NCBI GenBank assembly: GCA_016926555.1
Contig: JAFGOI010000006.1
Location: 1-52,203 of the forward strand
Length of the DNA stretch: 52,203 nucleotides
Source of the DNA: Patescibacteria group bacterium
Lineage (GTDB): Bacteria; Patescibacteriota; WWE3; UBA101185; UBA10185
Direction of reading: 5' to 3'
Within the stretch, counting starts at the first letter, position 1. Every line of letters starts with the position of its first letter. This document shows, piece by piece, positions 1-52,203 of the stretch. Made by a program: the position numbers and the translations under genes. A model generated the notes under the pieces. The model was not told the origin of the DNA. It saw only the letters and a list, made by a program, of their open reading frames with translations, and searched no databases.

Positions 1-116
1 AGGTAAGTTCAGTAGCCTAAATGGTGAATGTTCACTGAGTTTTACCTTGAGTAATAGAGATAATCTTGAGAAATTGCAATGTATGTTCAGGTGACCAGAT
101 TTGAACGGTGTTGAAT

Positions 117-190
117 GGCTGAGCACTGTGGTCTAGAACCCATGCAGTTCTCCAGGCTTGAAATGAGACAAATGAGACAGTATAAAAAGA
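117..190. repeat. Imperfect direct repeat, copy 1 (tggctgagca..gtggtctagaac...tctccaggct.gaaatgagacaaatgagacagtataaaaa)
   Basis: Matches 1340-1431 by eye over about 70 bp with a few mismatches and indels. Confidence 0.8.
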
Positions 191-661
191 CTAATTTTGT
201 CTCAAATCGGTTGTAGCCAACTTCTGGGTTCTTGGTGTATTAGTAAAGTTGTCTTTTAGATCCTCTGTGAGCCAATCTCGTATCTCTAAAGGATAGAGTA
301 ATATGCTAGAAAGCTCATCCAATGGTACCCACACTGGCTCATAAATATCGTTATTGCCCTTTTCCATTCGCTCTTTTTCTATTGATTCACCTAATTGGGG
401 CTCTCCAACTATATAATTACATAAGTAATATAGTCCCTTGTTGTCTCCATAGTCATGTGTGTATATTAATTTGCTGATATTTACATCTATACAAGTCTCT
501 TCTTTTATTTCACGCAATAACCCTTCGGCTTCTGAAGCATCTGTATCTTCTAAGCCACCTCCAGGAAGCACCCAATATTCTTGAGTATTCTTTACCCTAT
601 GAATTAGAAGAATATTATTTTCTTTAATTATTATGCCTGCAACTCTTATAGGTAATATCAT
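191..661 (-). CDS. NUDIX hydrolase
   Basis: Nudix-box-like GGGLEDTDASEAEGLLREIKEETCIDV; typical 156-aa length. Confidence 0.85.
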   Translation of the reverse strand: MILPIRVAGIIIKENNILLIHRVKNTQEYWVLPGGGLEDTDASEAEGLLREIKEETCIDVNISKLIYTHDYGDNKGLYYLCNYIVGEPQLGESIEKERMEKGNNDIYEPVWVPLDELSSILLYPLEIRDWLTEDLKDNFTNTPRTQKLATTDLRQN

Positions 662-683
662 CCCCTAATTATATAATGAAAAG

Positions 684-1313
684 GTGAATTTAATGACTTT
701 ATATTACAAACTACTTTCTGAATACCGTGACCCTGTAAATTATTGGCCACAATGGTGTGCTGTAAACAAATCAGTTAATGAGCGTGAAAAAATTATAATT
801 GGTATGATTCTGGTTCAAAGAACCTCATGGCATAATACAAATATAGCTCTCAAAAACCTAAAACAAAGTAATCTTTTATCAGTTGAAAAAATAGCTGAGC
901 TTTCAAATTTAAATAACTTAACAGAATTAATTCGCCCAGCAGGGTTTTTCCAGTCTAAACCCACTAGACTATTTGATGTTTGCACATTTATAAAAAAATC
1001 GGGAGGTATAGAAAACCTACTAAACAAAGATGCTGACAATTTGAGAGCGGAGCTTTTACATATAAAAGGTGTTGGAAAAGAAACTGCAGACACCATACTA
1101 CTTTATGCTTTTGATAAACCAGTTTTTATTATTGATGAATATACGTATAGGTGGTCAGAAAAACATGATGTGCCTATAGGTAGAGATTATGACGATCTAC
1201 AATTATATTTTCAAAATCAATTGGAAAGTGATGCAGCTTTGTACCAAAAATTTCATGCCTTGATTATTATTTCCCAAAGAGGGCGTGATAAGTCTTTGAT
1301 GGAAATAGTGTGA
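684..1313 (+). CDS. HhH-GPD / endonuclease III-like DNA glycosylase, lacking the C-terminal Fe-S cysteine cluster
   Basis: LLHIKGVGKETADTILLYAFDKPVFIIDEYTYR helix-hairpin-helix plus catalytic Asp; ends at FHALIIISQRGRDKSLMEIV. Confidence 0.8.
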   Translation: MNLMTLYYKLLSEYRDPVNYWPQWCAVNKSVNEREKIIIGMILVQRTSWHNTNIALKNLKQSNLLSVEKIAELSNLNNLTELIRPAGFFQSKPTRLFDVCTFIKKSGGIENLLNKDADNLRAELLHIKGVGKETADTILLYAFDKPVFIIDEYTYRWSEKHDVPIGRDYDDLQLYFQNQLESDAALYQKFHALIIISQRGRDKSLMEIV

Positions 1314-1339
1314 TCCTATACACGGTTTCTCCAGGCTAT

Positions 1340-1431
1340 ATGGCTGAGCATGTCGGTCTAGAACTTTATCTCTTCTCCAGGCTAGAAATGAGACAAATGA
1401 GACAGTATAAAATGAGACAGTATAAAAAAGG
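1340..1431. repeat. Imperfect direct repeat, copy 2, with an internal tandem duplication of atgagacagtataaa
   Basis: Matches 117-190; atgagacagtataaa present twice in tandem. Confidence 0.8.
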
Positions 1432-2691
1432 TTATGAGTTTTCCGGTATGTTATCCAACACTTCGGGTGGAAACATTGACCATTTTCCTTTTTTTGCCCT
1501 AACCTTTCGTTTGAAAACCATATGGTCCGGTTCCTTTTCTACTGACCTATAACTGTTGGGGACGCGTTGAGAATTCTTCTCTAGGTTATTTAGATGCTCA
1601 ACTAGTCTTTTGTCTTCTTCCGGATCTCTGGGTTCGGGATTTTCTTTTTCACTTTTATGTTTTCTCCAAGCGCTACAGTATTGGTCCCACATTTTAGATA
1701 CTTCCGTTTCTATTGAATCTGGTGGATATGTTGCGAAGCACATAACACCCCGTCTTTTCACCTCATCGGGAAATTTCATAAATTCTTGGTCAGTTAAACT
1801 TAGCGACGTTTTCATATCCGGTCCCCAGACAAAAGACTGTCCATTTTCCATAAATAGTGGGGCAATCCTCCTATGTAAGCTATCTTTAGAGGTGAATACG
1901 TTACAAAATGGTAAGTAGTATAAGTAAGACAAATCAATTTTATTGCTTGGTCTCTCTTTTGCTATATAACTTTTGTGTAAGCACAGGTAGAAGAAAATAT
2001 CAACTTTAAAGCAAAACGCTGCATACGGAGCAAACACGTTAAGGGCCGGTTTTCCTTCCCTCTCCCAGCGTGAAAGAATTCTATCGTAGTAGTTCGTAGG
2101 CATGCCTAATATGTCCAGTGCAAGCTGAATTAACTCCTTGTAACTACCGGTAATAAATTTGTCAGAAAAGTTTTTTACATCCTGTATATTTGAGAGTTTT
2201 GTACCTACCGGTACCGTATTTTTTACAAGGACGATTGTATAATCAAAATCTAAATTTGATACCAAATTTCTCCAGTCTTTGGCGAATTTTTGTTCAACTT
2301 CCCTAAATTCATAATTCTGCCATCTGCTAAAAGCCTCCATTTCAGGAAATTGATCATGGTAAACTCCAATTTTGCCTTCTGTGTCTATCCGTGTTTCCCC
2401 ACCCCCAACTATTGGTCTTCCATCCATGGGTACTGGGTTTCCTAAAAAATCCTGAAGAATAAGGGTGTGATGCGCAATATTTACTGCCCCTTGTTCAGGT
2501 GTCTTGTAGGCAAGGTCCTTAACGATCTTTTCGCTTGTTCTACCATCTCCAATGGTTTTGTGAAGGTCCGAAAGGCTTTCGACATAAAAAAGCGGAGTAA
2601 TGTTACAAATGAATAAATGCTCTAACCAAATGGCTTCATCTATATTCAGGCTTTCTAGTGTTGATTTATCAAATATTAATGCTGGTCCCAT
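1432..2691 (-). CDS. Uncharacterised 419-aa protein, possible PIN-like N-terminus
   Basis: Long ORF; N-terminus ALIFDKSTLESLNIDEAIWLEHLFICNITPLFYVESLSDL resembles a PIN-like first strand with Asp. Confidence 0.6.
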   Translation of the reverse strand: MGPALIFDKSTLESLNIDEAIWLEHLFICNITPLFYVESLSDLHKTIGDGRTSEKIVKDLAYKTPEQGAVNIAHHTLILQDFLGNPVPMDGRPIVGGGETRIDTEGKIGVYHDQFPEMEAFSRWQNYEFREVEQKFAKDWRNLVSNLDFDYTIVLVKNTVPVGTKLSNIQDVKNFSDKFITGSYKELIQLALDILGMPTNYYDRILSRWEREGKPALNVFAPYAAFCFKVDIFFYLCLHKSYIAKERPSNKIDLSYLYYLPFCNVFTSKDSLHRRIAPLFMENGQSFVWGPDMKTSLSLTDQEFMKFPDEVKRRGVMCFATYPPDSIETEVSKMWDQYCSAWRKHKSEKENPEPRDPEEDKRLVEHLNNLEKNSQRVPNSYRSVEKEPDHMVFKRKVRAKKGKWSMFPPEVLDNIPENS

Positions 2692-2711
2692 TTACGGTAT
2701 CACCTTTTACT

Positions 2712-2750
2712 AAATTAAAAATAAAACCCATGCGCTAGTGAAGCATGGGC
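2712..2750 (-). terminator. Intrinsic terminator on minus strand
   Basis: Minus strand cccatgc-N9-gcatgggttttattttt; 7-bp stem followed by T-rich tract, just downstream of the 2778-4448 CDS. Confidence 0.7.
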
Positions 2751-2777
2751 AGTGACTTTCTATGTGTATTTTATCAC

Positions 2778-4448
2778 TTAGCTTTTGGAAGTGCTATCAC
2801 CGGTGGTTTTTTTTGTTATAGTTGGCTCGGGTTTTTCTATTTTTGGGTGCTTTTTGAGGAATTCCTTGTTCTCTCTTACCAAAAATATGGTGCAATAGAT
2901 AGTTCCATCAGAGTCTTTAAGGTGTCTGGCTTTCAAGAACCCTTCCCTAAGGTATTTTCCTTTTGTTGCAGGGTGAACACCGTGTCGGTCTTTTATTTGC
3001 CATTCGGAAATCCACTGGCCTTCATCGTCGTATTCATGCTTTAGATTTTTAGGTATAACTCCTGCTTCAGCGTTCCTTCTACAATCATCGCAGTAAACCT
3101 CATCCAAAGTCCACCAAATCCCATTTCCCGGCTTATACCTCCTACAGATTGCACATTGGTATGGACCTTCTGAGGGTTCCAAGAAAAATCCCTCCGGCTC
3201 TTTTTCTAATCTTCTTTTTCTGATATTCCTAATAGCATCGTGCTTACCCATCATTCTGGCCAGTTGCACAATGTTGTGATGGGAATATTTTGCATACTGT
3301 TCTGGATCAACTTTTTCTTGGGGTTTCGGAGGCTTTTGTGTTTTAGTAACCAGTTTGACCATGTCTTCTTCCTGTTCGTATCCCTTTAACCTCCCCTGCA
3401 AATACCCAAGTCGGTAGCTGATTCTGTCCATTAAGCGCCAATTAGTGTCTTTTAATGTTTCCTTAATAATTTCCTCTAGCTCCTGAGAGCTTTTCCTGTC
3501 TGTTCTTGTTGAATCGGTGTCTTGCACAGAGAATGATGTGTTTACAAATTGACCTATCTCAGGCTTTTCAAACTCAAGTTTTGCATATCTAGCCTTTTCT
3601 ACCGCTTTCTTGAGTAGTATTTCCAAATCAGGGATGGTTGTTTTCTTAAGTTTCAAGGAATCTGCATACATTTGGGTGTCGTGTTTTTGCATTTCTTCTT
3701 CCTTAACTACTACTGCAACTTCCATGGCTTCCAAAGTTTCTACGTATTCTTTGCCCTCCTTATCCGACAAACAAAACTCATTGCGATATTTTTCTAGCAA
3801 TTCCTTGTCTTTTCTCTTTTCTTCCTCCCATTCCTTTTCCCATTTCTCATGGTCATGTTCTTCTTCTTTTCTGTAACCACACGAGTTGCATTTTGTGACC
3901 CATTTTTTGACTTTTCCCTCTTTTTCTATGGTGTATTCCGCTTCTTTGCCGCATTCTGGGCATAAATAGGGTTTAGATTCCCTTATTTTGCCGTCATCAT
4001 ATATGCCTTCTCGTTTATTGCAATTTGGACACTTTAAAAAGAACAACATTCTTAAAGGCTTGTTATCATCTGTTGTGTGATCAAGGGTTTTGAAGAAGCT
4101 TTCCATTTTAATATTGCAATCGGGACAGTAATAGGAAGGAACAGGGGTATTATCGTATTTATCCTGCATCTCTGTGTCTTTTTGAATCCACTCTTGTATT
4201 GTTCTTTCTTTTTCCTTGTGACTGGAAGCTTTTACGAAAAATAAATGATGATTTAGCATCAAGGAAACATTCCTCCATTTTTCTTTATCAGGTATACCTT
4301 TTAATTCTTTTGCTTCTTTGGATTTTTTATAAACCTCTTGAAACATTCGGATACTATCAAGACAACGGTTTATAGTAGTTAGATCATAACGATCAATATA
4401 GGATTGTTCGGGTTGAAGGTATTCCTTACCTTCTTGATGCTTCGCCAC
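2778..4448 (-). CDS. Uncharacterised 556-aa protein with three zinc-ribbon-like Cys pairs
   Basis: CPDC...CPNC, CPEC...CNSC, CAIC...CDDC; long charged coiled-coil segment. Confidence 0.7.
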   Translation of the reverse strand: MAKHQEGKEYLQPEQSYIDRYDLTTINRCLDSIRMFQEVYKKSKEAKELKGIPDKEKWRNVSLMLNHHLFFVKASSHKEKERTIQEWIQKDTEMQDKYDNTPVPSYYCPDCNIKMESFFKTLDHTTDDNKPLRMLFFLKCPNCNKREGIYDDGKIRESKPYLCPECGKEAEYTIEKEGKVKKWVTKCNSCGYRKEEEHDHEKWEKEWEEEKRKDKELLEKYRNEFCLSDKEGKEYVETLEAMEVAVVVKEEEMQKHDTQMYADSLKLKKTTIPDLEILLKKAVEKARYAKLEFEKPEIGQFVNTSFSVQDTDSTRTDRKSSQELEEIIKETLKDTNWRLMDRISYRLGYLQGRLKGYEQEEDMVKLVTKTQKPPKPQEKVDPEQYAKYSHHNIVQLARMMGKHDAIRNIRKRRLEKEPEGFFLEPSEGPYQCAICRRYKPGNGIWWTLDEVYCDDCRRNAEAGVIPKNLKHEYDDEGQWISEWQIKDRHGVHPATKGKYLREGFLKARHLKDSDGTIYCTIFLVRENKEFLKKHPKIEKPEPTITKKTTGDSTSKS

Positions 4449-4472
4449 ATATACATTTTACCCTTTTACGGG

Positions 4473-5429
4473 TTAAACAGTAAAACTATGTCTAGTAATT
4501 CCTGTTTTGGGGATGATTATCTGAGGAAATTGTATGTTATTAAAAGTAAAAAAGTCGAATTTTTTCCCATGAAGCTCATTTAGCAACGTATATTTTCTAG
4601 TAAGTATTATGTTACTTAATAAGGCGTGGATTAATAAACAGCAGTTTTGATCTCTCTCAAAATCAAACGGTTTTATAGTTCTAGCTATTTGATTTGTAAG
4701 TACCACTTCACCTTCGGAATTTCTTTTCTTGTGCCTTTCAAGTATGACAACAGAATCTTTAGAACCCCCTAAATTTACTTTAACTTGTTTCATACCTATA
4801 GAAGATATGGCAGCGGCAAAAGACGTGTTGTGGAATCTTAAGGAGTGCTTATAGGCGTTGTACTCACCTTTATCAGAAAAATCCCTGGCGAACGATATAA
4901 GCAGATGTTCGATTATTTCTAAGTTCTTATCCCATTGCCCAGAGTCCATTTTAGATGGATAGGAAAAATAGAAAATCCATCTAAGCATTGGAATCTCTGT
5001 ATCTTCACCCCGCATTTTTAGTGGCTGTTTTTTACCAGTCCAGGGTTTAACTGATGCGTAAACTAGCTCTTCAATTTTGGAATAAGTGCGTGAGTAATAT
5101 TTAGTTTTACTGTCATTCGAAAAAGTTAGAGCTAACCACAAATCCCAATTATCGTGTTGCATTAACGCAAAGATAATTTCGAATAGTGTTTCTGTCATTT
5201 GGTAATACAGGAAGTGAAGCTCTGTTCTAAGCATTCTCTTGAAATCCTCATCGGAAAAGTCCTTAAAATCCTCAGCAAGGTCACCCTTGAGTTTGTCGAA
5301 GTTGTCGTGAGTGCTTGTTAGTAATTGAATTTTATACAACCAGTAATCAGGGTCGTATGTTCTATAAAACTCCCTTTGCACGGAACCGATATCATTGATG
5401 ATCAATTCTTCCTTTTTACTCTCAGACAT
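4473..5429 (-). CDS. Uncharacterised 318-aa protein in type I R-M operon
   Basis: Long ORF overlapping the downstream end of the 5422-6918 CDS by 8 bp. Confidence 0.65.
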   Translation of the reverse strand: MSESKKEELIINDIGSVQREFYRTYDPDYWLYKIQLLTSTHDNFDKLKGDLAEDFKDFSDEDFKRMLRTELHFLYYQMTETLFEIIFALMQHDNWDLWLALTFSNDSKTKYYSRTYSKIEELVYASVKPWTGKKQPLKMRGEDTEIPMLRWIFYFSYPSKMDSGQWDKNLEIIEHLLISFARDFSDKGEYNAYKHSLRFHNTSFAAAISSIGMKQVKVNLGGSKDSVVILERHKKRNSEGEVVLTNQIARTIKPFDFERDQNCCLLIHALLSNIILTRKYTLLNELHGKKFDFFTFNNIQFPQIIIPKTGITRHSFTV

Positions 5430-6918
5430 ATTTCCTTAGTCTTCCCAATATTTCCACCATCGCCCACGTATCCAATGTGCAGTATTTACTCAAATCGTCG
5501 ATAATTTTTTCTCTTTGCTTTTCGTTTTTACCTTCCAAAATGGTTTCTGTCCACATCCTGCGGGCTTTTAGTCCGTCGGATACATCCATCTCTTTATAAC
5601 TTAATTCTGGTACTAATGTTGGCAGGACCTTTTTAATAGAGACGCTTCCAAAGAAATCTTTGTCTACAAACCACATCTCAGAAAAAGGAATCATTAAATC
5701 GACAATTCTTTTATTTAGACTTTCCAAGAATTCTTTATATTCTGGGTAAAACTCAGCCATTTTGGTATTGCATCCCTTTTCGTAGCTCATATTCCATGTA
5801 ATTATTGATCCTTTATTACCAATATCTCTTTTTAGTTTTTCCAGCAGACCTGGCATTGGGTTTGTAGGTTCTAAGTGTAGATATTCTTCGTGTGTTACAT
5901 CTGCATCTAGGGATTCTTGTATATGTAGCGAATACTGAAACGGATAGTCTTTGTACGGCTGCATCCCATCAAACGCAGGAATTAAAGAAGATAGCGTTTC
6001 GTAGTCAAAAAAGTATAGTGGGTACTCAAAAGTTTCTAAAAACTCTCTAATTTTATCTTTATCTATTATCCTCTCACCGCTCTTTGTGGTTTTGATTTGT
6101 GCTAACTGCTTATCTCTTAAAGCAAGTTCTTCAGGAATATCCTGTATATACTTAATGCCCGAATCTTCTAGTTCAGCTATTTGTTCTTGATTTGGATATG
6201 CAAGGTTATAGATACTGTATTTTTCTATGTTAGGATTTAAGTGATTGTATACTTCCATCCAATCTGCAAACCAAGTTGTACCAGAAACACCTACTTGATT
6301 AACATATCTAGGTGATAAATCAGGCATTTCATTTTTATTTAATATTTCAAAGGCTCCATGTATTTGTTTTTCTGTTATTTCTAGCAGTGCTTTAACATCT
6401 TCTGTAACATCTGTTTTACCAGTAATTCCTTTTGGATTTATTTCACCTTTTTTAACGTAATCAGTGTTTGCGTGTATTACGGATATTTCGTCTATTTCGA
6501 GACCATATTTTTGAAGTACAGTTGTTTGAAATGCTAGATCATAGGCATGTTCAGGCTTTGCTCGAGAACTGCTTTTTATTTCAATTAGGTTATATTTTCC
6601 AGATTCTTTTTTCTGTAAGACATCGATAATACAAGTTAAGCCATCAACCTCAAATCTTCCTTGCAGTATAGTATCGGATTCTTCTAGGGCTAACTCCGTT
6701 CTGTTTGGAAGGGACTTATATTCATCATAGTTATTGAAACCGAGTTTAAGCGCCTCTAAAAATAATCGTTCTGCGTAGTTCTCGAAATCATGCCCAGCGT
6801 CGAAGCGTGCTTGAAGATTTTCGTCTATTGGGGGCAGCTTTGATTTATCGTATTTCTTTAACCACAACCAAGCAGGATGTTTTAAGAAAAGCATGTAATC
6901 GGACTTAGCTAAGATCAT
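5422..6918 (-). CDS. PD-(D/E)XK (Cas4-like) nuclease domain plus DUF2779 (RNase H-like) domain protein
   Basis: IDVLQKKESGKYNLIEIKSSSRAK...DLAFQTTVLQKYG (PD-(D/E)XK); YFFDYETLSSLIPAFDGMQPYKDYPFQYSLHI...ITWNMSYEKGC...YCTLDTWAMVEIL (DUF2779). Confidence 0.8.
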   Translation of the reverse strand: MILAKSDYMLFLKHPAWLWLKKYDKSKLPPIDENLQARFDAGHDFENYAERLFLEALKLGFNNYDEYKSLPNRTELALEESDTILQGRFEVDGLTCIIDVLQKKESGKYNLIEIKSSSRAKPEHAYDLAFQTTVLQKYGLEIDEISVIHANTDYVKKGEINPKGITGKTDVTEDVKALLEITEKQIHGAFEILNKNEMPDLSPRYVNQVGVSGTTWFADWMEVYNHLNPNIEKYSIYNLAYPNQEQIAELEDSGIKYIQDIPEELALRDKQLAQIKTTKSGERIIDKDKIREFLETFEYPLYFFDYETLSSLIPAFDGMQPYKDYPFQYSLHIQESLDADVTHEEYLHLEPTNPMPGLLEKLKRDIGNKGSIITWNMSYEKGCNTKMAEFYPEYKEFLESLNKRIVDLMIPFSEMWFVDKDFFGSVSIKKVLPTLVPELSYKEMDVSDGLKARRMWTETILEGKNEKQREKIIDDLSKYCTLDTWAMVEILGRLRKYV

Positions 6919-9900
6919 TTAATTCACACCTTCACTTGTTATACTAAAAAACCTATCAAAGAATTGAGTTAACTTTTCTAATACAGTTTCTCTTTTCTTA
7001 CTTCTTTCTCCTGTAGGTGAAAATCTCGATACTGGGGGCAAGATCTTTGTTATTGCTGTGCCGGTTGTTTCTACATTTCCATTCCTGAATGAGTTTCTTA
7101 TAAATCTATAAGTAGCCTCTGGATCCAAATTCTCGTTTTTAATAATTTCTTCCAATTCTTCCTTTTTCTTTTCCTCAATAAATATCTGCCAGTCATCATC
7201 TACAACAGAATGAGAGTCTAGTGTTGCGATAAACTTATTAATCAAATCCTTTTTGTTTCTAAGCTCCACACTAGAATCAATAGCTTTTTTTATATCTATT
7301 AGTACATCTTTATTCTTAATGTGATCTTCGTGGTATTTCTTAATGAGCCCTAATACATAGTCAATGTTAATTTCTACTTGCTTGATTAATTCCATCTCAA
7401 AAACAAGATCATCATTTATGTTTTCCTTCTCACTATCGGTGCTCGTTCTAAACTCATTGTATAAGTCAATATACATACTGTGGTAGTCTTGAACATCTCG
7501 GTCAGACAATATTTCTTTTCCAACAAACTCATCAAAAGTAGCTAAGATATTGGTAAGACGTAATATTGCTCCATATAGTTTTATAAAATCTTTTGGGTTT
7601 TGTTCACCAATAATACGTTCCCCTAGAGGAAATTTTTCCTGTAATTCTGAAATAAAACTCCTGTACCCACGCGCCTCTTTTTCACCGTCTTTATAACCAT
7701 TGTAATAATCTTCAAAAGCTTTGAGCAGAACTACACCACTAGCTTCTTTGTCACCAAAAAGAGCAATTGATTCGTTTGTGGCTTTTTCAAGGTTTCTAAA
7801 ACAGACAATATTTCCAAATGTTTTTATGCTATTAAGAATTCTATTAGTTCTTGAAAATGCCTGTAGTAGCCCGTGTAATCGCAAGTTCTTATCTACCCAC
7901 AATGTGTTAAGAGTTGTGGCATCAAATCCTGTTAAAAACATGTTTACTACTATCAAAATATCTAATCCTCTATCTTTTACTCTTTGGCTTAGATCTTTGT
8001 AGTAATTCTGAAATTTATCAGAAGATGTATCGTATGAAGTACCAAACATGTGATTATAATCTTGGATAGCATTTTCTAGAAAATCTCTTGAACTAACATC
8101 TAAACCACTAGTATCCTCTAAATTCTCGTCAATCATTCCATCTAAATCTTCATCATTTACTCCAAAACTATAAATTAAAGCAATCTTTAATTTTTTGTCA
8201 CTTGGAGCATCAGCCAATTGCCTTTTAAACTCTGCATAGTATTTTTTAGCCACATCAATAGAAGGTGTTGCGAAAATGGAGTTAAAGCCTGCGAGTCTCC
8301 TATCTTTTAATTTATAGAAACTATTTCTTTTTGTTTTTTGATCAAAGTGATCTCTGATATAGGTAACAATATTTTCTAATCTTTCTTGAGATGCTAATGC
8401 TGCATCGCGATCAATATCTGGTACCTGCGCATCCTCTATGTTTTCTGCTTCTCTTACCGTAGAAACGTAATCAACCTTAAATGGCAGAACATTTTTATCT
8501 GCAATTGCATCAACAATTGTATATGTGTGTAGTTTTTCTCCAAACGCTTGTTCAGTAGTTTTAAAGTTAGGTTTACCACCAGAAGAAGCATTCTTTGCAA
8601 ATATTGGCGTTCCAGTAAATCCAAATAAATGATAATTCTTGAAGGATTTGGTTATAGCGTTGTGCATATCACCAAACTGAGATCTATGACACTCATCAAA
8701 GATTAGAACGACACGTTTATTATAAATATCGTGTTCTTTATTCTTTTTAATAAACCTATCTAGTTTTTGGATAGTAGTTACTACAATAGGTTGGTTTGTT
8801 TTATTACTCTTTAACTTTGCACCATTAGGCTTTGTTAACTGCTCCGTAAGTATAGAAGTATTTGTATTACTATTGGCAGAGCCTTCAGCAAACTTATCGT
8901 ATTCTTTCATTGTCTGGTAGTCTAAGTCTTTTCGATCTACTACAAATAAAACCTTATCTACAAAATCAAGCTCACTAGCTAACTGCGCTGTCTTAAAGCT
9001 TGTTAGGGTCTTACCAGAACCAGTTGTGTGCCAGATATAACCTCCTGCATCCACAGAACCCAATTTTTTATAGTTAGTACTTACCTCAATTCGATTAAGA
9101 ATTCTTTCAGTTGCAACTATTTGATAAGGGCGCATAACTAACAATAATTTTTCGCTGGTAAACACACAGTATTTTGTCAGAATATTAAGAATTGCGTGTT
9201 TAGCAAAGAAAGTTTTTGCGAAGTCCACAAGGTCTGTAATAGGTTTATTCGTAGCATCTGCCCACCAACTAGTAAACTGATAACTATTGCTTGTTCTTTT
9301 GCCTTTCTTAACGGCCCCTTGTACCTGATCTTTTATGTGTTGATCCCTTGTTGTATTACTATAATATTTTGTATGAGTCCCATTTGATATTACGAATATT
9401 TGGACATATTCGAATAGCCCAGATGCTGCCCAAAAGCTTTCTCTCTGATACCTATTTATTTGGTTAAATGCTTCTTGAATAGCAATGCCTCTTTTTTTAA
9501 GTTCAACATGCACAAGAGGCAACCCATTAACCAATATTGTTACATCGTAGCGATTGGAACGTTGTCCTTCATCCGTCGCGTATTGGTTAATAACTTGCAA
9601 ATTATTGTCATGTATAGAATCCTTTTTGATTAGATAAATATTTTTAGTAGTACCATCATCTCTATTAAGATTTTTAATGTGATCTTCCTGAATCGTGGCT
9701 GCTTTGTCTGCAATGCTTTGGTTTGGGTTCGCTAACTCTTGAGTATAGAATCTGTCCCACTCGTTATCTGTAAAGGTATATTCGTTAAGTCTTTCTAGTT
9801 GTCTTCTCAAATTTACTACTAGATCTTCCTCGTTATTGATTTTCAGGTATTCATAAGCTTGAGATTCTAACTGTGAAATAAGTGATTTTTCTAGGACATC

Positions 9901-10005
9901 TTCTGATTGATAAGAAGTATCTCGCACTGAATTCGGTTCATATTTAGAAACAACAGTGCTTTGGTTACTCTCTGCTACCATATTATATTTATAATCAGTT
10001 TTCAT
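6919..10005 (-). CDS. hsdR: Type I restriction-modification system endonuclease subunit HsdR
   Basis: N-terminal nuclease LVHVELKKRG; helicase GYIWHTTGSGKTLTSF, LIFDECHRSQFG, FGFTGTPIF. Confidence 0.95.
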   Translation of the reverse strand: MKTDYKYNMVAESNQSTVVSKYEPNSVRDTSYQSEDVLEKSLISQLESQAYEYLKINNEEDLVVNLRRQLERLNEYTFTDNEWDRFYTQELANPNQSIADKAATIQEDHIKNLNRDDGTTKNIYLIKKDSIHDNNLQVINQYATDEGQRSNRYDVTILVNGLPLVHVELKKRGIAIQEAFNQINRYQRESFWAASGLFEYVQIFVISNGTHTKYYSNTTRDQHIKDQVQGAVKKGKRTSNSYQFTSWWADATNKPITDLVDFAKTFFAKHAILNILTKYCVFTSEKLLLVMRPYQIVATERILNRIEVSTNYKKLGSVDAGGYIWHTTGSGKTLTSFKTAQLASELDFVDKVLFVVDRKDLDYQTMKEYDKFAEGSANSNTNTSILTEQLTKPNGAKLKSNKTNQPIVVTTIQKLDRFIKKNKEHDIYNKRVVLIFDECHRSQFGDMHNAITKSFKNYHLFGFTGTPIFAKNASSGGKPNFKTTEQAFGEKLHTYTIVDAIADKNVLPFKVDYVSTVREAENIEDAQVPDIDRDAALASQERLENIVTYIRDHFDQKTKRNSFYKLKDRRLAGFNSIFATPSIDVAKKYYAEFKRQLADAPSDKKLKIALIYSFGVNDEDLDGMIDENLEDTSGLDVSSRDFLENAIQDYNHMFGTSYDTSSDKFQNYYKDLSQRVKDRGLDILIVVNMFLTGFDATTLNTLWVDKNLRLHGLLQAFSRTNRILNSIKTFGNIVCFRNLEKATNESIALFGDKEASGVVLLKAFEDYYNGYKDGEKEARGYRSFISELQEKFPLGERIIGEQNPKDFIKLYGAILRLTNILATFDEFVGKEILSDRDVQDYHSMYIDLYNEFRTSTDSEKENINDDLVFEMELIKQVEINIDYVLGLIKKYHEDHIKNKDVLIDIKKAIDSSVELRNKKDLINKFIATLDSHSVVDDDWQIFIEEKKKEELEEIIKNENLDPEATYRFIRNSFRNGNVETTGTAITKILPPVSRFSPTGERSKKRETVLEKLTQFFDRFFSITSEGVN

Positions 10006-12124
10006 ATTCTTTGAAGGAAAACAACTTATTACGATAGTACTCGTATTGTTTATTACGTGCTTCTAGCTCTTTCTCTAATTCTTTCTCTAATTCTGTAAAT
10101 TTATCAAGTATATTTGTAAGTTCGTTCTGTGTTTCTAGTGGAGGTACGGGAATCTTTATTTTTTTAACATTGGGAGTTGTTAATTGGGGAATACTACCTC
10201 CGGTATGTCCAATTTCAGTAATATCAAGAATGTAATCCAAAAATTTCGTCGTTATCAAACTTTTATCAGGAATAAGTGTTATTAAACGAACAATTGGAGT
10301 AAATTTTGGTGCTCTAATTGTATGATATCCAATAGTGCCTCTTGCAGATATAGTGACAGCTTCTTTATCAATTTTATAACTACTTGCATATCCATATAAT
10401 GCATTTTCATCTGTTCCATTAGAAAAAATTGGATATGGAAAATCTTCAGAAGGTATAGTTTGACCTTTTTGATATTTTTCAGGTTTATCTCCTCCAGCTG
10501 AAATGTCTAGACAGACATCTTGTAGTGACATCCAAACCGCCGCATCCCCCTCATTTAATATTTTTTCTGTATTGGTTTCGATATTTTTCACAATCTCATT
10601 AAGAGACTCGCGTAATTTATTCTGTATTGTTACTGTATTTGCAATTTCAGTGTCAAGTTCCTTAATATTTATCACATCTTGTTTTTTTTCATTGCCAACA
10701 TAGCTTGTTACTGAAATATTGAAATCATTTTCAACAATATCCTTGTTATTAATTAGTTCAGAAAAATATTCAATGTGTTGACGCTTAATAAAGGTATTTA
10801 AAATCTTTTCACGATTCCTTTTGCTTAATTTGTTTTTGTTACCTCCTCTTATGAATTCCTCAGAAGCATCGATGAAAAGAACACTGTTGTCTTGTTTGCT
10901 CTTTTTAAGAACAATAACGCATGTAGCAATAGACGTTCCAAAGAATAAATCTGGGGGTAATTGAATAACCGCATCAATATAATTGTTATCTATCAGGTAT
11001 TTTCTAATTTTTTTCTCTGCACCACCTCTATAAAGAACACCAGGGAATTCTACAATAGCTGCCGTTCCACTTGTTGATAGCCAAGAAAGCATGTGCATAG
11101 TGAAGGCAAGATCTGCCTTGCTTTTTGGTGCTAATACACCTGCAGGTGAAAAACGCGGATCGTTTATAAGAAGGGGGTTAGCATCACCTTCCCATTTAAT
11201 TGAGTACGGAGGATTAGAAACTATGGCATCAAAGGGTTCATCATCCCAATGTTTGGGATTTGTAAGTGTATCCCCAAGAGCAATATCGAAATTATTGTAA
11301 TTTATGTCGTGCAGGAACATATTAATACGACATAAGTTATAAGTAGTTAAATTTATCTCTTGTCCGAAAAACCCAAGTCTAACATTTTCTTTTCCCAGCA
11401 CTTTAGAAAATTTAAGAAGCAATGAACCTGAACCACACGCAGGATCATAAACCTTATTTACTTCTTTTTTATCAACTGTTGTGATCTCAGCTAGTAACTC
11501 GCTTACTTCTTGTGGGGTATAAAACTCACCGCCAGATTTTCCAGCATTTGAGGCATACATTGTCATCAAAAACTCATAGGCATCACCAAATGCATCAATA
11601 GTGTTATCAGAATAGTTACCCAGCTTAAGATTGCCAATAGCCTCAATAATCTTGGTCAATTTCTTATTGCGCTGCTCTACTGTATTTCCAAGCTTACTGG
11701 AATTGACATCAAGATCTGCAAATAAACCTTTAAGGTCTGCTTCACTGTTAGTACCTTTCGCTGAGTTTTCAATTCCTCGAAATACTGAAGCTAGTGTCTC
11801 ATTTAAGTCCGTGTCCTTACGTGCTCTTTTACAAACATTTACAAACAATTCACTTGGTAGGATATAAAATCCCTTTTCTTTTACAGTATCAGCTCTACCA
11901 AGTTCCGCTTTTTCATCAGACAAATTTGCATAATCGAAATCTTTATTTCCTGTTCTTCTTTCATCTGAATTTATATAATCGGTTAGATTTTCACTTATAA
12001 ATCTATAAAACAACATTCCTAAAACATATTGTTTAAAATCCCAGCCATCTACACTACCTCGCAGATCATTTGCTATCTGCCAAATAGCCCTATGTAATTC
12101 AGATCTTTCTTGTTCTTTAGTCAT
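9995..12124 (-). CDS. hsdM: Type I R-M HsdM-HsdS fusion (N6-adenine methyltransferase plus one target-recognition half-subunit)
   Basis: MTKEQERSELHRAIWQIANDLRG start; GGEFYTPQEVSELL, NPPYSIKW; C-terminal TRD-like SISARGTIG...IPVPPLETQNELTNILDKF. Start moved from 12220 to internal Met at 12124. Confidence 0.9.
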   Translation of the reverse strand: MTKEQERSELHRAIWQIANDLRGSVDGWDFKQYVLGMLFYRFISENLTDYINSDERRTGNKDFDYANLSDEKAELGRADTVKEKGFYILPSELFVNVCKRARKDTDLNETLASVFRGIENSAKGTNSEADLKGLFADLDVNSSKLGNTVEQRNKKLTKIIEAIGNLKLGNYSDNTIDAFGDAYEFLMTMYASNAGKSGGEFYTPQEVSELLAEITTVDKKEVNKVYDPACGSGSLLLKFSKVLGKENVRLGFFGQEINLTTYNLCRINMFLHDINYNNFDIALGDTLTNPKHWDDEPFDAIVSNPPYSIKWEGDANPLLINDPRFSPAGVLAPKSKADLAFTMHMLSWLSTSGTAAIVEFPGVLYRGGAEKKIRKYLIDNNYIDAVIQLPPDLFFGTSIATCVIVLKKSKQDNSVLFIDASEEFIRGGNKNKLSKRNREKILNTFIKRQHIEYFSELINNKDIVENDFNISVTSYVGNEKKQDVINIKELDTEIANTVTIQNKLRESLNEIVKNIETNTEKILNEGDAAVWMSLQDVCLDISAGGDKPEKYQKGQTIPSEDFPYPIFSNGTDENALYGYASSYKIDKEAVTISARGTIGYHTIRAPKFTPIVRLITLIPDKSLITTKFLDYILDITEIGHTGGSIPQLTTPNVKKIKIPVPPLETQNELTNILDKFTELEKELEKELEARNKQYEYYRNKLFSFKEYEN

Positions 12125-12179
12125 ATTCTCATTATAACTTGGATTAAATGAAACTCGTAGTCTTCCTTTTTTATAATCT

Positions 12180-12201
12180 AAATCGGACGCGTGTCCGATT
12201 T
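12180..12201. promoter_or_regulatory. Perfect 9-bp inverted repeat (aaatcggac-gcgt-gtccgattt), possible operator upstream of hsdMS
   Basis: Palindrome read directly, 56 bp upstream of hsdMS start in the divergent intergenic region. Confidence 0.5.
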
Positions 12202-12210
12202 TACAGCGTG

Positions 12211-12241
12211 TTGACAGCAAATAAACTTTGTGGGATTATAA
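12211..12241 (+). promoter_or_regulatory. Sigma-70-like promoter
   Basis: TTGACA at 12211-12216, then A/T-rich -10-like ATTATA/TTATAA at 12235-12241. Confidence 0.5.
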
Positions 12242-12264
12242 ACACAGTTGAATAGGTAACCCAT

Positions 12265-12360
12265 CTTAATACAATAAGGTGTCCGCCTTGGAAGCGGGAA
12301 TTTGTTAATGAACAATACAATGTTTCGTTAGCAGGTTCCCGCTTTTTTTATTGTATTAAG
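12265..12360 (+). ncRNA. Structured leader RNA candidate with embedded intrinsic terminator
   Basis: 13-bp outer helix cttaatacaataa/ttattgtattaag (12265-12277/12348-12360); inner aagcgggaa/ttcccgctt (12292-12300/12336-12344) followed by T7. Confidence 0.6.
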
Positions 12361-12376
12361 TTTATGAAAGGGTTAT

Positions 12377-13702
12377 ATGAACAACCTAAACATAAAAAAA
12401 GTGAAAGTATCTGAGCTTAAACCCTCAGAATACAATCCCAGAAAATGGGACGCGTATAAAGTTGAACAATTAAAGGAAAGCATAGAAAAGTTTGGCTTTG
12501 TTGATCCTTTGATTGTGAATGGAGCCGAAAATAGGAAAAATATCTTGATAGGAGGCCATTTTCGTTATCACCTCGCAAGGCTCCTCAAGTACAAAGAAGT
12601 TCCTGTTGTGTATATAGATATCCCAGATATTGAGAGAGAAAAGGAACTCAATCTGAGATTAAATGCTAATACAGGAGATTGGGATTATAAGCTATTGGCA
12701 GAATTCGATGAGTCTTTTCTTGATTCGGTTGGATTTACAAGCGAAGATTTGGATGAAATCTTTGCGATAGATGAAACTCCCGAGGAATTCGACCTTCGAC
12801 AGGAGCTTGCAAAACTAGATATTAACAATATAGAAATTAAAAAAGGCGATGTTATCCAGCTGGGCGAAAACAGGTTGATGTGTGGGGATTCTACAGTTGA
12901 AAGAGATGTACAAAAGCTTATGGATGGTGAAAAGGCGGATATGTGCTTCACTGACCCACCATACCTTCTCGATTACCTAAAGGGAAAGAAGAAATCAGAG
13001 GGCATTGTAACAGGATTTGGAGCAAAAAGAAATCGAAGGTATCTTGAGACCGATGTTCTACCAGACGATTTTACAGAAAAATGGGTGGCCAACATATCCA
13101 AAATCCAAAAGGAAAACTTCTCAGTGATAATTTATGAGAACTGGAAAAATTTGAGAGTAATTTGGGAGGAAATGGAAAAGTACTGGAAAGTAAGAAATAT
13201 GATCGTATGGCATTTACCCAATAGAACGCAAGGATTTGCTGGTAAACATAGATTTTTTTCAAAGCACGACATTGCAATGGTTGGTACATCAGAATCTTTT
13301 GACCCATCCCTCAATCTCAAACCTGAAGAAGAACTTCTTCAAAATGAATATGAAACAGCATTGTTCGCGATTTCGGGCAGGCCACATTGGGAAAGTTATA
13401 AGAAGGGCAAAAAGTACCAGCCAACAGATTTTATTGAATATGTTGCTTCTGATGAAAAAAGCTCAGGTCAAGGGGTGGTTTTCGGTACCAAACCGATCGA
13501 AATATTAATTCCATACATAAAAGTATTAACAAAGCGAGGAGACCTTATAGTGGAGCCCTTCGGAGGCTCTGGCAGTACGCTGATCGCTTCAGAGAAAATG
13601 AGGAGACGTTGCTACATCATGGAGAAATCCCCCGTTTACGCGGAAGTTATTAAAAAAAGATGGGAAAAGCTCACCCATCAGAAAGGAGTAAAAATATCAT
13701 GA
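12377..13702 (+). CDS. ParB-like N-terminal domain plus site-specific DNA methyltransferase
   Basis: VSELKPSEYNPRKWDAYKVEQLKESIEKFGFVDPLIVN...IGGHFRYHLA (ParB-like); CFTDPPYLLDY and EPFGGSGSTLIASEKMRRRCYIMEKSPVYAEVIKKRWE (MTase). Confidence 0.9.
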   Translation: MNNLNIKKVKVSELKPSEYNPRKWDAYKVEQLKESIEKFGFVDPLIVNGAENRKNILIGGHFRYHLARLLKYKEVPVVYIDIPDIEREKELNLRLNANTGDWDYKLLAEFDESFLDSVGFTSEDLDEIFAIDETPEEFDLRQELAKLDINNIEIKKGDVIQLGENRLMCGDSTVERDVQKLMDGEKADMCFTDPPYLLDYLKGKKKSEGIVTGFGAKRNRRYLETDVLPDDFTEKWVANISKIQKENFSVIIYENWKNLRVIWEEMEKYWKVRNMIVWHLPNRTQGFAGKHRFFSKHDIAMVGTSESFDPSLNLKPEEELLQNEYETALFAISGRPHWESYKKGKKYQPTDFIEYVASDEKSSGQGVVFGTKPIEILIPYIKVLTKRGDLIVEPFGGSGSTLIASEKMRRRCYIMEKSPVYAEVIKKRWEKLTHQKGVKIS

Positions 13703-14106
13703 ATAAAACAATCCAGAAAAGACAACAAAAAGAACGTGAAATCCTACTAGAACATCTTAGGAGAACACCAATAATTCAGTTAGCTTGTGAGAAAGCTGGA
13801 ATATCAAGGGCGACCTATTATCGCTGGAAGAGCAATGATAAAGAGTTTGAAAAACAAGCTAATGAGGCCATTGATGAAGGTGTATCCCTCATGAACGATT
13901 TTGCTGAATCGCAGTTAATTTCTTCAATAAGAGATAAAAACATGACGGCGATAATTTACTGGTTAAAACACAGGCACAAAGCATATTCAACAAGGGTAGA
14001 AATATCGGGAAATATATCTACGATACGTGAAGAACTTACTGAACAGGAAACTCAAATGATTAAGGAGGCCATAAATTTATTTAAGGATGATTATGGAAAT
14101 AAATGA
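13699..14106 (+). CDS. Phage terminase small subunit-like HTH protein
   Basis: IIQLACEKAGISRATYYRWKSNDKEFEKQANEAIDEG; directly upstream of TerL. Start chosen at MNKTIQKRQQ. Confidence 0.75.
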   Translation: MNKTIQKRQQKEREILLEHLRRTPIIQLACEKAGISRATYYRWKSNDKEFEKQANEAIDEGVSLMNDFAESQLISSIRDKNMTAIIYWLKHRHKAYSTRVEISGNISTIREELTEQETQMIKEAINLFKDDYGNK

Positions 14107-15559
14107 AAGAACCCTGCAACAAGTACTCAATGATAGAACTCTACGGGTGAATCTTGCCTACGATAGTTTCGAATGGTTTCTTGTTATCTATTTGAATCAT
14201 CACTTTAGTTATTCTTTTGCTCCATACCATAGAGAGTTAATGAGGATAGTACAAGATCAAGAGATAGAAAGGGCTTTTATTGCTGCTTTTAGATCGAGTG
14301 GAAAAACCACGCTTATTGTTCACGCCGGAATATTATGGTCACTGTTTGGTAAACCGCAGAAAAAATACATCGTTTTAGTTGGTCTTACCAAATCCCAAAT
14401 TGAAGAGCATTTTCACAACCTAAGACGTGAATTAGAAACTAATGAGCTGTTAATAAATGACTTCGGTAGATCGAAGGAACCAATGAGTAAGTGGAGTTCA
14501 GATAAGCTAGAAATACCCTCCCTTGGTGCAACTGTAGTGGCTCGTTCCACAGGAGAAACTGTTAGAGGCGTCAAAGGACTATCAGAAAGGCCGGATCTTA
14601 TTATCTGTGACGATATGGATGACGTAAATTCTACAAGGAGTCTTGATACAAGAGATTGGCTTTTTCATTGGTTTACCAGTGAGATACTGACCCTGGGATT
14701 TGACAATACGAGGGTTATTGTGACAGGAAATATTGTGCATCCTGATTGTTTTCTCGTTCGTATGGAGGAAATGATAAAAGACAAAAAGAAGACAGGAGAG
14801 TTTTTGAAGGTTCCATTTTTTGACTCTAAAGGTAATGCTAATTGGCCCTCAAGATTCCCAACCAAAGAAAGCATACAAAAGCTACAAGATGGGATTTACG
14901 ACCCTCGTGTTTGGAAAAGAGAATATGAACTAATACCAGTAACACTTATGGACCAAGTTATTAAAGAAAACGATATTCGTTACTATGAACAAATTCCAAA
15001 TACAACCTCTAGATATTACGAATACACGCTAATTGCGGTAGATCCTGCAATTAGTGAAAAGGATTCCGCTGACTTTTCTGCCATCGTTTTTGCTGACGTA
15101 TTTAATACAGAAGGTAACTATAAAATATATCTACACTCAAACTATATAAATGAACATTTGGACACACAATCTCTACTTAATAGGATGGAGTATTGTTACA
15201 ACACCAACTTGGGCAAGCGTCCCTTGATATTGATAGAAAACTCGAATTTCCAGGAAATTATAGCTCAGCAGTTAGAGCAAAAAATGCTCAAGGTTGAGAG
15301 AGTTAACCCAAGGGGTGTTAGTAAGATTGATCGTTTTATGTCAGTAAGCAATCTTATAAAGTCAGGTGTGGTTGAATTTCCTAAGGAATTCTCAGGGCAT
15401 CTAAAAGACCAAATATTATATTGCGGAATGACAAAACACGATGATCTCTTAGATGTCTTTGTCTATATATTGCAGTATGTAGTAGAGCATAAAAGACAAG
15501 ACAGTGGTGTTACGTCAGTAAGGTTTATAAGTGTTAAAACCAGATCTTTGTTCAGATAA
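14087..15559 (+). CDS. Phage terminase large subunit
   Basis: Walker A FRSSGKTT, Walker B LIICDDMDD, nuclease motifs AVDPAISEKDSADFSAI...TKHDDLLDVFVYIL. Confidence 0.9.
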   Translation: MIMEINERTLQQVLNDRTLRVNLAYDSFEWFLVIYLNHHFSYSFAPYHRELMRIVQDQEIERAFIAAFRSSGKTTLIVHAGILWSLFGKPQKKYIVLVGLTKSQIEEHFHNLRRELETNELLINDFGRSKEPMSKWSSDKLEIPSLGATVVARSTGETVRGVKGLSERPDLIICDDMDDVNSTRSLDTRDWLFHWFTSEILTLGFDNTRVIVTGNIVHPDCFLVRMEEMIKDKKKTGEFLKVPFFDSKGNANWPSRFPTKESIQKLQDGIYDPRVWKREYELIPVTLMDQVIKENDIRYYEQIPNTTSRYYEYTLIAVDPAISEKDSADFSAIVFADVFNTEGNYKIYLHSNYINEHLDTQSLLNRMEYCYNTNLGKRPLILIENSNFQEIIAQQLEQKMLKVERVNPRGVSKIDRFMSVSNLIKSGVVEFPKEFSGHLKDQILYCGMTKHDDLLDVFVYILQYVVEHKRQDSGVTSVRFISVKTRSLFR

Positions 15560-15597
15560 TCTTATAAGTTTATTCATTTATCTATTCATAAGTTTGC

Positions 15598-15603
15598 TAT
15601 AAT
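15598..15603 (+). promoter_or_regulatory. Extended -10 promoter element (TGcTATAAT) upstream of structured RNA
   Basis: tttgctataat; no convincing -35. Confidence 0.4.
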
Positions 15604-15615
15604 CTAAACATAAAT

Positions 15616-15748
15616 GTTATCAGCGGCGAGTATAACAAAGCACTAGTTCTGTAGTTATTGCAGAACTGAGTATCAAACCCAGAAAGGGGCTACCTTTCCA
15701 AGGGTTTGATGCTTCGCCGCTGATGACTACAGAAGGTAGTCCCTTTCT
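15616..15748 (+). ncRNA. Structured RNA candidate: three-way junction, extra hairpin, potential pseudoknot or alternative helix
   Basis: P1 15616-15629/15714-15727 (14 bp, one G-U); P2 15645-15651/15661-15667; P3 15672-15680/15702-15710 with apical 15682-15687/15693-15698; P4 15725-15730/15736-15741; alternative 16-bp pairing 15681-15696/15733-15748. Confidence 0.65.
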
Positions 15749-15828
15749 TATTGCCTACCTCTAATATACTTTTAAGGCTTTACGAAGCCTTGCATTAAGG
15801 GAACTCTTCTGTCATCCATCAATGTGGT

Positions 15829-16428
15829 ATGTATAAAAGAGTTGAACCCAAAAAACTAACAGGTAAAGAAACATTTAAAAACGCAAACAAAGAATTTTCC
15901 GTTCTTCAATTTTGGCAATTCGCCTTTTCCAATCTCAATTCTAACGTTCTAAGAGGAGATCTAGCGGAATTTTTTATCGAGAATGCCTTAAGGGATGTAG
16001 AACACATAACAATTAAAAACCCCTGGGGAGATTTTGATGTAGTAACAAATGAGGGTACTAAAATAGAGACCAAATGTAGTGCGTTTCTACAAGACTGGGA
16101 CCAGAAGGAACTTTCCAAACCTTTATTTTCAGGTTTGAGAGCCAAGGATTTATATTGGAATTCTGCTGTATCAGATTTCAAAGCTGACTCAGGAAAAGAC
16201 TACAAATCCGATATTTACGTATTTGTTCTACAGAATCATAAGAATCCCGAAACTCTGAATCTTTTAGATATGAATCAATGGGAGTTCTTCGTTTTATCCA
16301 GGGATGAATTAAAAGAGATATCTAAAAATGCATCAAGTGTTTCTCTAGTAAAACTACAAAAGGAAAATGTCGAGCCCATTCACTTTAACGGACTAAGACA
16401 AGCTATATTAAGCAAAGAAAACTTTTGA
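15829..16428 (+). CDS. PD-(D/E)XK nuclease-like protein
   Basis: VLRGDLAEFFIENAL...NPWGDFDVVTNEGTKIETKCSAFLQDWDQ (D...ExK pattern). Confidence 0.6.
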   Translation: MYKRVEPKKLTGKETFKNANKEFSVLQFWQFAFSNLNSNVLRGDLAEFFIENALRDVEHITIKNPWGDFDVVTNEGTKIETKCSAFLQDWDQKELSKPLFSGLRAKDLYWNSAVSDFKADSGKDYKSDIYVFVLQNHKNPETLNLLDMNQWEFFVLSRDELKEISKNASSVSLVKLQKENVEPIHFNGLRQAILSKENF

Positions 16429-16436
16429 TATTTTGC

Positions 16437-16907
16437 TTATTTTTGAACGTTAACCCGTCCACCGATAAAGTAAGCTTTATAAACCTCCTCGTTATTTAAA
16501 AAGATTCCTTCTGTTTGGATGAATTCCTCAATATCACCTTGGCACTCGTTTGTATATTTTAAATTGTTTTCCTCAAATTTTTCGGGCCCTCGATGGATAC
16601 AGTTTCCAGTGGGACCTTCCTTTAAAGCTTTACGTAGAAACGCGTAGATGTCCGAAAAGTTGATTCCTTCTGCAACCTTACCCCAATAAACACATCTAAA
16701 AACGTCTTTTCCATCAAACCAAAGAGTTTCGTTACCAGAGTATGGTTCACCCCCGTAAAATTCGTCTTCATATTTCCAATTCCCCTCATTTCTAGTTAAT
16801 ATCTTTCCGCCCTTGCCATTATCTTCGTACTTGATACTTTCGTCAGCATAGCCCAGTAAGTTAAACTTTCTAAGGGTATTTTTGAGTTCTTGTGCTTGTG
16901 GTCTCAT
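16437..16907 (-). CDS. DUF5680-like protein
   Basis: YEDEFYGGEPYSGNETLWFDGKDVFRCVYWGKV pattern. Confidence 0.6.
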   Translation of the reverse strand: MRPQAQELKNTLRKFNLLGYADESIKYEDNGKGGKILTRNEGNWKYEDEFYGGEPYSGNETLWFDGKDVFRCVYWGKVAEGINFSDIYAFLRKALKEGPTGNCIHRGPEKFEENNLKYTNECQGDIEEFIQTEGIFLNNEEVYKAYFIGGRVNVQK

Positions 16908-16973
16908 ATAAGTTATTGTACATCAAAAGCTGGAGCTGGACTTGTACTCGTTTTTGCGTCATCCATTGTATAG

Positions 16974-18281
16974 ATGACAACAGCAACAAACACCATTAAA
17001 TACTGCCTTTATGCACGAAAATCTTCGGAAAGCGATGAGCGCCAAGCTATGAGTATAGACTCTCAAATCAAGGAAATGACAGACCTCGCTTTAAAGGACC
17101 AATTAGAAGTAGTAGAGATCAAAAAGGAGAGCCACTCTGCTAAAAATTCGGGTACAAGACCACTATTTTTAGAGATGCTTTATGAACTCAATCAAGATAA
17201 ATACAACGGTATCTTGACTTGGGCTCCAGACAGGCTTAGCAGAAATGCAGGTGACTTAGGTTCTCTTGTTGATATTATGGATCGAGGAAAGTTAGCGCAT
17301 ATCAAAACGGCTTCTCAATCTTTTTCTAACAATCCAAACGAAAAGTTCTTACTAATGATTCTTTGTTCCCAGGCTAAACTTGAAAACGATAACAGAGGTT
17401 TAAATGTTAAAAGAGGTATAAGAGCTAAGTGTGAAATGGGATGGAGACCCGCGCCCGCCCCTGTCGGATATTTAAACTATTCCCATCTTGGAACTAAGAA
17501 AGTAATGCTAGATAAAGAAGTTGCCCCTCTAATTAAAGAAATGTTCACGATGGTAGCTAATGGGTGTAGCGGAAGAGATGTAAAAGTTTGGTTAGATAAA
17601 GACGGAAGACTGAAAAAACATACACATAGAAATATACCTCTAAGTATGGTTTATAGAATGCTAAAAAATAGTTTTTACTACGGTGAATTTGAGTATCCAA
17701 CAAATAGCGGGGTTTGGTACAAAGGTTCGCATGACCCGATAATTACACGAGAATTGTTTAAAGAAGTTCAAAAGAAATTGAGTTTTTATACTGAGAATAA
17801 AACAAAAACTAAATGGGGTTCAAAAACCTTTGATTTCAAAGAGATTTTTAAATGCGCTTACTGTGGAGCAAGTGTTGTAGGTGAAGAAAAATTCAAACTA
17901 CTAAAATCAGGAAAGAAGAATAGGTACGTTTACTACCATTGTTCCAAAAAGATTGATCCAAATTGCCCAGAACCTTATGTAAATGAGGTAGACTTGATTG
18001 ATAGATTTATCAGGTTCGTTGAACTACTAGAAACAAGAAGAAGTACAGCCATTGAAATAAATAAAACAATTAAGACTAAAATGAATAAATATAAGGCGTT
18101 CAGAGACCAGATACTAGAACAACAAAGCGTTTCAATTGAGGATAAACCACTTAAATTTGCTGAGTTTTTCAGACATATAGTTTTAAACGGAACTAATGAG
18201 GAAAAACAAGAAATCCTATCGTGCATTAACCAGGCCTTATATCTCCATAACGGAGAAATATTTTCCAATCCTTTAATTTAG
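16974..18281 (+). CDS. Serine recombinase (resolvase/invertase N-terminal, recombinase and zinc-ribbon domains)
   Basis: CLYARKSSESDERQAMSIDSQI; TWAPDRLSRNAGDLG; zinc ribbon FKCAYCGASV...YYHCSKKIDPNCP. Confidence 0.95.
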   Translation: MTTATNTIKYCLYARKSSESDERQAMSIDSQIKEMTDLALKDQLEVVEIKKESHSAKNSGTRPLFLEMLYELNQDKYNGILTWAPDRLSRNAGDLGSLVDIMDRGKLAHIKTASQSFSNNPNEKFLLMILCSQAKLENDNRGLNVKRGIRAKCEMGWRPAPAPVGYLNYSHLGTKKVMLDKEVAPLIKEMFTMVANGCSGRDVKVWLDKDGRLKKHTHRNIPLSMVYRMLKNSFYYGEFEYPTNSGVWYKGSHDPIITRELFKEVQKKLSFYTENKTKTKWGSKTFDFKEIFKCAYCGASVVGEEKFKLLKSGKKNRYVYYHCSKKIDPNCPEPYVNEVDLIDRFIRFVELLETRRSTAIEINKTIKTKMNKYKAFRDQILEQQSVSIEDKPLKFAEFFRHIVLNGTNEEKQEILSCINQALYLHNGEIFSNPLI

Positions 18282-18332
18282 CTAAATATAGAACAGGGAC
18301 TCGAACTTAAATACATTGTTATAGCAATAAAA

Positions 18333-18346
18333 AACCTTATAAGGTT
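18333..18346. repeat. Perfect 14-bp palindrome aaccttataaggtt, 52 bp past the recombinase stop
   Basis: Read directly. Confidence 0.6.
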
Positions 18347-18451
18347 AATGTTTTACAGAAAAATTGCGGTTCGGATTTAAGGTTTTTAAGAGAGGTTTTA
18401 TCAAGCTGTTAAGAGGTATTAGAGGCTTCATGGTCACTTGCGTGCCCATTC

Positions 18452-18525
18452 TGGCTGGGGGACAGGGATTCGAACCCCAATTTCTGCGTCCAGAGCGCAA
18501 CGTCCTACCATTAGACGATCCCCCA
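18452..18525 (-). tRNA. tRNA-Gln (anticodon CTG), CCA encoded
   Basis: Minus strand TGGGGGATCGTCTAATGGTAGGACGTTGCGCTCTGGACGCAGAAATTGGGGTTCGAATCCCTGTCCCCCAGCCA folds as cloverleaf. Confidence 0.93.
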
Positions 18526-18596
18526 TAGCTGTAACGTTAAGATTTTACCATTAAAATAGCTATTCTGTGATTAATATTCCTAACTAAAATGCTTAC

Positions 18597-18696
18597 AAAT
18601 CAATTTGTTTTAGTGCTTCGTATACTACCTCGAGCTCTTGAGCTGTTTCTTCTGGTAAGGGGTTTCCAAGTACGGTGATTTCTTTATTTAAAGTGG
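18597..18696 (-). pseudogene. Short coding remnant (DPTLNKEITVLGNPLPEETAQELEVVYEALKQID)
   Basis: Open minus-strand frame with protein-like composition, no start codon, stop just upstream. Confidence 0.3.
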
Positions 18697-18758
18697 GGTC
18701 AAGATACTAAGTATCAGGAGTACAAGGAAAAAACCAGTGTTTTAATTCCATTTTTAAA

Positions 18759-19178
18759 ATGACTTTTAATTTAAACATTATTTATTACATAAAAATTTAC
18801 TTAGTATCTTTAATATTCTTTCTGGGAATAGATATAATTTGGCTCACCAAAGTGGCACCAGGTTTTTATAAATCTAATATTGGACATCTTATGGCAGAAA
18901 AACCAAATTTGTGGGCTGCTGTTGCATTTTATCTTTTCAATCTAATAGGAATAATAATCTTTGCTGTGAGTCCCTCCCTTAAGAATAATTCCTTACGTAG
19001 TGCCATAATATTAGGCGCATTGTACGGTTTTTTCACTTACGCTACGTATGATTTAACGAATTATGCAACCTTAAAAAACTGGCCTATCACTGTTGTTATT
19101 ATTGACATATTATGGAGGATGATTCTAACATCGGTTGTTTCCTTAATTACTTATTTAATAGGCATTAAGTATTTATAA
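18759..19178 (+). CDS. DUF2177 family membrane protein
   Basis: IDIIWLTKVAPGFYKSNIGHLMAEKPNLWAA...GALYGFFTYATYDLTNYATLKNWP. Confidence 0.85.
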   Translation: MTFNLNIIYYIKIYLVSLIFFLGIDIIWLTKVAPGFYKSNIGHLMAEKPNLWAAVAFYLFNLIGIIIFAVSPSLKNNSLRSAIILGALYGFFTYATYDLTNYATLKNWPITVVIIDILWRMILTSVVSLITYLIGIKYL

Positions 19179-19426
19179 AAATTTGATCTATCTGATAACA
19201 AAAGGCGGAATGCCTAGAAAAAATACTTATTCCTTTAATCCTAAATCTTATCGCTAATTTCTTGTTTTCTCCAAATCTCAATAAGATGTAAAAAAACTAC
19301 ATATACAGGTTAAGGGAACTGTCCAAAAGGTGCTATAGATTGTAGAGAGAAACAACGCCAAAGCCTTTTACATTGGGCATACGACAGCAGAAAGATTGAG
19401 GAAATTCGAGCTGATATAATAAAGTT

Positions 19427-19759
19427 ATGATAATTGTACTAAATCGTAAAATAACTCCAGAAGAATTCGAACAAGCAAGGGAAGTTTATAGTGATTATAT
19501 TAAAACTGTAATTGACATTGAAAAAGACATATTAGCTATAGGAGGTGAATACCATATAGATTGCGAAGAAGTCCTAATTAAGAGCGGTAGCAAACAAGAA
19601 AATCTATACGGAGGAGGTTATAGGGTTAGTACTAAGGAAGTAGAGTACATGGCCATGAGCAATTTTAAACCCGCCCTAGGGAAAAACACTTATGAAATAA
19701 TGGATCTAGCTGTTAGAGATAAACTACACGAACTTACAAAAGATTTTCTAGAAATATGA
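19427..19759 (+). CDS. DUF5674 family protein
   Basis: DILAIGGEYHIDCEEVLIKSGSKQENLYGGGYR. Confidence 0.75.
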   Translation: MIIVLNRKITPEEFEQAREVYSDYIKTVIDIEKDILAIGGEYHIDCEEVLIKSGSKQENLYGGGYRVSTKEVEYMAMSNFKPALGKNTYEIMDLAVRDKLHELTKDFLEI

Positions 19760-20031
19760 GAGATAAACAATTTGTAATAAACTCAATAAAAATGGACCTA
19801 CATAGAGTAGTTAATGCTGCTGGAGATATAACAAAACCAATGCCAAAACAATCAATCAAGGAATTCCTAAACCACGCACTAGATAATTTCAATAAGATAG
19901 AACCTACTAATTTGGAAAAAGCTTTAAAAACTCAATTAGCAGCCCTCTCTACAAAAGTAGATACCCCTATGGATCCCCACAAGCGGTTGTTATGGACAGA
20001 GGATGTCATGACCGTTAGGTGTAGATTGTAG
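19756..20031 (+). CDS. Hypothetical 91-aa protein, translationally coupled to DUF5674
   Basis: 4-bp ATGA overlap with preceding stop. Confidence 0.6.
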   Translation: MRDKQFVINSIKMDLHRVVNAAGDITKPMPKQSIKEFLNHALDNFNKIEPTNLEKALKTQLAALSTKVDTPMDPHKRLLWTEDVMTVRCRL

Positions 20032-20088
20032 TTCGAACTTGTTCTCTAATAACCAGCCAAGAATTTATAACTGAGTTATACTTCCAAT

Positions 20089-20871
20089 ATGAAATACCCT
20101 AAACACATATACGAACCGCTAAGATATAATGTGGCCTCATCTATTGTTGCCCACGAATTCAAAAAGATATTCGGCGAATTAACACCTGCTGAATATAAGA
20201 AAATCGAATCTCAAATTTATGACTGGCCCATCCATCCAGAAAAATACTCCATTACAAAGGAACCTCGAGATTTTTGGAATGGTATCGAAGGAATAATGAC
20301 TGGCTTTAGACTTAAGGGTGTTGTTAGATTTATCACGGCAGAAAACGTTGTTTGGACAAGGGAAAATGTGAATCCAACAGAGTTTATTTTATGCACAGAT
20401 CATTTTCATATTAATGATGAAAAAATCCCGACCTGGAATAAACACGTAAAAGAGGTTTATGGATGGTTAAATGAAAAAGGTTACATAGAAGCAGCTACAA
20501 AAAAGGTGGAAAAATCATTCTCAAAAGGTATCCCCAGAATACAAGATCCTATATACTGCCGAAAAAATAAGCGCGGAGAATATCTTGCTTTAGATGGTAA
20601 TGGTAGAATACTACACGCACTACTTAAAAACAAAATATCTGTACCGGCATTTGTTGGACACATGGAAGACGAAAACCCTAACAACTATTGGGTACCTACA
20701 ATGTTTCTCATCAATCTAGGAAAACTATACAAAAAGCAGGTAATTGATTTCGACACATACAAGAAAATACTTGACTCAATATTTAAATACTCCGATAGTG
20801 CCAAAATCGAGTACGAAGAGAGAGTACCCGATGAGAGTGATTTGAAAGAGAAGATCCTCAAGCTTGCTTAA
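20089..20871 (+). CDS. ParB/Srx-like hypothetical protein
   Basis: DPIYCRKNKRGEYLALDGNGRILHALLKNKISVPAFVG resembles the DGxxR...A motif of ParB-like domains. Confidence 0.5.
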   Translation: MKYPKHIYEPLRYNVASSIVAHEFKKIFGELTPAEYKKIESQIYDWPIHPEKYSITKEPRDFWNGIEGIMTGFRLKGVVRFITAENVVWTRENVNPTEFILCTDHFHINDEKIPTWNKHVKEVYGWLNEKGYIEAATKKVEKSFSKGIPRIQDPIYCRKNKRGEYLALDGNGRILHALLKNKISVPAFVGHMEDENPNNYWVPTMFLINLGKLYKKQVIDFDTYKKILDSIFKYSDSAKIEYEERVPDESDLKEKILKLA

Positions 20872-21619
20872 CTACAACAAAACCAGAGTTGCTGCCATTG
20901 ATCAATCTGTTCTTTTCCAGCTCTTCCTCCAAACACTTCCCAAGTAAATCGGGCTCTTTTCTACATTTATGTTCGATAATACTAGAGGATCTATGCGCGG
21001 ATTCGTAAGTTAAACCCGTAAACATCAAATATCTTTCGTGTAGCTCGTGCAAAAGTACAAAATCCCGTTCCTGTGGTTTTAGATCATTGTCCAACCAAAC
21101 TTCTTTTTGTGGGATAAAATCATACACAAAATGGTGGCCTCCCTCCGTAAAATTCAAAAAATATATATCGCGGACGATTTTCCCATCCACGACCCAGACA
21201 TCTGCCCCTTTGTACTCATCAAGTTTTTTAATATATACCTCCTTTGGCACAACACCCACGATATCGCAGACACCTCCCCTTACTCTTTCCGAGAAGGCAT
21301 CTTTTAACCTCTCACGTTTCTCATTGGTTTCAGCCCTTTTCATAGCCTCGCTATATGAAATACCTCCCCTTATTAAACTCCAGGATGTATAGAGATTTTC
21401 AATAAAGTATTTTAATTCATCTGGCGCATATTCCTTGTCTATCCAAAATTCCAAAGTAGGTATAAATGGAAATCTATAATGGTGGCCAAAATTTGTGAAT
21501 TCACGGTTAAGGTTATTCCTAATGTACTCGCCGTCAACTTCCCAAACCGCGCAGTCTCCTACAGATTCCAACTGTTTTATATATGGTTTATTGGGCATCA
21601 TTTCGCTACCGGTGGACAC
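20858..21619 (-). CDS. Uncharacterised protein with internal domain duplication
   Basis: YIKQLESVGDCAVWEVDGEYIRN..FTNFGHHYRFPFIPTLEFWIDKEYAPDE and YIKKLDEYKGADVWVVDGKIVRD..FTEGGHHFVYDFIPQKEVWLDNDLKPQE align. Confidence 0.65.
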   Translation of the reverse strand: MSTGSEMMPNKPYIKQLESVGDCAVWEVDGEYIRNNLNREFTNFGHHYRFPFIPTLEFWIDKEYAPDELKYFIENLYTSWSLIRGGISYSEAMKRAETNEKRERLKDAFSERVRGGVCDIVGVVPKEVYIKKLDEYKGADVWVVDGKIVRDIYFLNFTEGGHHFVYDFIPQKEVWLDNDLKPQERDFVLLHELHERYLMFTGLTYESAHRSSSIIEHKCRKEPDLLGKCLEEELEKNRLINGSNSGFVVVKQA

Positions 21620-21802
21620 AAATAATTTTAGCTGGAATTTTTATAGATTATCAATAGGTTCCGGATCGTTTCGCGTAGATATAGTCTCTCCCGCAGCAAC
21701 ATCTACCAACAAAGATATTTCAAACATTAGTAAACAGATCGGGTGTAAAAACGGAAAAAACAAAGCTTTCGAGTAAAAAAGATGTTATAACAAATATCAA
21801 CG

Positions 21803-22219
21803 ATGGCATTCAATAATCTTAACGAATCTTACAACCCTATAGAACTAGAAGGAGGAAAAATGTTGTACGGTAGATACAAAAGTAATGGAGGTATACTAAC
21901 AATGAGGGCATACAGAGCTGTCATTACCGCCGAAGAGCAAAGTTCTCTGAGTGACTTTTCTACTCCTACTATAGTACAGACCGAGAAAATGGCTAAAACT
22001 GCCGATATAACTCTTGATGATACCACCATTAAAATTTATGGGATTTTAAGAACTAGAGTAAAAGACATTCCCGGAGTTATGGAAGCGGAACGTGGTGTAA
22101 TCAATAAACTTTGTGATCAACGCATTTTTGCTGAAACGCTTTTATTACGGGGTTACTCAAAAGATTCAGATGAATATAAGCGTTTCGTGCAGACTCATCT
22201 GTACATACTTGCACAATAA
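21803..22219 (+). CDS. Hypothetical 138-aa protein
   Basis: ORF with plausible composition. Confidence 0.5.
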   Translation: MAFNNLNESYNPIELEGGKMLYGRYKSNGGILTMRAYRAVITAEEQSSLSDFSTPTIVQTEKMAKTADITLDDTTIKIYGILRTRVKDIPGVMEAERGVINKLCDQRIFAETLLLRGYSKDSDEYKRFVQTHLYILAQ

Positions 22220-22413
22220 TCAAAATAGTGATCTAAATTAACCCAGATACTTGGATATATAGACTCACAAAATCAACTGGTCTAACTATGGAATTGGGTG
22301 CGGTATTCACATTTTTAATCGGCTTTTTTATTACATCAGAAGTATTTACCGTACAGGAAGCTATCGCTTTAACGGTTAGGAAATAATGTTAACAAAATAA
22401 CCGAAAAGAAAAG

Positions 22414-23031
22414 TTAGAGTAGGAATTCTTCTAACGCAGTATTTGAACCTACGATATTTGACGGATCATATAGAAAAGTTTTCCAGCCAAGTTTTTTTGC
22501 TTCTTCAATATGCACTTTACTGTTTTCGACAAATAATATGTTATTACTTAATACTCCCGCTTGTTTCGTAGCGAATTCATATATTTCTCTTTGCGGTTTC
22601 ATAAATCCAACGACGCTTGAATCCACAATCGTATCCCAATTTACTTTAGGCAACAAGTTTTTCTTGGTAATTAAATCCAGCATCTTGGGATACATGTTGG
22701 TCAGCAAACCTAATTTATATCTTCTTTTTAATTTCGCGACTAATTTTCCAAGATCGGGATTGGGTTCAAACCTGTTTGCAAAATCTGCCAGAAATGAGTA
22801 ATCTTTGGGCAAGTTAAGTTTAAAGTCATCTTTCATGATAGTAATAAAAGAATCGACATCCTCTTTACCCAAACAGAAGTCAATTTCTTTTTTATCAAAT
22901 AATGTACTTAGTCTCGGTTTATCTTTTTCACTAACGTTTAAATCATCAAGCATTTCGTTCCATTTGTCGGTTTTTGAAAAATCCAGTACTAACACTCCGC
23001 CAATATCGAAATACACAAATTCTATCTTCAC
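22414..23031 (-). CDS. HAD-superfamily hydrolase
   Basis: EFVYFDIGGVLVLD; LGLLTNMYPK; ILFVENSKVHIEEAKKLGWKTFLY. Confidence 0.8.
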   Translation of the reverse strand: MKIEFVYFDIGGVLVLDFSKTDKWNEMLDDLNVSEKDKPRLSTLFDKKEIDFCLGKEDVDSFITIMKDDFKLNLPKDYSFLADFANRFEPNPDLGKLVAKLKRRYKLGLLTNMYPKMLDLITKKNLLPKVNWDTIVDSSVVGFMKPQREIYEFATKQAGVLSNNILFVENSKVHIEEAKKLGWKTFLYDPSNIVGSNTALEEFLL

Positions 23032-23035
23032 AAAA

Positions 23036-23785
23036 TTAGGCCTCGATTTTAGAAAATAAATAACTACAAATCATGAGTAATAATAAAGAACAGATTGTGA
23101 GCAGCAACGTATTATTAGCTAAATCTATCTGAATTACCCCGCTGAAAATCTCGCGCAAACCATCCACTCCATATGTCAAAGGATTGACTCTCGAAATTGA
23201 TTTTAGTACTGAAGGTGCGCTTTCCAAGGGAAATAAAGCACCGGACAAGAAGAATGTGGGCATAACTAAAAAGTTCATTATTAGCTGGAACCCGTGAAAA
23301 TCCTCCATTAGAGAAGCAATCGCAGTTCCAAGTGAAGTATAAAACAAAGCTATTAAAAACATTAACACAACGGCAAGAGGCAACAAAAGTAAATTCTGGG
23401 GTTTGAACCCAACAAACAGAGTTAAAACAAACACTATTAATCCCTGTAAAGTTGCTATTGTGGCACCTCCTAATACTCTTCCAAGTACAATTTGAAACCT
23501 GGGAACTGGGGCAACCAAAGTTTCTTTAAGAAAACCAAACTGCCTGTCCCAAATTAGTTCAACACCATTAAATATAGCCATGAATAAAATTGCCTGACCC
23601 ATCACACCGGGAGCTAGAAAAGTTATGTAGTTACCTTTTCCTGCTCGTTCAAACACAGGGCCCAAACCGAAACCCATAGCCAGCAAGAACAATAGCGGCT
23701 GTCCAATCGACCCGATAATACGAGCTTTTGACCGCCAATACCTCTTGATTTGTCTTACCCACATAACATAAAGTACATTCCACAT
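23036..23785 (-). CDS. ABC-2 type transporter permease
   Basis: Multi-span protein; GLGPVFERAGKGNYITFLAPGVMGQAILF...MPTFFLSGALFPLESAP. Confidence 0.9.
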   Translation of the reverse strand: MWNVLYVMWVRQIKRYWRSKARIIGSIGQPLLFLLAMGFGLGPVFERAGKGNYITFLAPGVMGQAILFMAIFNGVELIWDRQFGFLKETLVAPVPRFQIVLGRVLGGATIATLQGLIVFVLTLFVGFKPQNLLLLPLAVVLMFLIALFYTSLGTAIASLMEDFHGFQLIMNFLVMPTFFLSGALFPLESAPSVLKSISRVNPLTYGVDGLREIFSGVIQIDLANNTLLLTICSLLLLMICSYLFSKIEA

Positions 23786-23787
23786 AC

Positions 23788-24603
23788 TTACCTTTTCCTC
23801 CTATTTCTTAGATGCATACGCATACGTTCTAAACTGCTTAAATTCTCATCTCTAATATCTTTTCCCGTCAGGGAAAGATAAGCTTCTTCCAAAGTGCTAG
23901 TGTTTGTTTGGTTTTTTAGCTCATCTACAGACCCTAAAGCTACAATCCTTCCTTTATCTATAATGGCTATTCTTCCTGCCATTTTCTCCGCCTCTTCAAG
24001 ATAATGTGTCGTAAAGAAAATAGTTGTTTTATATTTGTGATTTAGTTCCAAAATACGCTCCCAAATTTTATTTCTTGTTTGCGCATCCAATCCTAAAGTT
24101 GGTTCGTCCATGAAAAATATTTTGGGATGATGAAGAAGCGCCCGCGCGATTTCCAGCCTTCTTCTCATACCACCGGAAAAGGTTTTTACAAAAGCGTCTT
24201 TTCTGTCCCAGAGATCTACAGTCTCCAATAAATCTTGTACTCTCTTTTCACGAATATCGTTGGGGATTTTATACAACACCCCATGAAAATCCATATTCTC
24301 TTTTGCCGTCAATTCTTCGTCTAGACTTGAATCCTGAAATACGATTCCAAATGATTCTCTTACCTCATCCTGTTGATAAAGCGGATCGAAACCATTTATA
24401 CGTACATCACCGTTTGTAGGTCTGAGCAAAGTTGTAAGTATGCGGATAGTTGTGGTCTTTCCTGCGCCGTTTGGCCCTAAAAACGCAAAAACTTCTCCTT
24501 CACCAACATCAAATGAAATCTTGTCAACGGCGGTAAAATCGTTAAATTTCTTCGTCAGATTTTTTATCACTATAACTTTTTTCAGGTTATTTTCTTCTCC
24601 CAT
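23788..24603 (-). CDS. ABC transporter ATP-binding protein
   Basis: GPNGAGKTTTIRIL, FSGGMRRRLEIARALLHHPKIFFMDEPTLGLD. Confidence 0.95.
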   Translation of the reverse strand: MGEENNLKKVIVIKNLTKKFNDFTAVDKISFDVGEGEVFAFLGPNGAGKTTTIRILTTLLRPTNGDVRINGFDPLYQQDEVRESFGIVFQDSSLDEELTAKENMDFHGVLYKIPNDIREKRVQDLLETVDLWDRKDAFVKTFSGGMRRRLEIARALLHHPKIFFMDEPTLGLDAQTRNKIWERILELNHKYKTTIFFTTHYLEEAEKMAGRIAIIDKGRIVALGSVDELKNQTNTSTLEEAYLSLTGKDIRDENLSSLERMRMHLRNRRKR

Positions 24604-24764
24604 AATACTATTTCAACTTAAAACTAACACATATGAATATAACTTATTTCTATTTTACACTAACCGACAAAAACAACCTTCCCTCGGCAACTATAACTTG
24701 GAAAAATGATAAAATTTGACTCTTTTGTTTCACACTAAATACTTACTTTGATAGAATTAATATA

Positions 24765-25262
24765 ATGAAGCTGATTAAATCGCTATCCGCCGAACTAATA
24801 TTATCTCTGGTTTTTGTTTATTTGTTATTTCTATCTTATGAGTGGCAGAATATAGATTTACTTTCTAAATTTATAAGCATAGCCCTGGGGCTACAAATCA
24901 TTTTTATCTTTTTACTTCTACAGAGTAGATTTGAATGTATTATTGGCAAAACATATAATTCTTCAAAAAGACTGCTTAAATATAATTTCCTAGGAAGACA
25001 TTCCCTTATAAGGATTATTACCCTTTTACTTCTTGGTATACTGATTACGTTTTCTACCTTGGTTCTGGAGCTTGTTTCCGTTATTATAATTCTTGGCGAT
25101 TACAAACCCGAGATGGCAGGTTTTCCCTTTTCATTTTTCCCGTTACGAGATACGTACTATTTTGATATGAAATACTTTTTGCTTAATACCGTTATTTACG
25201 TTACGATATTGTACTTTTACAGTTTATTGGGTGCATTTCACACAAGTAAAACAACAAAGTAG
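24765..25262 (+). CDS. Hypothetical membrane protein
   Basis: 165-aa hydrophobic ORF. Confidence 0.5.
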   Translation: MKLIKSLSAELILSLVFVYLLFLSYEWQNIDLLSKFISIALGLQIIFIFLLLQSRFECIIGKTYNSSKRLLKYNFLGRHSLIRIITLLLLGILITFSTLVLELVSVIIILGDYKPEMAGFPFSFFPLRDTYYFDMKYFLLNTVIYVTILYFYSLLGAFHTSKTTK

Positions 25263-25340
25263 GTTTATTCTTGAATTAAGGAAAAACATATACTATTATA
25301 TGCGAAACCCACGTAATAATTGTCCTTAAAGGAAAATCAT

Positions 25341-26474
25341 ATGCAAATGGATCCTAGAAACAAAAAATTGGCAAAAGTTTTAATAGAACACTCACTCAAA
25401 GTTAAAAAGGGAGATAAAGTTGTTATATCAACTTCCGATTTATCAACTGGTGACCTGATGAATGAATGCATGAAATTAAGTTTGCAAAAAGGAGCGCAGG
25501 TATATATCGATGTGATGGGATGGAACTTATTTCTGGATAGAACTTCAGCTTGCGACACTGCCCGAGAATATTTAGAAAACGCTTCAATTAGCCAGATAAA
25601 AAATCCCCCGGAAATTTACAAGAATATAGTTGATTGGGGAAATAAGTTTGTAAGGATCACAACTATCGAAAACTATTCGCATCTCCATGGTGTTAGAAAA
25701 GACAAACTTAACGCCAGAAAAGCCGCGAGGAGAGAATGGTTTGATATTCTGGTTGATAAAAAGGATTGGGTTTTAACTTACTATCCAACTAACGCTATGG
25801 CTCAAATGGCTGGTTTATCTACAAAAGAGCTACACGATTTCTACTTTAAATCGGTCTTAATTGATTACACAAAAATGAAGGAACAGGAAGACAGAATCAA
25901 AAATGCGCTAGACAAAGCTGATAAAGTGCATATTGTTGGTGAAAAGACAGATCTTTGGATAAACAAAAAAGGGCGACTGGCCTGCTCGTGCTGCGGACTA
26001 AGGAACATCCCCGACGGTGAAGTCTTTATAGCACCCATAAAAAATGAGGTTGAGGGGGAAGTATATTTTGACCTTCCTAATTTTATGGACGGTGTTGATG
26101 TTGTTGGGGCGCATATTAAATTTGAAAAAGGCAAGGCGGTTGAAATAAGCGCGGAACAGGGATTTGATGTCCTTGAATCAAACCTGAATATAGATAAGGG
26201 TGCCAGATATATTGGGGAACTGGGGTTAGGGGTTAACTATGGTGTTAAAGATATCATGAGAAGCACTATTTTCGATGAAAAAATCGGAGGCACAATTCAC
26301 ATAGCAATGGGTAAATCCTATAAAGATTTGGAGGGAGGCGCACCTGAAGGTGCGAACGATTCGGCTATTCATTGGGATATAGTTAAGGATATGCGCAAAA
26401 AGGGAAGTTATATAGAAATCGAGACAAACGGGAGAACAAAAAGAATTTTTCAGGAAGGGAAATATTTGATCTAG
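25341..26474 (+). CDS. M29 family aminopeptidase
   Basis: DPRNKKLAKVLIEHSLKVKKGDKV...GLGVNYGVKDIMRSTIFDEKIGGTIHIAMGKSY. Confidence 0.85.
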   Translation: MQMDPRNKKLAKVLIEHSLKVKKGDKVVISTSDLSTGDLMNECMKLSLQKGAQVYIDVMGWNLFLDRTSACDTAREYLENASISQIKNPPEIYKNIVDWGNKFVRITTIENYSHLHGVRKDKLNARKAARREWFDILVDKKDWVLTYYPTNAMAQMAGLSTKELHDFYFKSVLIDYTKMKEQEDRIKNALDKADKVHIVGEKTDLWINKKGRLACSCCGLRNIPDGEVFIAPIKNEVEGEVYFDLPNFMDGVDVVGAHIKFEKGKAVEISAEQGFDVLESNLNIDKGARYIGELGLGVNYGVKDIMRSTIFDEKIGGTIHIAMGKSYKDLEGGAPEGANDSAIHWDIVKDMRKKGSYIEIETNGRTKRIFQEGKYLI

Positions 26475-26579
26475 CGTATTTTTAAAATCCCTTTCTTATC
26501 TTTTGTAATCAAGTCGAAAGTAGTTGGGGATTGTTGATCCGGTGTGAAGGAAGACCAATTTAAATCCGGTTAAACTAAT

Positions 26580-28022
26580 ATGAAAAGACAGGAAATACTA
26601 AATACATTTGAAAAAATCGCATCTATACCGCGAGGTTCAGGTTGTGAGGAAGGTATAAGAAATTGGCTTGTAAAGCAAGCTCATAACGAGAAGTGGGAGT
26701 GTATAGTTGACAGCGTCGGAAATGTCCTTATTCGAGTTCCAGGTACTAAGAAAACCGACGATACAATTATTCTACAAGGACATATGGATATGGTCTGTCA
26801 AAGAGAAATAGGGTACGAACACAATTTTGAAAAAGATCCAATAAAAACGTATATCGAGAATGGTTGGTTAAAGGCAAAGGGTACAACTTTAGGCGCGGAT
26901 AATGGATTGGGAATCGCGATAGCTTTAGTTTTGGCGAAGGATAAAAATATAGATAAACCAAACCTGGAACTTCTGTTTACAGTAGATGAGGAAACAGGTC
27001 TCACAGGTGCGATTGGTCTAAGAGGGAATTTACTCAAGGGACATACTTTAATTAATCTTGATTCAGAAGAAGAAGGGATATTTACAATAGGCTGTGCCGG
27101 TGGAGTTCGCGCTAACATTAATAAAAAATACAAAAGACAAAAGTGCCGAGGAACACTAGTAGAGTTAGAAATAAAAGGCGGGCTGGGCGGGCACTCAGGC
27201 GTTGATATAGACAAGGGAAGAGCCAACGCGGCAAAACTAATAGCCAGAATTCTATTTTCAGTTACTGAAAACGTTGAATTCGCAGAAAGAATAAACTTCA
27301 AATTAGACTCTATAAAAATTGGAACGGTTACAAACGCGATTCCCGGTCACGGTAAAGCTCAATTCTTGATAAATAATGGTCAGTTCGAGTCAGTAAGAAA
27401 AACCTTGCATAAATCTTGGCAGAGTATTCGCGAAGAATATGAACAAACAGATCCTCAACTCAAATTGATAGTTAAAAATCTAGGCAGTCTAGAAACACTC
27501 TGCTTAAGTTCTAAAGATTCAATAGAACTAATCGAGTTTCTTATTGCTTTACCAAACGGAATTTTCAATATGTCTAGAGACGTTGAAAATCTTGTTGAGA
27601 CTTCAACAAATATAGGAATATTAACCCTTGAAAAAACCTGGCTGGAAATAGGCTACGCATTACGAGGATCTATACAGTCAAAACTGGCCTACCTAAATAA
27701 TCAAATGGAGAAAATAACCAAATTCTGGGATGGAACATACGAAAATAAAAGCCCCTATCCCGGATGGAAACCTGACATAAAATCTCCAATCCTTAAAAGA
27801 GCAAAAGAAACATACAAAGAACTATTTGGCAAAGCACCTGTAGTAGAAGCTGTACATGCGGGATTAGAGTGCGGGGTTATAGGAAGTAAATATAAAAATA
27901 TGGATATGATTTCTCTTGGGCCAACAATAAAAGAAGCCCACTCACCAAATGAAATGGCACATCTTGAAAGTGTAGACAAAGTATACACATTTCTCGTAAA
28001 ACTACTCGAGACACAATTGTAA
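26580..28022 (+). CDS. pepD: Aminoacyl-histidine dipeptidase (M20 family)
   Basis: ILQGHMDMVCQRE...GTTLGADNGLGIAIAL...TVDEETGLTGAIGL...GGLGGHSGVDI...HAGLECGVI. Confidence 0.92.
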   Translation: MKRQEILNTFEKIASIPRGSGCEEGIRNWLVKQAHNEKWECIVDSVGNVLIRVPGTKKTDDTIILQGHMDMVCQREIGYEHNFEKDPIKTYIENGWLKAKGTTLGADNGLGIAIALVLAKDKNIDKPNLELLFTVDEETGLTGAIGLRGNLLKGHTLINLDSEEEGIFTIGCAGGVRANINKKYKRQKCRGTLVELEIKGGLGGHSGVDIDKGRANAAKLIARILFSVTENVEFAERINFKLDSIKIGTVTNAIPGHGKAQFLINNGQFESVRKTLHKSWQSIREEYEQTDPQLKLIVKNLGSLETLCLSSKDSIELIEFLIALPNGIFNMSRDVENLVETSTNIGILTLEKTWLEIGYALRGSIQSKLAYLNNQMEKITKFWDGTYENKSPYPGWKPDIKSPILKRAKETYKELFGKAPVVEAVHAGLECGVIGSKYKNMDMISLGPTIKEAHSPNEMAHLESVDKVYTFLVKLLETQL

Positions 28023-28066
28023 AAAAACACTAACCTCTAAAAAGCACCTGTTATATAATCTGAATA

Positions 28067-28624
28067 ATGGGTCGAATAAATCAAAGTGTTAGTGGAAACT
28101 TCGCAATAAAAGTAGTATCAAAAATCGCAAAAATAGTACTAGATTACTTGAAGTTCTTTCCTTTGGGTTTCGTCTTTTGCTACGCTACCACCGTTATTCT
28201 CACACTAGTTACCAGCACGCCCTTTGAAGAAACCTTTCTAAAACTTGTGGGGGTTTCTCTTGGCGAGAAAACTGACACCTACAATTTAGATTCCAAGAAC
28301 ATCACAAATATGTTTCTTCCTTGGTGGCTTATTGGGGGCACTATTCTTGAAATCTTGTCTCTCTTGATCAAAGTGCGATTTAAAAGAATATATACAACAA
28401 CTGCCCTAGCGATAACACTGCTATTTCTTACACTCGGTGCTATGGAAAAACTGGGAGACGAATCTACAGCTATATTGTGGGTTTTATACGCAGTGTCAGT
28501 TTTGTGCCTTCTCATGTATTTTGTTTTTGCTAAAATGACAGATACTCTGATGTACACCAGAAATTATGTTAAAGAAAATCCGGTTAAAAAAACTACATTG
28601 GAACAAAAACAGGATGCTCAATAA
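28067..28624 (+). CDS. Hypothetical membrane protein
   Basis: 185-aa multi-span ORF. Confidence 0.55.
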   Translation: MGRINQSVSGNFAIKVVSKIAKIVLDYLKFFPLGFVFCYATTVILTLVTSTPFEETFLKLVGVSLGEKTDTYNLDSKNITNMFLPWWLIGGTILEILSLLIKVRFKRIYTTTALAITLLFLTLGAMEKLGDESTAILWVLYAVSVLCLLMYFVFAKMTDTLMYTRNYVKENPVKKTTLEQKQDAQ

Positions 28625-28724
28625 AGGGACAAACAGATACCCCCAAAACTTTGTCAACGAAAAATGAGGCGATTAATAACAAAGGTATATAAATCAATCT
28701 CTTTCCATTTTTCTTTTTTCCCAT
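28593..28724 (-). CDS. Small membrane protein MGKKKNGKRLIYIPLLLIASFFVDKVLGVSVCPFIEHPVFVPM (absent from ORF track)
   Basis: Strong SD (taggaggtttaagt) before ATG; basic N-terminus plus hydrophobic segment. Confidence 0.4.
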   Translation of the reverse strand: MGKKKNGKRLIYIPLLLIASFFVDKVLGVSVCPFIEHPVFVPM

Positions 28725-28760
28725 ACTTAAACCTCCTATAAATCTACACAAGAACTTATG

Positions 28761-29006
28761 TCAGACCAAATTTACCTCGTCGCCCTCACGCACTTTCTCT
28801 GAAACCTTAATCCCAACTTCCTGCCCTGCTTCTGCAGATTCTATATCTTTATGGTCATATTGCATTTCTGATACAGTCTGCTCAAAATCCGTTGTATTAC
28901 CTAGAAACTGAACTTCATCACCTACTTTTAAAGCATCCATAAGTTTTACTATCGCAACACCAATATTTGAGTAAAAATGTGTTACGTCACCCACTTTTGT
29001 AGGCAT
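28761..29006 (-). CDS. EF-Tu domain 2-like / translation elongation factor-like small protein
   Basis: KVGDVTHFYSNIGVAIVKLMDALKVGDEVQFLGNTTDFEQTVSEMQYDHKDIESAEAGQEVGIKV. Confidence 0.75.
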   Translation of the reverse strand: MPTKVGDVTHFYSNIGVAIVKLMDALKVGDEVQFLGNTTDFEQTVSEMQYDHKDIESAEAGQEVGIKVSEKVREGDEVNLV

Positions 29007-29123
29007 ATAAAATAGTCACCTCCTTAGTAATACTTAATTATTACTATGTGGCCGGATGCCTGTATTCTACTATAAAATATGAAAAATGTAATGTTTTACA
29101 GCTTTTTCTGGTATAACAAATAC

Positions 29124-30245
29124 ATGATTTCACAAATCACTGTAAACAAAGAAAATCTTTTGCATAATCTCAACCAGTTAAAAAAAGTTTTGCATAAAAA
29201 CGTTGGCACAATTGCGGTAATAAAAGCAAACGCATATGGGCATGGGCAAAACGAGGTAGCCAAAGTTATAGAAAAACACGTGGATTATTTCCAGGTAGAT
29301 GACCTGGCTGAGCTAAGCAGTCTGAGAAAAGTTACTAAAAAACCTATTCTTGTCTTTGGATATGTGAAAAACGATGAACTGGAACAAGCAATTAAACTAG
29401 GAGGAATACTGGGAATTTATGATCTAAAACGCGCGCAGATTCTCAACGAAATAGGTTCCAAAATAAATAAGAAAATAAAACTGCACATAAAAGTAGACGC
29501 CCACCTTGGCAGACAAGGAATTCTGCTGGAAAATCTTCCCGATTTTTTAAACGATTTTAAGAAATTGAGAAACGTCAAAGTTACGGGCGTTTACTCCCAC
29601 TTTGCAAATATAGAAGATACATCTGATTTTACGCACGCTCTAAAACAGATAGATACATTCCAAAAAGCAGTAATGCTGTTTGAGAAACGCGGATATAAAA
29701 ACTTTGCAAAACACATGTCATCCACATCAGGTGTTATGGTGTACGACCAGTTCACAAATTACTTTAATCTAGTTAGATTAGGAATCGGTTTATATGGTTT
29801 GTGGCCATCAGAAGATCTAAAAAATAGATTCGGTGAGACCATAGAACTAAAACCTGTCATGGAATGGAAAACGTGGGTCGCGCAAGTGAAAGAAGTCCCA
29901 AAAGGTTTCACAATTGGATATGGTCTAACTTATATGACACCCATAAAAAAGAAAATAGCGGTTGTACCTCAAGGTTACAGTGATGGTTACGATAGATTGT
30001 TGTCTAACACAGGAGAAGTGCTAATAAAAGGAAAAAGATGCAGAGTTTTAGGAAGAGTCGCGATGAATATGTTCATGGTAGATGTGACAAGAATTAAGGA
30101 TGTAAAAGTTGAGGATGAAGTTGTTTTACTTGGGAAACAGGGAAAAGAGGAAATTACTGCTGAAGAAATTGCCAGAAAGATTAACACTATCAATTATGAG
30201 GTTGTTTCGCGGGTGAACCCGTTATTAGATAGGGTTGTTGTTTAA
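29124..30245 (+). CDS. alr: Alanine racemase
   Basis: IAVIKANAYGHG PLP-Lys motif; FNLVRLGIGLYGLWP; start chosen at MISQITVNKENLLHNL. Confidence 0.93.
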   Translation: MISQITVNKENLLHNLNQLKKVLHKNVGTIAVIKANAYGHGQNEVAKVIEKHVDYFQVDDLAELSSLRKVTKKPILVFGYVKNDELEQAIKLGGILGIYDLKRAQILNEIGSKINKKIKLHIKVDAHLGRQGILLENLPDFLNDFKKLRNVKVTGVYSHFANIEDTSDFTHALKQIDTFQKAVMLFEKRGYKNFAKHMSSTSGVMVYDQFTNYFNLVRLGIGLYGLWPSEDLKNRFGETIELKPVMEWKTWVAQVKEVPKGFTIGYGLTYMTPIKKKIAVVPQGYSDGYDRLLSNTGEVLIKGKRCRVLGRVAMNMFMVDVTRIKDVKVEDEVVLLGKQGKEEITAEEIARKINTINYEVVSRVNPLLDRVVV

Positions 30246-30254
30246 ACTTGCTTC

Positions 30255-30306
30255 GGGATCGCGTTCTGTTCAACTTGTTTCTTTTTGTTGTGTTGAACGC
30301 GATCCC
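30255..30306. repeat. Long stem-loop: 12-bp perfect stem gggatcgcgttc/gaacgcgatccc
   Basis: Read directly; lies between convergent alr and the small minus-strand ORF. Confidence 0.65.
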
Positions 30307-30314
30307 AGGCCAGG

Positions 30315-30521
30315 CTACTGTTGCTTCATGTATTCCACGGCGATATAGTTCTGCGCCCTTTCGGGCACATCCCGCCATTTCCACCGGGAATACTCGTAGG
30401 CCTCCGGACGGGGGAGGCCGGCATCTAAACCCAGGGCGAAACGGCGATCTCGATCCGATCGCCCCGAGTCGTCCCACCACTCACCGCACGCCTCCTTTGC
30501 CTCCGCCAAATTTTGGCTCAC
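30315..30521 (-). CDS. Small 68-aa GC-rich protein, GTG start
   Basis: aaggagg SD 8 nt from GTG; VSQNLAEAKEACGEWWDDSGRSDRDRRFALGLDAGLPRPEAYEYSRWKWRDVPERAQNYIAVEYMKQQ. Confidence 0.55.
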   Translation of the reverse strand: MSQNLAEAKEACGEWWDDSGRSDRDRRFALGLDAGLPRPEAYEYSRWKWRDVPERAQNYIAVEYMKQQ

Positions 30522-30665
30522 CTCTCTCACCTCCTTTTCTACAAGATTTCCACAATTATACTATGAGCCGCCCGGAAAGAAAATCCTGTGCAAATCCCCC
30601 CAATTTCACAAAAGTAGCGAATTAAACAAACTCAGTTGAACTAGTGTATCATCAGAAAGAACCAC

Positions 30666-31886
30666 ATGCAGGAAACAAAAACTAACAAAAAATTCATAAA
30701 AACTGCTACCGCTTTATTACTTTTTCTATTTTTAGTAGGAGGGGGCTATTTACTTTATATTAATCTCAAACCAAAACCTTCCCTGGAACAAAAGTTCGTA
30801 GTTGAGGAAAGAAACCTTACTTCTACAACCTCACCTTTTGGAAAAATCCTTAATCATGATGAAGAACAACCTATGGTTAATGCTGAGGAAATTCCGAAAG
30901 AACTCGCACCCACTCATGAATCAACAACTTTCTCAGTTCCGGAAAAATACGAAATACCCCAAGCGTCACATACATACCAAACTTTTAATAACTGCGGGCC
31001 TGCAACTTTATCGATGATCCTCTCTTATTACGATATAAACGTTAATCAGAAAGAACTCGGGGATTTAATGCGCCCCTATCAACATCCCAAAGGCGATAAT
31101 GATGATAAAACTATATTCCCTTCCGAATTTATGGAATGGGCTCAAGTTTACGGAGAAGAAAAAAACTTAAAAGTAATTTACAGACCAAACGGAAGTATAG
31201 AACTACTCAAACTATTCATATCAAACGATATTCCCGTCGTGGTAAAAATGTGGTTAAACACAAAAGAAGACATTGGACACTTTGTTTTAGCCCGTGGATA
31301 CGATGAAACAAAACAAATAATTCTTAAAGACGATTCTTATTACGGCCCAAACAAAAAAGTGGAGTATTTTGACTTTATGTCTATGTGGCAGTCGTTTAAT
31401 TACAGCTACATTGTTTTATACACACCCGAGCAAGAAAGTGTAATTAAAAGCATTCTCGGACCAGAAATAAACGAATACACTGCATGGGAAAACGCGGTCG
31501 TTAAGGCACATAAAGAACACGATCTAGATCCTGAAAACATATACCCGTTTTTTAACTTATCTGTCGGCTATTATCACATAGGAGAATATGAAAACTCTAT
31601 TAAATACTTTGAGCAGGTAGAAAAAAGGCTTCCGAGAAGGATGCTTTGGTATCAAATAGAACCAATTAAGGCTTACCAAAAAACGGGAAGCTATGATAAA
31701 GTGTTTCAAATTATCGAACACATATTAAATGATAACAATCTCGCTTTTTCGGAACTTTACTACATCAGAGGTGAAATTTATTTGGAACAAAATAATACTG
31801 CCGCCGCAAAAACTGAATTCGAAACAGCATTAAAGTACAATAAAAACTATATTCCCGCCAAGGAAATTCTTGAGAAATTAGAATAA
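30666..31886 (+). CDS. N-terminally anchored C39-like peptidase with C-terminal TPR repeats
   Basis: FNNCGPATLSMILSYYDINVNQKELGDLM; GHFVLARGYD; TPR-like FFNLSVGYYHIGEYENSIKYFEQ. Confidence 0.8.
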   Translation: MQETKTNKKFIKTATALLLFLFLVGGGYLLYINLKPKPSLEQKFVVEERNLTSTTSPFGKILNHDEEQPMVNAEEIPKELAPTHESTTFSVPEKYEIPQASHTYQTFNNCGPATLSMILSYYDINVNQKELGDLMRPYQHPKGDNDDKTIFPSEFMEWAQVYGEEKNLKVIYRPNGSIELLKLFISNDIPVVVKMWLNTKEDIGHFVLARGYDETKQIILKDDSYYGPNKKVEYFDFMSMWQSFNYSYIVLYTPEQESVIKSILGPEINEYTAWENAVVKAHKEHDLDPENIYPFFNLSVGYYHIGEYENSIKYFEQVEKRLPRRMLWYQIEPIKAYQKTGSYDKVFQIIEHILNDNNLAFSELYYIRGEIYLEQNNTAAAKTEFETALKYNKNYIPAKEILEKLE

Positions 31887-31929
31887 ACTCTTGATAAGAC
31901 GAGTGCGACTGCCATTCACAAAATATTTA

Positions 31930-33024
31930 TTACTCTGACTCTAGATTCTCGTTAAAGAAATCTACGGTTCTTTGCATAGCCGTTTCAAAATGGGGTGACT
32001 CTATATTATGCCCGCCGCCTTCATATTCATAAAACTCATATTCTTTATCATTCTCAATGAGAACCTTCTCCAAATCTCGTGAATAGCTAATATCAACAAC
32101 AGGATCATTTACTGCATGATGCAGCTGGACAGGATTTTCTAAATACTCAATATTTTTCGTGAGTGAAATACCTGCCCAGAATTCATCATCAAAATCTATC
32201 TCTTCAGGATTGTTCATTAGTTTTTGTATTTCAAGATCCGTCCTAGTAGGTTCTCTGTCTCGCTCTGCTTCTTCTTCCTCAGGTGTACGGGGGCTTCTAA
32301 CATAACTCGTATCATGCAAACCATATTCCGAAAAGTCTTTATAGCTGTAAACCGCTCCCGACCATATTACACCGGCTTTTATTTCATCTGAAACTAACAT
32401 TGCCCGCAAAACTAAATTTCCCGACATACTATGTCCCCACATGCCTATTTTATCCGGATTAACATAGTCTAGTTTCTGTAGACTTTTCAAAGCGTTTAGG
32501 GCGTCCATCATATACACCGGGGAAAAGTATGAACTGGAAGGAGTACCTTCAGACTTTCCATGCCCCCTCAAATCTATCTTAAATACGACAAATCCGTTTT
32601 TTGCGAGATTATCTACATAAGAAACATACTTTTCCGTAGTAGCATATTGATGAGGCGGGATATAGCCATGATTAAATACTATTGCACTAAATCCACCTTC
32701 AGGCGGTTCCTCGTTTGGCACAGTCAACAGACCATATATTTTGTACCCGTAACTTTTATAGCTAACGATATATCTTTTGTAGTTTGAACCATCAGGCAGT
32801 TCTTCTTCGATCATAGGTTTGCCGAAATCGTATTTTAAGGTCCTTAGATACTTTATGTTAATTGGAGAAAAATATTTTGCGGTTTCTTCCACATCACTAC
32901 TAGAAAAACTCTCGAAATCAATATCAAGAAATTCAACTTTCTCATCGGCAGATAGACTTAAATATTTCGCAACTAAGATAAAAACAGCTAAAGAGATAAA
33001 AAATATTAACAATACCCTTTTCAC
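31930..33024 (-). CDS. Alpha/beta hydrolase (S9/dienelactone hydrolase-like), membrane-anchored
   Basis: IVFNHGYIPP, GMWGHSMSGNLVLRAML, HAVNDPVVDISYSRDL, GGHNIESP. Confidence 0.88.
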   Translation of the reverse strand: MKRVLLIFFISLAVFILVAKYLSLSADEKVEFLDIDFESFSSSDVEETAKYFSPINIKYLRTLKYDFGKPMIEEELPDGSNYKRYIVSYKSYGYKIYGLLTVPNEEPPEGGFSAIVFNHGYIPPHQYATTEKYVSYVDNLAKNGFVVFKIDLRGHGKSEGTPSSSYFSPVYMMDALNALKSLQKLDYVNPDKIGMWGHSMSGNLVLRAMLVSDEIKAGVIWSGAVYSYKDFSEYGLHDTSYVRSPRTPEEEEAERDREPTRTDLEIQKLMNNPEEIDFDDEFWAGISLTKNIEYLENPVQLHHAVNDPVVDISYSRDLEKVLIENDKEYEFYEYEGGGHNIESPHFETAMQRTVDFFNENLESE

Positions 33025-33076
33025 AGTCTCTTCATTTTATCATGCTAATACAGGCTTATTCTGGTAACATACAAGC

Positions 33077-33673
33077 ATGTTTAATATATACAGCGGGTTT
33101 TTAGCTGGATTGTCTGTGGGAATATACTGCATCGGAACATGCTTGCCGCTATTTATGCCGATACTAATGTCAAATAAGAGAACTACAAAAAGTATTTTTC
33201 TACTGGTACTGGAATTTTCACTGGGCAGGTTGTTAGGTTACTTACTATTTGGCTTTATTATTGGATACCTAGGGCAGATAACTAGAAGCGGCACCATCCA
33301 TCTGATAGTTGGCCTGGCAAGTATATGGACTGGAATATTGATGGTACTTTATTCCCTGGGGACAATAGATAAAAAAATGTGCGCGTTCTTACCTTTCTCG
33401 AAAATAAAGTGGGCACTTCTTGTTGGCTTTTTAACGGGTGTAAATATTTGCCCGCCATTTCTGGCATCACTAACACATGTGTTTAATTTGATGAATGTGC
33501 TATGGGCGGTGCTCTACTTCTTCTTGTTCTTTCTGGGAACTAGTGTATATATCATACCCATGGCATTATTCGGAGTCTTTACTAAGTCAACAGTTATACA
33601 GAAACTGGCTCAAGTCAGCGGGGTACTAATTGGAATATATTTTATAGTTAAGAACTTTTTTCTTTTTTTATAG
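33077..33673 (+). CDS. TauE/SafE- or UreH-like (DsbD-type) multi-span membrane protein
   Basis: GFLAGLSVGIYCIGTCLPLFMPILMS; WALLVGFLTGVNICPPFLASL. Confidence 0.7.
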   Translation: MFNIYSGFLAGLSVGIYCIGTCLPLFMPILMSNKRTTKSIFLLVLEFSLGRLLGYLLFGFIIGYLGQITRSGTIHLIVGLASIWTGILMVLYSLGTIDKKMCAFLPFSKIKWALLVGFLTGVNICPPFLASLTHVFNLMNVLWAVLYFFLFFLGTSVYIIPMALFGVFTKSTVIQKLAQVSGVLIGIYFIVKNFFLFL

Positions 33674-34271
33674 CGTCCACGAGCACGATTTTAAAATAAT
33701 GCCACCTAACAACAATATGCAGCGCAGCAGTAACAAGCATTACCAAACCTGAGTATTTATGTGTCTCCGAAACACTTCTACTTGGAGAGGTTAGCATCAA
33801 TATTCCAGTTATTCCCGTTACAAGAAATGACGTAAGAAGAACCACATTCCAGAAAAACCGAAACGACTTTTGTGTTAGAAATATGTGCTTTTGTTTCATT
33901 GGCGCTCTTTCAACTAAATACCAGTATACAAAATACACCGCGATAGGTATAAAAACACCCCACATGTATTTTTGCAGGTAAATGTTTGAATTTGAGGCCA
34001 CAAGCTGTTCGATGGAAAGATTCGCAGGCTCACTTTCCAGCACTACTTTGTTTATTGCTCCACTGTCCAAATCTACTTCTTCTCTCGAAGGATCTATTAC
34101 CCTATCTGCATTATACTCATTATTGCCCTGACTAATTTCAACGCGATCTGAAGGAGCTGGTTCACTGTGATCGCATATATCGTTACCATCAGAATCGACA
34201 TATCTATTACACAACCCGGGAGACGGATCATTTATTCTTCCAAACGGACAATCTAGCCACGCAATTTGCAT
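33648..34271 (-). CDS. DUF4405-like membrane protein with N-terminal Cys-rich CPFGRINDPSPGLCNRYVDSDGNDICDHS motif
   Basis: Four Cys in N-terminal motif; C-terminal helices with conserved His. Confidence 0.7.
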   Translation of the reverse strand: MQIAWLDCPFGRINDPSPGLCNRYVDSDGNDICDHSEPAPSDRVEISQGNNEYNADRVIDPSREEVDLDSGAINKVVLESEPANLSIEQLVASNSNIYLQKYMWGVFIPIAVYFVYWYLVERAPMKQKHIFLTQKSFRFFWNVVLLTSFLVTGITGILMLTSPSRSVSETHKYSGLVMLVTAALHIVVRWHYFKIVLVDAIKKEKSS

Positions 34272-34314
34272 ATAGGAATTTTACCAGTAATTTATAAATG
34301 CTAAAATCGCTTTG

Positions 34315-35457
34315 ATGCAAAAAAAAGATATTGGAATAATAGTTGTAATAGTAGGTGTGCTGATTTCTATATTTTTTGTCAACCATTCTCTCTCAAAAAA
34401 ATCCACCTCCCAAGTTTCCACAGATAGAGAACAAAAGGAGGTGAAATATAAAGAAGCAAGTTGGTACGAGCAACTGGCCAATGGAACTGTAAGGTGCAAT
34501 CTTTGTCCAAACAGATGCACTTTGGGTGAAGGACAAAGGGGAATCTGCAACGTAAGGCAGAATATTGGGGGCAAACTTTATAGTCTTGTGTACGGAAATC
34601 CAGTAAGCATAGCTGTTGACCCTATTGAGAAAAAACCTCTTTTCCACTTTCTTCCTGGAAGTAAAGCCTACTCGCTGGCTACGGCTGGTTGTAACTTAGA
34701 CTGCAAATACTGTCAAAACTGGGATATCGCCCACAGAATGCCAGAAGAACTGCAGAACACACCAATGACACCAGAAGAGGTTGTGCAAAACGCGTTAAAC
34801 TCTAACGCAGAAATTATAGCATTCACATACAATGAACCAACTGTCTGGTATGAATATATGCTTGATATCGCCAAAAAAGCAAAAGAAAATAATCTACGAA
34901 CTGTAGCTATATCAAGTGGTTACATCAATCAAGAACCTCTAAAGGAACTATTGCCATATTTGGACGCTTATAAAGTTGACCTCAAATCTTTTAACGAAGA
35001 AACATACGAAACGCTTATGAACGGGCAGCTCGAACCTGTATTAAACACTATAAAAACAATTTCTGAAACGGACACCTGGCTGGAACTAGTTTATCTTGTT
35101 GTCCCAACATATACAGATAATTTGGGCGAGATTAAGGAAATGTGCGAATGGATTAAAGACAATGTAGGAGATGAAGTGCCGCTTCATTTTTCAAGATTCT
35201 GGCCACAATATAAGCTTACAAATCTCCCTCCAACACCTGAAGAATCTCTTAAATCGGCGAGAAAGACATGCCAGGATGTTGGACTTAAATATGTGTATGT
35301 TGGAAACATCCAGTATATAGAGGGAGGGACTACTTACTGTCCAAGCAACGAAGAAGCCGTTATTGTAAGAGACGGATATTTCATAAAGGAAAACTTGGTA
35401 AATGCAGAAGGAATTGCAGAGGGCTGTGATGAAACTATTCCTGGAGTCTGGAAATAA
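34315..35457 (+). CDS. amrS: AmmeMemoRadiSam system radical SAM enzyme with N-terminal membrane anchor
   Basis: RCNLCPNRCTLGEGQRGICNVRQN; AGCNLDCKYCQNWDIAHRMPEE; N-terminal hydrophobic IGIIVVIVGVLISIFFV. Confidence 0.9.
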   Translation: MQKKDIGIIVVIVGVLISIFFVNHSLSKKSTSQVSTDREQKEVKYKEASWYEQLANGTVRCNLCPNRCTLGEGQRGICNVRQNIGGKLYSLVYGNPVSIAVDPIEKKPLFHFLPGSKAYSLATAGCNLDCKYCQNWDIAHRMPEELQNTPMTPEEVVQNALNSNAEIIAFTYNEPTVWYEYMLDIAKKAKENNLRTVAISSGYINQEPLKELLPYLDAYKVDLKSFNEETYETLMNGQLEPVLNTIKTISETDTWLELVYLVVPTYTDNLGEIKEMCEWIKDNVGDEVPLHFSRFWPQYKLTNLPPTPEESLKSARKTCQDVGLKYVYVGNIQYIEGGTTYCPSNEEAVIVRDGYFIKENLVNAEGIAEGCDETIPGVWK

Positions 35458-37390
35458 GTAACACGTTTAACACAGCAAGTACTATTAAAATATAAAGAAC
35501 ATAATACACTCCAAAAACAGGAAGCAGAATCGTGCTCGTTAGTAAAGCCCCCGCACTTCCTCCGAATAAATCATGCGCATAAATATAACCGGGATTATTA
35601 CCAACCATCATGTATCTTCTATTTAAAATAGAAAATGCCCCGCCGCCCAACATTCCAAAAGAGAAAATACTTATAAACCAATAAACAGAATTGTTTGAAA
35701 GACTAGTGCCTAACATAAGAACAAAAACTACCATTCCTAATATATACAATAAAAATATACGCAGCAGATTATCGTTACTAACGTTTAATCTGCGAGATAA
35801 ATAAACACCGAAAGCTATTCCGATCAATACATACGAAAAGAGCAGACTCAATTGGCTGTACAAATATCCGATTTTCACCTGGAAAAAAAGAATTACTAAT
35901 ACTTCAAGCGACAATAGAATAAAACTCGATGCAGACATCAAATAACCCATTTTTCTATTTAAATTAGAACCTGCGTACAGATAGAAATATAAAAGCAATA
36001 AAGAAATCGGCAATAACCTTGACAAACTAAGTATCATTTCAGGCAGCTTAAAATTAAACATTGTCTGCCAAAACATCTGCTGGTACAAAAAGGCTGTAGG
36101 ATGATAATCACTGTTAGGTACTACCTCTGTTTCGTTTATTTTGTTTATAAGTTCATTATTACGAAAATCCTCCTTTACTAACCAAAAATGATCTTTCCAC
36201 CGGTCACTGATGTTCTCCTCGTGTATTTCTATAGGGCTTTCACTGGATACCAGAACTATTTGATCCTCAAGAAATAGCAACTCTGTCTCGGGATACACAT
36301 CATTTAACGCACCATATACTGAAGAAATAAACCTTAGTGCTTCTTGACTCTGATAGCTTGTGGGAAGATCAACCACTATATTTAATGTGCCGTCTTTTTC
36401 AGTGATATCTCTCAAATCACGAAAAAACTCATAAGTAAAATATCTGTTTGATGATAACGTGTCCGGGTTTCCTAAATCTAATATAACCATGTTCCATTTC
36501 CTATCCATTTCTTTCACATTTTTCCTAGGATCGCCTATATATATGATTACATCTTCACCCATAATTTCCTTTTCTAAGGAAAGCAATAGCTCATCAATTT
36601 CCATAAAACCAACACTAGTCGCGGCTGAATTGATTGATACCGCTCTACACAAATTCGGATTTCCAACTAGCAGAACATTATCCATGTTTTTACTTAAAGG
36701 GAACAACACATTAAGCAGTTTCTCTGATTCATATACATCATCACCAGTAAATCCCAACTCGCCATTAATGTAGTACTGTTGCGTGCCGGTATTTTCCGTA
36801 ACAAGAATGTGATTGTATTTTGAGTTTACTAAACTTTTTATATTAGAATACTGCGAAGAATAGAGCCAAAAATTTATCTTCTTACCTAAAGGGAAGAATG
36901 TCGTAGACAAAAAGTACGCAAACACTAATCCTCCGATCCCAAATCCGATAGTTTCATATATGTACGCTTTATTTACTTCACTTCTCCCCCACACGGAAAC
37001 ACCGTAACTAAACAGCCCCCCAACCAAAAAACAGAATGCCGACAAAACCAAAATGATAGTTAACAAACTCAGACCCAACCCCGGGATTTCTCCATACGGG
37101 ACCAATGAGTATCTGAGTACTTTCAAAACGACCAGCAACACAGGAACAAGCAGCGATACGAAACTGATCAAAACAACTACTTCTCTATATGGGAATCTCT
37201 TTCCCACAATTCTTGGAAAAAACATACTTCCCAATCCCGTGAAGAGAAACCAGACCCCAAGAGATATACCATAATATAGTTCATTACCATAGAACAAAGT
37301 TGCAATTTCTCTTAGTAATACTGTTTGGGAAAGTATTGACAGTACGCCCAAAAAGGCAAAATACAAAATCCACTTAAGCGAAGTTCTCAT
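35435..37390 (-). CDS. Integral-membrane spermidine synthase-like protein
   Basis: N-terminal TM block ILSQTVLLREIATLFYGNELYYGISLGVWFLFTGLGS; central Rossmann-like domain; C-terminal TM block. Confidence 0.75.
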   Translation of the reverse strand: MRTSLKWILYFAFLGVLSILSQTVLLREIATLFYGNELYYGISLGVWFLFTGLGSMFFPRIVGKRFPYREVVVLISFVSLLVPVLLVVLKVLRYSLVPYGEIPGLGLSLLTIILVLSAFCFLVGGLFSYGVSVWGRSEVNKAYIYETIGFGIGGLVFAYFLSTTFFPLGKKINFWLYSSQYSNIKSLVNSKYNHILVTENTGTQQYYINGELGFTGDDVYESEKLLNVLFPLSKNMDNVLLVGNPNLCRAVSINSAATSVGFMEIDELLLSLEKEIMGEDVIIYIGDPRKNVKEMDRKWNMVILDLGNPDTLSSNRYFTYEFFRDLRDITEKDGTLNIVVDLPTSYQSQEALRFISSVYGALNDVYPETELLFLEDQIVLVSSESPIEIHEENISDRWKDHFWLVKEDFRNNELINKINETEVVPNSDYHPTAFLYQQMFWQTMFNFKLPEMILSLSRLLPISLLLLYFYLYAGSNLNRKMGYLMSASSFILLSLEVLVILFFQVKIGYLYSQLSLLFSYVLIGIAFGVYLSRRLNVSNDNLLRIFLLYILGMVVFVLMLGTSLSNNSVYWFISIFSFGMLGGGAFSILNRRYMMVGNNPGYIYAHDLFGGSAGALLTSTILLPVFGVYYVLYILIVLAVLNVLLISRLQE

Positions 37391-37412
37391 GAGACTATTA
37401 TAAACCGAGCAC

Positions 37413-38183
37413 CTATTCCGGGATTAGGCCTGTACATCTCCAATTAACTTCAACAGTTCTATCTTCGTAAACAACGCAAGCAGGATTACACCCCGGTTTT
37501 TCAGCATCTAAATCAAACCACCAAGTTTTCGAGTTTTCATTATAGAATGCCTCTCCTTTTAAACTCCCTTCGTTTATACATTCGCTTGTTTCAGCAATTT
37601 CGCGTGCATCTTTTTCGGACATCAATCCCTCAACACTTGATATTACTTCTTGAGGCAGTTCTGAGCAGAAAAACCCGATTTCAATAAACTCGTCCATTTC
37701 TTCGCCTACCTTATAAATAACGCAACCAATATTTTCATACTTTAACGGCTCAACGTTATTTAACCGCGACGAACTTCCTATATTATACTTGTAACGCTCA
37801 AATCCGAGGTCTAGTAAGACTGTTTTCACACTTGAATACAAATTGGAGACCTTTTCCACTCTATCTGCATCTTCCTGCGTAAACTTGAATTTATACCCTA
37901 CTACGCTAAGTTCTACTTCATTTTCTTTTGTCTGCCAATTGATAGTTTCACGGCTTAATTCTTCTTTCCCCCGTTGAACAGCGTCACCAATTTTATCTAA
38001 TACAGATGTTAATGTTTCCTCAACTTTTTCTGTCTCGGTATTTCTCTTTTCGTTAGTTTTTTCCGTATTTTTGGGAACTCTACTCTCTTCTTTGGATCCT
38101 ATAAGTTGCTTATTTAATATCACAACCACGATCATAATAGTTACTGCAGATATTATTAATAATACTGTATTTCCATTTTTCAC
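37413..38183 (-). CDS. Hypothetical membrane-anchored protein
   Basis: Single N-terminal TM, extracytoplasmic body with Cys. Confidence 0.6.
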   Translation of the reverse strand: MKNGNTVLLIISAVTIMIVVVILNKQLIGSKEESRVPKNTEKTNEKRNTETEKVEETLTSVLDKIGDAVQRGKEELSRETINWQTKENEVELSVVGYKFKFTQEDADRVEKVSNLYSSVKTVLLDLGFERYKYNIGSSSRLNNVEPLKYENIGCVIYKVGEEMDEFIEIGFFCSELPQEVISSVEGLMSEKDAREIAETSECINEGSLKGEAFYNENSKTWWFDLDAEKPGCNPACVVYEDRTVEVNWRCTGLIPE

Positions 38184-38327
38184 AGTTATATTATACAGCT
38201 AAAATTATGGGGATTATTAAGTTATTATATAATGCAGTATTATTAATATATCGTCTTGACATACACTTTGAGTACTATAGATACAAGGCGTACTTGGTAG
38301 GAAGTTTTTTTACTATCGGGGAGGAAA

Positions 38328-38804
38328 ATGATGGAAAACTTATCTGATAAACTAAGAATACATTGGCACAACTGTAACCAAGCTACAACTGAGTTCGCGA
38401 AAGCTGTTCCGGCTGATCGGTGGTCTGAAAAAGCCTTCGACCCTAGATTTAAGTCCTTTTCGTGGGAATTCAGCTGTCTAGTTAGAACTAGATTATGCTA
38501 TTTAAAAGCCTTCCAAACCGGATATCTTGAATTTCGTCATCAGGAAGATATTCCCGATAAAGATGTTGTGATGTCCTGGGACAAAAACTATATTCTTGAA
38601 AAACTAGAAGTAACATCCATAGGCATATTTAAGGAAATTGAAGTTTTAGATACACCTGAAAAAGTCGATATGGCAACGTGGCTTCTTGAACACGAAAGAA
38701 TACATCAGGGCAAACTTATACTATACTTTGCAAAAACGGAGTTGCTAATACCTGAAGAATTCAAAAAAACCTGGGGACAGGAAAATTTCCCCGACAGACG
38801 ATAG
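38328..38804 (+). CDS. DinB-like four-helix protein
   Basis: KLRIHWHNCNQATTEFAKAVPADRWSEKAFDPRFKSFSWEF...WLLEHERIHQGKLILYF. Confidence 0.65.
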   Translation: MMENLSDKLRIHWHNCNQATTEFAKAVPADRWSEKAFDPRFKSFSWEFSCLVRTRLCYLKAFQTGYLEFRHQEDIPDKDVVMSWDKNYILEKLEVTSIGIFKEIEVLDTPEKVDMATWLLEHERIHQGKLILYFAKTELLIPEEFKKTWGQENFPDRR

Positions 38805-38832
38805 CCTTCAGGAGAGCATCTCACATTTGTTC

Positions 38833-39087
38833 TTATTGCAAGATACTCTCCCATAATTTCACATACGCGGAAAGCGAAGTTAGCTCCTCCCAAGCTACCT
38901 GTCTATAACCTTCCGCTTTCAGAGTTGATACCACCCTTGAAGACATCCGTCGTACACACCAGAATCCTGGGAAGAACTCTCCCAGGTATTCAACTCGTAT
39001 CCAAAAGGGCAGCACAACAAAAAACTTCCACGTCTCGTTCACAAAAACTTCGTGCACTGAGACGAGCGAGCAACGTATTCTATTCAT
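38833..39087 (-). CDS. Small 84-aa hypothetical protein
   Basis: aaggagg upstream of ATG (MNRIRCSLVSVHEVFVNETWKFF...); stop inside stem-loop 38811-38851. Confidence 0.45.
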   Translation of the reverse strand: MNRIRCSLVSVHEVFVNETWKFFVVLPFWIRVEYLGEFFPGFWCVRRMSSRVVSTLKAEGYRQVAWEELTSLSAYVKLWESILQ

Positions 39088-39163
39088 CTCATCACACTCC
39101 TCCTTAGGCACCAGAGTAATTTTGTATTTTGCATATTAACAGAAAAACCGACCACAAAAACCC

Positions 39164-39192
39164 TTGACAGCATCACATTTTTCAGTTATAGT
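39164..39192 (+). promoter_or_regulatory. Sigma-70-like promoter (TTGACA-N17-TATAGT)
   Basis: TTGACA 39164-39169, TATAGT 39187-39192, 23 bp upstream of the 39215 CDS. Confidence 0.75.
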
Positions 39193-39214
39193 GTCCAGAT
39201 TTTTGTGAAAGGTT

Positions 39215-39802
39215 ATGTTTATGAAAAAGCTAAAACAAAAGACACCTGATAAAATCACTGCCTCTCTGAATATGATATACGATAATGCGGATAAATCCCT
39301 GCGAGAAGCGAATATCACTGACAAATTCAGCATCGAGTTACTAAAAGACACAAAGAAACATTTAGAAATTCTAGAAAGAAGCGTCTATCAAACAGAAATA
39401 TTTGAAAACGGCACAATCAAAGAAACTATACTGGGATATATCGAAATCAAAGTGGATACAGTAAATGAAATTATCGCCCTGGAACTACTCCTCTATGATA
39501 AAAAAGAAAAATACCAAACACTCCTCATTAAATCAAACAGAGAATATGCAAAGCTAAGCAAATATACTGAGAACATTAAACTCAAAAACGAATTGAAAAA
39601 GGAACTAGCTGACGAAATATACCGTTTTAAAACGTATCTGGATGAATTAATAAATGTAGCTGACAGAAAACGAGGCATCCTAAAAGATACGCTTTATAAA
39701 CACCAGGAAAGAAACCGTATTCTAGTAAGGATATTAGAAAAACAGAACGATAAAAGAATTCTCTCCCGCATTATTCCTGACAAATACGCATTAGTGCAAT
39801 AA
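39215..39802 (+). CDS. Hypothetical coiled-coil protein
   Basis: 195-aa ORF behind consensus promoter. Confidence 0.6.
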   Translation: MFMKKLKQKTPDKITASLNMIYDNADKSLREANITDKFSIELLKDTKKHLEILERSVYQTEIFENGTIKETILGYIEIKVDTVNEIIALELLLYDKKEKYQTLLIKSNREYAKLSKYTENIKLKNELKKELADEIYRFKTYLDELINVADRKRGILKDTLYKHQERNRILVRILEKQNDKRILSRIIPDKYALVQ

Positions 39803-39827
39803 ACCTTTGTATGTATATAATAGAATT

Positions 39828-41414
39828 GTGAAAAATAGGGGCTTTAAAGAATTACTAACTTTTCTTTTCGTTGCGGCAACCGTTTTGGTTTTACTGGGAA
39901 TCCTTGTTTTCTTTGGTTCGCATAAAATCAGCCCAACCAACAACGAGCAAAAAGACCAATTATCAGCTCCCATTCCCACAGGAAAAACAGATCAAAACAG
40001 GTCGTTCCCCGAACCGATAAGAAAACCTGCTGTTGCAGGCCAATTTTATCCTGCCAATTCCACTGAACTTCAAACCGAGCTGGACAAATACCTATCAAAT
40101 GCCAACAAAGTTGACACCACGGGCACACTTAGAATCTTGTACGTACCCCACGCCGGAATAACATACGCTGGAAACACAGCTGCCTGGGGATTCAAGCAAA
40201 TTGACGGCAAAGAGTATTCCAGAGTTATCCTTATAGGATCTAGCCACAAAAAAGCCATCAACTATGCAGCTGTATATGCCGAAGGCAGCTGGGAAACACC
40301 GCTGGGAAAAGTTGCCGTAGATTCAGGTTTTGCCAGCAAAATTCTCGAAAACGATGAAAAGATACTGGCTGATATAAAGCCACACGAGGGAGAACATTCC
40401 CTAGAAATGGAACTAATATATCTCCAAAGAATAGTAGATAAGTTTACAATAGTTCCGATTATATTAGGTCAAACCGACGAAAGAATGATAGAAGTCTTAT
40501 CCTATAAATTAGCCTACTTAATGGATGACGAAACGTTGATAATTGTAAGCACTGATTTGTCACATTATCCAAACTGGGAGAATGCAAACTACTCAGACAA
40601 CAAAATAATCGACTCTATCCTGACCGGAAAAAGGTCTGAGTTTGAAAAGGTGTATTCAGAAATCGAAAATGAAAACATAGAAAACCTTGATACTTGCGCC
40701 TGCGGACATGAGTCGATTAAACTTGCCCTAGCAGTATCCGAACTACTACAGATCAGTGAGCATAAAAAACTAAAGTATGAAAATTCCGGAGATACTACGA
40801 AGGACAAAACAAGAGTTGTAGGTTATGGCTCTATTGGATCCTGGAGTGAAACACTACCGGAATTCTTACCTGATAAGAAAACTGAAGGAGAAATAATTAA
40901 AATATCCAGAGACACACTCGAATCTTATATCAAATCTAACAAAACCCCTGCCGTAGAAGCCGAAAACCCTTACCTACACTTACCCATAGGTGTATTTACT
41001 ACTCTGGAAAAAAAAGGAATTTTGCGGGGGTGTATCGGCCAGTTTGAGCCTAATCAGCCTTTATACAAAGTTATTCAGAGTACTACAATATCTGCCTCCA
41101 GCAAAGATTTTAGGTTCCAACCAGTCAAGTCTGAGGAGCTAGATGATATCAAAATTGAAATTTCACTCATGACACCTCGCAGAAGAGTCGATAGCTGGGA
41201 GGAAGTAATAGCTGGAGAACACGGAGTAGTGATTTCCTCCGGGGGGAAATCTGGAACTTTTTTGCCGCAAGTAGCCACAGATAACAAATGGGGGATTACA
41301 AGATTCCTTGAGGAACTGTGCACACAAAAAGTAGGTCTTAACAAAGATTGCTATAAAGACCCCAACTCACAACTATACACATTTACTGCTCATATAATAG
41401 ATGAACACAAGTAG
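39828..41414 (+). CDS. AmmeMemoRadiSam system MEMO-AMMECR1 fusion with N-terminal membrane anchor
   Basis: MEMO: YVPHAGITYAGNTAAWGF...VILIGSSHK...STDLSHYPN; AMMECR1: PIGVFTTLEKKGILRGCIGQFEP...WGITRFLEELC. Confidence 0.9.
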   Translation: MKNRGFKELLTFLFVAATVLVLLGILVFFGSHKISPTNNEQKDQLSAPIPTGKTDQNRSFPEPIRKPAVAGQFYPANSTELQTELDKYLSNANKVDTTGTLRILYVPHAGITYAGNTAAWGFKQIDGKEYSRVILIGSSHKKAINYAAVYAEGSWETPLGKVAVDSGFASKILENDEKILADIKPHEGEHSLEMELIYLQRIVDKFTIVPIILGQTDERMIEVLSYKLAYLMDDETLIIVSTDLSHYPNWENANYSDNKIIDSILTGKRSEFEKVYSEIENENIENLDTCACGHESIKLALAVSELLQISEHKKLKYENSGDTTKDKTRVVGYGSIGSWSETLPEFLPDKKTEGEIIKISRDTLESYIKSNKTPAVEAENPYLHLPIGVFTTLEKKGILRGCIGQFEPNQPLYKVIQSTTISASSKDFRFQPVKSEELDDIKIEISLMTPRRRVDSWEEVIAGEHGVVISSGGKSGTFLPQVATDNKWGITRFLEELCTQKVGLNKDCYKDPNSQLYTFTAHIIDEHK

Positions 41415-41457
41415 TGATGATATCTCATACGATTCACGTTCAATCACCTACTATAAA

Positions 41458-41805
41458 CTAAAGCTCAAGATCCGAAAACGAATCTTTTTCAACATTGTTC
41501 TCAATATAATTTAACAGCGCATCTAGTTCCTCAACAACAGCACTGTCCACCTCCTCCGGAGTGTCTTCGTCATCGACCAATTCCTCAAATTCACCCACGG
41601 TCTCGTCTCCTGTAGCGCCCTTCGCAATTGGAGTCGGGGTTGCTGTAACATCTACTGCTTCCTTGGCAGTATCCATAGTATTCTTCCTCGAAGAAGAGTT
41701 ACCAACTAAAAGATAGAACACAGTCGCAGACATTAGAAACAATACCAAAATAGTTGGAAATATTAACCCAGAATGGTATTCCTTTGGTCTCATTATTTCA
41801 TGCAT
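41458..41805 (-). CDS. Hypothetical single-span membrane protein
   Basis: TM segment plus acidic C-terminus; 2 bp gap to 41807-42475 gene. Confidence 0.55.
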   Translation of the reverse strand: MHEIMRPKEYHSGLIFPTILVLFLMSATVFYLLVGNSSSRKNTMDTAKEAVDVTATPTPIAKGATGDETVGEFEELVDDEDTPEEVDSAVVEELDALLNYIENNVEKDSFSDLEL

Positions 41806-41806
41806 C

Positions 41807-42475
41807 TTATTCTACCTCCTCGTTTACAACTTCATTACTAGCTCCACTGTCGGAAACAGGAGATCTCTGCTGCCTTAGATCTTTAATATCTTCTCTTATC
41901 TCGTCTTTATAGAATTCTCTGATCCCCAGTCTCGCCGCAAACACAACCCGCAGTTGATCTCTTGCTGCTTTCACTGCATCTGCAAACGCACCTTGAGACT
42001 CGCCGCAAACCACTTCTCGGGTCGCTTTTAGCAAATCTATAAATTTTACATACTCAGAGGCATAATCCAATATCATTGAGTCCAAAGTTTGAAGATCTAA
42101 CGCCAGTTCCTCTACATCATATCCTTTGTCACTTAATTTTTGAACAATATCAGTAATTCTATCTTTAAGATTGTTGTAGTACTCGATATGCTTATCTTTG
42201 TTAGCTTCAAACTTCTCAATTCTCTCCTCAATTCTTTGAGTTAACTGATCGCATCTTTTCTGCAACCTATCTTGCAATTCCTCTCTATGTGTCTCAAGTA
42301 GATTGCTTTTAGTCTCATCCCAGTTTGAGAGAGCTTTTCTCTCAGTAGTTCCCATTACAGGAGAATTGGAAGAAGCATGAGTAGAATTAACACTTGCAGC
42401 TCTTGATAAAACTAAAAGAGGTACTACAAAAAACGAAAGAGAATAAAACATAAAAGCTTTAATTTTTCTTCTCAC
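41807..42475 (-). CDS. Hypothetical secreted coiled-coil protein
   Basis: Signal-peptide-like N-terminus and helical body. Confidence 0.6.
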   Translation of the reverse strand: MRRKIKAFMFYSLSFFVVPLLVLSRAASVNSTHASSNSPVMGTTERKALSNWDETKSNLLETHREELQDRLQKRCDQLTQRIEERIEKFEANKDKHIEYYNNLKDRITDIVQKLSDKGYDVEELALDLQTLDSMILDYASEYVKFIDLLKATREVVCGESQGAFADAVKAARDQLRVVFAARLGIREFYKDEIREDIKDLRQQRSPVSDSGASNEVVNEEVE

Positions 42476-42517
42476 GATTTCAGATTATATTAACAAAAAT
42501 CAAATGTCAACGGATCC

Positions 42518-43378
42518 CTACTCTATTCCCAAGACCGACTGCAAAACCTGATATCTGACTTTATAATGATTACCGCCTTTACTAATCCAATAGAAATCCT
42601 CTTTATCTAAAATATCTAATTTCTCTTCAGCTCCGTCTTTAAATGTTAAGGTCATAAAACCCCTATATCTTGTGCTTTCATATTCTGAAATCTCCTCCAC
42701 ATTTAAGAAAGAGTCGGCGTTTAAAGGAGAAAATGTCTGGATAGCTGCCTGCCAATTTTCGTCCCCCTCAGAGATGGATTTCTTCACTCCACCAACTGAC
42801 AAGTCTACTCGAGTTAACTCCTTGCCATACACATCTAAAATAAGTTTATCCCTCCAGTCATCGCCCAGAGTAGCCATCCTTGGGATAGTAGCTTGCACTA
42901 ACACTGTTTCATCTGAGTGTTTAGTTCTTACATAATACGTATTTGACACCTGTGCTCTTTTACCGATTATTAGATTTATGCTCTGGTCTCCTGTTTCAAT
43001 GGTTACCAAATAACCAAGTTCTTCCGAAACCCCCAGATCCTCATGGTTTTTTGGATTGATTGATGCCGTTTCAATCACTTCCATAGAGGAAAGACCATCT
43101 AACATCACATTTACCTTGGAATCTGAAGCTTTATGTTCTCCTACGTACCAAGAATTATTCTGCTTCGTCAGATTTATACTCGAGCCACCTTTAGTGATAA
43201 CTACACTCTGCACCTGATCGACCTGAAACTCAACAAGCAGATTTTTCTTCTCAATTCCGCCTACGCTGCTTTTCTTGGAAACCCTATCCTTTACTACTTC
43301 CTGAATCTGAGGAATGAGTGACACTACTAATAACGCTACAAATATTATTCCCAACAGTTTTATATGACGGGATTTCAT
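42518..43378 (-). CDS. DUF4340 domain protein
   Basis: VQSVVITKGGSSINLTKQNNSWYVG...SKVNVMLDGLSSMEV; adjacent to gliding-type ABC genes. Confidence 0.8.
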   Translation of the reverse strand: MKSRHIKLLGIIFVALLVVSLIPQIQEVVKDRVSKKSSVGGIEKKNLLVEFQVDQVQSVVITKGGSSINLTKQNNSWYVGEHKASDSKVNVMLDGLSSMEVIETASINPKNHEDLGVSEELGYLVTIETGDQSINLIIGKRAQVSNTYYVRTKHSDETVLVQATIPRMATLGDDWRDKLILDVYGKELTRVDLSVGGVKKSISEGDENWQAAIQTFSPLNADSFLNVEEISEYESTRYRGFMTLTFKDGAEEKLDILDKEDFYWISKGGNHYKVRYQVLQSVLGIE

Positions 43379-43383
43379 ATTTA

Positions 43384-45630
43384 TTACACAAACTTTTGCC
43401 CACCTAACTTCTTTCTCTTGAGCAATCTCATTCCTCCATATAACGTAGGTACTATGAACGCAAGCCCCATATTTACGTACTTAATCCTGGCAGGTTGATC
43501 CTCACTCTCAAAAAAGAACGTGCCGAAGGGCCGCTCCTTAATTCTTATATCTCCAAGAGATTCCTCCTCCGAAAGCCATGATATTGCATTTGTACCCAAA
43601 AATAGATTTTCCGGACTTGTCTGAATATTTTGGTTAGAAAGGAAATCCGAATCGCCAAAAATAATCATACTTCCGCCATTCTCGGCTTTAAGGGACACTG
43701 CCGCAGTTTTTTCGCCAAGATTGTTAGTGTCAAATTTCTGAGTTGGATCTAATATATAACCTTCAGTCTTAACCCCCGCAAATGGAGTCGTATTCAAAAG
43801 CTTCGTTACGGTATATCCCTTATTCTTAGCCTCTTGCTCCGATATTGATAACGACGACCCCCAGGGAATTAACACACTCTTAATCTTGAACGTAATCGGG
43901 TTTGTTCCGTCAAGTGGGACCGTTTTTATCCAATACGGATAGGGTAGAAAATATGAAAGCCAACCATCCGAAAATCTCACAGTCTCGTTGAATCTCATAT
44001 CGTACATTAGATCTTTATTAATTGTAACCCCGTATTCAGAAACAAGATCACTCAAACTATTAGCGTTCTCACTCACATTCTGCACTTCCATGTTAATCAT
44101 ATAGTTATCTATAAGGAATAAAACCGAGCCCCCGTTGTTAATAAAATCTCTAATTGCCTTCTTTTCACTGTCCGCCATTACTAGGTTCGGGCCTGCAACT
44201 ACCAAGACATCTACATCACCACCTACTTCTACGGGAGTTTTTCCCTCAGATTCCTCCTGATTCGGAGTACTTAATACCAAATTCGAAATATCATACTGCC
44301 TGGATAATTCATCAGCAAGAAACGAATAATCGGTATAAACATCTTTTTCGCCATGCCCCGCTAAAAACTTAACCGTTTTCTTATCCTTTACAGTAAGCTT
44401 CTTTATAAAACTGGTAAGTTGATATTCCAAATCAGCAGTTGACTGGATAAATGGGATTGACTCACTATTACCTGCGTATATAACTGCTAAACCAATATAA
44501 CCGGTTTTTAGCTGGAACTCTTCCTGTCCAATAACATTAAATTGCACCTCGCGCACTCCGTAAGCAGCCGCCTGCTGTTTAAGCGATGAGTCCTCAGAGG
44601 GATTCAAGATCTTTACTACAACATTATCTTTCGAGGCGTTAGAATAATCCCTTAATAAATCTTTTGTTTCGCGCAAAATAGGAGTGTACTGGGCGGGGAG
44701 CTTATCGGAAACATAGAAATTTATCGTAACAATATCATCTAGCTCGTTCAAAATCCTCTTCGTAGAGTCAGATAATGTATAAATTCTGCTTTGAGTAAGG
44801 TCTAGTCTTCCCGATATCCTATTCCCAATGATATTAGTCAACACTGTAATGCCGACTAACAGCGTCACCCCAACTTGAAAAGTTCTATACATCGACCTTC
44901 TATTCCCGAAACGCCTCTTTAGCATTTGCAGATATGCCAGACCCAAAAACACAAAAATAAAAGATAAAAAATACCAAAGATCTCTCACATCCAGAACCCC
45001 CCGTGATACCGAGTTCATATGGGAAGCAAGAGATAGTCTCTCAGAAACCAAAGCCGCCCACGTGGGTAACGACATCGTAAAAATCTCTGTACCCGAAATA
45101 ATAAGTATAAATCCCGCCGCAACTGATACAAGCAATGCAGCAATCTGAGAACCAACCAAACCCGACACAAATATCCCCAGGGCTATAAATGCCGCCCCAA
45201 AGAGTAAACTGCCAAGAAATTGCCCCGCAAAAACCCCCCAGTCGAAACTGCCATATTTACTAAAGGAAAAAGCTATAGGTATAACAAACAATAGAACCAA
45301 AAACAAAAAACACACTGCGCCCAAAAACTTACCAACAATAAAGTCCAACTCACTTATCGGCTGAGTGAGTATCCACTCCAACGTCCCATCATCCTTTTCC
45401 TTTGCTATGGAGGACATTGTTATAGCTGGAACCAACATAAGCATCATCCAGGGAAATATGCTGTACAAACTTCTTAATGAAGATTCACCAATCAGGAAGG
45501 CATTCTTAAAAAACAGGAATTCCCAAAGCAAGAGAAACACGACAGCTACAATATAAGATGAGGGGCTGATTAAATATGATTGAATCTCTTTTTTAGTTAT
45601 TTTGAGTATATTTCTTATTTTCATTCTCAT
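43384..45630 (-). CDS. GldF-GldG-type fusion: ABC-2 permease plus extracytoplasmic GldG domain
   Basis: ABC-2 permease N-terminus; GRLDLTQSRIYTLSDSTKRILNELDDIVTINFYVSDKLPAQY. Confidence 0.88.
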   Translation of the reverse strand: MRMKIRNILKITKKEIQSYLISPSSYIVAVVFLLLWEFLFFKNAFLIGESSLRSLYSIFPWMMLMLVPAITMSSIAKEKDDGTLEWILTQPISELDFIVGKFLGAVCFLFLVLLFVIPIAFSFSKYGSFDWGVFAGQFLGSLLFGAAFIALGIFVSGLVGSQIAALLVSVAAGFILIISGTEIFTMSLPTWAALVSERLSLASHMNSVSRGVLDVRDLWYFLSFIFVFLGLAYLQMLKRRFGNRRSMYRTFQVGVTLLVGITVLTNIIGNRISGRLDLTQSRIYTLSDSTKRILNELDDIVTINFYVSDKLPAQYTPILRETKDLLRDYSNASKDNVVVKILNPSEDSSLKQQAAAYGVREVQFNVIGQEEFQLKTGYIGLAVIYAGNSESIPFIQSTADLEYQLTSFIKKLTVKDKKTVKFLAGHGEKDVYTDYSFLADELSRQYDISNLVLSTPNQEESEGKTPVEVGGDVDVLVVAGPNLVMADSEKKAIRDFINNGGSVLFLIDNYMINMEVQNVSENANSLSDLVSEYGVTINKDLMYDMRFNETVRFSDGWLSYFLPYPYWIKTVPLDGTNPITFKIKSVLIPWGSSLSISEQEAKNKGYTVTKLLNTTPFAGVKTEGYILDPTQKFDTNNLGEKTAAVSLKAENGGSMIIFGDSDFLSNQNIQTSPENLFLGTNAISWLSEEESLGDIRIKERPFGTFFFESEDQPARIKYVNMGLAFIVPTLYGGMRLLKRKKLGGQKFV

Positions 45631-46556
45631 GATGTAAGCTCCTTAAACACATCCTCAAGGTGCTGCTTCACTTCATTTAGCGACCAAATTACCCAGCCGT
45701 TTTTTGCGGCTAATTTACTAATATCTGGTTGAATTACATCTTTAGTTTCCAGCACCATCCGAACGTCATATTTGGACCCTTCAATCTTATCTATTGATAT
45801 TTCTTTTACCTTCTTAAGATCCTTTAATATCTTGCTGATACCTTTTCCCTCCACAACTAAGTGAACCGTTTTCTCATTTTTCGCCCCACGGGAAAGTTCA
45901 TCTGTACTGCCATCGGCAACCTTCTGCCCTTCGTTTATAACAATTGCTCTGGTACATAGAGCCTCCACCTCCTGCATAACATGCGTACTTATTAAAATTG
46001 TGTGCTCCTTTGCCAGCTTCTTAATCAGATCTCGTATCTCTCTTCTTTGATTTGGGTCCAAACCTTCCGTGGGCTCATCCATAATCAGTATTTTCGGATT
46101 GTTCAGTAATGCGACGGCGATCCCTAATCTCTGTTTATAGCCTTTCGATAATTCCCCAACGGGCCTGTAATATACGTCCTTGATACCTACAGCATCAACC
46201 ACAAACTTGACAGCCGATCTTCTTTCTTCCTCCGGGATCTTTTTCAAATCCGCAGCAAGGTCCAAAACCTCACTTGCCAACATATCTTTATACAGAGGAT
46301 TGTTCTCAGGAAGGTATCCCATACTTTCTTGTGCTTTAACCGGATTAGATAAAACTGAAATACCATCAATTAACACCTCACCTTCATCTGGATATAAAAA
46401 GCCGCTCATTACTCTCATCGTTGTAGTTTTACCTGCTCCATTTGGGCCCAGCAATCCAACAATCTCGCCCTGTGAAACTTCAAAAGAGAGGTCGTTCAAG
46501 GCTTGTACTGTTCCAAATGTCTTTGATATATTCTTAACCGAGAGCACGTTTAACAA
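45627..46556 (-). CDS. Gliding-type ABC transporter ATP-binding protein
   Basis: GPNGAGKTTTMRVMSGFL; LSKGYKQRLGIAVALLNNPKILIMDEPTEGLDPNQRREIRDLI. Confidence 0.93.
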   Translation of the reverse strand: MLNVLSVKNISKTFGTVQALNDLSFEVSQGEIVGLLGPNGAGKTTTMRVMSGFLYPDEGEVLIDGISVLSNPVKAQESMGYLPENNPLYKDMLASEVLDLAADLKKIPEEERRSAVKFVVDAVGIKDVYYRPVGELSKGYKQRLGIAVALLNNPKILIMDEPTEGLDPNQRREIRDLIKKLAKEHTILISTHVMQEVEALCTRAIVINEGQKVADGSTDELSRGAKNEKTVHLVVEGKGISKILKDLKKVKEISIDKIEGSKYDVRMVLETKDVIQPDISKLAAKNGWVIWSLNEVKQHLEDVFKELTS

Positions 46557-46659
46557 TATAGTAAATGTCTTCGATTTTGTAAACTCTGTATTTGAATGGC
46601 ATAATCTAATGACAAATATCGTAAATCATTTGCGCTATCTGATATAATTCTGCTGTTAT

Positions 46660-47463
46660 ATGCCAAATAAACAAGAAACTACCGATCTGAAGATCCCAAA
46701 CCATATCGCAATAATTCCCGATGGAAACAGGAGATGGGCAAAAAGCAAAGGTCTTCCAACTTTAATGGGACATAGAACAGGTTTTGAAGCAGCCAACAAG
46801 GATATTGAATACGCGAGAGACATCGGCGTTCATACAATGACTCTATGGGGATTTTCTACAGAGAACTGGAATAGAACTGAAGAAGAAGTTAAGTATCTCA
46901 TGAATCTCTTTGAAGAAATGATCGAAAAAAATCTTAAAAAGGCCATAAAACAAGAAGCAAGAATTATCCACCTCGGAAGAAAAGACCGAATACCAGAAGC
47001 TCTAAGAAAAAAGATTGAAAACGCAGAAGAAAAAACCCTAAATTTTACAAAACACACGCTAAATATGGCCATAGATTATGGGGGCCACGACGAAATCACA
47101 AGAGCCACACAAAAAATTCTAAGGGATTTTAAAGATGGAAAAATTACTTCGGACGATCTATACAAAGAAGATGGAAAATACGCCGGAAAATATCCCTACT
47201 TAATCTTCAAAAACTACCTGGACACAAAAGACCAGCCATACCCCTATCCGGATTTGCTAATAAGAACAAGCGGGGAACAAAGATTCAGCGGATTCTTGTC
47301 CTGGCAGATGGCCTACAGCGAAATATACTTCGCTAAGGTTCACATGCCCGATTTTGGTCCAAAGGAATTTAAAAAAGCTATAGAAGATTATTCAAGAAGG
47401 GATAGGAGATTTGGTGGCAATTCAAAGTTGAGTACCGGAGATTATACTAAACAAGCTAATTAA
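46660..47463 (+). CDS. uppS: Isoprenyl transferase (undecaprenyl pyrophosphate synthase)
   Basis: HIAIIPDGNRRWAKSKGLPTLMGHRTGFE; TLWGFSTENWNR; PDLLIRTSGEQRFSGFLSWQMAYSEIYF. Confidence 0.96.
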   Translation: MPNKQETTDLKIPNHIAIIPDGNRRWAKSKGLPTLMGHRTGFEAANKDIEYARDIGVHTMTLWGFSTENWNRTEEEVKYLMNLFEEMIEKNLKKAIKQEARIIHLGRKDRIPEALRKKIENAEEKTLNFTKHTLNMAIDYGGHDEITRATQKILRDFKDGKITSDDLYKEDGKYAGKYPYLIFKNYLDTKDQPYPYPDLLIRTSGEQRFSGFLSWQMAYSEIYFAKVHMPDFGPKEFKKAIEDYSRRDRRFGGNSKLSTGDYTKQAN

Positions 47464-47539
47464 TTCGTTTCTGTTTCCTTATATTCTTTTTTCTGGTCTT
47501 ACGCCACTGCGCATCTTTTTTCTTTTTTCTAACACTCAT
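47456..47539 (-). CDS. Very small basic peptide MSVRKKKKDAQWRKTRKKNIRKQKRIN (absent from ORF track)
   Basis: Open frame of 27 codons, extremely basic; no clear SD. Confidence 0.25.
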   Translation of the reverse strand: MSVRKKKKDAQWRKTRKKNIRKQKRIN

Positions 47540-47572
47540 AACTAAGATATTTTGCCATAAAAACAGCAAAAA

Positions 47573-47935
47573 TCAAGCGTTAACGACTTTTGCGGAGAAT
47601 ATTACACGCTTTTCGTTGCCCTCTCCATCCGTAAATTTCAACTGACCTGTTTCTTTGTAATAATCAGCTAATTCTTGAGCTAGCATTTCTTTATGATCTT
47701 TGATTTCATCCCGCAATTCCCTCACCTTCATATCCATACTTCTCATAGTAGGTCTGGCTACAACCCTTTCTTTTGCCAGTTTGAAATCCGATCTTTGCTT
47801 CCTCGCTTTTTCCTGTTCCACTTGATATTCAGGATCGCTCTCAAGAGATTCCGTATACTGAGTGCGCAACTTGTGCATTTCATCCTGCAAATCCGAAATT
47901 ATTTTTAATCTATTGTTAATCGTGTCTTGACTCAT
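47573..47935 (-). CDS. Hypothetical coiled-coil protein
   Basis: MSQDTINNRLKIISDLQDEMHKLRTQY; start moved to internal Met. Confidence 0.55.
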   Translation of the reverse strand: MSQDTINNRLKIISDLQDEMHKLRTQYTESLESDPEYQVEQEKARKQRSDFKLAKERVVARPTMRSMDMKVRELRDEIKDHKEMLAQELADYYKETGQLKFTDGEGNEKRVIFSAKVVNA

Positions 47936-47985
47936 ACTGGTTAGTGTAACATACACTAAAAATATACTTTTTTTTCTATCCGGCG

Positions 47986-48828
47986 CTACACCTTTACTCT
48001 AAACCTCTTTGAAACAAACTCTTTTTTATCAAAACTTCCGCCAAACAATTTCCCCAAACTTTTGCAGTCTTTTTTTGTATACGGACCGTTCATAACTCTC
48101 CTTAGTGATGTAACAAAACCCTCCGCATTCAAATCCCGGCAAATATCTTGAGACAGCGACCTGACATAAATACCTCTTGATGTTTCTGCATAAAAAGTGC
48201 CTAAAGCGGCAACTACATTAGGATCAATCCCCGCAACCGCTTTCTCCCATTGGCCTATTATTTTTTCCTGTCTAAAATGGCCTACTATACTGTAAAGATT
48301 GGGAAGTATTTGTTCTTCGATTATTTTTTTAAATAAGACTTTATTAAGCTTTTTCAACTCCAGTTTGTATATTTCACCCTTTTTCTCCGGCAAGTCTGGT
48401 GTATCTATATTAAGATGGGCCCACTCGAATAACCTTTTTCCCCCATGTCGTATTGCTGAATATAAAGGAACTGTCTGTGTATACTTTCCGACCAACTTTT
48501 TACATACGCTTTTTATTTCCGCCCTATCGATTTCTTTATTTAGAGAACCAATGTTACGAAGTCCTCCAGTAACAAACCCCATGGCATCGTATGAGTCAGT
48601 TGAAATTCCAAAAGTTATCCCAAACTCATATCCCTTTATATAATCAGAATACTTATCCTTTTTAAACCTCTCATCTCCGGTAAGTACAACAATAACGCCT
48701 TCAGCTAATGGATCTAATGTACCCGTATGAGTCGCTTTGGTATTTAGAAGCCCCCCAATGTTTCGCGATATTTGATGTGTCGAAAAACCGATAGGCTGCC
48801 AAATTGGAATTATCTGAGAATTAACCAT
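47986..48828 (-). CDS. truB: tRNA pseudouridine synthase B
   Basis: GFSTHQISRNIGGLLNTKATHTGTLDPLAEGVIVVLTGD; PLYSAIRHGGKRLFEWA. Confidence 0.9.
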   Translation of the reverse strand: MVNSQIIPIWQPIGFSTHQISRNIGGLLNTKATHTGTLDPLAEGVIVVLTGDERFKKDKYSDYIKGYEFGITFGISTDSYDAMGFVTGGLRNIGSLNKEIDRAEIKSVCKKLVGKYTQTVPLYSAIRHGGKRLFEWAHLNIDTPDLPEKKGEIYKLELKKLNKVLFKKIIEEQILPNLYSIVGHFRQEKIIGQWEKAVAGIDPNVVAALGTFYAETSRGIYVRSLSQDICRDLNAEGFVTSLRRVMNGPYTKKDCKSLGKLFGGSFDKKEFVSKRFRVKV

Positions 48829-48908
48829 ACAACTGGTATATAAACAAATACACTGCTGTATTTCAAGTAGTGCGAAAATCTCGTTTGCAAATGTACTAAA
48901 ATAGGAAC

Positions 48909-49490
48909 ATGCTCAATTTCGGACATGTAATAATTGACTTAGGAACAGGAGACGGAAGATTTGTCTATAAACACGCTCTCAAAAACCCACAGAATTTATA
49001 CATTGGTATTGATCCCAGTGAGAAACAACTTCAAACTTACAAAAAGAAGATAAACAGAAAAAAACTAAAAAACGCGCTTTTTTTTGCAGGATCACTAGAA
49101 GTACTTCCAAAAGATTTCAACTACATTGCAAACGAATTACACATCGTTCTCCCCTGGGGAAGTTTGCTCATGTACATAGTAAAACCCGAGAAAGAAATGA
49201 TTGAGAAACTTTCTGGCCTCATAAAACTGGGGGGTACCCTTGTAGTAGTACTAGGATATTCAGATAAATTTGAACCTAAAGAGGTCGCGCGGTTGGAAAT
49301 TCCTGAAATAGATGAGACTTTAATAGATAATACTATATCCCTAAAGTTCGAAGAATTCGGTCGTCTTGAATTAAAACAAAGATCAACCCTAAAACTAAAC
49401 GAACTAAAGGAAATTGAAAGCACATGGAGCAAAAAACTCAGCTTCGGAAAAAACCGCCCCATTTATAAACTGGTATTTGTTAAACACTAA
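48909..49490 (+). CDS. KamB/NpmA-like 16S rRNA (adenine1408-N1) methyltransferase family
   Basis: VIIDLGTGDGRFVYKHALKNPQNLYIGIDPSEKQL; IANELHIVLPWGSLLMYIVKPEKEM; STWSKKLSFGKNRPIYKL. Confidence 0.8.
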   Translation: MLNFGHVIIDLGTGDGRFVYKHALKNPQNLYIGIDPSEKQLQTYKKKINRKKLKNALFFAGSLEVLPKDFNYIANELHIVLPWGSLLMYIVKPEKEMIEKLSGLIKLGGTLVVVLGYSDKFEPKEVARLEIPEIDETLIDNTISLKFEEFGRLELKQRSTLKLNELKEIESTWSKKLSFGKNRPIYKLVFVKH

Positions 49491-49514
49491 ATCACTTTGG
49501 TAAACTTTACTTAG

Positions 49515-50873
49515 ATGTTAAACAAAGAATCCAAACAGACAAAGGGAATCGCAGTAGGCTTGATGGTTGTGGGCATTCTTGTCTTGATGATTATGGCAAT
49601 CTTAGTTTCGAATGTTGTATCTGAGAATCTCAAAATCCCTTGGTTATCCCTATTTACGCCTGATGAAGATCTGTCCACAATAAAAGATGAGGTAGAGGAA
49701 GTAAAAAGGATCCCATTTAAAGGCGATAAAATCGAACCTAAGTTAATAAACACCGAAAACGACTTTGGATTTAAATTATTCAAAAGTTTATTAAATAAAA
49801 ACAACAAGCAAAACGTAGTTATATCCCCAACAAGCATAAAGCTGGCTTTTTCGATGGCCTTAAACGGCGCGGAAGGAAACACAAAAAATGAAATGGTGGA
49901 AGTTTTGGAATACGCAGGTTTGAGTATAGATGAAATAAATAACAACAACAGCAACCTCATGAATTTACTTCAGGCAACAGACAAAGATATAGAGCTTCAT
50001 ATAGCCAACTCAATCTGGACAAAGAGGGGATATAACTTCAAACATGACTTTCTAAATACTAATCAAACATATTATTCTGCGGAAGTTACCTCGTTGGATT
50101 TCGCCTCGCCAGAAGCTATTTCCCAAATTAACGGATGGGTAAGTAAAAACACAAAAGGTAAAATACCAACTATTATTAACAATATTCCTCAAGAAATGAT
50201 TATGTATTTGATAAACGCGGTTTATTTTAAAGGCCCATGGACTATAGAGTTTGACGAGAACCTGACAGAAAAAGATATTTTCTACGCACAAAATGAAGAC
50301 GTGAACGTTTATATGATGAGGTTGAAAGACGATTTCAAATACAATTCTTCGGAAGAATACCAAGTAATAGAACTGCCATACGGAAAAAACGAGACTTTCT
50401 CGATGCAAATACTTCTTCCGAGGGAGGATACAGACATATATGAATTCATTGAAGACTTAGACGGGAAAAAGCTGGAAATTATTTTCTCAGACATGACGGA
50501 AATGGAGGGCACTATTGAAATGCCAAAGTATACAACAGAGTACGAAACAAGTCTCAATCAAGTGCTCATGTCCCTGGGAATGAAAGATGCGTTTAATACT
50601 GGTACAGCTGATTTTTCTAAAATGATAGATGCAGGACCGGAAAACGTGTATATAAGTCAGACAAAACACAAAACTTACCTTGAAGTAAACGAAAAAGGCA
50701 CAGAAGCCGCCGCAGTCACATCTATAGGTGTTGGAATAACCTCGGTAAACCCTGTTGAAAAATCATTTTATATGAAGGTTGACCGTCCTTTCTTGGTTAC
50801 TATCAAAGAAAATAAAACTAATACGATCCTGTTCTTGGGTTTGATAACTGATCCGACTTTGCAGGTAGATTGA
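49515..50873 (+). CDS. Serpin with N-terminal membrane anchor
   Basis: NVVISPTSIKLAFSMALNGAEGNTKNEM; LINAVYFKGPWTIEFDENLT; hinge EVNEKGTEAAAVTS; VDRPFLVTIKENKTNTILFLGLITDP. Confidence 0.95.
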   Translation: MLNKESKQTKGIAVGLMVVGILVLMIMAILVSNVVSENLKIPWLSLFTPDEDLSTIKDEVEEVKRIPFKGDKIEPKLINTENDFGFKLFKSLLNKNNKQNVVISPTSIKLAFSMALNGAEGNTKNEMVEVLEYAGLSIDEINNNNSNLMNLLQATDKDIELHIANSIWTKRGYNFKHDFLNTNQTYYSAEVTSLDFASPEAISQINGWVSKNTKGKIPTIINNIPQEMIMYLINAVYFKGPWTIEFDENLTEKDIFYAQNEDVNVYMMRLKDDFKYNSSEEYQVIELPYGKNETFSMQILLPREDTDIYEFIEDLDGKKLEIIFSDMTEMEGTIEMPKYTTEYETSLNQVLMSLGMKDAFNTGTADFSKMIDAGPENVYISQTKHKTYLEVNEKGTEAAAVTSIGVGITSVNPVEKSFYMKVDRPFLVTIKENKTNTILFLGLITDPTLQVD

Positions 50874-50960
50874 AAGTGTAAAGATAACGATCGCTTTATA
50901 AAAACATCGTCTGTGGTGAGCCTTTAAGTTATGTAGTACCCTGTGTTAACATTTTTTTGT

Positions 50961-51905
50961 ATGTACGAAAAATTTCCCGGACACGAACCGATATTCGATG
51001 AAACGTTAACCAGTGCTCAAAATGATTCTCCTGAAACGGGCTTACCGGATAAGGAGCAAATTGTCTCAATCGCTGGTCCAGAAACTTCAGGAAACAGACC
51101 GGCTATTTATTCTGAAACCTCCTCTATACCAGCAGAAGAACTGGAAAGAAGAGAACATATGAGACTCCTGTTGCCAGATGCTGGGTTACTAAGTCACCCC
51201 CAGGAACACGCCGACGAAATAAATAGCGCATTTAGAGAAATGGAAGCACTGTGTGATGGAACAGCAGAATCATGTGCATCCTATGCAACAGTGATGATCC
51301 AATGGGCAGCACGTGGTGGCAATGTCTTTCTTACAACAAGCGGCGGACAAGAATCAGAGTTGCTGGCACACATAGCTAGACAAGCAATTCCACCTCCAAA
51401 CGACATTCATGTAGTATTTGTAGATACTACATTATTACCTGAAGCCACACAGAATCATGTTAATTATCTCCAAAGCAAGTATGGCCTCACGATGCATGTA
51501 ATGAAGCCGGACCCAGAAAAAGTTGTAGCAGCATTTACAGCATATCCCCGATGGAACGAGGATCCAACCTCCGAGGGATATCAAGTAGTCACAGCAGCAC
51601 TAAAGCAGGAACCAATGGAACGAGGTTTAGCAGAACTGGAAAGAGCACTGAACGTGGAACAAGGCGCAAGGATGGTTTGGTTACGAAATCAAAGAAGAGA
51701 CCAAAACGAACATAGAGCAGGAATGCCCTCAATAGAAGTTGGAAAAATGGTTGTGAGATTAAATCCAACACTCCCCTTTTCAAATCAAATGGTCAAGGAG
51801 TACCTTGAAACACATGGACTCAGAGCTAACCTAGAACACATAGATGTTACAAAACCCGGTTCTGGGGAATGTCGCTTAAGATACGCGGGAATGGAAAGAG
51901 AGTGA
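50961..51905 (+). CDS. PAPS reductase-like (PP-loop superfamily) protein
   Basis: VFLTTSGGQESELLAHIARQA; VVFVDTTLLPEATQNHVNYLQSKYGLTMHVMKPD; WLRNQRRDQNEHRAGMPSIEV; GECRLR near C-terminus. Confidence 0.65.
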   Translation: MYEKFPGHEPIFDETLTSAQNDSPETGLPDKEQIVSIAGPETSGNRPAIYSETSSIPAEELERREHMRLLLPDAGLLSHPQEHADEINSAFREMEALCDGTAESCASYATVMIQWAARGGNVFLTTSGGQESELLAHIARQAIPPPNDIHVVFVDTTLLPEATQNHVNYLQSKYGLTMHVMKPDPEKVVAAFTAYPRWNEDPTSEGYQVVTAALKQEPMERGLAELERALNVEQGARMVWLRNQRRDQNEHRAGMPSIEVGKMVVRLNPTLPFSNQMVKEYLETHGLRANLEHIDVTKPGSGECRLRYAGMERE

Positions 51906-52050
51906 GTTTACAAAACAAATAAAGCACAACCGAACGTTTTATAGGTCTCTGCCGAAAATTTCATACTATCTTGGTAACCTCCATTTATAAGAACACTTAT
52001 TTTCTTGCCAAGTGGTAAAATAGCTGCTGTAAACATCGTTTTAGTTGCAG

Positions 52051-52127
52051 CGGGGTGTGGCGCAGATGGCTAGCGCGTACGCATGGGGTGCGTGAGGTCG
52101 CCGGTTCGAGTCCGGCCACCCCGACCA
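52051..52127 (+). tRNA. tRNA-Pro (anticodon GGG), CCA encoded
   Basis: CGGGGTGTGGCGCAGATGGCTAGCGCGTACGCATGGGGTGCGTGAGGTCGCCGGTTCGAGTCCGGCCACCCCGACCA cloverleaf. Confidence 0.94.
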
Positions 52128-52128
52128 T

Positions 52129-52180
52129 GGGAAATTCTCGTAAGCTTTGAACGCAAGTGAAAAGTTGACGAGAATTTTCC
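52129..52180. repeat. 13-bp stem-loop directly downstream of tRNA-Pro
   Basis: gggaaattctcgt/acgagaattttcc (52129-52141/52168-52180), one G-U pair, 26-nt loop. Confidence 0.65.
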
Positions 52181-52203
52181 ATATGTTGAAGTTTGCGGGC
52201 CGG

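Follow-up and report, generated by a model that had tools for sequence, protein, structure and literature searches.

Terminase genes without capsid genes in tRNA-integrating elements of Patescibacteria: a candidate family of phage satellites

Introduction

Small genomes of the Patescibacteria type contain a recurrent element in which phage packaging genes are combined with variable defence cargo and a large serine recombinase, with no portal or capsid gene. The copy described here lies in a window of 52,203 nucleotides, the whole stretch of DNA analysed, from a WWE3 bacterium (contig JAFGOI010000006.1 of assembly GCA_016926555.1). It is almost certainly a mobile element that integrates at tRNA genes and carries a packaging module of phage origin. 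We further consider it probable that such elements form a family of phage satellites, each of which would package its own DNA into the capsids of a helper phage. A preliminary description of the window, made from the sequence alone, had suggested either a satellite-like or a domesticated packaging island.

Results

An intact packaging trio in the window

The window carries an intact trio of a ParB-domain methyltransferase (ParB-MTase), a small terminase subunit (TerS) and a large terminase subunit (TerL), and all three genes named in the preliminary description are real open reading frames (ORFs) with Pfam or PHROG support (Table 1). TerS probably starts at the later of its two possible positions, overlapping the stop of the MTase gene, because its homologs begin at MNKTIQ in the alignment. 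It contains a helix-turn-helix, and its best fold matches, to the phage proteins phBC6A51 and Sf6 TerS, are weak. TerL escapes detection by the Pfam model PF03354, and its structure model matches the full-length terminases T4 gp17, D6E and HK97. Residues R69, K73, D175, D176, G214, D319, D453 and D456 are invariant across 28 aligned relatives, and the Walker A and B motifs, the ATPase coupling motif and the acidic triad of the RNase H-like nuclease fall in invariant or near-invariant columns, which bears out the earlier view that TerL retains its ATPase and nuclease motifs. Judged from sequence and fold model, this is a working-looking motor. The activity of the window copy is less sure, because its branch in the TerL tree is long (1.73, a fast-evolving protein) and the left end of the element is not seen.

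The earlier remark that no structural phage gene is recognisable in the window also holds: no head or tail PHROG appears among the families listed for the 29 other window ORFs scanned, and a portal profile of related phages finds no match anywhere in the 872-kb genome. The element thus lacks a full virion gene set, as phage satellites do. Cargo and recombinase come after TerL, where a tailed prophage would continue into portal and capsid genes.

Table 1. Features of the window element and of selected relatives (positions in the window unless a locus is named).
Feature	Position	Strand	Evidence
556-aa protein, family c5	2778..4448	-	recurs on left side of other elements
DUF2779 protein, cargo	5422..6918	-	Pfam E=1e-37
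HsdR, type I restriction subunit, probable left cargo	6919..10005	-	Pfam HSDR_N, EcoR124_C
HsdM-HsdS fusion, type I R-M, probable left cargo	9995..12220	-	placed from relatives with left att copy
ParB-domain + N6/N4 DNA methyltransferase, element core gene	12377..13702	+	Pfam ParB_N E=1e-10, N6_N4_Mtase E=7e-19; PHROG 498 E=2e-82
TerS, small terminase subunit	13699..14106 (alternative ORF start 13660)	+	PHROG terminase small subunit, E=1e-10 (ORF 13660-14106)
TerL, large terminase subunit, ATPase + nuclease	14087..15559	+	PHROG 38 terminase large subunit, E=9e-69; T4 gp17/D6E/HK97 fold; cassette clade
Structured RNA, three-way junction + pseudoknot, TerL-cargo interval	15612..15752	+	fold z=-8.1 (computed on surrounding 231 bases); covarying homologs
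Nuclease-like ORF, cargo	15829..16428	+	D...ExK motif read by eye
DUF5680 protein, cargo	16437..16907	-	Pfam PF18931 E=1e-22
Promoter-like conserved motif TGGACTT-N-GCGTCATCCA upstream of recombinase	16937..16965	+	recurs in relatives
Dedicated large serine recombinase (integrase)	16974..18281	+	Resolvase, Recombinase, Zn_ribbon domains
tRNA T-arm mimic, probable att component	18293..18306	+	13/14 match to tRNA-Gln T-arm
Att-flanking conserved segment, recombinase-to-tRNA interval	18366..18451	+	86% identity to L174 through tRNA
tRNA-Gln(ctg), integration target, 3' end toward element	18452..18525	-	ARAGORN; same geometry in relatives
Copies of the structured RNA family	window 15612-15752; L046:15367-15492; L318, L319, L320		
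Unrelated TerL in usual TerL slot	L288:1780-3057; L289:8529-9851		

Distribution and gene order of the cassette

Homologs of TerL occur in 39 of 379 sampled genomes of the phylum. The capsid-less set of MTase, TerS, TerL and serine recombinase, which the preliminary description had proposed to seek elsewhere, was recovered in about 35 distinct loci of some 33 small Patescibacteria-type genomes, as well as in IMG/VR contigs (L094-L101, L105, L106); these relatives emerged only from alignment-based searches, as scans of viral and genome contigs with one protein at a time gave none. The order is constant: ParB-MTase (sometimes with a second MTase), TerS, TerL, variable cargo and large serine recombinase, with no portal. 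The MTase family is present in 36 of 41 loci, and some loci, such as L042, L046 and L055, show no recombinase within the stretch examined. Portal and capsid-region genes follow in just four loci, which are prophages (L068-L071), and five IMG/VR contigs run into a portal (L102-L104, L107, L111). Tandem pairs of different TerL genes were also seen, in L048/L057, L097 and L105.

Seen from the recombinase, the packaging module is variable. Of the 51 genome loci in which 6 kb or more precede the recombinase, 18 carry the whole trio, nine keep MTase and TerS without TerL, five are partial and about 19 lack all three over the stretch examined. In L202, L190, L271 and L205 the recombinase starts less than 70 bp after TerS, and no TerL remnant can therefore be hidden between them. 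L288 and L289 carry, in place of the usual TerL, a terminase of an unrelated family (PHROG 2, E=8e-39 and 9e-31).

Integration at tRNA genes

The recombinase forms a dedicated subfamily, with 43-64% identity between the window and other elements and 79% to L174, also of WWE3. Scores above 430 bits were found in about 58 of 361 sampled genomes, as counted by hand from the score listing, and other serine recombinases score about 393 bits and below. The recombinase is followed, often 90-290 bp away, by an opposite-strand tRNA gene whose 3' end points toward the element; among the best 80 genome loci, such a tRNA occurs within 3 kb in 48, and one on the same strand in two. Several genomes (G354:C1, G315, G372) hold more than one copy of the recombinase subfamily, and the copies of G354, about 22 kb apart, suggest tandem or stacked elements.

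In L066, L040 and L039 the first 15-21 bases of the tRNA end, starting from the tRNA edge, are repeated exactly far to the left, at 14.1, 20.7 and 15.8 kb, respectively, which gives elements of 14-21 kb; the chance of a 15-mer at the tRNA-edge offset in 26 kb is about 2e-5. In G025 the element sits beside the tRNA-Gln of a tRNA cluster, and the matching cluster of G026, of the same genus, is unoccupied. Together, the serine recombinase, the tRNA repeats of these three relatives and the unoccupied site constitute the site-specific integration and excision module found in phage satellites. For L047, comparison with a genus mate revealed no homologous left flank by which to define its exact left junction. 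Circular contigs of the element were not found. L036, L047, L048/L057 and L067 have a T-arm mimic similar to that of the window, at a distance of about 135-155 bp from the tRNA. The 86-bp segment before the window tRNA is conserved in L174, the closest relative found, which, unlike the window, has an extra gene ahead of the segment.

Since the tRNA-end repeats of L066, L040 and L039 lie further left than the MTase, the genes on that side belong inside the element. The window element therefore probably extends beyond the trio, leftward over the restriction-modification (R-M) genes and other cargo and rightward through the recombinase to tRNA-Gln. A left copy of the tRNA-Gln end was found neither in the window nor in the whole genome; the contig begins at base 1. 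Near this contig end, an imperfect direct repeat of about 70 bp (window positions ~115-190 and 1325-1410) flanks an HhH-GPD (endonuclease III-like) gene.

Exchangeable defence cargo

The neighbours noted earlier are as stated: Pfam identifies the left one as type I R-M, and the right ones are a nuclease, DUF5680 and the serine recombinase, the nuclease-like ORF being recognised by its motif, with no Pfam match and no homolog at the corresponding position in relatives. The DUF2779 protein of the window, whose family c9 occurs also in L032, L062 and L064, and family c5, which is present in seven loci and has no Pfam match for its 556-aa window member, both recur in other elements. Across the family, 110 proteins between TerS/TerL and the recombinase matched 353 PADLOC families and 110 control proteins beyond the tRNA matched 21, a contrast that tallies matched families rather than proteins and is to be read qualitatively. 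Restriction of types I to IV is represented among the matches, together with reverse transcriptases and with DISARM-like and BREX-like helicases. In L051 and L272 the MTase and TerL are 96% identical and the cargo is different.

A TGGACTT-spacer-GCGG/GCGT motif stands a few tens of bp upstream of the recombinase in L041, L044, L045, L047, L053 and L059 and is perhaps a common regulatory site. The motif was considered as an attachment site and this was set aside, as its 17-bp spacing and position suit a promoter better.

Structured RNAs

The RNA between TerL and the cargo matches no Rfam family, and its identification as LOOT RNA was rejected on that comparison. Covarying homologs lie in G035, G039 and G041, and two further family genomes came to light with a model based on the window and L046 copies. 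The alignment of this model has eight rows, two of them weak matches to the antisense strand of loci already included, and of its 29 pairs 21 vary on both sides. Every aligned sense copy read by eye shows pairing between a loop and the 3' end. The RNA ends in a T-run and, in relatives, lies immediately 5' of membrane-protein genes. We regard it as a new structured RNA family of serine-recombinase elements.

LOOT RNA (RF03000) takes like positions in other elements, with 36 matches in 17 of 37 genomes; by our own count, about 14 of the 36 lie no more than 5 kb from a cassette TerL. It is found inside L012, L027, L035, L052, L067, L268, L286, L287 and L291, often near DUF4352-type genes. No function for LOOT RNA was found in the literature, and the spread of the elements may explain its distribution.

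Evolution of the cassette and alternative explanations

In a tree of 67 TerLs, all 45 from capsid-less cassettes fall on one side of a branch with support of 100/100, in a clade adjacent to TerLs of phages from similar hosts. Between pairs of related elements, dN/dS is 0.03-0.27 for TerL, 0.02-0.17 for TerS, 0.02-0.11 for the MTase and 0.02-0.15 for the recombinase, values indicating that the trio and recombinase are under selection with no capsid gene adjacent. These data bear on the idea that the cassette is a decayed prophage which lost its structural genes, and which the preliminary description expected to betray itself through homologous loci continuing into portal genes. Such homologs do exist (L102, L103, L104, L107 and prophages L068-L071), and the long branch of the window TerL and the stop that splits the TerL of L034 point the same way, but the portal-bearing loci lie outside the cassette TerL clade, which argues against decay. 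Strong purifying selection within a single clade of 45 capsid-less TerLs largely refutes this idea; with a dedicated recombinase, conserved gene order and cargo turnover also against it, decay is very improbable. The satellite-like island proposed earlier is supported by its recurrent capsid-less order, the single TerL clade, purifying selection, tRNA att sites and TerS-only sisters, while a domesticated one is unlikely because the element looks mobile.

The trio could also be a defence or R-M-like system, in which TerS finds DNA, TerL translocates and cuts it and the MTase protects self, the recombinase element being a mere carrier. The many defence genes that travel along, the methyltransferase and the lack of portal or capsid would suit such a role. 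However, the two-domain packaging motor is retained whole, many sister elements have MTase-TerS without TerL, and in some an unrelated terminase substitutes for TerL, as packaging predicts; moreover, the closest phages carry the same genes ahead of a portal (L103). Because TerL is lost or replaced while TerS is kept, packaging fits better, and a defence role for the trio is unlikely. The helix-turn-helix of TerS, its weak fold matches and its retention without TerL in 9 of 51 loci would agree with an ordinary integrative defence island, in which TerS would bind DNA as a regulator or assist recombination, and TerL would do no more than disturb the packaging of phages; this is quite unlikely given that the nuclease and ATPase sites of TerL are intact and that a different complete terminase replaces it in some elements. 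Counterpoints to the satellite reading are the roughly 19 recombinase loci without any gene of the trio in the stretch examined and the scarcity of related prophages in cassette genomes, although a helper could also be a virulent phage or one of another lineage. The related-phage portal was found in 6 of 37 genomes searched, four of them the prophage genomes themselves; related phages thus occur in the same phylum and partly in the same genomes. Its absence from most element-bearing genomes searched would accord with gene transfer through an unknown host-coded particle or channel, akin to a gene transfer agent and needing no helper, which we hold to be improbable, as site-specific integration at varied tRNAs better suits a mobile parasite.

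Discussion

The satellite reading that we favour would operate as follows. The recombinase would excise the element as a circle and reinsert it at a tRNA 3' end. When a helper phage infects or is induced, the element's TerS would recognise a putative pac or cos-like site of its own, and its TerL would dock on the helper portal and pump element DNA into helper capsids, while TerS-only sisters would borrow the helper's TerL. The ParB-MTase may modify element DNA as protection or label, and it is plausible that it marks the element's own DNA in this way. Swappable defence cargo would repay the host and block rival phages.

Among known systems, SaPI/PICI islands share the integrated state, an own TerS, the absence of capsid genes and host-helping cargo. 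In PICIs, TerS redirects the TerL of the helper (PMC10690885), and the TerS-only sisters are the most PICI-like members here. The PICI combination of own TerS and no TerL is confined to those relatives, the window having an intact TerL. Other differences are the large serine recombinase at tRNA genes, the ParB-MTase as core gene, the own TerL of many elements and the Patescibacteria-type hosts; no capsid-remodelling gene was recognised. Where PICIs have a tyrosine integrase, stl/alpA-type regulation and a pri-rep module, the window has a serine recombinase and no primase or replication match among the ORFs scanned. Capsid-forming PICIs and the Streptomyces satellites MulchRoom/MiniFlayer likewise encode TerS and TerL, but they also encode portal and capsid proteins (PMC10690885), and portal, capsid and head genes of this type were found neither among the window ORFs scanned nor, for the portal profile, in the genome.

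Patescibacteria-type tailed phages with MTase, TerS, TerL and portal (L103, L102, L107) have sister TerLs, and L103 shares the MTase-TerS-TerL order, but these phages continue into portal and capsid and have another TerS family and a TerL outside the cassette clade. Tycheposons use tRNA sites, and tycheposons and VEIMEs carry tyrosine recombinases. To our knowledge, the integrase of the Vibrio cholerae satellite PLE does not target tRNA genes, and PLE has no TerL and an unrelated gene content. PLE resembles the present elements in being a satellite with a large serine recombinase and an anti-phage role (PMC6002521). Tycheposons and VEIMEs of marine bacteria are likewise cargo islands tied to phage particles (PMC11389934, PMC10803314), but have other hosts and different genes. 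In open-access papers we found neither a satellite family of Patescibacteria nor a satellite with both terminase subunits but without portal or capsid; provisionally, capsid-less packaging genes together with a tRNA-targeting serine recombinase match no described satellite family that we found.

The broadest claim, to which we give an even chance, is that of a large and old satellite family of Patescibacteria with a complete terminase and no portal or capsid, which would package itself into foreign capsids by means of its own TerL and be a major mover of genes for phage defence among ultra-small bacteria. A terminase that has no portal beside it raises the question of whether the TerL of a satellite docks on the portal of another phage, and the existence of TerL-plus, TerS-only and swapped-TerL versions makes this question testable. 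For the tiny-genome Patescibacteria, whose phages are little known, this common family offers a mechanism by which defence genes may move among them.

Follow-up and report, generated by a model that had tools for sequence, protein, structure and literature searches.

A structured RNA ahead of cargo genes on serine-recombinase mobile elements of Patescibacteria, with features of an attenuating leader

Transcription-attenuating riboswitches and leaders lie upstream of a gene and have a folded domain that overlaps a terminator-like helix. The phi29 pRNA is an example of an RNA found near packaging genes. In Patescibacteria the closest system is LOOT RNA, reportedly described in Weinberg 2017. It is typed by Rfam as an sRNA (RF03000, gathering score 46.4 bits) and was found in 78 of the 362 Patescibacteria genomes that we sampled. 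Mobile elements also have RNAs tied to premature transcription termination and complementary pairing, such as the P4 CI RNA and IsrK of Gifsy-1 (PMC4825925). No literature linking structured RNAs with the Candidate Phyla Radiation or Patescibacteria was found in our search.

The window, which is the whole stretch of 52,203 nucleotides analysed here, carries a structured RNA at 15,616-15,749 (+), with a single occurrence in its own genome. The minimum free energy of positions 15605-15760 (+) is -67.3 kcal/mol (z -9.3), and 200 shuffled sequences average -34.6 +/- 3.5; on the (-) strand of the segment the z is -4.8. A first-pass annotation had placed a promoter and four hairpins in this region, and all of them were found where it had drawn them. 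The -10 box TATAAT (15598-15603, +) has TTTGC directly before it, and the TGC just upstream resembles an extended -10. The enclosing helix P1 (5' arm 15618-15629, 3' arm 15714-15725, both +) has up to 14 pairs in the window, 12 of which are kept in relatives. P2 is a hairpin of the predicted fold (15645-15667, +; arms 15645-15651 and 15661-15667) that varies in sequence and length across the alignment and is missing from some relatives. P3 (5' arm 15670-15680, 3' arm 15702-15712, both +) carries in its apical loop the 5' strand of a further helix, T (AGAAAGGGGCTACCTT, 15681-15696, +). This strand pairs with the 3' tail at 15733-15748 (+), which ends in the U-rich run CCCTTTCTT and is terminator-like. 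The annotation had noticed this complementarity of 16 bp with one G-U, which is correct, and had suspected an alternative pairing; all 16 copies preserve the pairing, which is a competing long-range helix. The fourth hairpin, GACTAC-AGAAG-GTAGTC (15725-15741, +), is present in the window and is not conserved, being absent or weak in many relatives. A terminator formed by this hairpin was therefore dropped and, if the RNA terminates, T is the conserved candidate. In Rfam 15 no family attains the gathering score at the RNA locus, and the matches up to E=10 include none of relevance, in line with the earlier failure to recognise a known class.

The covariance-model search for homologues yielded further copies, with compensatory changes in independent relatives. 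There are 15 of them, giving 16 in all, and they come from two viral contigs and from genomes of other Patescibacteria. BLAST of 27 genomes of the family returned partial matches in which the P1 sequences differed yet were still complementary. The first covariance model was made from four copies (the window, G017 and the viral contigs L013 and L014) and was later rebuilt from 13; pattern scans were also used. The hosts that have names are WWE3, Chisholmbacteria, Collierbacteria and a Paceibacterota MAG. The RNA is rare, with 5 of the 27 genomes of the family and six true cases among 380 in the phylum sample, and in all such counts the copies G021a, G021b and G023 are closely related or in one genome. 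A model match in L111, the would-be seventh case of the phylum sample, was discarded on reading, as were pattern matches in L116 and L123-L125. The 41.8-kb phage contig L015 was also rejected as a copy, since the P1/P3 match is absent on the strand carrying GGGGCTACC...GGTAGTCCC. There, at 3500-3700 (-), GGGGCTACCTTTCC and GGTAGTCCCTTTCTT lie about 40 nt apart in an intergenic region behind an unrelated strong hairpin, and the pair is likely due to chance or a bare terminator. In one copy (G021c; L104 2472-2595 (-)) the 5' arms of both P1 and P3 are gone, and the T helix and the tail are retained; the next gene downstream of it has membrane-like segments.

In the 13-copy alignment, 20 of 36 pairs are changed on both sides (10 of 12 in P1, 7 of 11 in P3 and 3 of 13 in T) and 96% of cells pair. 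None of 500 shuffles attains these values which, together with the fold energy, bears out the earlier remark that so much complementarity is unlikely by chance. Because P1 and P3, and not T, guided the fitting of this alignment, T provides the cleaner test of covariation. A single T pair shows U-A, A-U, C-G, G-C and U-G among the copies, and in G491 one T pair is absent on both strands together. Three copies found afterwards with model R2 keep P1, P3 and T, with new compensatory changes at formerly constant pairs (P1 11/113, G-C to A-U; T 84/138, C-G to U-A). Every one of the 16 copies has a T helix of 14-19 bp and a spacer of 28-35 nt, and in all 16 the loop matches the tail of the same copy better than it does, on average, the tails of the others. 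At columns 83/139 of alignment A6 a G-U wobble, within an otherwise covarying T helix, is kept in 14 of 15 tabulated copies. Over all helices, G-U cells number 44 versus a single A-C cell. Since G-U cells become mismatches on the opposite strand or in its folded DNA, function is assigned to the (+) RNA strand. These results confirm that the window encodes a real structured RNA and support its reading as one of a previously uncatalogued class.

Upstream of the RNA lie a ParB-N / N6-N4 DNA methylase fusion (12377-13702, +), which is a conserved partner of this terminase, a terminase small subunit-like gene (13660-14106, +) and the terminase large subunit TerL (14087-15559, +; PHROG 38, E 9e-69). 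The RNA follows TerL in 4 of the 16 copies, behind a cassette of ParB-methylase, TerS and TerL, and adjoins no TerL in the other 12. Thus the terminase link is incidental, which differs from the position of the phi29 pRNA. The proximity to serine recombinases, and sometimes to TerL, would suit a role at the DNA level, as attachment site, attC-like folded recombination site or packaging signal, or a role as a terminase-linked packaging RNA. However, the excess of G-U over A-C points to selection on one RNA strand, a promoter is present and most copies stand apart from TerL, so this explanation appears very improbable. The packaging RNA was dropped on the lack of terminase at most copies, and the DNA recombination site, largely refuted, on the strand asymmetry.

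The placement between terminase and nuclease genes in the first-pass annotation holds for the terminase; the downstream nuclease is plausible by eye. This gene (15829-16428, +) encodes a protein of 199 aa, possibly a PD-(D/E)XK nuclease, an assignment that is unproven; the protein has no match in Pfam, PHROG, PADLOC or NCBIfam. A homologue with 55% identity exists in G289, with a LOOT RNA immediately upstream, and the N-terminus of what is apparently the same family stands behind the RNA copy of L013. Next in the window is a large serine recombinase (16974-18281, +), the only PF07508 protein found in its genome, and 170 bp beyond it a tRNA-Gln (18452-18525, -). The other border of the element would be marked by a repeat of 13 bases from the tRNA-Gln end, which was looked for and not found. 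Of 12 copies, 9 have a large serine recombinase within 10 kb, versus 1.4 expected (from rounded genome sizes). It is the only one found in the genomes of the window, G050, G183 and G491, and for three copies (the window, G050 and the Paceibacterota copy) its end coincides with a tRNA gene or is close to one. The data tie the RNA to serine-recombinase mobile elements, where it stands upstream of cargo genes, and not to terminase. Beside the window region 12377-18525, the short viral-labelled contigs L016, L018, L020 and L022-L024 have TerL and then directly a large serine recombinase, an adjacency that suggests terminase-bearing mobile elements or satellites of Patescibacteria. A PD-Lambda-4-like defence protein (L112 4792-8580 (-)) is encoded divergently from the RNA in G050.

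In every copy the next gene is near and runs in the same direction as the RNA (background 0.60, P about 3e-4; ORF calls were mechanical). The products of these genes are mostly small and, judged by eye, apparently membrane-anchored or secreted; in G183 an Mrr-type restriction enzyme is encoded downstream of the RNA. A perfect TATAAT is found 9-15 nt ahead of the first aligned base in 10 of 16 copies, where 0.064 per copy is expected by chance at the same composition. The tails end in a U-rich run, which is broken in some copies (G050 GCUUUUCG, G020 UUGUUG). In G021a, G021b and G023 the ATG directly follows the U-run, and there the RNA must be a 5' leader. Comparison of the sequences establishes the RNA together with its strand, helices, U-run and place upstream of a co-directional gene. 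Distances of 0 nt between tail and start codon, in these three copies, could indicate that tail pairing hides the ribosome-binding region and controls translation. ORFs of about 34-47 codons also begin at the U-run in L003, L013 and L014, ending at or beside the start of the main downstream gene. Nevertheless, the main start codon can lie anywhere between 0 and about 140 nt from the tail, and several genes possess a Shine-Dalgarno sequence of their own considerably further downstream, which makes control of translation distinctly improbable.

Transcription attenuation of mobile-element cargo by a leader RNA is the reading that best fits these features, and we favour it with somewhat better than even confidence. 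A terminator-like helix followed by a U-run and competing with another helix is present at the sequence level. The covariation in P1, P3 and T, the strand bias, the -10 box, the co-directional next gene and the loop-to-tail helix with U-run in LOOT RNAs of the same slots also speak for attenuation. A helix of 14-19 bp within a loop of about 20 nt is sterically incompatible with a closed P3, so that T and P3 should compete. By crude estimates the two states lie close in energy, in most copies no more than about 6 kcal/mol apart and in G491 up to ~12; for the T state that keeps P1 the estimate is an approximate addition in which a pseudoknot penalty of +8 kcal/mol was assumed. Competition at such near-equal energies favours attenuation. 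The promoter would start a leader RNA ~5-10 nt ahead of P1, which would fold into P1, the variable P2 and P3, with the G-rich strand in the P3 apical loop able to pair with the 3' tail. When so paired, the RNA resembles an intrinsic terminator whose loop would contain the 3' arms of P3 and P1. We infer that T acts as a terminator and that the RNA switches between two states. With P1, P2 and P3 formed the tail would be free and transcription would read through into the cargo gene, and with T formed it would stop, leaving an RNA of ~135 nt. The balance of the two states would set the expression of the cargo gene on the serine-recombinase element. Because almost no unpaired bases are conserved, our guess for the signal is a protein or RNA from the element or from an incoming element. 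Against attenuation stand the unusual terminator loop of ~33 nt, the interrupted U-runs, the rough energy estimate and the diversity of the downstream genes, as most known attenuators serve one pathway.

The folded domain that overlaps a terminator-like helix is a feature common to attenuating riboswitches and leaders, and a multi-helix domain in this position of a leader could also represent a ligand-binding riboswitch with the T helix as its expression platform. We consider this improbable, if slightly less so than control of translation. Hardly any unpaired bases are conserved outside the T strands and no conserved ligand pocket was apparent; P2 is variable or missing, and the downstream genes are diverse and non-metabolic.

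A stronger competitor, still unlikely in our judgement, is a free-standing sRNA acting in trans, for instance in element immunity or in the control of another element. T would then be a constitutive terminator or part of a stable pseudoknot, and the gene would simply come next in a compact element. The conservation of the RNA although the downstream gene changes, its own promoter and U-run and the Rfam typing of LOOT as sRNA fit such a role. The P4 CI RNA and IsrK are possible analogues, as prophage RNAs that arise from or cause premature termination (PMC4825925). No relationship in sequence or structure to the window RNA was detected for either of them, and the P4 CI RNA acts as an antisense RNA. 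The co-directional gene in all copies, the start codon abutting the U-run in three of them and the same gene families behind LOOT and the window RNA argue against a role in trans.

The comparison with LOOT reveals both differences and similarities. Under the LOOT model, for which 46.4 bits are needed, the window has no match up to E=10 and the loci of nine relatives have none up to E=5. The 5' hairpin of LOOT, UGCCUAAaC ... GCAUGG, is absent from the alignment of window-RNA copies, as are its two GAAA-capped hairpins, in whose place the window RNA has only the 3' arm of P1; instead of these three hairpins it has the enclosing P1. For these reasons the window RNA was not filed as LOOT. Nevertheless, both occur in Patescibacteria and have ~120 nt and a central long hairpin. 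As in the window RNA, the apical part of this hairpin in LOOT pairs with a tail, over 12-17 bp and followed by a U-run. The tail lies on the 3' side, where the Rfam model stops short of it and of the U-run, as seen in the 30 loci analysed (L136-L165). In 29 of these 30 the pairing of the loop with its own tail surpasses the average obtained when tails are swapped, and in 27 the next ORF is co-directional. The many cross-covariations in the published analysis of LOOT (PMC7657543) are compatible with a competing helix. LOOT also shares neighbours with the window RNA: TerL upstream in L149 and, downstream, a homologue of the 199-aa protein in L133, a thermonuclease in four cases and a DUF6804-type protein in two. 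A serine recombinase lies within 10 kb of LOOT in 27 of 40 cases versus 3.4 expected, again from rounded genome sizes, and in G023 the contig with a copy of the window RNA also carries a LOOT. Through the slot and the loop-to-tail helix that it has in common with LOOT, the window RNA is connected, at least in part, to RNAs already known.

LOOT, a structured RNA widespread in Patescibacteria, is joined by the window RNA as a second, differently folded one that occupies the same slots. The part that they have in common is the 3' helix missing from the Rfam model, the U-run and the place upstream of cargo near serine recombinases. We tentatively propose, with less than even confidence, that the two may form one broader unrecognised group of cis-acting switches on serine-recombinase cargo (surface proteins, nucleases) across Patescibacteria, which would use a loop-to-tail terminator switch to sense a signal of the element or of a competing one. 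Thus the orphan LOOT acquires a testable hypothesis on how mobile elements of ultra-small bacteria may control their cargo.
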